The notes under the pieces are model-generated. The model made no database searches, was not told where the DNA came from, and worked only from the letters and a program-made list of their open reading frames with translations. Source: Lautropia sp. SCN 69-89 (lineage in GTDB: Bacteria; Pseudomonadota; Gammaproteobacteria; Burkholderiales; Burkholderiaceae_E). Taken from it: 64,000 bases of DNA. Position numbers and translations under genes: made by a program. Where the stretch lies: contig MEED01000020.1 of NCBI GenBank assembly GCA_001724855.1, positions 1-64,000 of the forward strand, read 5' to 3'. Shown piece after piece: positions 1-64,000 of the stretch (its first letter is position 1; every line of letters begins with the position of its first letter).

Positions 1-1731
1 ACCGCCCTCCAACGTTTCCGCGAGAACTTCAACGCGATGCCGGTCGGCATCTTTTCGATGAAGCTCGACGGCACCATCATCGAGCACAACCCGACCTTCG
101 CGGAGATGTTCAAGGACAGCGGACGCCACCATTCGAAGATCGGGGCGGCCTGGGGTGAACTCACCAACCCCGAAGCCCTGAAGGTGGTCGAGGAGTTGAC
201 GGCCAGCAACCGGATGATGGACACCGAACTCGCGATCGTGCGGCTCGACGGCAAGCGGCGCTGGGTCCACGTCCGGGCGGTGCGCAAGACCGACCGGTAC
301 GAAGGGTGGATCGAGGACATTACCGCACGCAAGGATGCGGAAGGCCGGCTCAAGTTCCTGGTCGACCATGATTCGTTGACCGGGCTGCTGAACCGGCGCG
401 GCTTCGAACTGCATCTGCTGAAGGCCATCGGCTCCTCAGGAAACCGTCCCGTGTGCCTGGCCTACGTGGACCTCGACCGCTTCAAGCTGGTGAACGACCT
501 GTTCGGACACGCTGCCGGCGACCAGATCCTGCGCCAGATGGCGACCCGGGTACGTGAAGTGATCAGGCCGCCGCACGTCGCTGCACGGGTTGGCGGCGAC
601 GAGCTGGTGGTGATCATCGACGGGCTTTCGCTCGAGGCCGCCCGCGCCCTGTGCGAAAAGCTGCGCAGCGATCTGAGCGACCGCGCGTACCAGTACCAGG
701 ACAAGGCCTTCAACGTCACCGCGAGCATCGGCGTGATCCGGATCCTCGACGACATGCGCCCTGCCGATGCGCTCACCGCGAGCGACCGGGCGTGCCGGGA
801 GGCGAAGGCATCCGGAGGCGCAACCGTCGTCACTTACGACGCAACCAGCGCCGCGCTGGTCGACTATCTCGACGAGATCAAGCTCGTCGCAGGCATGAAG
901 GAGCGCCTGCCGGTCGAGAATTTCTTCATGCAGTTGCAGCCGATCGTCTCGCTGCGCAATCCGGAGTCGACCCTCTGCTACGAGACCTTGATCCGGATGC
1001 GCGACGCCACCGGCAAGGTTCTTCCGCCGGCGCGCTTCATTCCGGCTGCGGAGCGCAACGGCCTGATGACCCAGATCGACCGCTGGGTGCTGCGCAGCAC
1101 GCTCGAGTGGTTCGACTCGCAACCCGGCCACCGCGACAACGTCGACTTCTGCACGCTGAACCTGAGCGGCGCATCGTTGAACGACGAGAAGTTCCTGCAG
1201 GACACGATTGCCTTGATCCGGGCGCACCCCGAATCGGCCCGGAAGATCTGCTTCGAGATCACCGAAAGCGTCGCCCTGTACGACCTGAAGACCACGCGTC
1301 GCTTCGTCGACCGGATCAAGTCGTTCGGGGCGATGGTCGCTCTGGACGACTTCGGCGCCGGCTACACCTCGTTCAGCTACCTGAAGGAACTCCCCGGCGA
1401 CCTCGTGAAGATCGACGGGAACTTCATCCGCGACGTGAACCAGAACCGCGAAAACTACGCGATCACGCGCGCGGTGGTCGATCTTGCGCACGAACTCGGC
1501 ATGGGCTGCGTGGCCGAATGGGCCGAGAACGCGGCAATCGTCAAGTCGTTGATCGACCTGCAGGTGGACTATGCGCAGGGTTACGGCATCTGCCGCCCCC
1601 TGGATCAGGAACGACTGCTCGCGGTCTCCAACTCGGTCACGCTGGTGCAGGACCGCGAGACCGCCGAGATCATCACGGGCAGCGCTGCCGCTCCGCGAAG
1701 CGCGTCGCGCCGGATCACGATCCCGATCTGA
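1..1731 (+). CDS. PAS-GGDEF-EAL cyclic-di-GMP signalling protein (5' end outside window)
   Basis: Makes and/or degrades the second messenger c-di-GMP. The frame is open from base 1, and the first ATG (37) lies inside the PAS domain (N-A-M-P-V-G-I-F), so the true start is upstream. Domains: PAS to about residue 110, GGDEF (about 120-290) with DxLTGLxNR and a GGDEL signature, EAL (about 295-550). The EAL motif reads ETL, but the metal-binding Glu of ExLxR, DDFGAGY, the KID lysine, the paired acidic residues (AEWAEN) and QGY are all present, so phosphodiesterase activity is plausible. GGDEL is a tolerated variant of GGDEF. The PAS domain suggests a sensory input, ligand unknown. It is not in an obvious operon: 138 bp separate it from the next gene. 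Confidence 0.9.
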   Translation, partial: TALQRFRENFNAMPVGIFSMKLDGTIIEHNPTFAEMFKDSGRHHSKIGAAWGELTNPEALKVVEELTASNRMMDTELAIVRLDGKRRWVHVRAVRKTDRYEGWIEDITARKDAEGRLKFLVDHDSLTGLLNRRGFELHLLKAIGSSGNRPVCLAYVDLDRFKLVNDLFGHAAGDQILRQMATRVREVIRPPHVAARVGGDELVVIIDGLSLEAARALCEKLRSDLSDRAYQYQDKAFNVTASIGVIRILDDMRPADALTASDRACREAKASGGATVVTYDATSAALVDYLDEIKLVAGMKERLPVENFFMQLQPIVSLRNPESTLCYETLIRMRDATGKVLPPARFIPAAERNGLMTQIDRWVLRSTLEWFDSQPGHRDNVDFCTLNLSGASLNDEKFLQDTIALIRAHPESARKICFEITESVALYDLKTTRRFVDRIKSFGAMVALDDFGAGYTSFSYLKELPGDLVKIDGNFIRDVNQNRENYAITRAVVDLAHELGMGCVAEWAENAAIVKSLIDLQVDYAQGYGICRPLDQERLLAVSNSVTLVQDRETAEIITGSAAAPRSASRRITIPI

Positions 1732-1869
1732 TCGCAGGCCGGGCGCGCCGACGGCCACGCCTGCGTCCTCCACGCCGCCTTGCCGCCTCGTTGGCCGGCC
1801 GACGGGCGAGCGCCTCCGACGGTTTATGATTGGGCGCTTCCGATCATTCCCGCCCCGCCCGGAGACCGC

Positions 1870-4221
<2,352 letters not shown>

Positions 4222-4235
4222 GAGACAGATCCGCA

Positions 4236-5042
4236 ATGCCTGACACGCCACCCGTCGCCGCGGGGCAACGGCACGACGCGGTCACGGTCGAGCACGACGG
4301 GCCGGTCACGATCGTCACACTGTCGCGCCCGCAAGCACGCAACGCGGTCGACCGCCCCACCGCCGAGGCCCTCGCGTCGGCGTTCTCGCAATTCGATGCC
4401 GACCCGATGAGCAGCGTCGCGGTCTTTCATGGTGCGCATGGTCACTTCTGCGCCGGCGCCGACCTGAAGGCGCTGGCCGACGGCGCGCGCCGCAACCGGC
4501 TCGAGGCCGACGGCGACGGACCGATGGGGCCGAGCCGGATGCTGCTGTCGAAACCGGTCATCGCGGCGATCTCGGGCTTCGCGGTGGCCGGCGGCCTGGA
4601 GCTGGCACTGTGGTGCGACCTGAGGGTGGTCGAAGAGTCGGCCACGCTCGGGGTGTTCTGCCGTCGCTTCGGCGTGCCGCTGATCGATGGCGGAACGGTA
4701 CGCCTGCCGCGGCTGATCGGGCTGTCGCGCGCGCTCGACCTGATCCTCACCGGTCGGCCGGTAGCTGCCGAAGAGGCGCTGCGGATGGGCCTGGCCAATC
4801 GCGTCGTGCCGCACGGCGCCTCGCGCGCCGCTGCGGTTGCGCTGGCGCACGAACTCGCGGCGCTCCCCCAGACCTGCCTGCGCAGCGACCGGCGTTCGGC
4901 CTACGAACAGTCCGGGTTGACGATCGACGAGGCGCTCGCCAATGAATTCGCGCTCGGCATGCGCACGCTGACCGGCGGCGAGGCGCTGGCCGGTGCAGCA
5001 CGCTTTGCCGCGGGAGCCGGCCGCCATGGCGCATCGAGCTGA
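4236..5042 (+). CDS. Crotonase / enoyl-CoA hydratase-isomerase family protein
   Basis: 268-aa crotonase-fold enzyme acting on an acyl-CoA thioester. Visible are the oxyanion-hole motif (HFCAGADLKAL) and GGLELALWCD, carrying the equivalent of the first catalytic Glu. The second catalytic Glu of enoyl-CoA hydratases is replaced: the aligned stretch reads LGVFCRRFGVPLIDGG, with Cys where PE would be. So true hydratase activity is uncertain; isomerase or another crotonase chemistry is possible. The ATG at 4236 is preceded by GGAGA 10 bases upstream, and 14 bp separate it from the FadB-like gene, consistent with one transcript for fatty or other acyl-CoA breakdown. Confidence 0.85.
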   Translation: MPDTPPVAAGQRHDAVTVEHDGPVTIVTLSRPQARNAVDRPTAEALASAFSQFDADPMSSVAVFHGAHGHFCAGADLKALADGARRNRLEADGDGPMGPSRMLLSKPVIAAISGFAVAGGLELALWCDLRVVEESATLGVFCRRFGVPLIDGGTVRLPRLIGLSRALDLILTGRPVAAEEALRMGLANRVVPHGASRAAAVALAHELAALPQTCLRSDRRSAYEQSGLTIDEALANEFALGMRTLTGGEALAGAARFAAGAGRHGASS

Positions 5043-5063
5043 ACGCCGCGGAAGGCTTCGAAC

Positions 5064-6719
5064 GTGACCACGCCCGTTCGCCCCGAGAAGCGGCTGCACG
5101 CCTGGCGCGAGCCGGTCGCCCCGCGCCCCGCTGCGACGATTCTGCTGTTGCGCGACACCACCGAGGGCCCGCAGGTGCTGATGACGCGGCGCTCGGCCAA
5201 GGCCAGCTTCGCGCCCGGCGCCTACGTGTTTCCGGGCGGCACGGTGGATGCGTGCGACGCGTCGCCACAGGCCCGAGAGCGCGCCGCCCGCCGCGCCGAC
5301 CAGGACGAGACGATTCTGTCTTACGCTACGGCCGCGGTGCGCGAGGCCTTCGAGGAACTCGGCATCCTGCTGGCGCGCGGCGACGCCGACGCGGTCGCGG
5401 TGGCCGCGCTCGCGCAGCGGCTGAACCGCAGCCACGACGCCGACCTGTTCGCGCAGATCGCGCAGCACGGGCTGCGCCTGGCACTCGACGAGGTGCACTG
5501 GCTCAGCCACTGGGTCACCGACCGCGACCTGCCGAAGCGATTCGACGCGCGCTTCTTCGTCGCGCGCATGCCCGAACACCAGCGGCCCGTCGCCGACGAG
5601 GGCGAGCAGTTCGAGCCGACCTGGGTGACGCCGGCCGAGGGCCTCGCACGCCACGAGGAAGGCAGGTTCAACATCATCTTCCCGACGATCCGCACGCTTC
5701 GGCGGCTCACCCGCTTCGGCAGCGTCGACGAGGTGATCGAGCATGCCCGCGGCCAGGAACGGATCAGCATCTCGTGCCCGCGCGGCGGCTGGCTGCGCGG
5801 CCGCATCGAGCGCTTCGGCGAGGAGGAACTGCCGTTCGGCGAACTGGAACTCGTCAGCCCCGACGGCAGCATCCGGCACTCGCTCGACTGGCAGTCCGAG
5901 CACGTGGTGCCGCTGCTGCGGCACGTGCATCGGCTCACCGCGCCGAATCCGGGACGGATGACCGGGCCGGGCACCAATACCTACCTCGTCGGGCGCCCCG
6001 GAGACTGGCTGGTGATCGACCCCGGGCCCGACGACGCAGCGCACATCGATCGCATCGCTGCCTTCGTCGGCGACGGACTGAAGACGATCGTCTGCACGCA
6101 TGCGCACCCCGATCACGCGCCCGGCGCCGCGCCGCTGCAGCAACGCACGGGCGCACGGATCGTGGGCCGCCCGAGCGGGCCGCATTTCAATCCCGCCTGG
6201 GCCTTCAGGCCCGACGAGACACTCGAAGACGGCGCGCGCCTGCGCGTGGGCGACTCCACGCTGCGCGTGCTGCACACGCCAGGGCACGCCGAGCATCACG
6301 TGTGCCTGCTGCTCGAGGAGGACGGCCTGCTGTTCTCCGGCGACCACATCCTGAACGGGTCGACGACCGTGGTCGATCCGCCCGACGGCGACATGCGCGC
6401 GTACGTGGCTTCTCTGGAGCGGCTGGCCGCCGAGCCGTTCGAGTACATCCTGCCGGCGCACGGCCACGTGATCGCGCGCGCGAAGACCGAGATCGCGCGG
6501 CTGATCGCGCACCGCATGGCGCGCGAAGCCAAGGTCGTCGAGGCGCTCGATCGGCTCGGCGGGGGCACGCTCGCCGAGCTGGTGAAGCTCGCCTACGACG
6601 ACGTGGACCCGATCCTGCACCCGGTGGCGACGCGCTCGCTCACCGCGCACCTGCTCAAGCTGCGCGACGAGAAGCGCGCGACGCTGGACGAGCGATCGTC
6701 GCGCTGGGCGCCGGCGTAG
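5064..6719 (+). CDS. Nudix hydrolase - metallo-beta-lactamase fold fusion protein
   Basis: 551-aa two-domain hydrolase. The N-terminal Nudix domain shows FPGG followed by the REAFEELGI box (about residues 52-100), the Mg2+ site that cleaves nucleoside-diphosphate or CoA-type pyrophosphates. The C-terminal half (about 285-550) is a metallo-beta-lactamase fold with THAHPDHAPGA (HxHxDH), GH and SGDH, resembling LACTB2-like hydrolases. The start is GTG at 5064 with GAAGG upstream. It follows the crotonase by 21 bp, so it is likely the third gene of the acyl-CoA operon; a CoA- or nucleotide-cleaning role would fit. It ends 46 bp from the convergent end of pnp. The substrate is not evident from sequence. 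Confidence 0.88.
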   Translation: MTTPVRPEKRLHAWREPVAPRPAATILLLRDTTEGPQVLMTRRSAKASFAPGAYVFPGGTVDACDASPQARERAARRADQDETILSYATAAVREAFEELGILLARGDADAVAVAALAQRLNRSHDADLFAQIAQHGLRLALDEVHWLSHWVTDRDLPKRFDARFFVARMPEHQRPVADEGEQFEPTWVTPAEGLARHEEGRFNIIFPTIRTLRRLTRFGSVDEVIEHARGQERISISCPRGGWLRGRIERFGEEELPFGELELVSPDGSIRHSLDWQSEHVVPLLRHVHRLTAPNPGRMTGPGTNTYLVGRPGDWLVIDPGPDDAAHIDRIAAFVGDGLKTIVCTHAHPDHAPGAAPLQQRTGARIVGRPSGPHFNPAWAFRPDETLEDGARLRVGDSTLRVLHTPGHAEHHVCLLLEEDGLLFSGDHILNGSTTVVDPPDGDMRAYVASLERLAAEPFEYILPAHGHVIARAKTEIARLIAHRMAREAKVVEALDRLGGGTLAELVKLAYDDVDPILHPVATRSLTAHLLKLRDEKRATLDERSSRWAPA

Positions 6720-6765
6720 AGAGCCCGTGGCCACCCGCCCTCCGGCGGGCGACCACGATGTGCGA

Positions 6766-8892
6766 TCAGCTCGCCGACTGCGCGGCGGCTTCCTCGGCGG
6801 TGACCGCCTTCATCGACAGACGCAGGCGGCCCTTGTCGTCGGCCTCGATCACCTTCACGCGCACGACCTGGCCTTCCTTCACGTAGTCGGAAACCTGGTT
6901 GACCCGCTCGTTGGCGATCTGCGAGACGTGCAGCAGCCCGTCGCGGCCCGGCATCACCTGGACGATCGCACCGAAGTCGAGGATCTTCAGGACCGTGCCC
7001 TCGTAGATGCGCCCGATCTCGACCTCGGCGGTGAGATCTTCGATGATCTTCTGCGCACGCTTGGCCGCGGTGCTGTCGACCGCGGCGATCGTGATCGTGC
7101 CGTCGTCCTGGATGTCGATCTGCGTGCCGGTGGTCTCGGTGATCTGGCGGATCGTCGCGCCGCCCTTGCCGATCACGTCGCGGATCCGCTCGGGGTTGAT
7201 CTTCATCGTGTACATGCGCGGGGCGTAGTCGGACAGTTCGGCACGCGCGCCGCCCATCGCCTCTTGCATCAGCCCCAGGATGTGCATGCGGCCTTCACGC
7301 GCCTGCGCGAGCGCCACCTGCATGATCTCCTTGGTGATCCCCTGGATCTTGATGTCCATCTGCAGCGCGGTGATGCCCGAAGTGGTGCCGGCCACCTTGA
7401 AGTCCATGTCGCCGAGGTGGTCCTCGTCGCCCAGGATGTCGGTGAGAACCGCGAAGCGGCCGCCTTCCTTGATCAGGCCCATCGCCACGCCGGCGACGTG
7501 CGCCTTCACCGGCACGCCGGCGTCCATCAGCGCCAGGCAGCCGCCGCACACCGAAGCCATCGACGACGAGCCGTTGGACTCGGTGATCTCGGAGACGACA
7601 CGCAGCGAATAGGCGAATTCCTCGGCGGGCGGCAGAAGCGGCCGGATTGCGCGCTTGGCGAGGTTGCCGTGGCCGATCTCGCGGCGCTTCGGCGAACCGA
7701 AGCGACCGGTCTCGCCGGTGGCGAACGGCGGCATGTTGTAGTTGAACATGAAGCGCTCGCGGTACTCGCCGGTGATCGCGTCGATGATCTGCTCGTCGCG
7801 CGAGGTGCCCAGCGTGGCGACCACGATCGCCTGCGTCTCGCCGCGCGTGAACAGCGCCGACCCGTGCGCGCGCGGCATCACGCTGGTGCGGATGGCGATC
7901 GGGCGCACGGTGCGCGTGTCGCGCCCGTCGATCCGCGGCTCGCCGGCCAGGATCTGGCTGCGCACGATGCGGTACTGCAGGTCGAACAGCATGTTGCCGA
8001 GCTCGTTGGCGTCGGGCGCCGGGTGGCCGTGCGTGGCCGCATCCTCGACGATCCTGGCGACCGTCGCGCGCTCGATCTCCGCGATGCGGCCCATGCGCTG
8101 CTGCTTGTTGCGCAGCGCGTAGGCGGCACGCATGTCGGACTCGGCCAGTTCGTTCACGCGGGCGATCAGGCCCTCGTTCTTCGGCGTCGGGGTCCAGTCC
8201 CAGGCGGGCTTGCCGGCCATCTCGACCAGCTCGTCGATCGCCTTGATCGCGACCTGCATCTGCTCGTGGCCGTAGACCACCGCGCCGAGCATCACGTCTT
8301 CGGGCAGTTCGTGGGCCTCGGACTCGACCATCAGCACGGCCGCGTCGGTGCCGGCCACGACGAGGTCGAGCCTGGAATCCTCCATCTGCGTGGCACTCGG
8401 GTTCAGCACGTACTGGCCGTCGATGTAGCCGACGCGCGCAGCCCCGATCGGGCCGTCGAACGGGATGCCCGACAGCGCGAGCGCCGCCGAGGCGCCGATC
8501 ATGGCCGGGATGTCGCTGTCGACTTCCGGGTTGCTCGACATCACCTGGACGATGACCTGGACCTCGTTGTAGAAGCCCTCGGGGAACAGCGGACGGATCG
8601 GCCGGTCGATCAGCCGGCAGATCAGGATCTCGCGCTCGGTGGGACGGCCTTCACGCTTGAAAAAGCCCCCGGGAATGCGCCCGGCGGCGTAGAACTTCTC
8701 GACGTAGTCGACGGTGAGCGGGAAGAAGTCCTGGCCGGGCTTGGCGCTGCGCGCCGCCACGACGCTGGCCAGCACCACCGTGTCATCCATGTTCACCACG
8801 ACCGAGCCCGACGCCTGGCGGGCGATCTCGCCGGTTTCGATGGTGACGGTGTTGCCCCCCCATTGGAAGGTTTTCTTTGCGATTTCGAACAC
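6766..8892 (-). CDS. pnp: Polyribonucleotide nucleotidyltransferase (PNPase)
   Basis: 3'-to-5' phosphorolytic exoribonuclease that degrades mRNA and joins the degradosome. Two RNase PH domains are followed by a KH domain ([16 protein letters not shown]) and an S1 domain ([17 protein letters not shown]). Start choice: GTG at 8892 gives [13 protein letters not shown], which matches the usual N-terminus of betaproteobacterial PNPases, and AAAGGA sits six bases upstream. An in-frame ATG at 8910 would add six residues. 708 aa. It lies downstream of rpsO, the common rpsO-pnp order, separated by an intrinsic terminator, so pnp may rely on read-through or its own promoter. C-terminal GC-rich codon use matches its neighbours. 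Confidence 0.97.
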
Positions 8893-8963
8893 TTCGATTC
8901 CTTTCAACATTGCCCGCGCGATCACTCCGGCGGCGCGGTTCGCCTGTCGACAATCCAAAACAA

Positions 8964-8992
8964 GAAACCCGCAAGGTTCGCTTGCGGGTTTC
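8964..8992 (-). terminator. Intrinsic terminator between rpsO and pnp
   Basis: Perfect 12-bp stem (8964-8975 with 8981-8992) around a 5-base loop, followed on the minus strand by a T-rich run (TTGTTTTGG). It lies 13 bp after the rpsO stop codon, as in other rpsO-pnp loci. Confidence 0.85.
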
Positions 8993-9004
8993 GGTTCTGT
9001 TCTG

Positions 9005-9274
9005 TCAGCCGCGCAGACCGAGTCGCTCGATCAGCGCCTTGTAACTCGAAGGGTTCGTGCCCTTCAGGTAGTCGAGCAGCTTGCGCCGGCGGCTGACCAT
9101 CTTCAGCAGGCCGCGGCGCGAATGGTGGTCTTTCGCGTGGACCTTGAAGTGCTCGGTCAGCTCGACGATGCGAGCGGTAAGCAGCGCAACCTGGACCTCG
9201 GGCGAGCCGGTGTCCTTCGTGCCACGCTGGTAGTCGGCGACGATCTTCGCCTTGTCGATGTTGGCGACAGCCAT
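9005..9274 (-). CDS. rpsO: 30S ribosomal protein S15
   Basis: 89-aa primary 16S rRNA-binding protein of the small subunit platform. The family length is 89 and the sequence is typical throughout ([41 protein letters not shown]). The ATG at 9274 is preceded by AGGGGAAA. It is followed by a strong terminator and then pnp. The 5' untranslated region is about 100 nt with two hairpins and a TATAAT promoter, so autoregulation by S15, known in several phyla with unrelated leader structures, is a reasonable inference. Confidence 0.98.
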
Positions 9275-9380
9275 GAGTTTCCCCTGTGAAGAGACTTCCA
9301 CTTGCGGCATCGCCGGGTTGCGATGCCGTGCCTGTCCGCCTGCCAGCTCCAGAAGAAGCACCTGGAGGCGGAAACGCGGA
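9275..9380 (-). promoter_or_regulatory. rpsO 5' leader with two hairpins (candidate S15 autoregulatory element)
   Basis: Between the rpsO promoter and the start codon, the minus-strand transcript can form a perfect 8-bp hairpin (9306-9313 with 9320-9327, 6-base loop) and a 6-bp hairpin (9347-9352 with 9362-9367). No known Rfam-type S15 leader was recognised; autoregulation is an inference from gene identity plus structure. Confidence 0.4.
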
Positions 9381-9386
9381 ATTATA
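9381..9386 (-). promoter_or_regulatory. rpsO promoter -10 hexamer
   Basis: Perfect TATAAT on the minus strand, 107 bp upstream of the rpsO ATG and inside the gap after the upstream binding-protein gene. The -35 region would fall within the 3' end of that gene and is a poor match, so a strong -10 probably dominates. Confidence 0.6.
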
Positions 9387-9399
9387 GCCCGAATCGGGA

Positions 9400-10743
9400 T
9401 CAGCCAGCCGGACGCCGCATCGTGCAGGAATGCGGCCGGGCCGAGGACTGCAGGTCGACGAAGCGCTCGGTGCGAAAACCGAAGCCGCTGCCTTCGAGAT
9501 CGTACTTCGGCGCGCCTTCGCCGGCCTGCGGCCCGGCCCGCTCCATCACAGACACGTACAGCGGCGTCAGCAACTGGTGATCTGCGGCCCGCATCGTCGC
9601 CGCGTACGGCGGCCCGCGGTGGGTCCGTCCCTCGAGCTGGCGCGCCACGAGCGCGGCCTCGGTGCTGCCGGCCGCCTCGATCGCCGCCGCCAGCATGTCG
9701 ATCATCACCACGTGGCGCATGTTGAAGTAGTCGTCGCGCGGATCGCGCAGCCGCTGGCGAAACTCGAGATAGATCCGCTCGGCGGCGGGAACGCCGGCGT
9801 TCGGGTGCCACTCCGCGACCGCGCGCACGCGGCCCACGCCCGCCTCGCCGATCGCCGCCGGGGCGCCCAGTCCGTTGCCGTAGAAGGTATAGAAATCGGC
9901 CGCCAGCCCTACCTCGCGCGCCGCGCGCACCAGGAAAGTGAGGTCGTTGCCCCAGTTGCCGGTGACCACCGTGTCGGCGCCGGCCGCCTTGATCTTGGCG
10001 GCATAGGGCACGAAGTCCTTGATCCGGCCGAGCGGATGCAGCTCGTCGCCCACGATCTCGATGTCGGGGCGCCTGGCGGCGATCATCTGCCGCGCCAGCG
10101 TCGCCACCTGCTTGCCGAAGCTGTAGTCCTGGTTCAGCAGGTAGACGCGGCGCACGCGCCGGTTCTGCGCCAGCGCGTCGGCCAGGGCGCTCATGCGCAT
10201 TCCCGCATGGGCGTCGAAGCGGAAGTGCCAGAAGCTGCAACGCTCGTCGGTGAGCGACGGATCGACCGCCGAATAGTTCAGGAACAGCAGCCGCTTGGCC
10301 GGCTCGCGCTCGTTGTGCGCCGACACGGCGTCGATCAGCGCCGCCGCGACCGCCGAGCTGTTGCCCTGCAGGACGAACGGAATGTGCTGGTCGGTGGCCT
10401 TGCGCAGCATCGCGATCGCCTCTTCGACCTGGCCCAGGCTGTCGAGCCGCACCAGCTGCAGCGGGCGCGGCTGGCCGCCGACGCGCACGCCGCCGCGCGC
10501 GTTCACCCGGTCGACTGCGAACGCGAGATTGCGCCAGACCGAGTCGCCGGCGTTCGCGAAGGCGCCGGAGAAACCCTCGATGACCGCCAGCCGGATCGGC
10601 TCGCCCGAAGCCTGTGCGCCTGCCGCCCCGGCCTGCGCACCCGGCGCCCTGGTCTGCGCAGCGGCCGCCCCGGCGGGCACGGCCGCCAGCAGGGCCGAAG
10701 CGCCCATCGCGGCGGACAGGCGGCGGCGCAACGCGCGCCGCAT
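9400..10743 (-). CDS. Branched-chain amino acid-type ABC transporter substrate-binding protein (LivK-like)
   Basis: 447-aa periplasmic binding protein of peptide-binding fold type I. The N-terminus is basic and followed by a long Ala-rich hydrophobic signal (residues 1-29, AAAA-Q cleavage region). The mature part shows LivK-like features ([52 protein letters not shown]). The ligand cannot be read from sequence; amino acid or aromatic acid are typical. It is downstream of leuA and the start codon shares one base with the leuA stop (TGATG), so translation is probably coupled. No LivHMGF permease or ATPase genes are adjacent, so it is an orphan binding protein. Confidence 0.85.
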
Positions 10744-12290
10744 CAGACGCCTGCCTGCGGGTTGAGCCGATCGGCCCTCGAATGCAGCTTGTTCAGCGCG
10801 TTCAGGTAAGCCTTGGCCGATGCAACCACGATGTCCGGATCTGCGCCCACGCCGTTGACGACCCGGCCGGATTTCGCCAGCCGCACCGTGACCTCGCCCT
10901 GCGACTCGGTGCCGGTGGTGATCGCGTTCACCGAGTACAGCATCAGCTCGGCGCCGCTGCCGACCTTCGCCTCGATTGCCTTGAAGGTGGCGTCGACCGG
11001 CCCGTTGCCTTCGCTCTCGCTGGTCTGCTCGCTGCCGTCGACGGTGATCGTCACCCGCGAATGCGGACGTTCGCCGGTTTCGGAAGCCTGCGCCATCGAC
11101 ACGAGCTGGTAGTGCTCGTCGGCCTCGTGGTGCACCGCCTGGTCGGATACCAGCGCGTGGATGTCCTCGTCGAAGATCTCCGCCTTGCGGTCGGCAAGAT
11201 CCTTGAAGCGCTGGAACGCCGCGTTGACCTCCTGTTCGGAATCGAGCTCGATGCCCAGTTCCTGCAGACGCTGCTTGAACGCGTTGCGGCCCGAGAGCTT
11301 GCCCAGGACGATCTTGTTGGCGGTCCAGCCCACGTCTTCGGCGCGCATGATCTCGTAGGTGTCACGCTGCTTGAGCACGCCGTCCTGGTGGATGCCCGAC
11401 GCATGGGCGAACGCGTTGGCGCCCACCACCGCCTTGTTCGGCTGCACCGGGAAGCCGGTGATGCTGGAGACGAGCTTGGAGGCCGGCACGATCTGCGTGG
11501 TATCGACGCCCACCTCGAGGTCGAAGTAGTCGCGGCGGGTCTTCACCGCCATCACGATCTCCTCGAGCGAAGTGTTGCCCGCGCGCTCGCCCAGGCCGTT
11601 GACCGTGCACTCGACCTGCCGCGCCCCGCCGATCTTCACCGCGGCCAGCGAATTGGCCACCGCCATGCCCAGGTCGTTGTGGCAGTGCACCGACCAGATT
11701 GCCTTGCCCGAGTTCGGGATCCGCTCACGAAGCCTGCGGATCTGGTTGCCGAACATCTCGGGCACCGCGTAACCGACCGTGTCGGGGATGTTGATCGTGG
11801 TGGCGCCTTCGGCGATCGCGGCTTCGAGCACGCGGCACAGGAAGTCGGCGTCGGAGCGGCTGGCGTCCTCGGGCGAGAACTCGACGTTGTCGGTGAACTT
11901 GCGCGCGAAGCGTACGGCCAGGCGCACCTGCTCGTACACCTGCTCGGGCGTCATGCGCAGCTTCTTTTCCATGTGCAGCGCCGAAGTCGCCATGAAGGTG
12001 TGGATGCGCATCGACTTCGCGCCCTTCAGGGCTTCGGCGGCCCGGGAGATGTCGCGGTCGTTGGCGCGGGCGAGCGAACAGACGGTGGAGTCCTTGATCG
12101 CGTCGGCGATGGCGCGCACCGCCTCGAAGTCGCCATTGGAGGACGCCGCGAAACCAGCCTCGATCACGTCGACCCGCAGCTTCTCGAGCTGCTTGGCGAT
12201 GCGCAGTTTCTCCTCGCGGGTCATCGAGGCACCCGGGCTCTGCTCGCCGTCACGCAAGGTGGTGTCGAAGATGATCAGCTTGTCGGCCAT
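10743..12290 (-). CDS. leuA: 2-isopropylmalate synthase
   Basis: First committed step of leucine synthesis: condenses acetyl-CoA with 2-oxoisovalerate in the cytoplasm. The N-terminal TIM barrel starts with the signature [16 protein letters not shown], followed by [14 protein letters not shown] and the [13 protein letters not shown] motif; the C-terminal regulatory domain (about residues 390-515) binds leucine for feedback inhibition. 515 aa, the long form. The ATG at 12290 has GGAG seven bases upstream. It is preceded by a leucine-rich leader peptide gene and a C-rich leader, so control by leucine supply is likely. The LivK-like gene is coupled at its 3' end. Confidence 0.97.
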
Positions 12291-12368
12291 GTGAATACTC
12301 CGGTGGTGCCGGTCCCGCTCGTGGCGGGAGGCAAGAAGGACTGCGACGGTAGTGGGGGGTAGGGGGTG
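12291..12368 (-). promoter_or_regulatory. leuA leader RNA (candidate attenuator region)
   Basis: 78 nt between the leader peptide stop and leuA. The first 47 nt are strikingly C-rich and G-poor (5 G), the composition Rho factor prefers. Then come a 6-bp hairpin (TCCCGC-GCGGGA, 12313-12329) and a CCGG-CCGG pairing whose 3' arm touches the leuA Shine-Dalgarno sequence. No T-run follows, so control would be Rho-dependent or translational, not a classical intrinsic attenuator. Function is inferred. Confidence 0.45.
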
Positions 12369-12482
12369 TCAGCGCGCGGGGCGCAGTAGCGGACCGAGCA
12401 CCGCGAGCAGGTGCAGGCCGCCGCGCGACCGGGAGAGGGTCGCGGCAAGAGGCGTGAATCGAGGACCGAAGCGCAATGCCAT
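12369..12482 (-). CDS. Putative leaderless leuA leader peptide
   Basis: 37-codon frame directly upstream of leu[21 protein letters not shown], then a segment with six Leu in the last 15 residues (Leu at 23, 25, 26, 29, 32, 33; one is the rare CTA codon). Nine Leu in total. A promoter with perfect spacing places the transcription start at the A of the ATG, so the message would be leaderless, and no Shine-Dalgarno is present. Leader peptides rich in the end-product amino acid are known regulators of amino acid operons (leu, ilv, trp); the assignment here is inference from position, composition and promoter. Confidence 0.6.
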
Positions 12483-12488
12483 CGGAAA

Positions 12489-12517
12489 AATATAGCGGCT
12501 TTGTGCAGCGCACGCAA
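12489..12517 (-). promoter_or_regulatory. Promoter of the leuA leader-leuA transcript
   Basis: Minus-strand -35 TTGCGT (12512-12517), exactly 17 bp spacer, -10 TATATT (12489-12494). Predicted +1 is 12482, the first base of the leader peptide ATG. It lies between the dcd stop codon (12530) and the leader gene. Confidence 0.7.
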
Positions 12518-12529
12518 CCGCGGCCCGGC

Positions 12530-13093
12530 TCAGGTGCGCGGCAGCGTGACTCCGGTCTGCCCCTGGTACTTGCCGCCGCGATCGCGGTACGAGGTTTCGC
12601 AGACCTCGTCGGACTCGAGGAAGATCACCTGGGCACAGCCCTCGCCGGCGTAGATCTTCGCCGGCAGCGGCGTGGTGTTGGAGAACTCGAGCGTGACGTG
12701 CCCTTCCCACTCGGGCTCGAGCGGCGTCACGTTGACGATGATGCCGCAGCGCGCGTAGGTCGACTTGCCCAGGCAGACGGTGAGCACGCTGCGGGGAATG
12801 CGGAAATACTCGACCGTGCGGGCCAGCGCGAACGAATTCGGCGGGATGATGCAGACCGGCCCCTTGAAGTCGACGAACGACTTCTCGTCGAAATTCTTGG
12901 GGTCGACGATCGTCGAGTTGATGTTGGTGAAGATCTTGAACTCGTCGGCGCAGCGCAGGTCGTAGCCGTAGCTCGAGGTGCCGTACGAGACGATGCGCTT
13001 GCCGTCGATCTCGCGCACCTGGCCCGCCTCGAAGGGCTCGATCATGCCTTGCGCCGCCATGCGGCGGATCCAGCGGTCGGATTTGATGCTCAT
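12530..13093 (-). CDS. dcd: dCTP deaminase
   Basis: Converts dCTP to dUTP, the main route to dTMP in many Gram-negative bacteria. 187 aa, the family length. Conserved features include the catalytic region [31 protein letters not shown] and the C-terminal nucleotide-binding tail [10 protein letters not shown]. The ATG at 13093 begins [13 protein letters not shown], the typical start. A TAGAAT -10-like hexamer is at 13136-13141 on the minus strand. The gene is divergent from the cox operon and precedes the leuA leader promoter. Confidence 0.97.
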
Positions 13094-13339
13094 CGTGTAC
13101 CCGGAAGCGGCGCATCCCGCGCCGTGAAACGCGGCATTCTAGCCCGAGCCAAGCGGCCGCCGGTTCTGCTGCGACGCAACAACCAGGCCTGGGCACCCGC
13201 TGCCGTGCCGCAGGCGTTGGCGCAGCCCTTCGGGCGACGCATGCAAGCCGTCGGCGCCGCCCGGAAGGTGGCATCATCACGGGCGGAAGCATCGCGCCGC
13301 CGCAGGCGGCAACAAGAACGTCGAACCAGGAGGCGATTC

Positions 13340-13804
13340 ATGGACCGGACCGTGACGATGACGGTGAACGGCAAGCAGGTGACGGCGACGATCGACGCCC
13401 GAACCCTGCTGGTGCAGTTCATTCGCGAGAACCTGCAACTCACTGGCACCCACGTGGGCTGCGACACCGCGCAATGCGGGGCCTGCACGATCCACATGAA
13501 CGGGCGCGCGGTCAAGGCGTGTTCGATGCTGGCAGTGCAGGCCGACGGCGCCACGATCGCCACGATCGAGGGCCTGTCGGCGAACGGCGAGTTGCACCCG
13601 ATGCAGAAGGCCTTCAACGAGTGCCACGCGCTGCAGTGCGGCTTCTGCACGCCCGGCATGGTGATGTCGGCCATCCAGCTGCTGCAGGACAACCCCAGGC
13701 CCACCGAGGCGCAGATCCGCGAGGGGCTCGACGGCAACATCTGCCGCTGCACCGGCTACCACAACATCGTGCGCGCGATCGAGCAGGTCGCGGCGCAGGG
13801 CTGA
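13340..13804 (+). CDS. coxS: Molybdenum hydroxylase [2Fe-2S] small subunit (CoxS-like)
   Basis: Electron-transfer subunit of a xanthine oxidase-family enzyme. 154 aa with both clusters visible: the plant-ferredoxin type motif ([21 protein letters not shown]) and the C-terminal four-helix cluster motif (CGFCTPGM ... [10 protein letters not shown]). The ATG at 13340 follows a strong AGGAGG. It is the first gene of a seven-gene operon in which all following genes are spaced by at most about 90 bp or overlap. No clear -35/-10 pair was seen in the 246-bp gap from dcd. Confidence 0.95.
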
Positions 13805-13823
13805 CACCGGGGAGACACGAGCC

Positions 13824-16181
<2,358 letters not shown>

Positions 16182-16197
16182 TCGAGGAGACCACAAC

Positions 16198-16992
16198 ATG
16201 TACGCATTCGAATACCAGCGTCCCGACAGCGTCGCGAAGGCGGTCGGCGCGGCCGGCGGCGAGGCGCGCTACCTCGCCGGCGGGCAGAGCCTCGTGCAGT
16301 CGATGAAGCTGCGGCTGTCGTCGGCGAGTACGCTCGTCGACCTTGCCGGTATCGACGGGCTGCGCGGCATCAGCCGCGACGGCGCATCGGTGAGAATCGG
16401 CGCGATGACGCGGCACTCGGAAGTCGCGCGCTCGGCCGACGTGCGCGCCGCGATCCCGGCGCTTGCCGACCTCGCAGGCGGCATCGGCGACCAGATGGTG
16501 CGCAACATGGGCACGATCGGCGGCTCGATCGCCAACTCCGATCCGGCCGCCGACTATCCGGCCGGCGTGCTCGGGCTGGGCGCGACCATCAAGACCGATC
16601 GCCGATCGATCGCTGCCGACGACTTCTTCAAGGACCTGTTCACCACTGCGCTGGAGCCGGGCGAACTGATCGTGTCGGTCGCCTTCCCGGTGCCGCAGCG
16701 GGCGGCCTACGTGAAGTTCAAGCAGCCCGCGTCGCGGTTCGCGCTCGTGGGCGTCTTCGTGAGCCAGGGCGCCTCCGGCGTGCGCGTCGCAGTCACGGGC
16801 GCGCGCTCGCACGTGTTCCGGGTGCCGCAGATGGAGCAGGCGCTCGCCCGCGACTTCCGGCCCCAGGCGCTCGACGGCATCCGCATCGATGCGGCCGGCT
16901 GCAACAGCGACCTGCACGGATCGGCCGAATACCGTGCCGCGATGGTCACGGTGATGGCGCGGCGCGCCGTCGAGAAGGCGCTCGCCGGCTGA
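16198..16992 (+). CDS. coxM: Molybdenum hydroxylase FAD-binding medium subunit (CoxM-like)
   Basis: 264-aa FAD subunit that passes electrons from the iron-sulfur subunit to the respiratory chain. FAD-binding motifs of the family are present: AGGQSLVQSMKLRL near residue 24 and MGTIGGSIANSDPAADYP near residue 100. The ATG at 16198 begins MYAFEYQRP, typical of the family, with GAGGAG 8-9 bases upstream. Gene order S-L-M differs from the M-S-L order of classical form I clusters, in agreement with the form II motif in the large subunit. Confidence 0.93.
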   Translation: MYAFEYQRPDSVAKAVGAAGGEARYLAGGQSLVQSMKLRLSSASTLVDLAGIDGLRGISRDGASVRIGAMTRHSEVARSADVRAAIPALADLAGGIGDQMVRNMGTIGGSIANSDPAADYPAGVLGLGATIKTDRRSIAADDFFKDLFTTALEPGELIVSVAFPVPQRAAYVKFKQPASRFALVGVFVSQGASGVRVAVTGARSHVFRVPQMEQALARDFRPQALDGIRIDAAGCNSDLHGSAEYRAAMVTVMARRAVEKALAG

Positions 16993-17084
16993 TCGAGACG
17001 TCGGCCCTCGGGGGCCGCGTGCAATCCGGCGCGCGGCCCCCGCACCCTCCCGCGGTCGTTCCGCGCGCCCACCGAGTTCCCTTC

Positions 17085-17996
17085 ATGCCCCGCCCAGCCA
17101 ACGTCGACGAGACCCTCGAAATCCTCGCGCGCGAGAACTACCTGGCGAGCCGCTCGCTGGCGACCGCAGTGTTCCTCGCGCTGAACCTCGGGCGGCCGCT
17201 GCTGCTCGAAGGCGAGGCCGGCGTGGGCAAGACCGAACTGGCGAAGGTGCTCGCGCGCGCCCTCGACGTGCCGCTGATCCGCCTGCAGTGCTACGAGGGG
17301 CTCGACATCGCGTCGGCAGCCTACGAGTGGAACGTCGCGCGACAGATGCTCGAGATCCGCATCGCCGAGGCCGGGCACGACGCCAGCCGCGAGAAGCTGC
17401 TCGCGGGCCTGTATTCGCGCGAAATGCTGATCGAGCGGCCGCTGCTGCAGGCGCTCACGCAGCCGAAGTCGCCGGTGCTGCTGATCGACGAGCTCGATCG
17501 CGCCGACGAGCCGTTCGAGGCCTTCCTGCTCGAAGTGCTGGCCGAGTCGCAGCTGTCGGTGCCCGAACTGGGCACGATCCGCGCCGAACATCCGCCGATC
17601 GTGATCCTCACGTCGAACCGCACGCGCGAGATCCACGACGCGCTCAAGCGCCGTTGCCTGTACGCGTGGGTCGACTACCCGGACGCGGCACGCGAACTCG
17701 ACATCATCCGGCGCAAGGCGCCCGGCGCCGGCGAGCGGCTGGCCACGCAGGTGGTCGGATTCGTGCAGCGGGCGCGCCGGCTCGACCTGTTCAAGGCGCC
17801 CGGCGTGGCCGAAACCATCGACTGGGCCAACGCGCTGCTGGCGCTCGACGCCATGTCGCTCGACCCGCAGTCGGTCTCCGACACGCTCGGCGTGCTGCTC
17901 AAGTACCAGGACGACATCGCGCAGATGGAGGGCGGCGCCGCGAAGTCGATCCTCGACGAGCTGCACGCCGAAGGAATCCTGGAACCGCATTCGTGA
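17085..17996 (+). CDS. coxD: MoxR-family AAA+ ATPase (CoxD-like)
   Basis: AAA+ ATPase that, with the VWA-domain CoxE, matures molybdenum hydroxylases; in the CO dehydrogenase system CoxD is needed for active-site assembly. Walker A is GEAGVGKTEL (about residue 43), Walker B LLIDELDRADE, sensor 1 ILTSNRTRE. 303 aa from the ATG at 17085 (MPRPANVDETL); an in-frame GTG at 17019 would add 22 poorly conserved residues. Its stop overlaps the coxE start (GTGA), indicating translational coupling and the usual ATPase/VWA partnership. Confidence 0.92.
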   Translation: MPRPANVDETLEILARENYLASRSLATAVFLALNLGRPLLLEGEAGVGKTELAKVLARALDVPLIRLQCYEGLDIASAAYEWNVARQMLEIRIAEAGHDASREKLLAGLYSREMLIERPLLQALTQPKSPVLLIDELDRADEPFEAFLLEVLAESQLSVPELGTIRAEHPPIVILTSNRTREIHDALKRRCLYAWVDYPDAARELDIIRRKAPGAGERLATQVVGFVQRARRLDLFKAPGVAETIDWANALLALDAMSLDPQSVSDTLGVLLKYQDDIAQMEGGAAKSILDELHAEGILEPHS

Positions 17997-19198
17997 GCGG
18001 ACGCGTCGCCGACAACATCGTGCATTTCGCGCGGGTGCTGCGCGCTGCCGGCCTGCCGATCGGCTCCGACCGCATCCTCGCTGCGATCAACGCGGCGGAG
18101 CTGGTGGGCCTCGACCGTCGCGAAGACGTGCACGCGGCACTGGCCGCGGTCATGCTGAGCCGGCACGAGGAGCAGCCGGTGTTCGACGCCGCGTTCGCCG
18201 CTTTCTGGCGCGACCCGAAGCTGCTCGAGCGGCTGATGTACCTGCTGCTTCCGAAGGTGGCCGGACGGCCGGGCGCGGTCAAGCCGCCGCAGCGTCCGCG
18301 CCGCGTCGAGGAGGCGCTGTCGCCGCCCGCCACCACGCCGCCGCCGCAGGCGCCGGCGCACGAGGAGGACAAGCGCACGATCGACGCGGTGATGAGCTTT
18401 TCCGAGCGCGAGCGACTGCAGCGCGCCGACTTCGAGAGCATGTCGACGCGCGAGTTCGCGATTGCGCGCCGCCTGGCCGAGACGGTGCCGCTGCCGGTGC
18501 GCCCGCTGCGCACGCGCCGGCGCACGGCCTCGCCGCGCGGGCGCATCGACGTGCGCCGCGCACTGCGCCGTCTCGCCCGTTCGCCCGACACGATCGACCT
18601 GCCGCGCTCGGCGCCGCGGCTGCAGGCGCCGCCGCTGGTGATCATGATCGACATCTCGGGCTCGATGGATCGCTATGCGCGCGCGTTCCTGCACTACGCG
18701 TACGGACTCACGCAGCACCATCATCGCGTGCACACGCTGGTGTTCGGCACGCGCCTGACCGACATCACCCGCTGCCTGCGCCATCGCGACCCCGACGTGG
18801 CGATCGAGCGCGCCGACGCGCTGGTGCAGGACTGGCGCGGCGGAACGCGCATCGCCTCGAACCTCGCGGAGTTCAACCGGCGTTGGGCACGGCGCATGCT
18901 CACCGGCAACGCCGCGCTGCTGCTCGTCACCGACGGGCTCGACCGCGACGAGCACGGTTCGCTGTCGGCCGAGGCTGCGCGCCTGGCGCGCTTCTCGCAC
19001 GAACTCGTCTGGCTCAATCCGCTGCTGCGCTACGAGGGCTTCGCTCCGCGCGCGGCCGGCGTGCGCGCGCTGCTGCCGCATGTCGACCGGATGCTGCCGA
19101 TGCACAACCTCGCCAGCCTCGCCGATCTTGCGCACGAGTTGCGCAAGCCGGCGCAACGCCCCGACCGGCGCCCCCAACCGATGGAGCACCCGCGATGA
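17993..19198 (+). CDS. coxE: VWA domain-containing CoxE-like protein
   Basis: 401-aa partner of the MoxR ATPase in cofactor insertion. The C-terminal half is a von Willebrand A domain with an intact MIDAS motif (MIDISGSMDRY near residue 217), then a conserved Thr (GGTRI) and a TDGLDRDEH motif. The middle is Pro/Arg-rich and likely unstructured. The start is GTG at 17993, overlapping the coxD stop by 4 bp; the stop overlaps the coxG start as ATGA. Such tight packing suggests equal production of D, E and G. Confidence 0.92.
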   Translation: MSGRVADNIVHFARVLRAAGLPIGSDRILAAINAAELVGLDRREDVHAALAAVMLSRHEEQPVFDAAFAAFWRDPKLLERLMYLLLPKVAGRPGAVKPPQRPRRVEEALSPPATTPPPQAPAHEEDKRTIDAVMSFSERERLQRADFESMSTREFAIARRLAETVPLPVRPLRTRRRTASPRGRIDVRRALRRLARSPDTIDLPRSAPRLQAPPLVIMIDISGSMDRYARAFLHYAYGLTQHHHRVHTLVFGTRLTDITRCLRHRDPDVAIERADALVQDWRGGTRIASNLAEFNRRWARRMLTGNAALLLVTDGLDRDEHGSLSAEAARLARFSHELVWLNPLLRYEGFAPRAAGVRALLPHVDRMLPMHNLASLADLAHELRKPAQRPDRRPQPMEHPR

Positions 19199-19788
19199 AC
19201 CTGCAGGGCGAACGCCTGATTGCCGCGACCCCCGATGCCACCTGGGCGGCGCTGAACGACCCCGAGACGCTGAAGGCCTGTATCGCCGGCTGCGAGACGC
19301 TCGAGCGCGTCTCCGACGACGAGTTCCTCGCGACGATGGCGATGCGGATCGGCCCGGTCAATGCGCGTTTCAAGGGGCGGCTGAAACTCGAGAACGTCGT
19401 GCCGCCGGTCTCGTACACGATCGCCTTCGACGGCCAGGGGGGCGTCGCCGGCTTCGGCAAGGGCTCGGCCGACGTCAGGCTCGCTCCGGAAGCCACTGGT
19501 ACCCGCCTGACCTATGCGGCCAAGGCGCAGATCGGCGGTAAACTGGCACAGGTGGGCTCACGGCTCGTCGAGGGTGCGGCAGCCAAGATCACCGACGATT
19601 TCTTCGCCGCGTTCGAAGCGCGGCTGGCGCCTGCGCCCGCCGTCGGCGAAGCGGCGGCCGCGGCACCCGAGGGGCTGCCGGCCGAACGCGCCGCCGGCGC
19701 GCCTCTCGCGGCAGGCAGACGGCGCTGGCTGGTCTGGATCGTCGTCGCGCTGCTTGCGGCCGCGCTCGTCTCTTACCTCTTGCGTTGA
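19195..19788 (+). CDS. coxG: CoxG-like SRPBCC protein with C-terminal membrane anchor
   Basis: 197-aa protein with an SRPBCC/START-like fold (residues 1-145, CoxG family), an Ala/Pro-rich linker and one C-terminal transmembrane helix (WLVWIVVALLAAALVSYLL) ending in Arg. In the CO dehydrogenase system CoxG recruits the enzyme to the cytoplasmic membrane, and the tail anchor here fits that job. The ATG overlaps the coxE stop (ATGA). Confidence 0.9.
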   Translation: MNLQGERLIAATPDATWAALNDPETLKACIAGCETLERVSDDEFLATMAMRIGPVNARFKGRLKLENVVPPVSYTIAFDGQGGVAGFGKGSADVRLAPEATGTRLTYAAKAQIGGKLAQVGSRLVEGAAAKITDDFFAAFEARLAPAPAVGEAAAAAPEGLPAERAAGAPLAAGRRRWLVWIVVALLAAALVSYLLR

Positions 19789-19798
19789 GGAGGGCCAG

Positions 19799-20788
19799 AT
19801 GGACAGTCTCGATCGTGAAGTGCTCGAGCATGCGCGCGACTGGTTCGCCGAAGGGCGCCGTGTGTGGCTGGTCACCGTGGTCGAGACCTGGGGCTCGGCA
19901 CCACGCCCCGCAGGGGCGCTGCTCGCGTTGCGCGACGACGGCCTGGTGGTCGGCTCGGTCTCCGGCGGATGCGTCGAAGACGACCTGATCAAGCGCGTGC
20001 AGACCGGCGAGCGGGTCGGCAAGCCCTCGCTGATCGTCTACGGCGTGGCGAAGGAAGAGGCCGCGCGCTTCGGCCTGCCGTGCGGAGGCACGCTGCGGCT
20101 GCTACAGGAGCCGGTGACCGACGCGAAGTGGATCGACGAAGTGCTCGAACGCACCTCGCGCCAGGAGCTCGTCACGCGCACGCTCGACCTCGAAACCGGC
20201 CGGGCCACGCTGGCGCCCGCACAGCGCGGCGAAGCGTTCTCGTTCGACGGCAAGACCGCGCGCGCGGTGTTCGGCCCGCGCTACCGGCTGCTGATGATCG
20301 GCGCCGGGCAGCTGTCGCGCGTGCTCGCCGAGATGGCCAAGGCGCTCGACTTCCAGGTCTTCGTCTGCGACCCGCGCGAGGAGTACTACACGACGCTGGA
20401 ACTGCCGCAGGTCACCTGGCTGCCCGGCATGCCCGACGACGCGATCGCGGCGTTCAGGCCCGACGCCCACACCGCAGTGGTCGCGCTCACGCACGACCCG
20501 AAGCTCGACGACCTGGCGCTCATCGAAGCCCTGAAGTCGCCGGCCTTCTACGTCGGGGCGCTCGGCTCGCGCAGGAACACCGAGAAGCGACGTGAACGCC
20601 TGGCGCTGTTCGAGTTGTCGCCCGGTGAGATCGCGCGCCTGCACGGGCCGATCGGGCTGCACATCGGCAGCCGCACGCCGGCCGAGATCGCGGTGGCGAT
20701 CCTGGCAGAGATCGTGTCGGTGAAGAACGGCGTCGAGCCGGTGCAGAAGAAGGCACCCCAGGACGAGGAAGCCTGCCTCGCCGGCTGA
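19799..20788 (+). CDS. coxF: XdhC/CoxF family molybdenum-cofactor maturation protein
   Basis: 329-aa factor that binds molybdopterin cytosine dinucleotide, promotes its sulfuration and hands it to the apo-hydroxylase. The N-terminal XdhC_CoxI domain shows WGSAPRPAGA and GGCVEDDL; the C-terminal Rossmann domain has MIGAGQLSRVLAEMA and YVGALGSRRN. The ATG at 19799 follows AGGAGGG. It is the last gene of the cox operon and converges on an ABC transporter with a 28-bp gap that holds no obvious terminator hairpin. Confidence 0.92.
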   Translation: MDSLDREVLEHARDWFAEGRRVWLVTVVETWGSAPRPAGALLALRDDGLVVGSVSGGCVEDDLIKRVQTGERVGKPSLIVYGVAKEEAARFGLPCGGTLRLLQEPVTDAKWIDEVLERTSRQELVTRTLDLETGRATLAPAQRGEAFSFDGKTARAVFGPRYRLLMIGAGQLSRVLAEMAKALDFQVFVCDPREEYYTTLELPQVTWLPGMPDDAIAAFRPDAHTAVVALTHDPKLDDLALIEALKSPAFYVGALGSRRNTEKRRERLALFELSPGEIARLHGPIGLHIGSRTPAEIAVAILAEIVSVKNGVEPVQKKAPQDEEACLAG

Positions 20789-20816
20789 AGACGCGCAAGG
20801 GAATCGTCGCCGCGAT

Positions 20817-21617
20817 TCAACCCTCGCCGCGGTGCGGCGCGGGCGCGGCGGCGAGCGCGAAGACCGGCCGCCCGCCCTCAGTGCGGGCCGCTTCGACCTG
20901 CACCCCGTAGACGCACGTCAGCACCCCGGGTTCGATCAGGTCATCGACCGGGCCGAACGCGGTCTTGCCGCCGGGCAGGTAGACCAGCGCATTGGTGCCG
21001 GCACGCAGCGCGTGATTCGGGTCGTGCGTCGCATAGGCGATACCGAGCCCGTCTGCCGCCAGGCTGCGCAGCGTGTCGAGCACCCTGCCCTGGTTGCCGA
21101 AGTCCAGGCTCGCGGTCGGCTCGTCGAGCAACAGCGTCGAAGCCTGCTGCGCGAGCGCGCGCGCGATCGCGGCCAGTTGGCGCTCGCCGCCCGACATCTT
21201 CGAGAGGAGTCGCGCGCGGAAGCGCTCGAGCCCGAGTCGCTCGATCGCGCGCGCGACGGCTTCGCGATCGGCGCGACCCGGCGCGGCGCCGGGCGCGAGC
21301 CGACCGAGGCGGCCCAGCATCACGTACTGTTCGACGCTGAACTCGAACGCGGCGCCCGGCTGCTGCGGTACCCACGCCACCCGCGCGGCCAGTTCGTGCG
21401 GGGCGAGTTCCACCAGCGCGCGCCCGCCCCAGTGCACCGAGCCGGAAAGCGGGGCCACGGTGCCCAGCAACGTGCGAAACAGCGTGCTCTTGCCCGACCC
21501 GTTGGGGCCGAGCACGGCGACGATCTCCCCCGCGTGCAGGTCGAGGTCGATCGGTGCGGTCAGTGCCCGCCGGTCGTAGCCGAAGGCGAGCGCGCGCGCA
21601 CGCAGCAGCTCAGCCAT
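20817..21617 (-). CDS. ABC transporter ATP-binding protein, FecE/BtuD type
   Basis: 266-aa ATPase energising a type II importer. Walker A GPNGSGKST, Q-loop WVPQQP, signature SGGERQ, Walker B LLLDEPTASLD and the switch His (ATHDPNHAL) are all present. Its ATG overlaps the permease stop by 8 bp. FecE/BtuD-type systems take up ferric siderophores, heme, cobalamin, or, in the MolBCA branch, molybdate and tungstate. The surrounding ModE-type regulator, modABC and cox genes favour a molybdenum-related or cofactor-related substrate, but that is inference. Confidence 0.9.
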   Translation of the reverse strand: MAELLRARALAFGYDRRALTAPIDLDLHAGEIVAVLGPNGSGKSTLFRTLLGTVAPLSGSVHWGGRALVELAPHELAARVAWVPQQPGAAFEFSVEQYVMLGRLGRLAPGAAPGRADREAVARAIERLGLERFRARLLSKMSGGERQLAAIARALAQQASTLLLDEPTASLDFGNQGRVLDTLRSLAADGLGIAYATHDPNHALRAGTNALVYLPGGKTAFGPVDDLIEPGVLTCVYGVQVEAARTEGGRPVFALAAAPAPHRGEG

Positions 21618-22635
21618 CGGCGCGCCTGATCATCAGCGCGAACAGGACCGGTGCGCCCACCAGCGCGGTGAGCACGCCCGGAGGCACCTCCGACTGCCCG
21701 ATGCTGCGGCCGAAGGTATCGATCACCAGCATCAGCAGCGCGCCGAGCAGCATCGCCACCGGCAGCACGCGCGGGAACGAAGCGCCGACCATCAGCCGCG
21801 CCGCATGCGGCACCACCAGGCCGATCCACCCGATGATCCCTGCGGCGGCAACCGTGCCGCTGGTGGCAAGCGTCGCGCCGCAGACCAGCGCCAAGCGCAG
21901 GACCGGCAAGCGCAGCCCCAGCGCGTGCACCTCGTCGTCGGAGAGCGCCAGCGCGTCGGCGCGCCATCGCATCAGCACGAGCGGGACGAGGCCGAGCACC
22001 GTCAGCGTCGCGAGCAGCGCGAGATCGACCGTGGTGATCGACGAGAAGCTGCCCAGCAGCCAGAACGTGATCGCCGGCAGCTGCGTGTACGGATCGGCCA
22101 GCGTCTTCACCAGCGCGATCAGGGCGCCGAGCATGCTGCCGATCGCTATCCCCGCCAGCACCAGGCTCAGCGTGCGATCGCGAAGCGGCAGCACGGTGCC
22201 GACCGCGTAGACCAACGCCACCGCGGCGAGGCCGCCCGCGAACGCCGAGGCCTGGATCGCGAACACGCTCCAGCCGAGGAAGATGCCCAGCACCGCGCCG
22301 AGCGCGGCGCCCGCCGACACGCCGAGCAGGTCCGGCGCCGCGAGCGGATTGCGGAACACCGATTGCAGCGCGACACCCGAGGCCGCAAGCGCGGCGCCGA
22401 CGACGATCGACGCGAGCACGCGGGGGCCGCGGATCTGCCACAGCACGGTCTCGGCGGTCGACGGCGCATCCTGCGAGCCGGCGAGCAATCGCAGCACCTC
22501 GCCCAGCGGAAGGTGGAAGCGGCCGCTACCGAGCGCGTACAGGGCCGCGGCCAGGAGCGCGAGGCCCAGCAGGCCGGCTACCCACGGCCAGGCGAGGCGG
22601 TTCGCCTCCCGGGATGGCAGGTTCGCGCCGCTCAC
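21610..22635 (-). CDS. ABC transporter permease, FecCD/BtuC type
   Basis: About 341-aa inner-membrane permease with about ten hydrophobic segments. Family motifs: GxPRVLASIVVGAALAASG, FRNPLAAPDLLGVSAGA and GIIGWIGLVVPHAARL, the coupling-helix region. The start is uncertain: GTG at 22635 gives a compact N-terminus, while an in-frame ATG at 22791 would add 52 Arg-rich residues unlike the family. No substrate-binding protein gene lies nearby, so the binding protein must be encoded elsewhere or be shared. It is divergent from the regulator gene at 22845 across a GC-rich gap. Confidence 0.88.
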   Translation of the reverse strand: MSGANLPSREANRLAWPWVAGLLGLALLAAALYALGSGRFHLPLGEVLRLLAGSQDAPSTAETVLWQIRGPRVLASIVVGAALAASGVALQSVFRNPLAAPDLLGVSAGAALGAVLGIFLGWSVFAIQASAFAGGLAAVALVYAVGTVLPLRDRTLSLVLAGIAIGSMLGALIALVKTLADPYTQLPAITFWLLGSFSSITTVDLALLATLTVLGLVPLVLMRWRADALALSDDEVHALGLRLPVLRLALVCGATLATSGTVAAAGIIGWIGLVVPHAARLMVGASFPRVLPVAMLLGALLMLVIDTFGRSIGQSEVPPGVLTALVGAPVLFALMIRRADG

Positions 22636-22844
22636 CGGGTCGTCGCGGGCAAGGCGCGCGTGCCCGGTCGAAGCCCGGAGTCGGCCGCCCCGGCAGCGTC
22701 GACGTTGCGAACCGAATCCGTGCCCAGTGAGTATCGCCTGCCCATCGCCTGAGAGCATAAACCATGCGAAGGGTCGCGCCGGTTCCGGCATCGGGTCGAT
22801 CCGGCCGCGCGATCTGGGAAAATGCAGGGCAAGGCTCCGAACCG

Positions 22845-23954
22845 ATGCGAAGCGTCATGCACAAATCATCCGGCATCATCGCCATCGAACTGCAGTACGC
22901 GCTGTCGGCATCCGGCGGGGGGCATCTGCGCAACCCGTTCTTCGACGTGCTCGGCGCGATCAGGCACGAAGGCTCGATCGCGGCAGCCGCCCGCAAGCTC
23001 GACTGGTCGTATCGCCACCTGTGGGGTTACCTGAAGGACCAGGAGAAGCGGCTCGACCGCGCACTGGTGCACTGGGACAAGGGGCGCGCGGCGCGCCTGA
23101 CCGAGTTCGCCGAGAAGCTGCTGTGGGCCGAGACGCGGATCCGGGCGCGGCTTGCGCCGCAGGTCGAGAACCTCGCCACCGAGATCGGCCGCGAGCTGTC
23201 GATCGCCTTCAACGACGCGGTGCAGATCGCCAGCTGCGTGGCGAGCCACGACCTGTCGCTGCCACTGCTCAAGCGCCTGTGCCAGACCGAGCGCGAGTTG
23301 CTGCTCGACCTGCGCTACGAGGGGAGCATCGAGGCGCTCCGGCAGATGCGCCAGGGCCACTGCGCATTCGCGGGCATCCACCTGCCGCTGTCGCGACCCG
23401 AGCTCGCGCAGCGCGGCTCCAAAGTGCATCGCGCGTTCGGGCCGCTGCTGCGGCTCGGGCGCGAGAAACTGATCCGCGTCGCGCACCGCACGCAGGGCCT
23501 GTTCGTGGCCCAGGGCAACCCGCTGGCGGTACGCGGCATCGAAGACCTGGCGCGACTGCGATTCGTCAACCGTGCGCCGAGCACCGGCACGCGCGCCCTC
23601 CTCGAGGAGCTGCTCGAGCGCCACCGCGTCGACCCGTCGACGATCCGCGGCTTCAACCACGAGGAAGCCAACCATCTGGCCGTTGCGGCCGCGGTCGCCT
23701 CCGGCGCCGCCGACGCAGGCTTCGGCATCCAGGCGGCGGCAACCGGAAAGAGCATCGACTTCGTCCCGCTCGTGGTCGAAGACTATTTCCTGGTCTGCGA
23801 GCGCGAGACGCTCGACACGCCGGCCGCGCAGGCGCTGGTGTCGCTGCTCGCTTCGGAGGGCTGGCGCGAGCAGGTCGCCCGACTGGCGGGTTACTCGGCG
23901 CAGGGTGCCGGCGAGATCGTCTCGCTCAGACGGACGCTACCCTGGTATCGCTAG
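22845..23954 (+). CDS. Transcriptional regulator with ModE-type HTH and C-terminal PBP-like domain
   Basis: About 369 aa. The N-terminal winged helix resembles the ModE/LysR HTH (AIRHEGSIAAAARKLDWSYR, about residues 37-56). The C-terminal region resembles a periplasmic-binding-protein ligand domain (FAGIHLPLSR, LAVRGIEDLARLRFVNR, STGTRALLEELL, VASGAADAGFGIQAAA). Regulators of this architecture are often found beside molybdate transport and molybdoenzyme genes; ligand here not known. The start could be ATG 22845 or ATG 22857; neither has a strong Shine-Dalgarno. It diverges from the FecCD-type importer and lies upstream of modABCE, so either could be its target. Confidence 0.8.
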   Translation: MRSVMHKSSGIIAIELQYALSASGGGHLRNPFFDVLGAIRHEGSIAAAARKLDWSYRHLWGYLKDQEKRLDRALVHWDKGRAARLTEFAEKLLWAETRIRARLAPQVENLATEIGRELSIAFNDAVQIASCVASHDLSLPLLKRLCQTERELLLDLRYEGSIEALRQMRQGHCAFAGIHLPLSRPELAQRGSKVHRAFGPLLRLGREKLIRVAHRTQGLFVAQGNPLAVRGIEDLARLRFVNRAPSTGTRALLEELLERHRVDPSTIRGFNHEEANHLAVAAAVASGAADAGFGIQAAATGKSIDFVPLVVEDYFLVCERETLDTPAAQALVSLLASEGWREQVARLAGYSAQGAGEIVSLRRTLPWYR

Positions 23955-23970
23955 CAGTGGCAGGCCGTAC

Positions 23971-23994
23971 CGTCATATAAATCAATATATTTCG
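23971..23994. promoter_or_regulatory. ModE-like operator, site 1
   Basis: 24-bp palindrome of form CG-N2-ATATA-N6-TATAT-N2-CG with fully matching arms, standing out as AT-rich in this GC-rich region, 17 bp after the regulator stop codon and about 150 bp before modA. It shares exact geometry with the site at 24062. Known ModE operators are AT-rich inverted repeats of this kind; binding is inferred. Confidence 0.55.
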
Positions 23995-24050
23995 CATTCG
24001 AGCGCTCCTGAGCGCCCTGCGCAACGCCAGTCGTGGCTGATGGCCGCCGA

Positions 24051-24085
24051 TTCACGGTGACCGTGATATATGCTTTAATATCGCC
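24051..24085 (+). promoter_or_regulatory. modA promoter with overlapping ModE-like operator and 15-bp palindrome
   Basis: -35 TTCACG (24051-24056), 17-bp spacer, -10 TTTAAT (24074-24079). The second ModE-like box (24062-24085, CG-N2-ATATA-N6-AATAT) covers the -10 element, which suits repression when molybdate is plentiful. A separate perfect 15-bp palindrome, TCACGGTGACCGTGA (24052-24066), covers the -35 and may be the site of another regulator, for example the adjacent ModE-HTH/PBP protein. Confidence 0.6.
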
Positions 24086-24124
24086 ATAGCTCGTTCCGCC
24101 CAACTCTCCGGAGGTCGACTCGCC

Positions 24125-24880
24125 GTGGCAGCCAGGTTCCATCGGGCGCTCGCGCTCCTTCTCGCATCGGCGTTGCCGGTGGCCGCGATGGCTGCCGACC
24201 TGACGGTGTCCGCCGCCGCGAGCCTGACCAATGCATTCCGGGAACTGGCGCCGCTGTTCGAAACGGCGAACCCCGGCACCAGGGTGCAGTTGAACTTCGG
24301 TGCCTCGGGCGCGCTGCTGCAGCAGATCGCCAAGGGCGCGCCGGCCGACGTCTTCGCCAGCGCCGACCAGGAAACGATGGATCAGGCGCAGAAGCAGGGC
24401 CTGTTGCAGGCCGCGCAACGGCGCGACTTCGTCTCCAACGCGCTGGCGGTGATCGTTCCGGCCGCCGCGGCGAAAGTGCCCAGGAGCGTGGCCGACCTGG
24501 CCGACCCTGCGTATGCGCGCATCGCGATCGGCCTGCCGGCGAGCGTGCCGGTCGGCCGCTACACGAAGAGCGTGCTCGAGGCAGCCAACCTGTGGGCCGC
24601 GATCGAGCCGAAGATGATCGGTGCGAACAACGTTCGCCAGGCGCTCGATTACGTCGCGCGCGCGGAGGTCGACGCCGGCTTCGTTTATGCGACCGACGCC
24701 GCGCTGATGCCCGACAAGGTCCGGGTCGCGCTGACGGTGCCTACCACGCGGCCGATTCTCTATCCGGTCGCACCGCTCACGGCGGCGCCGAACGCCGCCA
24801 TGGCGCAGCGCTTCGTCGAGTTCCTCGCGAGCCCCGCGGCGCAGGCAGTGCTGGCCCGATACGGGTTCGGCAGACCCTGA
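24125..24880 (+). CDS. modA: Molybdate-binding periplasmic protein
   Basis: High-affinity binding protein of the ModABC molybdate/tungstate importer. 251 aa with a Sec signal peptide (residues 1-23, hydrophobic LALLLASALPVAAMAA). The mature start DLTVSAAASLTNAF, NFGASGALLQQI, GAPADVFASAD and the VPVGRYTKSVLE segment are hallmarks of ModA, including the Ser and Tyr residues that bind the oxyanion. GTG start at 24125 with GGAGG ten bases upstream. It heads modA-modB-modC-modE. Confidence 0.95.
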   Translation: MAARFHRALALLLASALPVAAMAADLTVSAAASLTNAFRELAPLFETANPGTRVQLNFGASGALLQQIAKGAPADVFASADQETMDQAQKQGLLQAAQRRDFVSNALAVIVPAAAAKVPRSVADLADPAYARIAIGLPASVPVGRYTKSVLEAANLWAAIEPKMIGANNVRQALDYVARAEVDAGFVYATDAALMPDKVRVALTVPTTRPILYPVAPLTAAPNAAMAQRFVEFLASPAAQAVLARYGFGRP

Positions 24881-24897
24881 TCGCCCTGGCCGACACG

Positions 24898-25572
24898 ATG
24901 GACGGCGCCTGGATCGCCCTGCTGCTCACACTGAAGGTGGCGGGCTGGGCCACGGCGATCAACCTGGTCCTGGGCATCGGCGTCGGCTACGCGATGGCCC
25001 ATGGCCGCTTTCCGGGGCGCGACCTGCTCGATGCCGCGCTCACGCTGCCGATGGTGATGCCTCCGACGGTGCTGGGCTACTACCTGCTGGTGCTCATCGG
25101 CAGCCACGGCCCGATCGGAGCATGGCTGCTCGAGCACTTCGGCATCCGGCTCATCTTCACCTGGCAGGCAGCGGTGATCGCAGCGGCGGTGGTGTCGTTT
25201 CCGCTGGTGTTCAAGGCCGCCCGCGCGGCATTCGAGCAGGTCGATCCGCAACTGGAGGACGCGGCGCGCACGCTCGGCACCGGCGAGGCCGCGGTGTTCT
25301 TCCGCGTCTCGCTGCCGCTGGCCTGGCGCGGCATCCTGGCCGGCCTGCTGCTGGCGTTCGCGCGTTCGCTCGGCGAGTTCGGCGCCACGCTGATGGTGGC
25401 CGGCAGCATCGCAGGCAAGACCCAGACGCTGTCGATCGCCGTCTACGAAGCGGTCCAGGCCGGCCAGGACGACGTCGCGAACTTCCTCGTCGCCGTCACC
25501 TCGATCACCTGCATCGCCGTGCTGCTGGGCGCGGGTCGACTGGTGCCGGGGCGCGTGCCGGCGCGAGCATGA
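24898..25572 (+). CDS. modB: Molybdate ABC transporter permease
   Basis: 224-aa inner-membrane permease with about five transmembrane segments. The family motif ARTLGTGEAAVFFRVSLPLAWRGILAG, a coupling helix EAA loop, and SLGEFGATLMVAG are clear. The ATG at 24898 lies 17 bp after the modA stop and lacks a strong Shine-Dalgarno; translation coupled to modA is possible, and an upstream non-ATG start cannot be excluded. Confidence 0.93.
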   Translation: MDGAWIALLLTLKVAGWATAINLVLGIGVGYAMAHGRFPGRDLLDAALTLPMVMPPTVLGYYLLVLIGSHGPIGAWLLEHFGIRLIFTWQAAVIAAAVVSFPLVFKAARAAFEQVDPQLEDAARTLGTGEAAVFFRVSLPLAWRGILAGLLLAFARSLGEFGATLMVAGSIAGKTQTLSIAVYEAVQAGQDDVANFLVAVTSITCIAVLLGAGRLVPGRVPARA

Positions 25573-25582
25573 GGCGCGCATC

Positions 25583-26284
25583 GTGATCTGGGACATCGCG
25601 CTGCGCAAGCTGCTCCGGCACGCCGGCACGAGCTTCGAACTCGACGTGCGCTTCGCCAGCGACGCGCCGCGGCTGGCGCTCTTCGGCCCGTCGGGCGCCG
25701 GCAAGACGCTGACGCTGAAGACGATCGCCGGAATCGTGCGCCCCGATGCTGCGCGCATCTGCGTGGCCGGCCGGGTGCTGCACGATACCGCCCACGGGCT
25801 GCGGCTGTCGCCGCAACAGCGGCGCCTCGGATACCTGTTCCAGGACTACGCACTGTTCCCCCACCTCACCGTGCGGCAGAACATCGCATTCGGCCGCCGG
25901 GCCGGCTGGCGCAACCCGGGACACGCGAGCACCGACGAAGCGGTCGAGCGCTGGATCGCCGCGTTTCGCCTCGAAAACGTGGCCGGCCATCATCCGCACC
26001 AGCTTTCGGGCGGGCAGCGCCAGCGCACCGCGCTGGCGCGGGCGCTGGTCAACGAGCCATCCGCGCTGCTGCTCGACGAACCGTTCGCCGCGCTGGACAT
26101 GGGACTGCGCAAACGGCTGCGCAGCGAGCTCGTCGAGTTGCAGGCCCAGCTCGGCCTGCCCCTGCTGCTGATCACGCACGACCTCGACGACGTGCGCGCG
26201 CTGGACGCCGAAGTCGTCCACCTGCAGCGCGGCCGCGTGGTCGAGGATTCGCCAATGCCGGAAGCACGCCATGCCCAGGCGTAG
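25583..26284 (+). CDS. modC: Molybdate ABC transporter ATP-binding protein (short form)
   Basis: ATPase of the molybdate importer. 233 aa with Walker A GPSGAGKTLT, Q-loop LFQDYALF, signature LSGGQRQRTALARAL, Walker B LLLDEPFAALD and switch His (LLITHDLDD). It lacks the C-terminal Mop/TOBE domain that gives E. coli ModC its roughly 350 aa, so molybdate feedback through that domain is absent here. GTG start at 25583. The 3' end overlaps the modE start by 14 bp. Confidence 0.92.
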   Translation: MIWDIALRKLLRHAGTSFELDVRFASDAPRLALFGPSGAGKTLTLKTIAGIVRPDAARICVAGRVLHDTAHGLRLSPQQRRLGYLFQDYALFPHLTVRQNIAFGRRAGWRNPGHASTDEAVERWIAAFRLENVAGHHPHQLSGGQRQRTALARALVNEPSALLLDEPFAALDMGLRKRLRSELVELQAQLGLPLLLITHDLDDVRALDAEVVHLQRGRVVEDSPMPEARHAQA

Positions 26285-27089
26285 CAGGACACCGCGGCTC
26301 GAAGCCAGGGGTTCGTTGTGGATCACCGCGAACGGTGAAAGCCTGGGCGGTCACGGCCGCATGGCGCTGCTTCGCGCGGTGGCCGAGCAGGGCTCGATCA
26401 CGCAGGCGGCCAGGGCCTTCGGAATCAGCTACAAGGCGGCATGGGATGCGATCGACGCGATGAACCGCGTTGCCGGCGAAGACCTGGTCGAGCGCAGCAG
26501 TGGCGGCCGCGGCGGCGGCTCGACGCGGCTCACCGAGCACGGCCGGCGCCTGCTGGAGCGCTATGCACAGGTCGACGCCGTGCACCAGCGCTTCGTGAAG
26601 CTGCTCGCCGACGAGGCCTTCGACCTGTCGCACCCGTTCTCGGTGCTCGATGTCCTGAACCTGAAGACCACCGCCCGCAACCAGTTCACCGGGACGGTCA
26701 CCGCGATGCGCTCGGGCGCCGTCAACGATGAAGTCGAACTCACGCTGCCCGGCGGCACGCGCCTGGTGGCGATCGTCACTCGCGAGAGCGTCGACGCGCT
26801 GGGGCTGCGGATCCAGCAACCCGCCGTCGCGCTGATCCAGGCCGCCAACGTGGTGCTGGCCACCCATATCGGGCAGGCGAGGCTGTCGACGCGCAACCAG
26901 TTGCACGGCACCGTGCGTTCGGTGAGGCCGGGAGCGGTGAACGCCGAGGTGACGCTCGACATCGACGGCGGCGGGCAGATCGTGGCGATGGTCACCGGAG
27001 CGAGCGTCGGGGAACTAGGCTTGGCCGCCGGCGTGCGCGCCGCCGCGCTGGTCAAGGCGCCGGACGTGATCCTCGCCGTGGCCAGCTGA
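26271..27089 (+). CDS. modE: Molybdate-responsive transcriptional regulator ModE
   Basis: 272-aa molybdate sensor and DNA-binding protein. The N-terminal winged helix (GRMALLRAVAEQGSITQAAR, then FGISYKAAWDAIDAMN) precedes two tandem Mop domains (about 135-200 and 208-272, each with the (K/T)xRNQ start and a SAVNDEV-like motif) that bind molybdate. It overlaps modC by 14 bp, so modA-B-C-E is one transcript and ModE probably represses its own operon through the AT-rich boxes at 23971 and 24062. It may also act on the cox genes, but no similar box was seen upstream of coxS. Confidence 0.93.
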   Translation: MPRRSRTPRLEARGSLWITANGESLGGHGRMALLRAVAEQGSITQAARAFGISYKAAWDAIDAMNRVAGEDLVERSSGGRGGGSTRLTEHGRRLLERYAQVDAVHQRFVKLLADEAFDLSHPFSVLDVLNLKTTARNQFTGTVTAMRSGAVNDEVELTLPGGTRLVAIVTRESVDALGLRIQQPAVALIQAANVVLATHIGQARLSTRNQLHGTVRSVRPGAVNAEVTLDIDGGGQIVAMVTGASVGELGLAAGVRAAALVKAPDVILAVAS

Positions 27090-27167
27090 GCGGCAGCCCG
27101 CCCTCGCAGGGGCGGTGACCCTCCCCCGGCCACTGCAGGATCGGCGTCACCCGACGCGCGCAGGCTG

Positions 27168-27208
27168 AAAAAAAACCGAGCGTCGGGATTCGGGCTTCCT
27201 TCGCTCGG
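27168..27208 (-). terminator. Intrinsic terminator downstream of mrp/apbC
   Basis: On the minus strand a 7-bp stem (CCGAGCG ... CGCTCGG, 27202-27208 with 27176-27182) is followed by eight T (27175-27168). It lies about 150 bp past the apbC stop codon. The 269-bp gap from modE to apbC otherwise shows only weak GC hairpins. Confidence 0.7.
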
Positions 27209-27358
27209 CGAGGCGGAGACAACTGAGACACCCCCGGCCAGCCACGACGCGCCGCACGGGCGGCGGCCGACTGAGGGTTTACACCTATGATGCTACGCCG
27301 GCCGGCGCGAAAAGCAAGTCGTCCGAACGGCCGAGGGTCGTCGGCCGCCGGAGCGCGA

Positions 27359-28447
27359 TCAGGTGTTCTGCACCACGATCGACGGGATCTTCAGGCTCAT
27401 GTCGCGCGCCTTCTCGGCGATCTTGACCGCGACGCGGCGTGCAATCTGCCGGTAGATCGCCGCGACCTCGCTGTCGGGGTCGGCGACGACCGTGGGCTTG
27501 CCCGAATCGGCCTGCTCGCGGATGCGGATGTCGAGCGGCAGTCCGCCGAGGTATTCGATGTCGTATTCCTTCGCCATCCGCTCGCCGCCGCCCTGGCCGA
27601 AGATGTGCTCCGCATGGCCGCAGTTCGAGCAGACGTGGATCGCCATGTTCTCGACGATGCCGAGGATCGGCACGCCGACCTTCTCGAACATCTTCAGGCC
27701 CTTGCGCGCGTCGATCAGCGCGATGTCCTGCGGCGTGGTGACGATGACCGCGCCGGTCACCGGGATCTTCTGGGCGAGGGTCAGGTGGATGTCGCCGGTG
27801 CCCGGGGGCATGTCGATCACGAGGTAGTCGAGGTCGCGCCAGTTGGTGTCGCGCAGCAACTGCTCGAGCGCCTGCGTGACCATCGGACCGCGCCAGACCA
27901 TCGGGGTGTCGAGGTCGATCATGAAGCCGATGGAACTGGCCTGGATGCCGTGTCCCTCCATCGGCTCGAGCGTCTTGCCGTCGCGCGACTCGGGGCGTCC
28001 GGTGATGCCGAGCATCGTCGGCTGCGACGGGCCGTAGATGTCGGCGTCGAGCATGCCCACGCTCGCGCCCTCGGCAGCCAGCGCCAGCGCGAGGTTCACC
28101 GCGGTGGTGCTCTTGCCCACGCCGCCCTTGCCCGAAGCGACCGCGATGATGTTCTTGACGCCGGGCAGCGTCTTGACGCCGCGCTGCACCGAGTGCGCGA
28201 CGATCTTCTGGTAGACGTTGGCCGACACGTTGGTCACGCCCGGCAGCGCGCGCAGCGCCGCCACCACCTGCCGGCGGATCGGCTCGATCTGGCTGCGGGC
28301 CGGATAGCCGAGCTCGACGTCGACCGCCACCTCGCCGCCTTCGACCCGCACGTTGCGGACCTCCCGGCTCGCCACCAGGTCTTTCTGGGTATTGGGATCG
28401 ACGATGGCCTTCAGGGCCTCGTTCACCTGCTCGACAGTCACGCTCAT
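27359..28447 (-). CDS. apbC: Iron-sulfur cluster carrier P-loop ATPase (Mrp/ApbC)
   Basis: 362-aa carrier that binds and transfers [4Fe-4S] clusters in the cytoplasm. The N-terminal MIP18/DUF59 domain (residues 1-85) is followed by a deviant Walker A (SGKGGVGKSTTAVNLA), DADIYGPSQP, and the CxxC cluster ligand (HVCSNCGH). The ATG at 28447 (MSVTVEQVNEAL) is preferred over an upstream ATG (28480) because the family starts there. It diverges from metG across a 141-bp gap, a common Burkholderiales arrangement. Confidence 0.95.
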   Translation of the reverse strand: MSVTVEQVNEALKAIVDPNTQKDLVASREVRNVRVEGGEVAVDVELGYPARSQIEPIRRQVVAALRALPGVTNVSANVYQKIVAHSVQRGVKTLPGVKNIIAVASGKGGVGKSTTAVNLALALAAEGASVGMLDADIYGPSQPTMLGITGRPESRDGKTLEPMEGHGIQASSIGFMIDLDTPMVWRGPMVTQALEQLLRDTNWRDLDYLVIDMPPGTGDIHLTLAQKIPVTGAVIVTTPQDIALIDARKGLKMFEKVGVPILGIVENMAIHVCSNCGHAEHIFGQGGGERMAKEYDIEYLGGLPLDIRIREQADSGKPTVVADPDSEVAAIYRQIARRVAVKIAEKARDMSLKIPSIVVQNT

Positions 28448-28588
28448 GTCTGCACTCTGGATGTTGGGGAGGGCACGCAAAACGGGAAGTCTAATCGAAG
28501 CCGTCGCGGGCTCCTCGACATACCCCGGACGGCGTCAGGCCCCCTGCTAGACTGACAGGTTTTCGCGGACCCGCCCCTGCGCCAAGCC
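28448..28588. promoter_or_regulatory. Divergent apbC/metG promoter region
   Basis: Two TAGACT -10-like hexamers point outwards: 28488-28493 on the minus strand for apbC and 28548-28553 on the plus strand for metG. Neither has a convincing -35. No riboswitch or T-box was recognised ahead of metG. Confidence 0.35.
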
Positions 28589-30721
28589 ATGACCGCTCCT
28601 GCCCGCACGCTCTTCGTGACGACCGCGCTGCCGTACGCGAACGGCCCGTTCCACATCGGCCACATCATGGAGTACATCCAGGCCGACATCTGGGTGCGCT
28701 TCCAGCGCATGCGCGGGCACACCGTGCACTTCGTCGGCGCCGACGACGCGCACGGCGCCCCGATCATGATCGCCGCCGAGAAGGAGGGGCTCAGTCCGCA
28801 GGACTTCGTCGCGCGCATCGCCGCCGGCCGCAAGGCCTACCTCGACGGCTTCCACATCAGCTTCGATCACTGGCACAGCACCGACTCGCCCGAGAACACC
28901 GAGCTGTCGCAGTCGATCTACCGCGGCCTGAAGGCGAACGGCCTGATCGACGTGCGTCGCATCGAGCAGTTCTTCGACCCGGTCAAGGGCATGTTCCTGC
29001 CCGACCGCTACATCAAGGGCGAGTGCCCGGCCTGTGGCGCGAAAGACCAGTATGGCGACTCGTGCGAGGCCTGTGGATCGGTCTACTCGCCCACGGAGCT
29101 GAAGAACCCCTATTCGGCGCTGTCGGGCGCGCAACCCGAACTGCGTTCCTCCGATCACTACTTCTTCAGGCTGTCGGACCCGCGCTGCCAGGCGTTCCTT
29201 CGCGAGTGGACTGCCGGCACCGACCGGCACGGCGAGCCGCGGCTGCAGCCCGAGGTGCTCGCCAAGGCGCAGGAATGGCTGGGCGACGCAGCCGAGGGCG
29301 GATCGCTGGCCGACTGGGACATCTCGCGCGACGCGCCCTATTTCGGCATCGAGATCCCCGATGCGCCGGGCAAGTACTTCTACGTCTGGCTCGACGCGCC
29401 GATCGGCTACCTGGCGTCGCTGAAAGCGCACTGCGCGAAGCACGGCATCGACTTCCAGGCGCTGCTCGCCGACCCGGCCACCGAGCAGGTGCACTTCATC
29501 GGCAAGGACATCATCTACTTCCACGTGCTGTTCTGGCCGGCCACGCTGAAGTTCGGCGGCCACAAGACACCCGATCGCGTCAACGTGCACGGCTTCATCA
29601 CGGTGAGCGGCGAGAAGATGAGCAAGAGCCGCGGCACCGGCATCTCGCCGCTGCGCTACCTCGAGATCGGCATGAACCCCGAGTGGCTGCGCTACTACAT
29701 CGCGGCCAAGCTCAATGCGCGCGTCGAAGACGTCGACTTCAATCCCGACGACTTCGTCGCGCGGGTCAACAGCGACCTGGTCGGCAAGTACGTGAACATC
29801 GCGAGCCGCGCCGCGAACTTCGTGAACCGGCACTTCGAGGGCAAGCTGGCCGCGCTCGCCGCCGACGCAGCCGACCCGCACACGGCCCGTGTGGCCGAGC
29901 TCGAAGCCGCGGTGGCCGCCGCCTACGAGGGCCGCGAATTCGGTCGCGCGATCCGGCTGGTGATGGGCTACGCGGACGAAGTCAACCAGTACTTCGACGC
30001 GAACAAGCCGTGGGAGCTCGCGAAGGATCCGGCGCGGCGCGACGCGCTGCACGAGGTGTGCTCGCGCTGCCTGCTCGCGTTCCACCGGATGACGATCCTG
30101 CTCAAGCCGATCCTGCCGGCCACTGCCGCGCGGGTCGAGGCGTTCTTCGGCACGCCCGACCTGCGCTGGGACGACCTCGGCGTGCGCGCCGGCACCGCCT
30201 CGCCGGCGCGCCAGATCGGCCGCTACGAGCACCTGATGACCCGCGTCGACCCGAAGTCGTTCGACGCGCTGTTCGAACTGCCCGCGCCGGCCCCGGCGCC
30301 AGCACCTGCCGCCGGCGCCGCCACGGCTTCGGGCGAAGGCGCTGGCGCCGCGCCCCCGGGCCCGCAGCCCGCCGCGGCCGCGCCGGTCTCGATCGACGCG
30401 TTCGCGAAGCTCGACCTGCGCGTGGCGCGCATCGTCGCCGCCGAGGCGGTCGAGGGCTCGGACAAGCTGCTGCGGCTCACGCTCGATCTCGGCGAAGGGC
30501 GTACGCGCACCGTCTTCTCCGGAATCAAGGCCGCCTACGCGCCTGACGGCCTGGTCGGCCGGATGACGGTGGTCATCGCGAATCTCGCGCCGCGCAAGAT
30601 GAAGTTCGGCGTCTCCGAGGGCATGGTGCTGTCGGCGTCGGCCGACGATCCGGCGCAGCCCGCAGCGCTGTTCCTGCTCGACGTCGACGAAGGCGCGCAG
30701 CCGGGCATGAAGGTGCGGTGA
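28589..30721 (+). CDS. metG: Methionyl-tRNA synthetase
   Basis: 710-aa class I synthetase that charges tRNA-Met. It has the HIGH-type motif ([10 protein letters not shown]), a CxxC zinc knuckle pair ([18 protein letters not shown]), the KMSKS loop ([11 protein letters not shown]), the anticodon-binding helical domain, an Ala/Pro-rich linker (about 565-600) and a C-terminal EMAP/tRNA-binding domain ([12 protein letters not shown] to the end) that dimerises the protein. The stop codon overlaps the GTG start of the SulP gene, so the two are coupled. Confidence 0.97.
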
Positions 30722-32394
30722 GACTCGGCGAGTTCCGGTTCCGGCCGCGGCTCGTCGACAGCCTGCGCGGCTACACGAAGGGCGACCTGCGCGCCGACTT
30801 CGCCGCCGGCGTCACGGTCGGGGTGGTGGCGCTGCCGCTGGCGATGGCCTTCGGCATCGCCAGCGGCGTCGAGCCCGGCCAGGGCATCGTCACCGCGATC
30901 ATCGCCGGCTTCCTGATCGCCGCGCTCGGCGGCTCGAAGGTGCAGATCGGCGGGCCCGCCGGCGCCTTCGTCGTGCTGCTCTACGCGATCGTCGAGCGCT
31001 ACGGGGTGGCGAGCCTGCTCATCTCCACCTTCATGGCCGGCGTGCTGATGTTCGCGATGGGCGCGCTTCGGCTGGGCAACCTGATCCGCTTCATCCCGGT
31101 GTCGATCGTGATCGGCTTCACCAACGGCATCGCGGTGGTGATCGCGCTGCAGCAGGTGAAGGACTTCCTCGGCCTGTCGATCGCCAGGATGCCCGCCAAT
31201 TTCTTCTCGCAGATCGACGCGCTGTGGCAGGCGCGAGCCACACTGAACCCGACCGCGTTCGCGCTGGGCGCGGCATCGCTGGCGATCGTCGTCTTCTGGC
31301 CGAAGTCGTACGACGCGAATTCGGCGAACTGGCGCCGCTGGCTGGCGCGAGTGCCCGGCACCATCGTGGTGCTTCTGCTGGGCACGCTCGCGGTGTCGGT
31401 GGCAGGGCTGCAGGTCGAGACGATCGGCAGCCGTTTCGGGGGCATTCCCCAGGGGCTGCCCGCGTTCAGCCTGCCGCAATTCGACTGGGCGACCGCGCAG
31501 AACCTGGTGATGCCGACACTCTCGATCGCGCTGCTCGGCGCGATCGAGTCGTTGCTGTGCGCGCGCGTGGCCGACGGGCTGATCCACGACCGCCACGATC
31601 CGAACCAGGAACTGATGGCGCAGGGCGTCGCCAATTTCGTGGCGCCGTTCTTCGGCGGGATCGCGGCCACCGGCACCGTCGCGCGTACCGTGACCAACGT
31701 GCGCTCGGGCGCGCGCACGCCGATCGCGGGAATCGTGCACTCGGCCACGCTGCTGGCGATCGTGCTGGCGCTGGCGCCGCTGGCGCACGACATTCCGCTC
31801 GCGTCGCTGGCAGCGATCCTGCTGTTCGTCGCCTGGAACATGGGCGACTGGCGCGAGTTCGCGCGGCTGCGCTACTTCTCGCTGAGCTACCGGACGATCC
31901 TGCTGGCGACGTTCCTGCTCACCGTGGTGTTCGACCTGACGGTCGCGGTGCAGATCGGGCTGGTGCTCGCGAGCCTGTTCTTCATCCGGCGGATTTCCAC
32001 GCTCACGCGCGTCGAGCCGATCTCGCTGCCGGCCGACTACGCGGTCACCGCCTCGGGCAAGCGGGTCGCGGCCTGGCGGATCTTCGGCTCGCTGTTCTTC
32101 GGCTCGGTCACCCGGCTCGAGCAACTGCTCGACCCGGCGCAGCCGCTCGCCGACGTGGTGGTGCTCGAATTGCACCAGGTGATCAACCTCGACACGACCG
32201 GACTGGAAGCGCTGCGCAGCCTGTACCGGATGCTGCAGCGGCGCGGCGGCCGCCTGGTGATCGCCGAGCCGAACGAGCAGCCGCTGTCGCTGATGCGACG
32301 ATCGGGCTTCGTGGACGAAATCGGCGAGGGATCGGTGTTCGACGAACTGGACGCCGCGCTCACCGCGGTCGCGACGGAACGCGGCGCGCCATGA
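30718..32394 (+). CDS. SulP family anion transporter with STAS domain
   Basis: 558-aa inner-membrane transporter of the SLC26/SulP family: about 12-14 hydrophobic segments (residues 28-430), the family motif in [16 protein letters not shown], and a C-terminal STAS domain (about 440-550, with [11 protein letters not shown] as the nucleotide-binding-like loop). Substrates in this family include sulfate, bicarbonate (BicA, DauA-like) and dicarboxylates. Given the cbb operon 9 kb away a bicarbonate role is conceivable, but its position coupled to metG argues for nothing specific. GTG start, overlapping the metG stop (GTGA). Confidence 0.88.
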
Positions 32395-32431
32395 CCGGAT
32401 CGCTTAGAATCGCCCGCTGGAGAACCGCGCC

Positions 32432-32620
32432 ATGTACGAATCCGAAATCACCCGCTTCATCGCCGAGCTGAGGCAAAAGAACCCCCGGCTCGAGAGCTCG
32501 CAGCGCGAAGGCCGCGCGCTGCTCTGGGACCGGCCGCAGGACGCCGACGCCGCGCGCCGCTACCGGCAATCGCGGGTCCCGCAGCAGGCCTACGTCTACT
32601 ACCCGAAAGACTTCACTTGA
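32432..32620 (+). CDS. DUF3460 family small protein
   Basis: 62-aa protein of unknown function starting MYESEITRFIAELRQKNP and ending YYPKDFT, a compact family conserved in betaproteobacteria, usually just upstream of scpA or pan genes as here. A TAGAAT -10-like hexamer is at 32405-32410. Its stop overlaps the TTG start of scpA. Confidence 0.85.
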   Translation: MYESEITRFIAELRQKNPRLESSQREGRALLWDRPQDADAARRYRQSRVPQQAYVYYPKDFT

Positions 32621-33489
32621 GCGCAGCCACCGCCGACACCGACATCGATGCGGCGCTGTCGGCACCGGTCGACGAGCCGGCGCAGCAGGCCGAACCCGAG
32701 CAGCTCGAGCTGAAGGTGGTCGCGCGGCTGTACGGCGAGCCGATGGTCCGGCTGCCGGCAGACCTGTACATCCCTCCCGATGCGCTCGAGGTGTTCCTCG
32801 AGACGTTCGAGGGGCCGCTCGACGTGCTGCTGTACCTGATCCGGCGCCAGAACTTCAACATCCTCGACATCCCGATGGCCGAGGTGACGCGGCAATATCT
32901 CGCCTACATCGACGAGATCCGCAGCCGCAACCTCGAGCTCGCGGCCGAGTACCTGCTGATGGCGGCGCTGCTGATCTCGATCAAGTCGCGGATGCTGCTG
33001 CCGATGAAGAAGGCCGACAGCAGCGAGGAGGTCGAGGATCCGCGCGCCGAACTCGCGCGCCGGCTGATCGAGTACGAGCGCATCAAGTTCGGCGCGCAGC
33101 AGCTCGACACCCTGCCCCAGCTCGGGCGCGACTTCCTGCGCGCGCAGGCCTGGATCGACCAGGCGATCACCACGCGCCTGCCCGAGGTCCATCCGGTCGA
33201 CCTGCAGAGCGCATGGGCAGACATCCTGCGCCGCGCGAAGCTCACGCAGCACCACCGTATCAGCCGCGAAGAGCTGTCGGTGCGCGAGTACATGACCTTC
33301 GTGCTGCGCAAGCTGCAGGACCGGCGCTTCGCCGAGTTCGAGGAGCTGTTCGACGTCGAGCACGGGATCCCGGTGGTGGTGGTCACCTTCATCGCGCTGC
33401 TCGAGCTGGCGCGCGAGTCGCTGATCGAGATCACCCAGGCCGAAGCCTTCGCGCCGATCTACGTGCGGCTCGCCTACCAGCCCAGCTGA
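32617..33489 (+). CDS. scpA: Segregation and condensation protein A
   Basis: 290-aa kleisin that bridges SMC heads with ScpB in chromosome condensation. Core motif FEGPLDVLLYLIRRQNFNILDIPMAEVTRQYL and the KSRMLLP segment identify it, with a longer than usual N-terminal tail (about 55 residues, Ala/Glu-rich). It starts with TTG at 32617, overlapping the DUF3460 stop (TTGA), a start supported by coupling and by the lack of any nearby ATG. Its partner scpB probably lies at the other end of the window. Confidence 0.93.
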   Translation: MSAATADTDIDAALSAPVDEPAQQAEPEQLELKVVARLYGEPMVRLPADLYIPPDALEVFLETFEGPLDVLLYLIRRQNFNILDIPMAEVTRQYLAYIDEIRSRNLELAAEYLLMAALLISIKSRMLLPMKKADSSEEVEDPRAELARRLIEYERIKFGAQQLDTLPQLGRDFLRAQAWIDQAITTRLPEVHPVDLQSAWADILRRAKLTQHHRISREELSVREYMTFVLRKLQDRRFAEFEELFDVEHGIPVVVVTFIALLELARESLIEITQAEAFAPIYVRLAYQPS

Positions 33490-33502
33490 GCGTCGCCGCC
33501 CG

Positions 33503-34525
33503 ATGGCGCCGATCGTCCGCCGCTCGGTCTCGCTGAAGGCACTGAACAGCTTCGGCGTCGAAGCGCGCGCCGAGCGCCTCGTCGAACTGCGCGACGCGGC
33601 CGACCTCCCGGCATCGCTCGCGCTGCTGCGCGAGCACCCGCCCGCACTGGTGCTCGGCGGCGGCAGCAACCTGCTGTTCAGCCGCGACCCGCCCGGCACG
33701 GTGCTGCGGGTCATGCTCGCCGGCCGCCGCCTGCTCGACGAACGCGCGGGCGAGGTACTGGTCGAGGCCGCCGCGGGCGAGAACTGGCACGCGTTCGTCG
33801 GCTGGACGCTCGAGCTGGGCCTGAACGGCCTGGAGAACCTGTCGCTGATTCCGGGCAGTGTCGGCGCCGCCCCGGTGCAGAACGTGGGCGCCTACGGTGT
33901 GGAAGTCTGCGAATGCTTCGATTCGCTCGATGCGGTGTCGCTGAGCGACGGCGCGGTGCGCCGCTTCGACGCCGCCGACTGCGGTTTCGGCTACCGCGAC
34001 AGCGTGTTCAAGCGTGAAACAGGCGCGCAATGGCTGATCACCGCCGTGCGCTTCAGGCTGTCGCGCGCGCCGCGGCTGCGGCTCGACTACGGCGAACTGC
34101 GCGACGAACTGCGCGCGCGCGGAGTGACCTCGCCCGGCGCGCGCGAGGTGGCCGACGCGGTCTGCGCGATTCGCCGCCGCAAGCTGCCCGACCCGGCCGA
34201 AATCGGCAACGCCGGCAGCTTCTTCAAGAACCCGGTCGTCGATCGCGCGCGCGCCGAGCGGCTCGCCGAGGCGCACCCGGGCCTGCCGCTCTACCCGGGT
34301 GGCTCGCCCGCCACCGCCAAGCTCTCGGCGGCCTGGATGATCGACCGTTGCGGCTGGAAGGGCCATCGCGACGGCGATGCCGGCGTGCACGACCGGCACG
34401 CGCTGGTGCTGGTGAACCATGGTCATGCGAGCGGCGCGCAGATCCTCGCGCTGGCCACGCGCATCCGCGAATCGGTCAGGCAGCGGTTCGGCATCGAACT
34501 CGAGCCGGAGCCCAGCGTCGTCTAG
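33503..34525 (+). CDS. murB: UDP-N-acetylenolpyruvoylglucosamine reductase
   Basis: 340-aa FAD enzyme of peptidoglycan precursor synthesis that makes UDP-MurNAc with NADPH. Features: NSFGVEARAE start, VLGGGSNLLFS, GLENLSLIPGSVGAAPVQNVGAYG for FAD, the catalytic Ser in AGSFFKNP and a C-terminal Glu in LEPEP. Size and the long insert mark it as type I (E. coli-like). It is 13 bp after scpA and likely cotranscribed. Confidence 0.96.
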   Translation: MAPIVRRSVSLKALNSFGVEARAERLVELRDAADLPASLALLREHPPALVLGGGSNLLFSRDPPGTVLRVMLAGRRLLDERAGEVLVEAAAGENWHAFVGWTLELGLNGLENLSLIPGSVGAAPVQNVGAYGVEVCECFDSLDAVSLSDGAVRRFDAADCGFGYRDSVFKRETGAQWLITAVRFRLSRAPRLRLDYGELRDELRARGVTSPGAREVADAVCAIRRRKLPDPAEIGNAGSFFKNPVVDRARAERLAEAHPGLPLYPGGSPATAKLSAAWMIDRCGWKGHRDGDAGVHDRHALVLVNHGHASGAQILALATRIRESVRQRFGIELEPEPSVV

Positions 34526-34567
34526 GGCGTGTCGCAGTCCCGGCGCGGTCGCGCTGGCACGGCCCGC

Positions 34568-34573
34568 TATAAT
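34568..34573 (+). promoter_or_regulatory. Promoter -10 upstream of OmpA-like gene
   Basis: Perfect TATAAT, 25 bp ahead of the ATG of the next gene; the start of transcription would give a roughly 18-nt leader. No clear -35 hexamer. Confidence 0.5.
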
Positions 34574-34597
34574 TGCGAGTTTGCTTCGAGGACCGTC

Positions 34598-35155
34598 ATG
34601 GACGACGAACAGCAGAACGAGCACCAGGCGCTGCTTGCCTGGATTCTCGGTATCGCAGTCACGATCGCGGTGGTCGCCTCGGTCGTCATCGGCATCCTGG
34701 CGGCCATGGGAAGCGGGTCGGCCGGCCCGGCGCAAGCCGCGCTGGTCGCGGCACCGCAGGCAGGTGCCGCGGCAACCGGCGACAGCGCCGCCGTTACCGA
34801 AGTCGACGTCGCCCCGGCGCCGGCGGCCGGCCCGGGCTATCCGGCGCAGGTGCGCTTCCAGTTCGAGACCGCGAAGTTCGAGCTTCCGCCCGATGCGGCC
34901 ACGCAGCTTGCGCCGATCGCCGAATGGGCGCGCGGCGACGCGACCGCCAGGATCGGCATCTCGGGCTTCCACGATCGGCACGGCGACGCAGCCGCGAACG
35001 CGGTGCTTGCGCGCAATCGCGCGATGGCGACACGCGAAGCGCTGCTTGCCGCGGGCGTGCCCGCCGAACGCATCGTGATGGTCAAGCCGCAGGAAACCAC
35101 CGGCAGCGGCGACGACCGCGAGGCGCGGCGCGTCGACGTCTATCCGGCGCAGTAG
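34598..35155 (+). CDS. OmpA/MotB C-terminal domain protein with N-terminal membrane anchor
   Basis: 185 aa. One transmembrane segment near residues 14-36 (ALLAWILGIAVTIAVVASVV) is followed by an Ala-rich linker and a periplasmic OmpA-like domain (QVRFQFETAKFELPPDAATQL to the end, with RNRAMATREALLAAGV), which usually binds peptidoglycan. It is an inner-membrane version, not a barrel. The ATG at 34598 (MDDEQQNEH) follows GAGGAC. Role not known beyond envelope attachment. Confidence 0.82.
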   Translation: MDDEQQNEHQALLAWILGIAVTIAVVASVVIGILAAMGSGSAGPAQAALVAAPQAGAAATGDSAAVTEVDVAPAPAAGPGYPAQVRFQFETAKFELPPDAATQLAPIAEWARGDATARIGISGFHDRHGDAAANAVLARNRAMATREALLAAGVPAERIVMVKPQETTGSGDDREARRVDVYPAQ

Positions 35156-35263
35156 GCACGGCGCCGGCCGTTCCGGAGCCGGCGAAATGACGGCGGTCGC
35201 TGCCCGTCGGGAACAATGGCCGCGGTCGTTGCGGGCACGGCACGCGACGGTCGTCGCGACCTC

Positions 35264-35704
35264 ATGAAGGCGGTGCTCGACACGAACGTCTGGCTCGACT
35301 GGCTGGTGTTCGCCGAGCCCACGGTCGCGCCGATCGCGCGCGGCGTCGAAAGCGGCGCGCTCACCGTGTTGGGCAGCGACGAAACCCGGGCCGAATGGCT
35401 CGACGTGATCGCACGCCCGACCTTCGGACTGGACGAGCACTCGCGCGCCGCGGCCGCTGCGTCGTGGGACCGCTGGGTGCATCGATGCGCGCGGGCGCCC
35501 GCCTGCGTGCTGGCGTGCCGGGACCGCGACGACCAGAAGTTCGTCGACCTCGCCGTGGCCGAGCACGCGGCCTGGCTGGTCACCCGCGACAAGGCCCTTC
35601 TCGCCCTGGCGCGGCACGCCACCCGTGCACACGCGCTGTCGATCGTGCGGCCCGACGCCGCGCCGCTGCTGGCCGCGCTGTCGGCCGCCGAGGCGAACCT
35701 ATAA
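35264..35704 (+). CDS. PIN domain putative ribonuclease
   Basis: 146-aa PIN-fold protein of the COG1569 type. Conserved acidic residues of the active site appear: LDTNVWLDWL near the start, ETRAEWLD, and a cluster CRDRDDQKF. Such proteins are usually toxins of type II modules, but no antitoxin gene is adjacent; the 108 bp upstream hold no other frame of note. It could be a solitary RNase. The ATG at 35264 is picked over a longer start at 35216 because the fold begins there. Confidence 0.75.
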   Translation: MKAVLDTNVWLDWLVFAEPTVAPIARGVESGALTVLGSDETRAEWLDVIARPTFGLDEHSRAAAAASWDRWVHRCARAPACVLACRDRDDQKFVDLAVAEHAAWLVTRDKALLALARHATRAHALSIVRPDAAPLLAALSAAEANL

Positions 35705-35730
35705 TCGTGAACCGGAGGAACGAGCCCGCC

Positions 35731-36897
35731 ATGGACGCCGCGAAGCGCTTTGCACCGCCCCCGATCGAGTCCCGGCTGCCGAAGGTGGGCACCACGATCT
35801 TCACCGTCATGTCGCAGCTGGCCGTCGAGAAGAACGCGGTCAACCTGGGCCAGGGCTTTCCCGACTTCGACTGCGATCCGCGCCTGACCGATGCGGTGGC
35901 CGACGCGATGCGCGCGGGGCTGAACCAGTACGCGCCGATGGCCGGCGCGGCCGAGTTGCGCCGCGCGATCGCCGACAAGATCGTCTCGACCTGCGACGCG
36001 CGCTACGACTGGAACCACGAGATCACGGTCACGGCGGGCGCCACGCAGGCGATCTTCACCGCCGTGCTGGCGATCGTGCGACCCGGCGACGAGGTGATCG
36101 TGATCGAGCCGGCCTACGACAGCTACCTGCCGGCCATCGAGCTTGCCGGCGGCAAGGCGGTCACGGTGCCGATGGGCGCCGACTTCCGCGTGCCGTGGGC
36201 ATCGGTGCGGGCGGCGCTCGGCGCGCGCACCCGCGCGATCCTGGTCAACTCGCCGCACAATCCGAGCGGAACGATCCTGCGCGACCCCGATCTTCGCGAG
36301 CTCGAGTCGATCGTGGTCGAGCACGGCCTGTTCGTCGTCTCCGACGAGGTCTACGAGCACATGGTGTACGACGGCGAGCCGCACCAGTCGGTGAGCCGCT
36401 ACCCGCGGCTGGCCGCGCGCGGCTTCGTCGTCTCGTCGTTCGGCAAGACCTTCCATGTCACCGGCTGGAAGGTGGGCTACTGCGCGGCGCCGGCGCCGTT
36501 GATGGCGGAGTTCCGCAAGGTCCACCAGTTCAACGTGTTCTCGGTGAACACGCCGATGCAGCACGGACTGGTCGCGTACCTGCGCGACCCGGCGCCGTGG
36601 CAGGGCCTCTCGGCGTTCTACCAGCGCAAGCGAGACCTGTTCCGCGCCGGACTCGCCACGACGCGTTTCCGGCTGCTGCCCTGCGAGGGCACCTACTTCC
36701 AGGTGGTCGACTACAGCGCGATCTCCGACCTGAGCGAGGCCGAATTCGCGAAATGGCTGACCGCCGAGATCGGCGTAGCGGCGATTCCGCTGTCGGCGTT
36801 CTACGAAAACCCGACCGAGAACCGCACGGTGCGCTTCTGCTTCGCCAAGACCGACGAGACGTTGCGGCAGGCACTCGGGCGGCTCGCCAGGCTGTAG
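35731..36897 (+). CDS. ybdL: PLP-dependent aminotransferase (methionine aminotransferase-like)
   Basis: 388-aa class I/II aminotransferase resembling YbdL (methionine--oxo-acid aminotransferase) and kynurenine aminotransferases. Motifs: NLGQGFPDFDCDP, NQYAPMAG, SPHNPSGT, and the PLP-binding Lys in SSFGKTFHVTGWKVGY. The ATG at 35731 has GGAGG upstream, and a TATAAT -10 element (35700-35705) overlaps the end of the PIN gene. The substrate is inferred from similarity of motifs only. Confidence 0.85.
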   Translation: MDAAKRFAPPPIESRLPKVGTTIFTVMSQLAVEKNAVNLGQGFPDFDCDPRLTDAVADAMRAGLNQYAPMAGAAELRRAIADKIVSTCDARYDWNHEITVTAGATQAIFTAVLAIVRPGDEVIVIEPAYDSYLPAIELAGGKAVTVPMGADFRVPWASVRAALGARTRAILVNSPHNPSGTILRDPDLRELESIVVEHGLFVVSDEVYEHMVYDGEPHQSVSRYPRLAARGFVVSSFGKTFHVTGWKVGYCAAPAPLMAEFRKVHQFNVFSVNTPMQHGLVAYLRDPAPWQGLSAFYQRKRDLFRAGLATTRFRLLPCEGTYFQVVDYSAISDLSEAEFAKWLTAEIGVAAIPLSAFYENPTENRTVRFCFAKTDETLRQALGRLARL

Positions 36898-36928
36898 CCG
36901 CCCGCTCCGCGCCGCCGCACGCCAGGAC

Positions 36929-37123
36929 TCAGTCGGCCTTCGGCTGCTCGTCGCTGGCCTCTTCCGCCCCGGCCTCGTGCGCGCCGGCGTCGGGCTCCCC
37001 CGGCGCCTCGTCCGGCGCCGCCTGGTCGGTCTGCTCGGCCTTGCGCTTGAGCTTCTCTTCCTTCTTCTGCTTCTTGGCCAGCTCGCGCTGTCTCTTGGCG
37101 AATGCGTAATTCGGTTTTGCCAA
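36929..37123 (-). CDS. Small highly charged conserved protein
   Basis: 64 aa. It starts MAKPNYAFAKRQRELAKKQK and ends in an acidic tail (EEASDEQPKAD). Small Lys-rich proteins with this start are common in Burkholderiales; function unknown. Converges with the aminotransferase (31-bp gap). Confidence 0.7.
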   Translation of the reverse strand: MAKPNYAFAKRQRELAKKQKKEEKLKRKAEQTDQAAPDEAPGEPDAGAHEAGAEEASDEQPKAD

Positions 37124-37170
37124 TCTGCAATCCCCCTGCGGGTTGTCGTGATGCGTACGCTACCTGCATT

Positions 37171-37192
37171 GTCGCGGCTCTTGGGCCGCGAC
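37171..37192. repeat. Inverted repeat between arfB and the small charged gene
   Basis: Perfect 8-bp stem (GTCGCGGC with GCCGCGAC) around a 6-base loop. No T-run on either strand; it could end the cbbR-benE-arfB transcript by a Rho-assisted route or be an operator. Confidence 0.45.
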
Positions 37193-37271
37193 GCCACTCG
37201 GCCGGCCGGATTCGGCAAAACCGTCGACGCGCACCGCGCCAGGGCCCGGTCCCAGGGCGTGTTCAAACGCC

Positions 37272-37685
37272 CTATTCCGCGATCCGGCGCCGCAGTGCCT
37301 TGACCTGGCCGTGCCTGACCTTCTCGTCGACACGCCGGGCGCGGGCGGCCGCGCTCGGGCGGGTCTGCACCCGCGCAGGAGGCTGGTGCGCCGCCAGGTC
37401 GACCAGCGCCTGGAGCCGCGCGATCGCGTCCTCGCGGTTGCGCTCGAGGCTGCGGAAGCGCTGGGCCTTGATGACCACCACTCCGTCGGCCGAAATGCGC
37501 CGGTCCTCGAACGCGAGCAGGCGCTCCTTCACGCGCGCCGGCAGCGAAGACGCGTCGATCGCGAAGCGGATCTGCACCGCGTTGGACACCTTGTTGATGT
37601 TCTGGCCACCTGCCCCCTGCGCACGGATCGCGGTGAACTCGATCTCGTCCTCGCGCACCTTCGGAGAGCGGCCGGTGGTGCTCAC
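37272..37685 (-). CDS. arfB: Ribosome-rescue peptidyl-tRNA hydrolase ArfB
   Basis: 137-aa RF1/RF2-like factor that frees stalled ribosomes. The catalytic GGQ lies in RAQGAGGQNINKV, and the C-terminal tail is strongly basic (ARARRVDEKVRHGQVKALRRR), as needed to enter the empty mRNA channel. It lacks a stop-codon recognition domain, so it is ArfB/YaeJ and not RF1/RF2. GTG start at 37685, overlapping the benE stop (GTGA). Confidence 0.93.
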   Translation of the reverse strand: MSTTGRSPKVREDEIEFTAIRAQGAGGQNINKVSNAVQIRFAIDASSLPARVKERLLAFEDRRISADGVVVIKAQRFRSLERNREDAIARLQALVDLAAHQPPARVQTRPSAAARARRVDEKVRHGQVKALRRRIAE

Positions 37686-38937
37686 CGGCGCCTCGCGCCC
37701 AGGACCAGTGCCGCCAGCGCGCCCGCCAGCAGACCCCAGAACGGGGCGCCGATGCCGGCCAGCGACACGCCCGAGGCGGTGACGAGGAAGGCGATCAGCG
37801 CCGGTTCGCGCTCGTGCTCGTTGGCGAGCGCCGCCACCAGCGCGTTGCCGATCGTGCCGAGCAGGGCCAGGCCCGCGATCGCCAGCACCAGTTCCCTGGG
37901 CAGCGCCGCGAAAGCGGCGACGACGGTCGCGCCGAACAGTCCCACCACCAGGTAGAAGACGCCCGCGGCCACCGCCGCCACGTAGCGCCGGCGCGGGTCT
38001 TCGTGCGCCTCGCGACCCATCGAGATCGCGGCGGTGATCGCCGCCAGGTTCAGCGCGAACGCGCCGAAGGGCGCGAGCACGAGGGTTGCCGCGCCCGACC
38101 AGCCGATCAGCGGCGATACCGGCAGGTCGCGATAGCCCGAAGCGCGGATCACCGCGACGCCGGCCGCATTCTGCGAGGCGGTCGTCACGATGAACAGCGG
38201 TATCGCGATGCCGATCGCCGCGCCCAGCGAGAAGCGCGGCGCGGTGAACACCGGCGTGGCCAGCGCCAGTTGCACGCCGTCCAGGTGCAACAGGCCCTGC
38301 GCGGCTGCGACCGCAGTGCCCAGCGCCAGCGCGAGAATCACCGCATAGCGCGGTGCGAGCCGGCGGCCGAGCAGGTACGCGCAGAGCATCGCGAACACCA
38401 TCGCGAAGTGCGTGCCCATCGCCACGAAGACGTCGAGGCCGAAGCGCAGCAGCACGCCGGCGAGCATGCCCGCGGCGATCGACATCGGGATGCGGTTCAT
38501 CGCACGCTCGAACCAGCCGGTGAAACCGCTCAGCGTCAGCAGGACCGCCGACACCAGGAATGCGCCGATCGCCTCGGCCATCGGTACTCCTGCCGCGCTG
38601 GTGATCAGCATGGCCGCGCCCGGCGTGGACCAGGCGGTGACCACCGGGGCGCGATAGCGAAGCGACAGCAGGATGCAGGTCAGCCCCATGCCGAGGCCGA
38701 GCGCCCACATCCACGAACCCATCTCGGCCTCGGAGGCCCCCAGCGCCTGCGCCGCCTGGAACACCAGCACCGCCGAGCTGGTGAAACCCACCAGCACGGT
38801 GACGAAGCCGGCCACCACTGCGGAAATCGACGCGTCGCGCAGGAAACGGCCTGCCAGGTTTCCGGATGCGCTCTCGGGAACCCGTGCCTCGCCAGGCACC
38901 GCCGTCGTGCCGATCGATCCGCTGCCTTTGCCGCTGC

Positions 38938-38941
<4 letters not shown>
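37682..38941 (-). CDS. benE: BenE family benzoate/H+ symporter-type transporter
   Basis: 419-aa inner-membrane protein with about 12 hydrophobic segments. Family features: SAVVAGFVTVLVGFTSSAVL near the start, WSTPGAAML, and TTASQNAAGVAV in the core, which match BenE. The true substrate is unknown, since BenE homologues occur where no benzoate degradation genes are near. GTG start overlaps the cbbR stop, and its end overlaps arfB, so the three genes are probably one transcript from the cbbR promoter. Confidence 0.88.
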
Positions 38942-41467
<2,526 letters not shown>

Positions 41468-41497
41468 CGCACCGACGACACCCGGGAGAACCGAACC

Positions 41498-41932
41498 ATG
41501 ATGAGCAACCCGATCGGCCGCCTGACGCAGGGGCAGTTCAGCTTCCTGCCCGACCTCACCGACGCCGAGATCGCGATGCAGGTGGAATACGGGCTGAACA
41601 AGGGCTACGCGTGGAGCGTCGAGTACACCGACGATCCGCATCCGCGCAACACCTACTGGGAGATGTACGGGCACCCGATGTTCGACCTGAAGGACGCCGC
41701 GGGCGTGATGATGGAGCTGGCGGGCTGCCGCAAGGCGTTCCCGAACCACTACATCCGCATGCTGGCCTTCGACTCGACGGCCGGCGTGGAGTCGATCGCG
41801 ATGAGCTTCATCGTCAACCGCCCGAAGGAGGAGCCGGGGTTCGCGCTCGAGCGCACCGAAACCGTGGGGCGCACGCAGCGCTACGCGGTGCGCGCCTACG
41901 CCACCGACCGGCCCGAGAACCAGCGCTACTAG
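41498..41932 (+). CDS. cbbS: RubisCO small subunit, red-type
   Basis: 144-aa small subunit. It starts with [18 protein letters not shown] and ends in the extra C-terminal hairpin region ([32 protein letters not shown]) that is specific to red-type enzymes and assists assembly. 30 bp after cbbL. Confidence 0.96.
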
Positions 41933-41952
41933 CGCGCCCGACGGGACCCGAA

Positions 41953-43040
41953 ATGTCCGCTCCGCTCTACCGCATTCCCGGCGCGACCCCCGCGGCGCAG
42001 GCTGCGCCGGATGCGAAAGAAGGCCCGGGAGCGTCGACCGCGTCGGCGACATCGAACCTAGCGCTCGCCCTGGGCTCGCCCGGCGGCGGCGCGGTAGCCG
42101 ACGCAGCGACACCGGCGCGCACCGTCGCCGAGGTGCTTGCGAGCAGCCAGGTCGAGCCGGTGCTCGACGAACTCGACCGCGAACTGGTCGGGCTCGCACC
42201 GGTCAAGCAGCGCATCCGCGACATTGCGGCGCTGCTGGTCATCGACAAGCTGCGCCTGAACCTCGGACTGGCCGCGCAGTCGCCGTCGCTGCACATGAGT
42301 TTCACCGGCAACCCCGGCACCGGCAAGACGACGGTGGCGATGCGCATGGCGCAGATCCTGCACCGGCTGGGCTACGTCCGCAAAGGCCACCTCGTGGCGG
42401 TGACCCGCGACGACCTGGTCGGCCAGTACATCGGCCACACTGCGCCGAAGACGCGCGAGGTGCTGAAGAAGGCGATGGGCGGGGTGCTGTTCATCGACGA
42501 GGCCTACTACCTGTACCGGCCGGAGAACGAGCGCGACTATGGCCAGGAAGCGATCGAGATCCTGCTGCAGGTGATGGAGAACCAGCGCGACGACCTGGTG
42601 GTGATCCTGGCCGGCTACGCCGACCGGATGGATACCTTCTTCCGCAGCAACCCCGGCATGAGCTCGCGCATCGCGCACCACATCGACTTCCCCGACTACA
42701 CGGAAGACGAGTTGCTCGCGATCGCCGAACGGATGCTCGCGCAGCAGAACTACCACTTCGGCGCGGGCGCGCGCGAGGCGTTCGCGCAGTACCTCGCTCG
42801 CCGCGTGACCCAGCCCCACTTCGCGAACGCACGCAGCGTGCGCAACGCGCTCGACCGCGCGCGGCTGCGCCAGGCCAGCCGCCTGTTCGCCGATCGCGAG
42901 CGCGCGCTCGACCTGGACGACCTGTGCACGATCGCCGAGGCCGACATCCGCGCCAGCCGCGTGTTCGCCGCGTCCGCGGCGCCGACCATCGCCGAAGCGG
43001 GATCCGGCGACCGATCCCGCCCGATCGCCGGGAGATCCCG

Positions 43041-43044
<4 letters not shown>
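41953..43044 (+). CDS. cbbX: Red-type RubisCO activase CbbX
   Basis: 363-aa AAA+ ATPase that removes inhibitory sugar phosphates from RubisCO by pulling on the CbbL C-terminus. Walker [12 protein letters not shown], the pore loop in [13 protein letters not shown], and Walker [12 protein letters not shown] are present. Its first about 60 residues are an Ala/Pro/Ser-rich extension ([20 protein letters not shown]) not typical of the family (about 310 aa). Stop overlaps the cbbF start (ATGA). Confidence 0.95.
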
Positions 43045-44078
<1,034 letters not shown>

Positions 44079-44100
44079 CCCGATCCTCCGTCGCACCGCC

Positions 44101-44976
44101 ATGTCCAGGAAACACCCGATCATCGCCGTCACCGGATCGAGCGGCGCCGGAACCAGCACGGTCAAGCGCACCTTCGACACGATCTTCCGCCGCGAGGGCA
44201 TCACCGCCGCCACGATCGAAGGCGACGCGTTCCATCGCTACGAGCGAAAAGAGATGAAGGAGCGGATCGCCGCGGCCGACCGCGAAGGCCGGCCGATGAG
44301 CCACTTCGGTCCGGACGCGAACGAATGGGCCGAACTGGAGAAGCAGTTCGGCAACTACGCGCGCGATGGTCGCTGCCGCACGCGGCTATACCTGCACAAC
44401 GCGGCCGAGGCAGCACCGTGGAAGCAGGAGCCGGGCACCTTCACGCCGTGGTACGACACGCCGGTGGACACCGACCTGCTGTTCTACGAGGGGCTGCACG
44501 GCTGCGTGAAGACCGCCGAGGTCGACCTTGCGCGCCGCGTCGACCTGAAGATCGGAGTCGTGCCGATCATCAACCTCGAATGGATCCAGAAGATCCATCG
44601 CGACACGAAGGATCGCGGCTACTCGAAGGAAGCGGTCGCCGACACGATCCTGCGCCGCATGCACGACTACATCCACTACGTCTGCCCGCAGTTCGGCGAG
44701 ACCGACATCAACTTCCAGCGCGTGCCGGTGGTCGACACCTCGAATCCGTTCATCGCTCGCGACATCCCGACGGCCGGCGAGAGCATGACCGTGATCCGCT
44801 TCAGGAACCCGCGCGGGATCGACTTCCCCTACCTGCTGTCGATGATCGGCGAATCGTTCATGTCGCGCGCCAACACCATCGTGGTGCCCGGCGGCAAGAT
44901 GGACCTCGCGATGCAGCTGATCCTGACGCCGATGATCCTGCGCCTGATGGAGATCCGGCGCGCGCAGCTCGCCTGA
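44101..44976 (+). CDS. cbbP: Phosphoribulokinase
   Basis: 291-aa class I PRK that makes ribulose-1,5-bisphosphate. P-loop GSSGAGTSTV, EGDAFHRY for the catalytic Asp and Arg, and LLFYEGLHGCV. It is the last gene of the cluster; transketolase, aldolase and GAPDH genes do not follow, since the next gene is convergent after 30 bp. Confidence 0.96.
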   Translation: MSRKHPIIAVTGSSGAGTSTVKRTFDTIFRREGITAATIEGDAFHRYERKEMKERIAAADREGRPMSHFGPDANEWAELEKQFGNYARDGRCRTRLYLHNAAEAAPWKQEPGTFTPWYDTPVDTDLLFYEGLHGCVKTAEVDLARRVDLKIGVVPIINLEWIQKIHRDTKDRGYSKEAVADTILRRMHDYIHYVCPQFGETDINFQRVPVVDTSNPFIARDIPTAGESMTVIRFRNPRGIDFPYLLSMIGESFMSRANTIVVPGGKMDLAMQLILTPMILRLMEIRRAQLA

Positions 44977-45006
44977 TCGCGGCGCCGCCCTGGCGCAAAG
45001 CCGGGG

Positions 45007-45519
45007 TCAGTGCCCGCCGTCCTTGCCCTCGGCGATGCGGTCGGTGATCGCGAACAGCACGCCCGACACGACGAAGGTGAGATGAATGCCGACCTTCCAG
45101 GCCAGTTCCTGGTGGCTGTAGTCGGCAACGTTGATGAAGCCCTTGAGCAGTTCGACGGCCGAGATCGCGACGATCGCGCCCATCACCTTGATCTTCAGGT
45201 CGGCGAAGCCGACCTTGCCCATCCATGCGGGCCGGTCTTCGTGCTCTCCGACGCCGATCCGCGACACGAAATTCTCGTAGCCGCTGAAGGCGATGATCAG
45301 CAACAGGCTCGCGATCAGCGCCGAATCGACGAGAGTCAGGATGGAAACGATCAGCTCGCTGCCGCTCATCGCGAGCAGGCCGGTGACGAGCCCGAGCAGT
45401 TCCTTGGCGAACTTCACGAGAAGCGCGGCGATCGCCACGATCAGGCCAAAGAAGAACGGTGCGAGAAGCCAGCGACTGCGAAACAGCAGCGACTCCAGCC
45501 CCGATTCCAGCTTCTTCAT
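45007..45519 (-). CDS. YqhA/UPF0114 (TIGR00645) family membrane protein
   Basis: 170 aa with four hydrophobic segments; start MKKLESGLESLLFRSRWLLAP and the core FSGYENFVSRIG are diagnostic. Function unknown. GGGGAGCC precedes the ATG. Confidence 0.88.
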   Translation of the reverse strand: MKKLESGLESLLFRSRWLLAPFFFGLIVAIAALLVKFAKELLGLVTGLLAMSGSELIVSILTLVDSALIASLLLIIAFSGYENFVSRIGVGEHEDRPAWMGKVGFADLKIKVMGAIVAISAVELLKGFINVADYSHQELAWKVGIHLTFVVSGVLFAITDRIAEGKDGGH

Positions 45520-45562
45520 GGCGGCTCCCCGTCCCGAGGCGCAAGCGTAGCGCAGAATCCGC

Positions 45563-46174
45563 TCAGCCGCCCGGCCTGCGCGCGATCACCGTCGAGAACA
45601 GCTTCGCGGTCGCGCCCGGCGCCGCGAACTCGTCGATGCGCGACTCGAGGATCCGCCAGTCGGCAAAGCACGACGCGAGTTCATCACGGCCGAACAGGCA
45701 GTGCGCCGACGGGTCGAACATCTCGAGGTAGGTCGTGCCCTCGCAAAGCACGTTCACGATCGCCACGCCCCCCGGGCGCACGCGCGCGCGGATGTTCTGC
45801 AGGATCCGCGTCGCGACCTTGCAGTCGAAGAACATCAGCAGGCCGATGCAGGCGATCGCGTCGAAGTCCTCGTCGATCGTCCAGGCCGCGAGGTCGGCCG
45901 TGCGCGCGTCGACGTCGAGCCCGGCGGCCGCCGCGCGCTCGCGCAGTGAAACGATCGCCGTCTCGCTGGCGTCGAGCGCCAGCACCCGGCACCCCCGGCG
46001 CGCGGCCTCGATCGACAGGTTGCCGATGCCGCAGCCCAGGTCGAGGATGCGCCCGCGCAGATGCGGCAGCGCCGCCAGTTCGAACGGATTGAGCCGGAAG
46101 TCGCCTGCGTCGACCTGGTCGCGGAACTGGCGATCGAAGAAGCGCACACTGTGCAGAGGGTGTTCGCGGTGCAT
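45563..46174 (-). CDS. Class I SAM-dependent methyltransferase
   Basis: 203 aa. SAM-binding motif I LDLGCGIGNLSIEAARRG (residues 44-61), motif II LALDAS, and VRPGGVAIVN (motif III region) as in TehB/UbiE-like enzymes. Substrate not evident. It lies upstream of yqhA and downstream of the hydratase, all on the minus strand with 40-43-bp gaps. Confidence 0.82.
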   Translation of the reverse strand: MHREHPLHSVRFFDRQFRDQVDAGDFRLNPFELAALPHLRGRILDLGCGIGNLSIEAARRGCRVLALDASETAIVSLRERAAAAGLDVDARTADLAAWTIDEDFDAIACIGLLMFFDCKVATRILQNIRARVRPGGVAIVNVLCEGTTYLEMFDPSAHCLFGRDELASCFADWRILESRIDEFAAPGATAKLFSTVIARRPGG

Positions 46175-46214
46175 GTGCCGGTGCCCGCCGCGGTCGAGCG
46201 CGACGCACGTGAAG

Positions 46215-47024
46215 TCAGGCAGTTTCGGGAGCCGCGCCGGGATACCAGTTCGCCGGCCGCTTCTCGCGGAACGACGCGAAGCCTTCGGTAGCCTCGGCCG
46301 ACTGGCGCTTCACCGCATGTTGCGCGACCAGGCGCTCGAAGACCTGCTGCGGCACGTCGCCCCAGGCGTGCTCGAGCGCCAGGGCCTTGGTCTGCGCGTT
46401 CGCCTGCGGGGCGTTCTGAAGAAGCTGGTCGACGACGCGAGCGCCCGCCTCGGCCAGCGAGCCGGCCGCGACGACTTCGTGGACCAGCCCGATGCGGCGC
46501 GCCTCGTGCGCGTCGAATCGTTCGCCGGTGAGCGCGTAGCGGCGGATCTGGCGAGCGCCGATCGCATCGGCCAGTTGCGGGATGATGATGCCCGCCATCA
46601 ACCCCCACCGCGTCTCGGCGATCGAGAACTGCGCGTTGTCGGCCGCGATCGCCACGTCGCAGGCGGCAACGATGCCGGTGCCACCGCCGAAACAGGCACC
46701 CTGCACCAGCGCCACGGTGGGCACCGGCAGCGCGTTCAGCCGCTGCACCGCTCGGGCGGTCAGCCGGGAGGCGTCCAGGTTGTCCTCGGGCGAACCCTGC
46801 GCGACCCACTGCAGCCATCCGAGGTCGGCACCGGCCTGGAAGTGCCGTCCGGCGCCGGTGAGCACCACGACGCGCAGCGACGGCTGCGCCCCGAGCGCGT
46901 CCATGGCGGTCATGAGGCCGTCGAGCAGGCCGGCATCGTAGGCGTTGTTCACCTCCGGGCGATTCAGCGTGACCGTCGCGACACCTCGCGGGTCGAGTCT
47001 CCAGAGCACGGGATCCTGGTTCAT
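46215..47024 (-). CDS. Enoyl-CoA hydratase/isomerase, methylglutaconyl-CoA hydratase (LiuC)-like
   Basis: 269-aa crotonase. It keeps the oxyanion-hole motif (HFQAGADLGWLQ) and one catalytic Glu (SIAETRWGL) but has Gly for the other (GGGTGIVAACD), the same pattern seen in LiuC/AtuE-type enzymes of leucine and terpenoid breakdown. Other liu genes are not nearby, so the pathway is a guess. Confidence 0.82.
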   Translation of the reverse strand: MNQDPVLWRLDPRGVATVTLNRPEVNNAYDAGLLDGLMTAMDALGAQPSLRVVVLTGAGRHFQAGADLGWLQWVAQGSPEDNLDASRLTARAVQRLNALPVPTVALVQGACFGGGTGIVAACDVAIAADNAQFSIAETRWGLMAGIIIPQLADAIGARQIRRYALTGERFDAHEARRIGLVHEVVAAGSLAEAGARVVDQLLQNAPQANAQTKALALEHAWGDVPQQVFERLVAQHAVKRQSAEATEGFASFREKRPANWYPGAAPETA

Positions 47025-47073
47025 GGGGTCGATGGTCCTTCAGCCGCGCGTCGCGACGCGCAGGGGGTTGGAT

Positions 47074-47580
47074 TCAGCGCAGAAGCATCTCATGGGCTTC
47101 GAGATCGGCGGCAGAGAAGCAGCAGAAGACCACCTCCTCGATCGCCGGGAAGGCGGCGAGCGCCGCGCGCACCGCGTCCACCGCGATCGCCGCCGCGGCC
47201 TGCCGCGGATAGCCGTAGGCGCCGGTGCTGATCGACGGAAATGCCAGCGTGCGAACGCCGGCGGCGGCCGCCACTTCGATCGAGCGCCGGTAGCACGACG
47301 CAAGCAGCCCCGCCTCGTCGTGCCCACCACCCCGCCACACCGGGCCCACGGTGTGAATCACGTACCGGGCGCGAAGCCGGTGGCCGGCGGTCAGCTTCGC
47401 GTCCCCGGTGCGACAGCCGCCGAGCGTACGGCACTCGTCGAGCAGGTCGGGGCCGGCGGCCCGGTGGATTGCGCCATCGACGCCACCGCCGCCGAGCAGC
47501 GTGGTGTTCGCGGCATTGACGATCGCGTCGACGTCGAGCGTCGTGATGTCGGCCTGGACGGCACGGAGGACGGCTGTCAT
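47074..47580 (-). CDS. Macrodomain O-acetyl-ADP-ribose deacetylase (YmdB-like)
   Basis: 168-aa macrodomain protein that hydrolyses O-acetyl-ADP-ribose or removes ADP-ribose from proteins. Signature [27 protein letters not shown] and [11 protein letters not shown], with the catalytic Asn and Asp. The ATG at 47580 is the family start. It follows 49 bp upstream of the hydratase gene on the same strand. Confidence 0.92.
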
Positions 47581-47763
47581 CGCGGCGATTGTCCGGCGAC
47601 AGCACCGGCGCGCGCAAGCCGCCCCGTCCACCCGGCGCGTTCGCGCCGGTAATGATCTTTTAAGAATTCGGGAACCAGCTTTTACGAACGCCGTGCTTGG
47701 CGGGCGGATACATTCGCTGCATCGGTCGGCCCCGCCGCCGCCCGACTCCGAAGGACGTTCGCC

Positions 47764-48093
47764 ATGGATCCATCCGTCTTCCACGCCGCCGTCGCCCAGG
47801 CCATGAACGCCGAGCGGCCCGAGCCATACTGGGGCATCGACAAGGCGCTGCGGCTGAGCCTCGCCCGCACGCTGCGGCGGATCGAGGCGATGGATCCTTG
47901 CGACGACGCCGCGGTGGCCGAGGCGCTCGGTCGACTGCGCGAGGTGTTGCGTCTCTTCGCGGGGCAGCCACTCGTCGAACTGAGCGAGTACGCAGCCGCA
48001 GTCGAATTTGCGCGCGGCGCCGCCCGCGAGGCAGCCGCCGCCAGGCTCGAAGCCGCTCTGGCGCAGGCGAACGCGCAGTTCGCAGCCGCCTGA
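47764..48093 (+). CDS. Hypothetical helical protein
   Basis: 109 aa, not recognised. Mostly predicted helical and Ala-rich, with an amphipathic acidic-basic pattern ([20 protein letters not shown]) and no signal or membrane segment. AAGGAC precedes the ATG. It diverges from the macrodomain gene; the 183-bp gap is locally AT-rich (47654-47690) and may hold a promoter. GC-rich third positions support coding. Confidence 0.55.
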
Positions 48094-48112
48094 CCTGCCC
48101 CAAGAAGCTCGC

Positions 48113-49465
48113 TCAGGCACCCTGATCGACCTGGACGAGCTGCAACGGCCGGCTCACCCGCAGGCTGAAGCGGCCACGGCCGGTCCGCTCGATGCGCACG
48201 CAGGCCTCGCGTTCGACCAGGCGTCGCTGAAGCAGGACCAGCCGTGCCTCGAGATTGTCGCCGATGTCGGGCAGCCGTACGCGCGGATCGAGCCGCAACT
48301 CGCGGTTGGTGAACGCGATGCGCCCGCCGTTGGCGTAATCGGACACCAGCGTCCAGAACACCGCGCCGGCCACGCCCTTGATCAGGTAGTCGTCGCCGAG
48401 AAAGATGCTGTCGTCGGCCGCATAGTGGCGCACCGTGACCGGCTTGCCGCGTGCCCTCGGCGGTCGGCCGGCCGCCTCGGGTGCATGCCCCTCGCGTTCG
48501 TCGGCGAGCTGCAGCAGGTGCATCGCCTGCCCCACCTGCGCCGCGAAGGCCACCAGCGCATCCTCGTCGTCGTAGCCGAAGCGCAGGTCGAGCGGGCTCT
48601 CGACGAACAGCACCCCGGCCGTCCTGCCGGCAACCGGGATCGGCACTGCGAGCTGGCTACGGGACTCCGCCAGGCCGGCGAACGGAATCTCCTTCTCCGG
48701 CGCGCACGGGATTCCGGCGCGCACCGCCGAGTCGCGGATCGCTCGTGCATACGAGTAGTCGGCCGCCAGGCGGAACAGGCGGATCGGCGCCCCTTCGCGC
48801 GCCGCGACGCCGATCACCCCCGCGCCGAGCGGGATCTCCGAGCCCACGCCGGACGCCGGATAGCCAAGACTCGCCACCGTGTAGAGTCGCGCCGCGGCCG
48901 CATCGACGAGCAGGAACATCGCGTGGTGGACCTCGAAGTGCTCATGCAGCGCGGCGAGCGTCGCGGCGAACAGCGATTCGAGGTCGGCGCACGCGAGTAC
49001 GCGGGCGCTGGCCGCCCGCAAGGCCGCGAGCCGGCTGAACGAAGCCGCCCCGCCGGGCGCCGCCCCGTGCACCACCTCGATCCCGGTCACGCGATAGACA
49101 TCGGCGCCGAGCAGGCGGAACACGTCGGCCATGCCGGTGTGCGAGGCGATGCTCGCGAGCTTGGCGCGCATGCTCTCGAACAGCGGTCCCTCGGACTCGG
49201 TGCGCAGGTACTCGACAGCGAGCCGGTACAGGGTGCCCGCCACCGGATGGACGACCATCAGGCGGGCTCGCGGATTGGCCAGCACGTTGGCGCGGGTCTT
49301 GTTGAAGAACTGGAACGACAGCGCGACATGGTGCCGGTCGACGTACTGCACCTGCGACAGGTAGCTGACGTTCGGGGTGCCGTCGGCCGCGCAGGTCGCG
49401 ATGACCCCCGGCGCGGCGCCTTCCAGGCAATCGCGGATCGCGTCGAGCGCAACGGTCGTCGTCAC
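48113..49465 (-). CDS. PPOX-GAF protein with C-terminal winged-helix-like domain
   Basis: 450 aa. Residues 1-150 resemble the flavin-binding pyridoxamine-phosphate-oxidase (PPOX) split barrel ([37 protein letters not shown]). Residues about 165-330 resemble GAF ([19 protein letters not shown]). The C-terminal part (about 345-450) reads like an OmpR-type winged helix ([20 protein letters not shown], then [14 protein letters not shown]). Together this suggests a sensor-regulator. GTG start at 49465 with AAGG upstream. The next PPOX gene is 13 bp upstream, so they form a pair. Confidence 0.75.
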
Positions 49466-49478
49466 GCCGGACCTTCCG

Positions 49479-49976
49479 TCAGCCTGCGCCAAGGGGCATC
49501 CCCGCCTTCGGACCGGGCGTCTGGTCGAAGGCGCTCTCCGGGCGAAAGCGCAGCCCGACCAGGTCTCCGGGCTCGCAGGCGAGCAGCCGCTGCGCCATGC
49601 CGGGCGCATAGCCGATCGCCGCCAGCTCCGCGCTCATTGCCGCGCGGCAACGCTCGACCGTCTCGATGTCGGCCGGCGTAACCTCGCCGATCGCGACCCG
49701 CCTGGCCTTGACCTGCAGCGTGAAGTGGGTCGAGGGCTGGCTGAACACGACGGCGATCGCGCCGTTGTCACGCAGGTTCGCCAGCACGCCGGCGCCATCG
49801 ATCCGCGACAGGAACACGGTGATCTCGCCGTCAGGCTCGACACGCTGGCCGACCCCGCGCACCAGATCGGGCACGAGGTTCGCATCGCGCGAACCGATCG
49901 ACACGCCGCAACCCCGCTGCAGCAGCGCGACGACCTCGGGGGCCAGCAGGGGCGCGGGGCGTGTCGGATCAGGCAT
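49479..49976 (-). CDS. PPOX-fold (pyridoxamine 5'-phosphate oxidase family) protein
   Basis: 165 aa, a single split-barrel domain (GCGVSIGSRDANLVPDLVRGVG, GEITVFLS, NLRDNGAIAVVFSQPSTH). Members bind FMN, F420 or heme; the ligand here is unknown. Same strand and 13 bp from the PPOX-GAF gene, with a possible TAGACT -10 upstream in the gap shared with the divergent LysR gene. Confidence 0.8.
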   Translation of the reverse strand: MPDPTRPAPLLAPEVVALLQRGCGVSIGSRDANLVPDLVRGVGQRVEPDGEITVFLSRIDGAGVLANLRDNGAIAVVFSQPSTHFTLQVKARRVAIGEVTPADIETVERCRAAMSAELAAIGYAPGMAQRLLACEPGDLVGLRFRPESAFDQTPGPKAGMPLGAG

Positions 49977-50072
49977 CGCGGCGTTCCTGAGAGGTCCGGA
50001 GTCTACGCTCGCCGGCGCGCGTCGGGAAGGCGTCGTCTCTGGAATAATCGCCCCCGGGAAACGCGAGCGAGC

Positions 50073-50975
50073 ATGGACCGCTTCAAGCAGATCGAAACCT
50101 TCGTCGCGGTCGCCACCCGCGGCAGCCTGTCGGCCGCAGCGCAGGCCGAGGGCGTGGCGCCGGCGGTGATCGGGCGCCGCATCGATGCGCTCGAGGAGCG
50201 ACTGGGGGTCAAGCTGCTGGTGCGCACGACGCGCCGCATCACGCTTACCTTCGAAGGCAGCGCGTTCCTCGAGGATTGCCAGCGGCTGCTCAACGATTTC
50301 TACGACGCCGAGGCCTCGGTGTCGCTCGGCGGCGTCAAGGCGAGCGGACACCTGCGGGTGACGGCGCCGGCCGGCTTCGGCCGCGCACACGTCGCTCCGC
50401 TGCTGCCGGCCTTCCTCGATGCGCACCGCGACGTGACGATTTCGCTCGACCTGACCGACCGGCTCGTCGACATCGTCAACGAAGGCATCGACGTCGCGAT
50501 CCGCATCGGTGCGCTCGACGACTCGAGCCTGGTGGGCCTGAAGCTCGCCGAGAATCGCCGCGTCGTCGTCGCCAGCCCCGGTTATCTCGAGATGCACGGC
50601 ACGCCGTCCACGCCTGCGGAGCTCGCGCAGCACGACTGCCTGACCTTCGGCACCTACGGCAACCAGGCGCGCGGCTGGCAGTTCAACATCGACGGACGGC
50701 TGGTGTCGATGCGGGTGTCCGGGACGCTGGAATGCAACGACGGCGCGGTGCTGCACGACTGGGCGCTGGCCGGCCGCGGACTGGCCTGGCGCTCGATGTG
50801 GGAGGTCGGCGAAGACCTGCGCGCCGGACGGCTGAAGAGCGTCCTGGACGCGTTCGCCGCGCCCGACAACGCGATCCACGCGGTGTTCCCGCAGCGCAAG
50901 CACCTGCCGCTGCGCGTGCGCATGTTCGTCGACTACCTGAAGAATACCTACGGCAACCCGGCCTACTGGCGCTGA
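50073..50975 (+). CDS. LysR-family transcriptional regulator
   Basis: 300 aa with N-terminal HTH (FVAVATRGSLSAAAQAEGVA) and a C-terminal substrate-binding domain ([20 protein letters not shown]). Diverges from the PPOX pair across 96 bp and may control it. Its end overlaps the convergent YhhN gene by 13 bp. Confidence 0.9.
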   Translation: MDRFKQIETFVAVATRGSLSAAAQAEGVAPAVIGRRIDALEERLGVKLLVRTTRRITLTFEGSAFLEDCQRLLNDFYDAEASVSLGGVKASGHLRVTAPAGFGRAHVAPLLPAFLDAHRDVTISLDLTDRLVDIVNEGIDVAIRIGALDDSSLVGLKLAENRRVVVASPGYLEMHGTPSTPAELAQHDCLTFGTYGNQARGWQFNIDGRLVSMRVSGTLECNDGAVLHDWALAGRGLAWRSMWEVGEDLRAGRLKSVLDAFAAPDNAIHAVFPQRKHLPLRVRMFVDYLKNTYGNPAYWR

Positions 50976-51655
50976 GCGTCGCGCACGCTCTGCGCGATGC
51001 CCCACTGCGCGGCCCAGTAGGCGCCCAGCACCCAGACGGGCGCGGCGGCAATCGGGCTGCGAAAGCGGTCGATCGCGAGCAGCGCATCGGAAACCACGAA
51101 CAGCATGCCGCCGATCGCCGCCATCCGCGTGCCCGGCCCCGGGTGCTCCTGCCATCGCGCGATCGCCTGCGCGGCCATCGCCACCAGCACGGCGACGTAG
51201 GCGATCACCGGCCCCCTGAGCGCCGGCGCGAGTCCGCCCCAGAGGAAAGCGAGGACCGCAAGCCCGACCGCGCCGAGCGCGGCCAGCGGCAGCGCCCGCG
51301 CGAACAGCCGCGTGTCGACGGTGAACGCGCGCAGGTAGCACAGATGCGCGACGAGGAACGCGAGCAGGCCACCGACGAAAAGCCGTGGCGAGAGCATCAG
51401 CAGCACGTCGCCGGCAAGCGAAAAGACGAGACCGGCGAGCACGCCGCGGCGCAGCCGCGCATCGCCGCGCTCGCCAGCGCGCCACACCAGTGCCACCAGC
51501 ACCGCGGTGGCCAGCGGCTTGCCGATCCAGTGAACCAGCGTCCAGGCGTCGAAGCCGCCGCGCTCGCGCAGCAGCGCGCCGACGATCGCGGCGAGCGCGG
51601 CTGCGGCGAGGGCGAGCCCGCCGCGGCGCCAGCAGGTGTCGGTGCCGCCGTTCAT
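50963..51655 (-). CDS. YhhN family membrane protein (lysoplasmalogenase-like)
   Basis: 230 aa with about eight hydrophobic segments. GKPLATAVLVALVWRAG, FSLAGDVLLML and VVSDALLA (Asp residues in membrane segments) are family features; relatives hydrolyse lysoplasmalogens. No lipid genes adjoin it. Confidence 0.85.
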   Translation of the reverse strand: MNGGTDTCWRRGGLALAAAALAAIVGALLRERGGFDAWTLVHWIGKPLATAVLVALVWRAGERGDARLRRGVLAGLVFSLAGDVLLMLSPRLFVGGLLAFLVAHLCYLRAFTVDTRLFARALPLAALGAVGLAVLAFLWGGLAPALRGPVIAYVAVLVAMAAQAIARWQEHPGPGTRMAAIGGMLFVVSDALLAIDRFRSPIAAAPVWVLGAYWAAQWGIAQSVRDAQRQ

Positions 51656-51714
51656 CCGCGACCCTCGCTGCCGGACCGGACTGCGATTCCGATGCTCATC
51701 GCCGAAGCAACATG

Positions 51715-51746
51715 AAAAAAGGGCAGCCGTGGAAGGCCGCCCTTTT
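51715..51746 (-). terminator. Intrinsic terminator of the H1-like/SWIB gene
   Basis: Stem AAAAGGGC (51739-51746, minus strand) with GCCCTTTT (51717-51724) around a GC-rich inner hairpin, followed by TTT. It sits 22 bp past the stop codon. Confidence 0.8.
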
Positions 51747-51767
51747 CGAGGCCGATGCGCGCCCGGA

Positions 51768-52226
51768 TTACTTCAGGTGCTTGCCGACCAGGCCGGTCAT
51801 CTCGAACATGTTGACCTGAGCCTTGCCGAAGACCTGCCTGAGCTTCTCGTCGGCGTTGATCAGGCGCTTGTTCACCGCGTCCTGCAGCTTGCCCTTCTTG
51901 ATGTAGTCCCAGAGGCGCTTGACCACCTCGGTGCGCGGCAGCGGCTTGTCGCCGACGATCGACGCCAGCGCGGCGCTCGGGGTCAGTGCCTTCATGAAGG
52001 CGGCGTTCGGCTTGCGCGCCTTCTTCGCGGCCGGCTTCTTCGCAGCGGCCTTCTTCGCGGCCGGCTTCTTCGCGGCTACCTTCTTCGCGGCCGGCTTCTT
52101 CGCGGCGGCCTTCTTCGCCGGCGCCTTCGCGGCGGGCTTCTTCACGGCGGCCTTCTTCGCGGCCGGCTTCTTCGCCGGGGCCTTCTTCGCAGCGGGTTTC
52201 TTGGCAGCCTTCTTGGCAGTGGCCAT
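51768..52226 (-). CDS. Histone H1-like tail fused to SWIB/MDM2 domain
   Basis: 152 aa. Residues 1-70 are a repeat of KKPAAKKA-type units resembling eukaryotic histone H1 tails and AlgP, and should bind DNA by charge. Residues 71-152 form a SWIB/MDM2-like domain (TPSAALASIVGDKPLPRTEV, VKRLWDYIKKGKLQDA, RLINADEKLRQVFG, VNMFEMTGLVGKHL). Such fusions are nucleoid-associated candidates. The ATG at 52226 follows AGGAGG. It ends with an intrinsic terminator. Confidence 0.88.
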   Translation of the reverse strand: MATAKKAAKKPAAKKAPAKKPAAKKAAVKKPAAKAPAKKAAAKKPAAKKVAAKKPAAKKAAAKKPAAKKARKPNAAFMKALTPSAALASIVGDKPLPRTEVVKRLWDYIKKGKLQDAVNKRLINADEKLRQVFGKAQVNMFEMTGLVGKHLK

Positions 52227-52255
52227 TCTCGATCCTCCTGAATCCATGTGTGCGA

Positions 52256-52295
52256 TGTTCGTTTCGAACAGCGCGGTTTCAGAGGGAAAACGCGC
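52256..52295. promoter_or_regulatory. Inverted repeats upstream of the H1-like/SWIB gene
   Basis: TGTTCG-TTT-CGAACA (52256-52270) is a perfect 15-bp palindrome-like site 30 bp before the ATG. Just beyond it (52271-52295) a second hairpin, 9 of 10 bp paired around a 5-base loop, could form in the mRNA leader. Function unknown. Confidence 0.4.
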
Positions 52296-52376
52296 TCTCT
52301 CCACAGGAGCGAAGCATGACGCGTCTTGCACGGAAAGGCACCGTTCGTCGGGAGTGTTGTATCGGCGACGCAGTCA

Positions 52377-53135
52377 TCAGTGCGCGGCAGCGCCCGGGTT
52401 CTCTTCGAGCGCCGCGCACAGCTTGCCCCAGTTGCGTTCGGACAGGGTCGCCCGGGCGATCGAGAGCACGTCTTCGAAGGCCGCAGCCGGCATTCCGGAC
52501 CTCATCCCGAGCATCATCTGCGCACGCTCGACGGGGGCCAGCGCCGGCACGATGAGCTGCAGCAGCCGGCTCATCTCCTGCGGCGGAATCGACGCGACCA
52601 GCGCGTCGTGGATCGCGAGCACTTCCGCCTCGCTGTAGGCGGCCCACAGCGACGCGTTGTTGCGCGACTCCTCCACCTGCATGTGCAGGAAATTCTCGCC
52701 AACGAAGACGGCGAGGTCCCGGTACAGGGCCAGCGATGCGGCCCAGGCGGCGTCATCGGAAGCCCGGCGCACCGCATCGGCGCGACTGCGCAGCTGGTCG
52801 ATCGCGGCGAGGTGCTCCAGGTGATCGGCCTCGGTCTGCGCCGCCGCGCCGGGCAGGCGCTGCTCGATCGCGGTGTGCACGAAGCGGTTCTCGTGCTCGA
52901 GGTGGCCGCGGCACAGGTCGAGCAGTTCGTCGAGCCGCGCGAGCGTCGCGTCTCGCTCGGCCGGCACCTGCCAGTCCATGCTGCCGACCTCCACGAGGAT
53001 CGCGGCCATCAGGCTGCGCAGCCCCTTGTGGATCGGCAGGTAGATGTCGTGGCGGGGTGCCGCGGCGACCGGCGGTACCGGCGAAACCGCCGGGCGGCGC
53101 AGGGTGGCGGTGGCGTGGGCGTCGATCGGGTTCAT
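52377..53135 (-). CDS. Hemerythrin-domain protein
   Basis: 252-aa protein with a hemerythrin-like four-helix bundle (about residues 30-180). Candidate metal ligands: HDIYLPIHKGL, HLEHEN, HLEHL and the HMQVEESRNNAS region. These proteins bind O2, NO or metals. The ATG at 53135 follows GAGGAG. A strong inverted repeat lies 70-100 bp upstream. Confidence 0.78.
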   Translation of the reverse strand: MNPIDAHATATLRRPAVSPVPPVAAAPRHDIYLPIHKGLRSLMAAILVEVGSMDWQVPAERDATLARLDELLDLCRGHLEHENRFVHTAIEQRLPGAAAQTEADHLEHLAAIDQLRSRADAVRRASDDAAWAASLALYRDLAVFVGENFLHMQVEESRNNASLWAAYSEAEVLAIHDALVASIPPQEMSRLLQLIVPALAPVERAQMMLGMRSGMPAAAFEDVLSIARATLSERNWGKLCAALEENPGAAAH

Positions 53136-53205
53136 GGCGTTCTCCTCGAGTGGCGGTTGGAAGCGGTTCGCTCGAGGACGCATTCTGGGTGGCTGCGGCT
53201 GCGGC

Positions 53206-53238
53206 GCCATCGCTCCGATGAGCCATCGGAGCGATGGC
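53206..53238. repeat. 14-bp perfect inverted repeat upstream of the hemerythrin gene
   Basis: GCCATCGCTCCGAT (53206-53219), 5-base loop, ATCGGAGCGATGGC (53225-53238). A third GGAGCCATCG copy lies at 53244-53253. No T-run follows on the minus strand. It may be an operator for the hemerythrin gene or a typA mRNA end structure. Confidence 0.6.
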
Positions 53239-53314
53239 CCTTTGGAGCCATCGCGCGGGGGCGCGCCGGCGCGCCACGACACGGGGCGCGGCCGCCGCCG
53301 CGCACCCGCCGCCC

Positions 53315-55172
<1,858 letters not shown>

Positions 55173-55192
<20 letters not shown>

Positions 55193-56129
55193 GATGCTCT
55201 TCCGGTTCGATGTGTTTCGTGGCGCTGTCGCCGGTGGCGACCAGCCGTTGCGGCACCAGCGCGCCGTCGCGCAGCGCCGCCACGCCGAGCAGGCGTCCCG
55301 CGCCGTAGACGCGCACGCGCCCGTCGGTGCCCGCCGCGGCCGGTGCGCGCAGCTTCTGCCCGTGCAGGAAGCGCGTTTCGGAGGGCGCGTCGAGATCGAC
55401 GCGCGGCAGGTCGGACAGCAGCGCATCGGCAGGCGCGAGCCGCGCGCGGCGCACGGCCGGTTCGAGCGCTTCGAGCGCCTCGAGCGTGATCGCGTCGGCC
55501 ACCGACAGCGTGCCCACCCGCTCGCGGCGCAGCCCGGCCAGGTGGGCGCCGCAGCCGAGCCGCTCACCGATGTCGGCGGCCAGCGTGCGGATGTAGGTGC
55601 CCTTGCTGCAGCGCACGCGGATCGTCGCGCGCGAGCCGGCGAAGGCCAGCGTCTCGATCGCGTGGATCGCGACCCGTCGCGGCGCGCGTTCCAGCGTGAC
55701 GCCGGCGCGCGCGTACTCGTACAGCGGACGTCCCTCGCGCTTGAGGGCCGAATGCATCGGCGGCACCTGGTCGATCTCGCCGACGAAGGCCCGCGTCGCG
55801 GCGCGGAACTGCGCCTCGTCGCAATCGACCTCGCGACGCGCGAGCACCTGGCCTTCGGCGTCGCCGGTATCGGTGCTCACCCCCAGCGCCAGTTCGGCCA
55901 GGTAGGTCTTGTCGGCGTCGAGCGAATCGTGCGCGAACTTGGTCGCTTCGCCGAACAGCAACGGCAGCAGGCCGGTGGCCAGCGGGTCGAGCGTGCCGCC
56001 GTGGCCGGCCTTGCGGGCGTTCAGCAGCCGGCGCGCGCGCACGACGGCGTCGTTCGAGCTCAGGCCCTTCGGCTTGTCGAGCAGCAGGACGCCGTCGACC
56101 GGTTCGCGAGTTTGCTTCTTCGGGGACAT
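55173..56129 (-). CDS. truB: tRNA pseudouridine(55) synthase
   Basis: 318 aa; makes pseudouridine-55 in the T-loop of tRNA. Catalytic Asp in [15 protein letters not shown], preceded by [17 protein letters not shown]. The ATG at 56129 begins [14 protein letters not shown]. It follows rbfA after 86 bp, in the usual rimP-nusA-infB-rbfA-truB order. Confidence 0.97.
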
Positions 56130-56215
56130 GCTGCTTCGTTCACCAGCGGCCGCCTTCTCGCCGCGTGCCGCGCCGCAGGCGGCGACCCGATCGACGCCAG
56201 GGGGACGCGGTGGGG

Positions 56216-56593
56216 TCAGTCGTCGGCGTGCTGCCTGTTCGCCTCGTCGATCAGCTTCGACATCGCCATTGCGCGCCCGACCGACGCGTCGTGGACGAAG
56301 CGCAACTCGGGCGTGGTGTGGATGCGCACGCGGCGGCCGAGCTGCGAGCGCAGGAAGCCGGCCGCATGGCGCAGGCCCGCGAGCGTGCTCGCCACCGTCG
56401 CCTCGTCGTCGGGCAGCACGCTGAAGTACACCGTCGCGTAGGCATAGTCGGGCGTCAGCTCGACGCCGGTGATCGTGACCATGCCCACGCGCGGGTCCTT
56501 GACCTCGGCGCGCACCAGTTCGGCGAGCTCGTGGTGCACCTGCTCGGTGACCCGCACGCTGCGGCTCACGCCGCCCGGTCGACGAGTGATCAT
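56216..56593 (-). CDS. rbfA: 30S ribosome-binding factor A
   Basis: 125-aa KH-fold factor for 16S rRNA maturation. Start ITRRPGGVSRSVRVTEQVHH, core LVRAEVKDPRVGMVTITGVELT, RFVHDASVGRA near the end. 17 bp after infB. Confidence 0.96.
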   Translation of the reverse strand: MITRRPGGVSRSVRVTEQVHHELAELVRAEVKDPRVGMVTITGVELTPDYAYATVYFSVLPDDEATVASTLAGLRHAAGFLRSQLGRRVRIHTTPELRFVHDASVGRAMAMSKLIDEANRQHADD

Positions 56594-56610
56594 GGCGCCC
56601 GGCGCACGCC

Positions 56611-59454
56611 TTACAGCGTGCGCGCGACCTCCTTGATCTCGAACACCTCGAGCTGGTCGCCTTCCTTGATGTCGCCGAAGTTCTTCAGCGACAGGCCGCA
56701 CTCGAAGCCCTCGCGGACCTCGCGCACGTCGTCCTTGAAGCGCTTGAGCGAATCGAGTTCGCCGGTCCAGACGACAGTGTGGTCGCGCAGCAGGCGCACC
56801 TTCGCGCCGCGACGCACCACGCCCTCGAGCACCATGCAGCCGGCGACGTTGCCCACCTTCGGCACGCGGATGATCTGGCGGATCTCGACCAGGCCGATCG
56901 TCTCTTCCTTCTGCTCGGGCGACAGCAGGCCGGACATCGCCGCCTTCACGTCGTCGACCGCGTCGTAGATGATGTTGTAGTAGCGGATGTCGATGCCGTT
57001 GGCCTCGGCCAGGCGCTTGGCGAGCTGGTCGGCGCGAACGTTGAAGCCGATGATCACCGCCTTCGATGCGGTGGCCAGGTTCACGTCGTTCTCGCTGATC
57101 CCGCCCACGCCCTGGTGCACGATCTGCACCTTCACCTCGTCGGTGGACAGCTTGAGCATCGCGTGCGCAAGCGCCTCCTGGGAGCCCTGGACGTCGGCCT
57201 TGACGATCAGCGCGAGCGTCTTCACCTCGCCGGCGGTCATCTGCTCGAACATGTTCTCGAGCTTGGCCGCCTGCTGCTTCGCCAGCTTCACGTCGCGGAA
57301 CTTGCCCTGGCGGAACAGCGCGATCTCGCGCGCCTTGCGCTCGTCGCCCAGCACGATCACTTCCTCGCCGGCCCCCGGGACTTCCTGCAGGCCCTGGATC
57401 TCCACCGGGATCGACGGGCCGGCCTCGGACACCGGCTTGCCGTTCTCGTCGAGCATCGCGCGCACGCGGCCGAACGACGAGCCCGCCAGCACGATGTCGC
57501 CGCGCTTGAGCGTGCCCGATTGCACGAGCACCGTGGCCACCGCGCCCTTGCCCTTGTCGAGGCGCGCCTCGATCACCAGGCCCTTGGCGGCGCTGTCGCG
57601 GACCGCCTTGAGCTCGAGCACCTCGGCCTGCAGCAGCACGTTCTCGAGCAGCTCGTCGATGCCCTGGCCGGTCTTGGCCGACACCGGAACGATCGGCACT
57701 TCGCCGCCGTACTCCTCGGGAACGACCTGGTTGGCCACCAGTTCCTGCTTGACCCGGTCGGGGTTCGCCTCGGACTTGTCGATCTTGTTCATCGCGACGA
57801 CCATCGGCACCCCCGCCGCCCTGGCGTGGTTGATCGCCTCGATCGTCTGTGGCATCACGCCGTCGTCGGCCGCCACCACCAGGATGACGATGTCGGTGGC
57901 CTTCGCGCCGCGCGCGCGCATCGCGGTGAACGCCTCGTGTCCCGGCGTATCGAGGAAGGTGACCACGCCACGCGGCGTCTCGACGTGGTACGCGCCGATG
58001 TGCTGCGTGATGCCGCCCGCCTCGCCGGCGGCGACCTTCGCGCGCCGGATGTAGTCGAGCAGCGAGGTCTTGCCGTGGTCGACGTGGCCCATCACGGTGA
58101 CTACCGGCGGCCGCGGCTCCAGGGCCGCCTCGCCATGGTTCACGTCCTCGACCAGGAAGGCCTCGGGGTCGTCCAGTTTCGCGGCCAGCGCCTTGTGCCC
58201 CATCTCCTCGACCAGGATCATCGCGGTGTCCTGGTCGAGCACCTGGTTGATGGTGACCATCTGGCCCAGCTTCATCAGGGCCTTGATGACCTCGGCCGCC
58301 TTCACCGACATCTTGTGCGCCAGGTCGGCCACGGTGATCGTCTCGGGCACGTGCACTTCGCGCACGATCGGCTCGCTCGCGGCCGCGGGCGCCAGACCGC
58401 TCACGTCCTGACGCGCGCCGGCGCGATGGCGCGCGCCGCCCTTGCCGCGCCACCCCGCGTCGGCGGTGTCGCCGCGCGTCTTGATGCCGCGCTTCTTGGC
58501 CGCCTCTTCGGACCAGGTGGACGACAGCTTCTCGCTCTTGACGTGCTTCTTCTGGGCGTCGCCCGCCGGCGCCGCACCCGGAGCCGGCCGCCCGCCCGCC
58601 GGACGGTGCAGCGTGCCGGTGACCGCGGCCTTGGCCTGCGCAGCCGGGGCGCCCGGCGCCGCGGCTGCAGGCCTGGCAGCGACCGGAGCCTCCGGCGCTT
58701 CCGCAGGCTTGGGCTGCGGCCTGCGCTGCAGGCTCATCAGGCGATTGATCTCGGCGACCTCGGCCTCGACCGCCTTGCGCGCGCGCTCCTGCTCGGCCGC
58801 CTCTCCGGCGGCCTTGCGCGCCGCCTCGCTGGCAGCCCGCGCCTCGGCCTCGGCGTGCTCGCGCTCGGCGTGTGCCGACTCGGCGTCGATCGCCGCCGCG
58901 CGTTCGGCTTCGCGCCGCGCTTCCTCCTCGCGCCTCACGGCCTCGGCCGCCGCCTGCGCCTCGCGCTCGCGTTCGCGCTCGAGGCGCTCCTGCTTTTCGC
59001 GCAACTCGGCAGCCTGCCGCTCGAGCAGCTCGCGCTGGCGCGCCTCTTCGGCTTCGCGCAGCCGCTGCTGCTCCTCGTCGACCACCGACCTGGGCGGCGC
59101 CGGCGCCGCGACCGGCTCGGGCGGCGCGATTTCCACTGCCGCCGTGTCGCCGCTGTCGCGCTTGACGAAGACGCGCTTCTTGCGCACCTCCACCTGGATG
59201 GTGCGCGCCTTGCCGGTGGCATCGGCCTGCTTGATTTCGGAGGTCTGCTTGCGCGTCAGCGTGATGCGGCGCTTCGGACCCTCGTCGGCGCCGTGCGCGC
59301 GGCGCAGCGCGAGCAGCAGCTGCTCCTTGTCGCCCTCGGTCAGCTCGTCCTCCGGAGACTGCTTGCTGACACCGGCAGCCTTCAGTTGCTCGAGCAACGC
59401 CTCGGCCGGCATCTTCAGCTCCGCCGCAAACTTCGCCACGTTCGTACTCGCCAT
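56611..59454 (-). CDS. infB: Translation initiation factor IF-2
   Basis: GTPase that brings fMet-tRNA to the 30S subunit. 947 aa. N-terminal domain ([20 protein letters not shown]), a long charged and Ala/Glu/Arg-rich coiled region (about 110-260), then the G domain ([31 protein letters not shown]) and C-terminal domains. Start: ATG 59454 is preferred to ATG 59460, because AAGG lies six bases upstream of the former and almost touches the latter. Confidence 0.97.
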
Positions 59455-59564
59455 GCTCATCCTTCCCGGACCTCACTGCTCAAACCGCGCCGCCCGCCGC
59501 ACTGCGTGCGAACCCCGGACGACGCCCGGGCCGCACCGCGGCCCTTCGCTGTCGAATGCATCCT

Positions 59565-61085
59565 CTACGCCTGCGCCCGCTCCTCGCCCGGCTGCACCGC
59601 ACCCGCCTGCTCCGCCTCGAACCAGTGCGCGCGCGCCTTCATGATCAGGTCTTTCGCACGCTCCTCGTCGATCGCCGTGGCCTCGACCAGTTCGTCGACC
59701 GCCAGTTCGGCGAGGTCGTCGCGCGTGTGCACGCCGGCGTCGGCCAGCTTCGCCGCGAGCTCGCGATCCATGCCCTCGAGCGACAGCAGGTCCTCGGCGG
59801 TCGTGCCGATCTTCTCCTCGGTGGCGATCGCCTCGGTGAGCAGCGCATTGCGCGCGCGGTTGCGAAGCTCGTTGACCGTGTCTTCGTCGAACGACTGGAT
59901 CTCGAGCATCTCGTTGATCGGCACGTAGGCCACCTCCTCGACGGTGGTGAAACCCTCGTCGATCAGGATGTCGGCGATCTCCTCGTCGACGTCGAGCCTG
60001 TCCATGAACAGCTCGCGCACGGCCCCGCGCTCGCTGTCGCTCTTCGCCTGGGACTCCTCGGCGCTCATGATGTTGATCTGCCAGCCGGTGAGCTCGGAGG
60101 CCAGCCGCACGTTGCGCCCGCCCGTGCCGATCGCCAGTGCCAGGTTGTCCTCGTCGACCACCACGTCCATGCTGTGCTTGTCCTCGTCGACGACGATCGA
60201 CGAGACGTTCGCAGGCGCCAGCGCGCCGATCACGAACTGCGCCGGATCCTCGGACCACAGCACGATGTCGACGCGCTCGCCGGCCAGCTCGCCGGTGACC
60301 GCCTGAACGCGCGAGCCGCGCACGCCCACGCAGGTGCCGATCGGGTCGACCCGCCGGTCGTTCGAGTGCACCGCGATCTTGGCGCGCACGCCCGGATCGC
60401 GCGCCGCCGCCTTGATCTCGAGCAGCCCCTGCTCGATCTCGGGCACCTCGTTGGCGAACAGGTGACGGATGAAATCCGGCGCGGTACGCGACAGGAACAG
60501 CTGGGGCCCGCGCCCCTCGCGGTTGATCTTCGCGACGTAGGCGCGGATGCGGTCGCCCACGCGAAGGTTCTCCTTCGGGATCATCTGGTCGCGCGGCAGC
60601 CGCGCCTCGACCTTGCCCGACTCGACGATCGCGCCCTCGCGGTCCATCCGCTTGATGGTGCCCGACAGGACCGACTCGCCGCGCGCGAGGAAGTCGTTGA
60701 TGATCTGCTCGCGCTCGGCGTCGCGGATCTTCTGCAGGATCACCTGCTTGGCCGCCTGCGCACCGATGCGCCCGAGGTCGACCGGCTCGAGTTCTTCCTC
60801 GATGAAGTCGCCGACCTGGATGTCGGAAATCTGCTTCTGTGCCTCCGACAGGATGATCTGGATGTCGTGGTCCTCGAGCTCGCCGTCGGGCACCACCTGC
60901 CAGCGGCGGAACGACTCGGACTCGCCGCTCATGCGATCGACCGACACGCGCACGTCGACTTCTTCCTTGAAGCGCTTCTTCGTCGCGGACGCCAGCGCGC
61001 TTTCGAGCGCGCCGAAGACCACCTCGCGCGCGACGTTCTTCTCGCGCGCCAGCGCATCGACCAGCAACAACACTTCCCGGCTCAT
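59565..61085 (-). CDS. nusA: Transcription termination/antitermination protein NusA
   Basis: 506 aa. N-terminal RNA polymerase-binding domain, S1 domain ([19 protein letters not shown]), two KH domains ([36 protein letters not shown]), and two C-terminal acidic HhH-type repeats. It overlaps rimP by 4 bp (ATGA). Confidence 0.97.
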
Positions 61086-61687
61086 TTCCGCCTCTCCTGG
61101 AACTTCAGCTTCGGCACCAGCCGAGCCCGCTCGATCTCGTCGAGCGCAAACACGAGCTTGCGCGCCGCCGCTGCCGTACCGGCCGCTTCAGCGGCCTGCG
61201 ACACCTGCTGCGACTTCGCCGCCTTGCCCGGCACGCCCTTCGCGCCAGGCTTCGCACCTGTCTTCCTGCCCTTCGCGCCCGCCACGCGGCCGGACCCGGG
61301 CTCGCGCTCGACCAGCTCGAGCCCGTAGCGTCCATCGCCCTCCAGCGTGAGCACGCCCTCGAAGTTGCGCCGCCCTTCGAGCGCCCGGCGCAACCTCACG
61401 CTGACGTCGGCACCGGCGAAGCGCTCGAAATCGGCCGGCTTCTTCAGCGGCCGGTCGAGCCCCGGCGACGACACTTCGAGCCGCGCGTAGTCGACGCCCT
61501 CGACCTCCAGCACGCGCGACAGCTGGCGACTGACCTTCTCGCAGTCGTCCAGCGAGATGCCCGACAGCGCGTCGATGTAGACCCGCAGCAATCCGTTCTG
61601 CGCATACTCGACGTCGACGAGCTCGTAGCCCATGCCGGCCAGGGTGCGCTCGATGATCGCCTGCGTCGACGTCATCTGTGCGGACAC
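61082..61687 (-). CDS. rimP: Ribosome maturation factor RimP
   Basis: 201 aa; needed for 30S assembly. Core [20 protein letters not shown] and [20 protein letters not shown]. The C-terminal region has an insert rich in Gly, Lys and Ala (about 130-165) longer than in E. coli. GTG start at 61687 is favoured by an AGGGGG about eight bases upstream; ATG 61675 is the alternative. Confidence 0.93.
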
Positions 61688-61756
61688 TCGCGAACCCCCT
61701 GCCGGCCACCCGCCGACGCTGACCGGACTGCCGCCGACCCCATGCCGGCGCGACCG

Positions 61757-61880
61757 GAAAAAAAAATGGGCCTTTCCAGCCCATTTCTTCGAGCACGCCG
61801 CTCGTGCCCGATGCGCCTGCGCCCCGGATGACGTCGTCCGGATCGCTGTGTCGCAACTGCCGAAGCGGCGGTTTTGTTAA
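61757..61880 (-). ncRNA. Structured leader or small RNA ending in an intrinsic terminator, upstream of rimP
   Basis: A perfect TATAAT lies just upstream. The about 120-nt minus-strand transcript can form GCCG-CGGC (61859-61869), CCGGA-TCCGG (61824-61841) and CGAGC-GCTCG (61790-61804) stems. It ends with an 8-bp stem (61779-61786 with 61764-61771) followed by a T-run (61766-61758 region). No further promoter is evident before rimP, so it may be an attenuator for the nusA operon; an independent small RNA is the alternative. Confidence 0.5.
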
Positions 61881-61886
61881 TTGACC

Positions 61887-61892
61887 ATTATA
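61887..61892 (-). promoter_or_regulatory. -10 element for the rimP leader transcript
   Basis: Perfect TATAAT on the minus strand in the gap after rluB. The -35 position (61910-61915, GTGCCC) matches TTGACA at 3 of 6 bases. Predicted start near 61880. Confidence 0.55.
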
Positions 61893-61935
61893 GCCCGAAA
61901 AGGCCGCCCGGGCACGGGCGTAGCGCTGGCCGCGA

Positions 61936-63783
61936 TCAGCCCTCGCCGCGCTGGCCGCCGCCCGAGCGCCCGCCGCGTCGCCCACCGCCGGGCCTGCCTC
62001 GCGGCCCGCCGCGCGACGGCCCCTGGCCGCCGCCCTGGGGGCCGCGCCGCCCTTGCCCCTGTGGGTGTCCCGGCCCTTGACCCTGCCCTTGCCCTTGCCC
62101 TTGCCCTTGCGCACGCTTGCCCGGCCGGCCACGCCCGCCCGGCTGACCGCCGCGGCCGAATCCCCCTTGCCCGCCGGCGATGCCGCCCGGCCTGCCGGTG
62201 TCCATCGGGCCGGTGAAGCTCACCGCCCCCGCCGCGCGGCCGCGCGCCTTGCCGAAGCCGCCGCGCTTGCCGCCGGCCGGCTTCGCGCCGTCGCCCTTGC
62301 GCACCGCGCGAGTGATGCCCTCCAGGTGCGCGTTGGCCGAGCGCGGCTGCCAGTCGTCGTCGTCCATCGGATCGTGCCGGGGCTCGGCCTCCTCGGGCAG
62401 CGCACGGTTGCCGATCGAATCGGCGGGATCTTCCTCGTCCCCGTACTCGTCGTACCGGTACTCGTCGTCGCCCGCATCGCGATCGCGGCCCGCCTCGCCT
62501 GGCGCCGCCTCGTGCGCCGCGACGGCGAGCGGCCGGTCTTCGCGTGCCGTCTGCGCGTCGGCACCCGCGGGCCGCCTCGGTGCACCGGCGCTTTCCGCGC
62601 CCGGGGTTGCGGCGCGCCGGATCGCCTGCATCAGGGCCTGCACCTCGGCATCGCTCAACTCGGCCCAGCGTCCGCGAGCCAGCCCGCGGGGCAAGGCCAG
62701 CGGTCCGAATCGCAGGCGCACCAGACGGCTGACCGTCAGGCCCACCGTCTCGAGCATCCGGCGCACCTCGCGATTGCGGCCTTCCGCGATGACCACCCGA
62801 TACCAGGCATTCGCGCCGTCGCCGCCGAGATCCTCGAGGGCGGCGAACTTCGCCGGCCCGTCTTCGAGCTGCACGCCGGCGAGCAATGCGTTGCGCGCCT
62901 CGTCCTCGATGCGGCCCAGCACCCGGACCGCGTACTCGCGCTCCCAGCCGTATCGCGGATGCATCAGCTTGTTGGCGAGGTCGCCCGAAGTGGTGAACAC
63001 CAGCAGGCCTTCGGTATTGAAGTCGAGCCGGCCCACCGCGACCCAGCGCGCGCCTTTCAGCCTTGGCAAGCGCTCGAACACCGTGACCCGCTGCCCGGGG
63101 TCGTCGCGCGTGCAGATCTCGCCCGAGGGCTTGTGGTAGAGCAGCACCCGCGGCGCCGCAGGCGCCGCGCGGCGGTTGATCGTGCGACCGTTCACGCGCA
63201 CCTGGTCGGTCGGGCCGATGCGCTGGCCGATGTGCGCCGGCTGGCCGTTCACCGACACGCGTCCGGCGAGAATCAGCTCTTCCATGTCACGCCGCGACCC
63301 GAGCCCGGCATCGGCGAGCACCTTGTGCAGCTTCGGCTGGTCTTCGGCCGGTGCGCGGCGCGCCGCGCGCTTGCGCGGATCGGCGGCATCCAGCCCGATC
63401 GCCGCACCGCTCGCGTAGGCCGGTAGCGGATCGGCGTCGGCCTGCGGCGGCCTGGCCCCGGCTTCGCCGGTGCGCTCGGTGTCCGCGCCGCCGCTCGCCG
63501 CGGAATCCGGCTGTGCTTCGGCGGCCTCGCCGTCGCGCGGCGCGCCGCGTCCGCGTCGCGACCCGGAGCGTCCGCCGCGGCGTCGATTGAACATGTTGCG
63601 CGGCGCGCGCGGTCCGCGCTCGCCGCCGGCTGCGGTGTCCGCAGGCTCGCCGCCCGCCGCGGCCGCCTCGTCGGCGTTCGACGACGGCGCGACGGGCTGT
63701 TCGGCCGCCCCTGGCCGGGTCGGCCGCTCGGCGTCGGCCAATGCGGCGTCGTGTCCGCCTTCGCTCGGATATTCGCTGTTCAA
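61936..63783 (-). CDS. rluB: 23S rRNA pseudouridine synthase RluB
   Basis: 615 aa, over twice the usual length because of two disordered arms. N-terminal arm (1-150, Arg/Gly/Glu-rich), S4 domain ([20 protein letters not shown]), catalytic domain with the Asp in [13 protein letters not shown] and [12 protein letters not shown], then a 250-aa tail rich in Asp/Glu and Gly/Gln/Arg, including [10 protein letters not shown]. The start TTG (63783) has GAGAGGG five bases upstream; an ATG at 63837 would overlap the preceding gene. It probably modifies 23S U2605. Confidence 0.92.
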
Positions 63784-63793
63784 GTGAGCCCTC

Positions 63794-64000
63794 TCATGAG
63801 GTTCGTTGCAGAGGGATGGCGCCGTCTTCGGCGTCATTGGACGTCGGCGTGTCGCCGGCGTCGTTGATGGTTGGCGTGTCGCCGCTGGCGGCCAGTTGCG
63901 CGTCGATGGCCTCGGCTTCCTGCGATTCGGCGCGATCGGCCAGGAATTCGGCCTCGGCGGCGGTGGCGTCGACCGCGCCGGGATCGATCGCGGCCATCGG
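63794..64000 (-). CDS. scpB: C-terminal end of probable segregation and condensation protein B (start outside window)
   Basis: Frame open to the right edge (69 codons). The visible part is only an acidic low-complexity tail ([20 protein letters not shown]) with a tandem DTPTxNDA repeat. The name is inferred from its place directly upstream of rluB, where scpB is found in betaproteobacteria; the core fold is not in the window. Confidence 0.4.

Follow-up and report, generated by a model that had tools for sequence, protein, structure and literature searches.

The leuA gene of Lautropia sp. SCN 69-89, whose product commits carbon to leucine, is preceded by a short leucine-rich frame that, judging from the comparison of related genomes, is real, conserved and more widespread than the first-pass annotation of this DNA could see. 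The frame probably belongs to a leucine-responsive, ribosome-mediated attenuator of leuA with a leaderless leader peptide. We base this proposal on the run of Leu codons, rather than Ile or Val codons, before leuA, on the conservation of the frame and its leaderless start, and on established knowledge of such leaders. The window, by which we mean the whole stretch of DNA analysed, comprises 64,000 nucleotides (contig MEED01000020.1, positions 1 to 64,000).

Layout of the leuA upstream region

Table 1. Features of the leuA upstream region in the window
Feature	Position	Strand	Remarks
End of dcd, dCTP deaminase	12530	(-)	TIGR02274; the leader region sits between dcd and leuA
-35 box TTGCGT	12512-12517	(-)	Read from the sequence; TTGCxx at 16-18 nt spacing in most listed leaders
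-10 box TATATT	12489-12494	(-)	17-nt spacer to the -35 box; 6 nt to the leader ATG
Leader frame, 37 codons plus TGA	12369-12482	(-)	Nine Leu; C-terminus GPLLRPAR; no Shine-Dalgarno sequence
Leader ATG	A at 12482	(-)	
Leader TGA	12371-12369	(-)	
Hairpin H2, GCGC-cccgc-GCGC	12372-12384	(-)	Spans last Leu codon to stop codon
C-rich, G-poor, unstructured tract	12334-12368	(-)	3′ of the stop; candidate Rho loading site
Hairpin H3, 10 bp	12307-12333	(-)	No U-run after it
leuA Shine-Dalgarno GGAG	12298-12301	(-)	Read from the sequence
leuA ATG	12290	(-)	
leuA, 2-isopropylmalate synthase	10743-12290	(-)	Regulated gene; TIGR00973, 705.9 bits (cut-off 598.7)

Since six bases separate the -10 box from the ATG (Table 1), the promoter geometry suggests that the leader transcript should begin on or beside the A of the leader ATG. 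The first-pass annotation had described this promoter and its spacing, a frame with six of its nine Leu codons among the last 15 and one CTA, and the absence of both a Shine-Dalgarno sequence and a T-run, and our own reading of the window agrees on each of these points. It had also described a C-rich, G-poor stretch of 47 nt past the stop codon; such a stretch is present, and conserved in the order, but it measures 35 nt (20 C and 3 G, counted on the sequence). Of the two short hairpins placed beyond it, the structure 3′ of the tract stands, but it is better read as a single hairpin, H3 (UGCCUCCCGC-cacga-GCGGGa(cc)GGCA; -15.8 kcal/mol, z -2.9), the 3′ end of which lies 5 nt upstream of the leuA GGAG. 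The second of the two, CCGG-cacca-CCGG, which had been said to touch the leuA ribosome site, overlaps the outer stem of H3 and is not conserved, being present in the sister genomes L002, L005 and L006 and absent from L003, L004, L007 and L008. The hairpin at the stop codon, H2, had been missed; in the window, its z score alone is -2.05. No U-run of the intrinsic-terminator type follows a hairpin in the leader region of the window. Directly downstream of leuA lies a frame at 9400-10743 (-), which gave no NCBIfam match at 1e-20 and presumably resembles an ABC-transporter protein that binds branched-chain amino acids.

Conservation of the leader in the order and the class

Using the window LeuA as query, matches were obtained in 96 of 101 genomes, and 70 upstream regions were examined, that of the window included. 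Aligned on one anchor, 49 of these 70 regions carried the leader, a count made after L034, L052, L058, L069 and the variant leader L049 had been removed by hand and L033 and L044 had been anchored by hand. We then defined a strict rule, which demanded an ATG, a -10 box matching at least five of six positions within 5-10 nt, a promoter matching at least 8 of 12, four or more Leu among the final 14 residues and a length of 15-55 codons. Within the order (L031-L070, one of them too short), 17 of 39 regions passed this rule, compared with 1 of 390 shuffles. Conservation among relatives thus indicates that the leader is more than chance; the loci are related by descent, and p-values overstate their independence. 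The frame, its Leu codons and its leaderless promoter, as the first-pass annotation had drawn them, are therefore kept upstream of leuA in relatives, while some close kin are without the leader: none was found before leuA in L011 and L014, of the genus of the window, or in L029, L031 and L032, of its family. In two of these, L011 and L032, the end of a dcd-like gene still lies just upstream of leuA.

A scan of named genomes with an exact pattern yielded at least 80 loci. Among the 80 matches listed, 58 precede LeuA, with 78-171 nt between the leader stop codon and the DTTLRDGEQ motif. Seven of the others were examined: L082, L107, L109 and L146 lie before a second type of leuA (TIGR00970/PRK03739 in L107), L075 and L103 run off the end of their stretch, and L115 is without leuA. 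Among the carriers whose leuA could be seen are Nitrosomonas europaea (L145), Nitrosospira multiformis (L102) and Aromatoleum (L076, L085, L135), and in Noviherbaspirillum (L107, L146) the leader stands before the second leuA type. When 300 genomes of the order were searched with a covariance model built from 45 sequences, 131 gave a match at a rough E value of 0.001 or below, among them the genome of the window, in which the leuA leader was the only place to match at that level. From the 142 model matches listed, 10 already belonged to the set found through leuA and 22 of the weakest were left out; a leader candidate preceded a leuA in 105 of the 110 that were examined, 86 of the first type and 19 of the second. 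One genome, G084 (C3), has a leader before both types (L062, at about 48.5 kb, and L305, at about 326 kb).

For a description of the leader itself, we pooled 169 leaders, leaving out L295, L300, L301, L302 and L304; because the pool includes loci found by the pattern or the model, its last codons are to some extent conserved by construction, and the key tests were repeated on loci found through leuA only. None of the 169 has a Shine-Dalgarno-like motif before the leader, 135 have TATATT or TATAGT as the -10 box, and in 130 this box lies 6-7 nt before the ATG, the start codons having been chosen partly by promoter score. In the sets found through leuA only, 28 of 40 order leaders and 24 of 59 class leaders have a -10 box that matches at least five of six positions and stands 6-7 nt from the ATG. 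A -10 box at this distance from the AUG, together with the lack of a Shine-Dalgarno sequence, is what a leaderless leader would be expected to show. Consistent with the leucine specificity put forward in the first-pass annotation, the last 14 residues contain on average 5.1 Leu, compared with 0.1 Ile and 0.3 Val (40 order leaders, found through leuA only). A short frame rich in codons for the product of the pathway thus lies directly before a biosynthetic gene, as in known attenuators. The 49 leaders aligned on one anchor vary in their amino-terminal part and in length but agree in promoter, leaderless start, Leu run and final codons. In the pool, the last residue is R in 138 of the 169 and the one preceding it A in 139, in a set partly chosen by that sequence. 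The Leu codon preceding the last CTG is CTA (12389-12387 in the window) in L001-L010, L012, L013, L015-L020 and L022; within the same family, L021, L023, L024 and L027 have CTG instead, as do most other families.

Outside the order, the order model gave five matches at E values of 1e-4 or below in 275 other genomes of the class. L306 and L307 lie before the second leuA type and L309 and L310 before the first; L308, L313, L315, L316 and L317 were rejected as leaders, these matches lying within coding sequence. In a draw of 299 genomes from the phylum, the only matches outside the order were L313, L315 and L316, again within coding sequence. Because the hairpin was changed in L309 and L310, upstream regions from the class were collected through LeuA instead of through the model. 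LeuA was found at E values of 1e-150 or below in 102 of 140 class genomes, and 89 of the 101 matches besides the window were examined, each from a different family as numbered in the genome set. A loose rule gave 66 candidates, seven of which (L334, L338, L360, L372, L394, L400, L405) were set aside by hand, leaving 59. The strict rule was passed by 33 of the 89 regions, by 2 of 890 shuffles and by none of 89 reverse complements, and 31 of the 33 strict leaders have a hairpin at the stop codon, as does one of the two shuffles that passed. Judged by the same promoter features, the class leaders look leaderless too. That the frame is a chance one without function, as might be thought given the many open frames in GC-rich DNA, is refuted by the conservation found in the order and class regions relative to shuffles and by the position of the model matches before leuA, and we attach practically no probability to it.

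Several further observations were made on the class leaders. Many of them end in LRLLP, LLLP or LRLPR. In 29 of the 59, among them L326, L341, L343, L352, L361, L365, L403 and L404, H2 is followed by the motif GCGAGG, mostly as CCUGGCGAGG, and then by A-rich bases and ACGC. A loop GCG and a downstream CGC could form a small pseudoknot in class leaders, and L382 has GACG with CGUC at these places. Searches against Rfam 15 with the window, nine order loci and 13 class loci gave no match at the gathering score of any family.

Hairpins and tract around the leader stop codon

The most conserved part of the leader is H2, a hairpin formed by the final codons that extends to the stop codon or includes it. 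In a folding profile of 90 leaders, the last codons had a mean z of -1.6 (66% below -1.5), the first 26 nt 3′ of the stop were open, and the stretch 30-56 nt past the stop had a mean z of -1.9 (58% below -1.5); these 90 leaders were partly found by pattern, and conservation of their last codons is to that extent built in. H2 reads GCGC-nnn-GCGC in most of the order. In a number of variants, the stem is kept while the peptide changes: UGCGC-GCAA-GCGCA encodes RASAN, UGCGCG-UUCG-CGCGCA encodes RVRAH, CUGCGC-cccgc-GCGCAG encodes RPARR, and GCGCC-nnn-GGCGC encodes RRRR or RPGR, so that the tetraloops GCAA and UUCG both occur. In the class, the stems are CUGCC/GGCAG, UGCCC/GGGCA or GCCGC/GCGGC, and the loop often contains the stop codon.

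We compared these folds with synonymous recodings whose third-position GC matched that of the adjacent open frame, using only leaders found through leuA. In the order, the last eight codons folded at -8.9 kcal/mol, versus -5.8 kcal/mol for the recodings (n = 40, Wilcoxon 1e-11); in the class, the stretch from the last eight codons to 12 nt past the stop folded at -11.9 versus -8.4 kcal/mol (n = 59, Wilcoxon 1e-10). The effect is modest in single leaders (median p 0.13 in the order and 0.12 in the class) and significant over the sets. Covariation counting on a MAFFT alignment was rejected for H3, as stems were misplaced between subclades, and hairpin halves were therefore swapped between leaders. 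Exchanging the halves of H2 weakened the fold from -9.87 to -8.07 in the class and from -8.54 to -7.11 over all leaders, with hardly any effect within the order (-8.07 to -7.85); in the swap tests of both H2 and H3, the hairpins had been preselected as the best ones, which favours their own halves.

Since the stem is kept and the fold exceeds its recodings while the amino acids change, conservation at the end of the peptide appears to owe more to an RNA hairpin than to a signal in the peptide itself. This bears on the idea that the C-terminus (LLRPAR, LLRLAR) is an arrest peptide, which itself stalls the ribosome on leucine or another signal. The terminal R-x-A-R is strongly conserved in the order, albeit in a 169-leader set partly chosen by that sequence, but in the class the end varies (LRLLP or LRLPR) while the RNA stem persists, and we regard arrest by the peptide as very improbable. 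In the H2 variants, the 5′ arm starts in or beside the Leu codon at the end of the run, and by this geometry a ribosome held at that codon would necessarily keep H2 open. The hairpin at the stop codon is the new part of the system, and it may also act in its own right. Another hairpin, H1, which precedes the Leu run, was weak (mean z -0.67, 29% below -1.5) and was rejected as an RNA polymerase pause hairpin.

Past the stop codon, the first two ten-base bins of the 40 order leaders found through leuA have C fractions of 0.56 and 0.49 and G fractions of 0.03 and 0.08. A C-rich, G-poor, unstructured stretch past the leader, as in attenuators that use Rho, is thus found in the order only, and its strongly C-rich part spans only about 20-25 nt, less than is usual for a Rho site. 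Among class leaders from outside the order, the first 15 nt past H2 contain C at 0.33 and G at 0.21; because the tract is much weaker there, the output may differ. Taking medians over 153 leaders, H3 extends from 30 to 58 nt past the stop and has an energy of -13.2 kcal/mol; in the 40 order leaders found through leuA, the median start is 29.5 nt. Its sequence varies widely between leaders, and swapping its halves weakened the fold from -11.4 to -5.85, own halves being favoured by the choice of hairpin.

Neither hairpin qualifies as a general intrinsic terminator. U-runs follow H2 in 8 of 169 and 5 of 59 leaders, against backgrounds of 9.7% and 8.6%, and TTTT occurs within 9 nt of H3 in only 14 of 153, against a background of 4.7%; U-runs thus exceed background only modestly after H3 and not after H2, which counts against intrinsic termination as a general device. 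Convincing U-runs were seen after H3 in L201, L210, L216 and L229, all of one family, and after H2 in L062 and L386, so that in scattered lineages H2 or H3 appears as if turned into an intrinsic terminator. The variant L049 (G090) has a leaderless leader, MLMNFSLLTGLLLALSLKLGAGKA, before leuA, lacks the RxAR end and has a terminator-like hairpin with T6; judged by its sequence, this leader, also of the order, resembles a classical attenuator. One could therefore imagine classical attenuation with alternative antiterminator and terminator structures, in which H3 would act as an intrinsic terminator despite lacking a U-run. The stability and fixed place of H3, the U-runs in that one family and the appearance of L049 fit such a scheme, but most leaders have no U-run, no conserved antiterminator partner was seen by eye, and in the order a conserved mutual pairing of H2 and H3 is hardly possible because H2 is nearly invariant and H3 varies. 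We consider classical attenuation unlikely on these grounds, a hairpin with a U-run being found in few lineages only.

It is about equally improbable that control is translational, the leader RNA hiding the leuA ribosome-binding site at high leucine in the manner of the base stem that has been suggested for the LEU element of Actinobacteria. Apart from the closeness of H3 to the GGAG in the window, this idea draws on single-sequence folds, in which CUCC of the tract pairs with GGAG in many relatives. Pairing of the tract with the leuA Shine-Dalgarno sequence, promising in such folds, was rejected after controls: the complementarity was 8.68, versus 8.94-9.01 for permuted partners and 9.21 for shuffled tracts, and CUCC occurred in 34% of tracts versus 31% in the control (n = 153 for each). 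The Leu run fared no better, at 6.41 versus 6.44 permuted and 9.23 shuffled (n = 153). The leader segment lying 31-60 nt upstream of the last base of the stop codon, at 10.09, was slightly above its permuted partners (9.76, range 9.59-9.99 in 20 rounds) but not above its own shuffles (10.14; n = 153). Moreover, leuA lies farther away in other families, as the 78-171 nt from stop codon to LeuA motif indicate, and the hairpin that had been thought to touch the ribosome site is not conserved.

Proposed mechanism and relation to known leaders

The attenuator that we propose would act through the place of the ribosome on the leader. When leucyl-tRNA is scarce, the ribosome would stall on the Leu run; given the usual ribosome footprint, the leading edge of a ribosome stalled there would overlie H2 and come up to the edge of the tract. 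The stalled ribosome would hold H2 open and keep Rho away, and leuA would stay on. When leucine is plentiful, the ribosome would reach the stop codon and leave, H2 would fold and the tract would be free, allowing Rho to load and to end transcription upstream of leuA. The short terminated RNA would be trimmed back to H3, which could protect its 3′ end. The firmest of these steps is leucine sensing through translation of the leader, and premature transcription termination is the likely output, at which the U-runs after H3 (L201, L210, L216, L229) and H2 (L386, L062) and the terminator of L049 hint. Rho, as the putative terminating agent, is the least certain step. The first-pass annotation had named Rho or translation as the output; a G-poor, C-rich tract with a downstream hairpin suits Rho and does not show it, and pairing with the Shine-Dalgarno sequence, on the translational side, did not rise above controls. 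A stalled ribosome, moreover, would touch only the upstream edge of the tract and not cover it, so that exclusion of Rho by stalling is conjectural.

A more far-reaching form of the proposal is conceivable, although we advance it only tentatively and with less than even confidence. The stalled ribosome alone, without an antiterminator, would block the stop-codon hairpin and thereby Rho throughout the class, the foot of the hairpin being the last Leu codon. The same design would serve before two leuA types, the hairpin would have been kept by compensatory change across the Gammaproteobacteria (in the GTDB sense), and intrinsic terminators would have been added in a few lineages. If the proposed attenuation of leuA is right, many Gammaproteobacteria in that sense, Nitrosomonas and Aromatoleum included, control leuA by a leader missed by textbook rules, since it has no ribosome site, no general terminator and no antiterminator that could be seen. 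Such a leader would also provide a simple, testable case in which transcription is decided by where a single ribosome stands on a leaderless message, together with a defined hairpin at a stop codon, and it would help in the annotation of small leaderless frames, a class that gene finders often skip.

Several known systems share parts of this layout. The comparative study of Vitreschak et al. (2004) is said to be the main one on such attenuators. In E. coli tnaC, leader translation decides the access of Rho next to the leader stop codon; there, free tryptophan arrests the ribosome at the stop and a catabolic operon is turned on, whereas here the ribosome would stall at Leu codons. The leu leaders of enteric bacteria have a normal 5′ UTR. 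According to the accessible parts of the sources, they and those of Shewanella resemble the present leaders in having a leucine-containing leader peptide before leuA (PMC6123439, PMC2659441), and a classical leuA attenuator with terminator and antiterminator structures has been proposed for Shewanella (PMC2659441); by contrast, the present leaders have no general U-run. In Epsilonproteobacteria, LeuL leaders are described, and were predicted in relatives by their ribosome site, in the accessible text of PMC3847290. A leuA leader was not found in the accessible portions of PMC2965389, PMC7822408 or PMC2864571, and a search of the open literature showed, among the results listed, neither a leuA leader described from Betaproteobacteria nor a stop-codon hairpin of the H2 type.

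Leaderless leaders are known from other pathways and phyla. The transcript of Sinorhizobium meliloti trpL (rnTrpL) likewise starts at the leader AUG, but it senses tryptophan and yields an attenuator RNA with roles in trans, as far as the accessible text of PMC7298713 and PMC10117765 goes. Mycobacterial polycysteine short frames are also leaders with a run of one amino acid, for which Rho was suggested because terminators are lacking, in the part of PMC1262725 that is accessible. They differ in belonging to cysteine operons and to another phylum. Going by the title of Canestrari 2020, these frames are reportedly leaderless. Another likeness, not named in the first-pass annotation, is to the actinobacterial LEU element (LeuL1 of Streptomyces lividans). 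In the accessible text of PMC8079986 and PMC1262725, actinobacterial leuA leaders are already described as leaderless and without a typical intrinsic terminator, the LEU element being a leucine-rich leaderless frame before leuA, with a proposed pseudoknot and with Leu codons that pair with the leuA Shine-Dalgarno sequence. Pairing of the latter kind is not above controls in the 153 leaders tested here, and the present leaders are set apart by H2 at the stop codon, by their C-rich tract and by H3.
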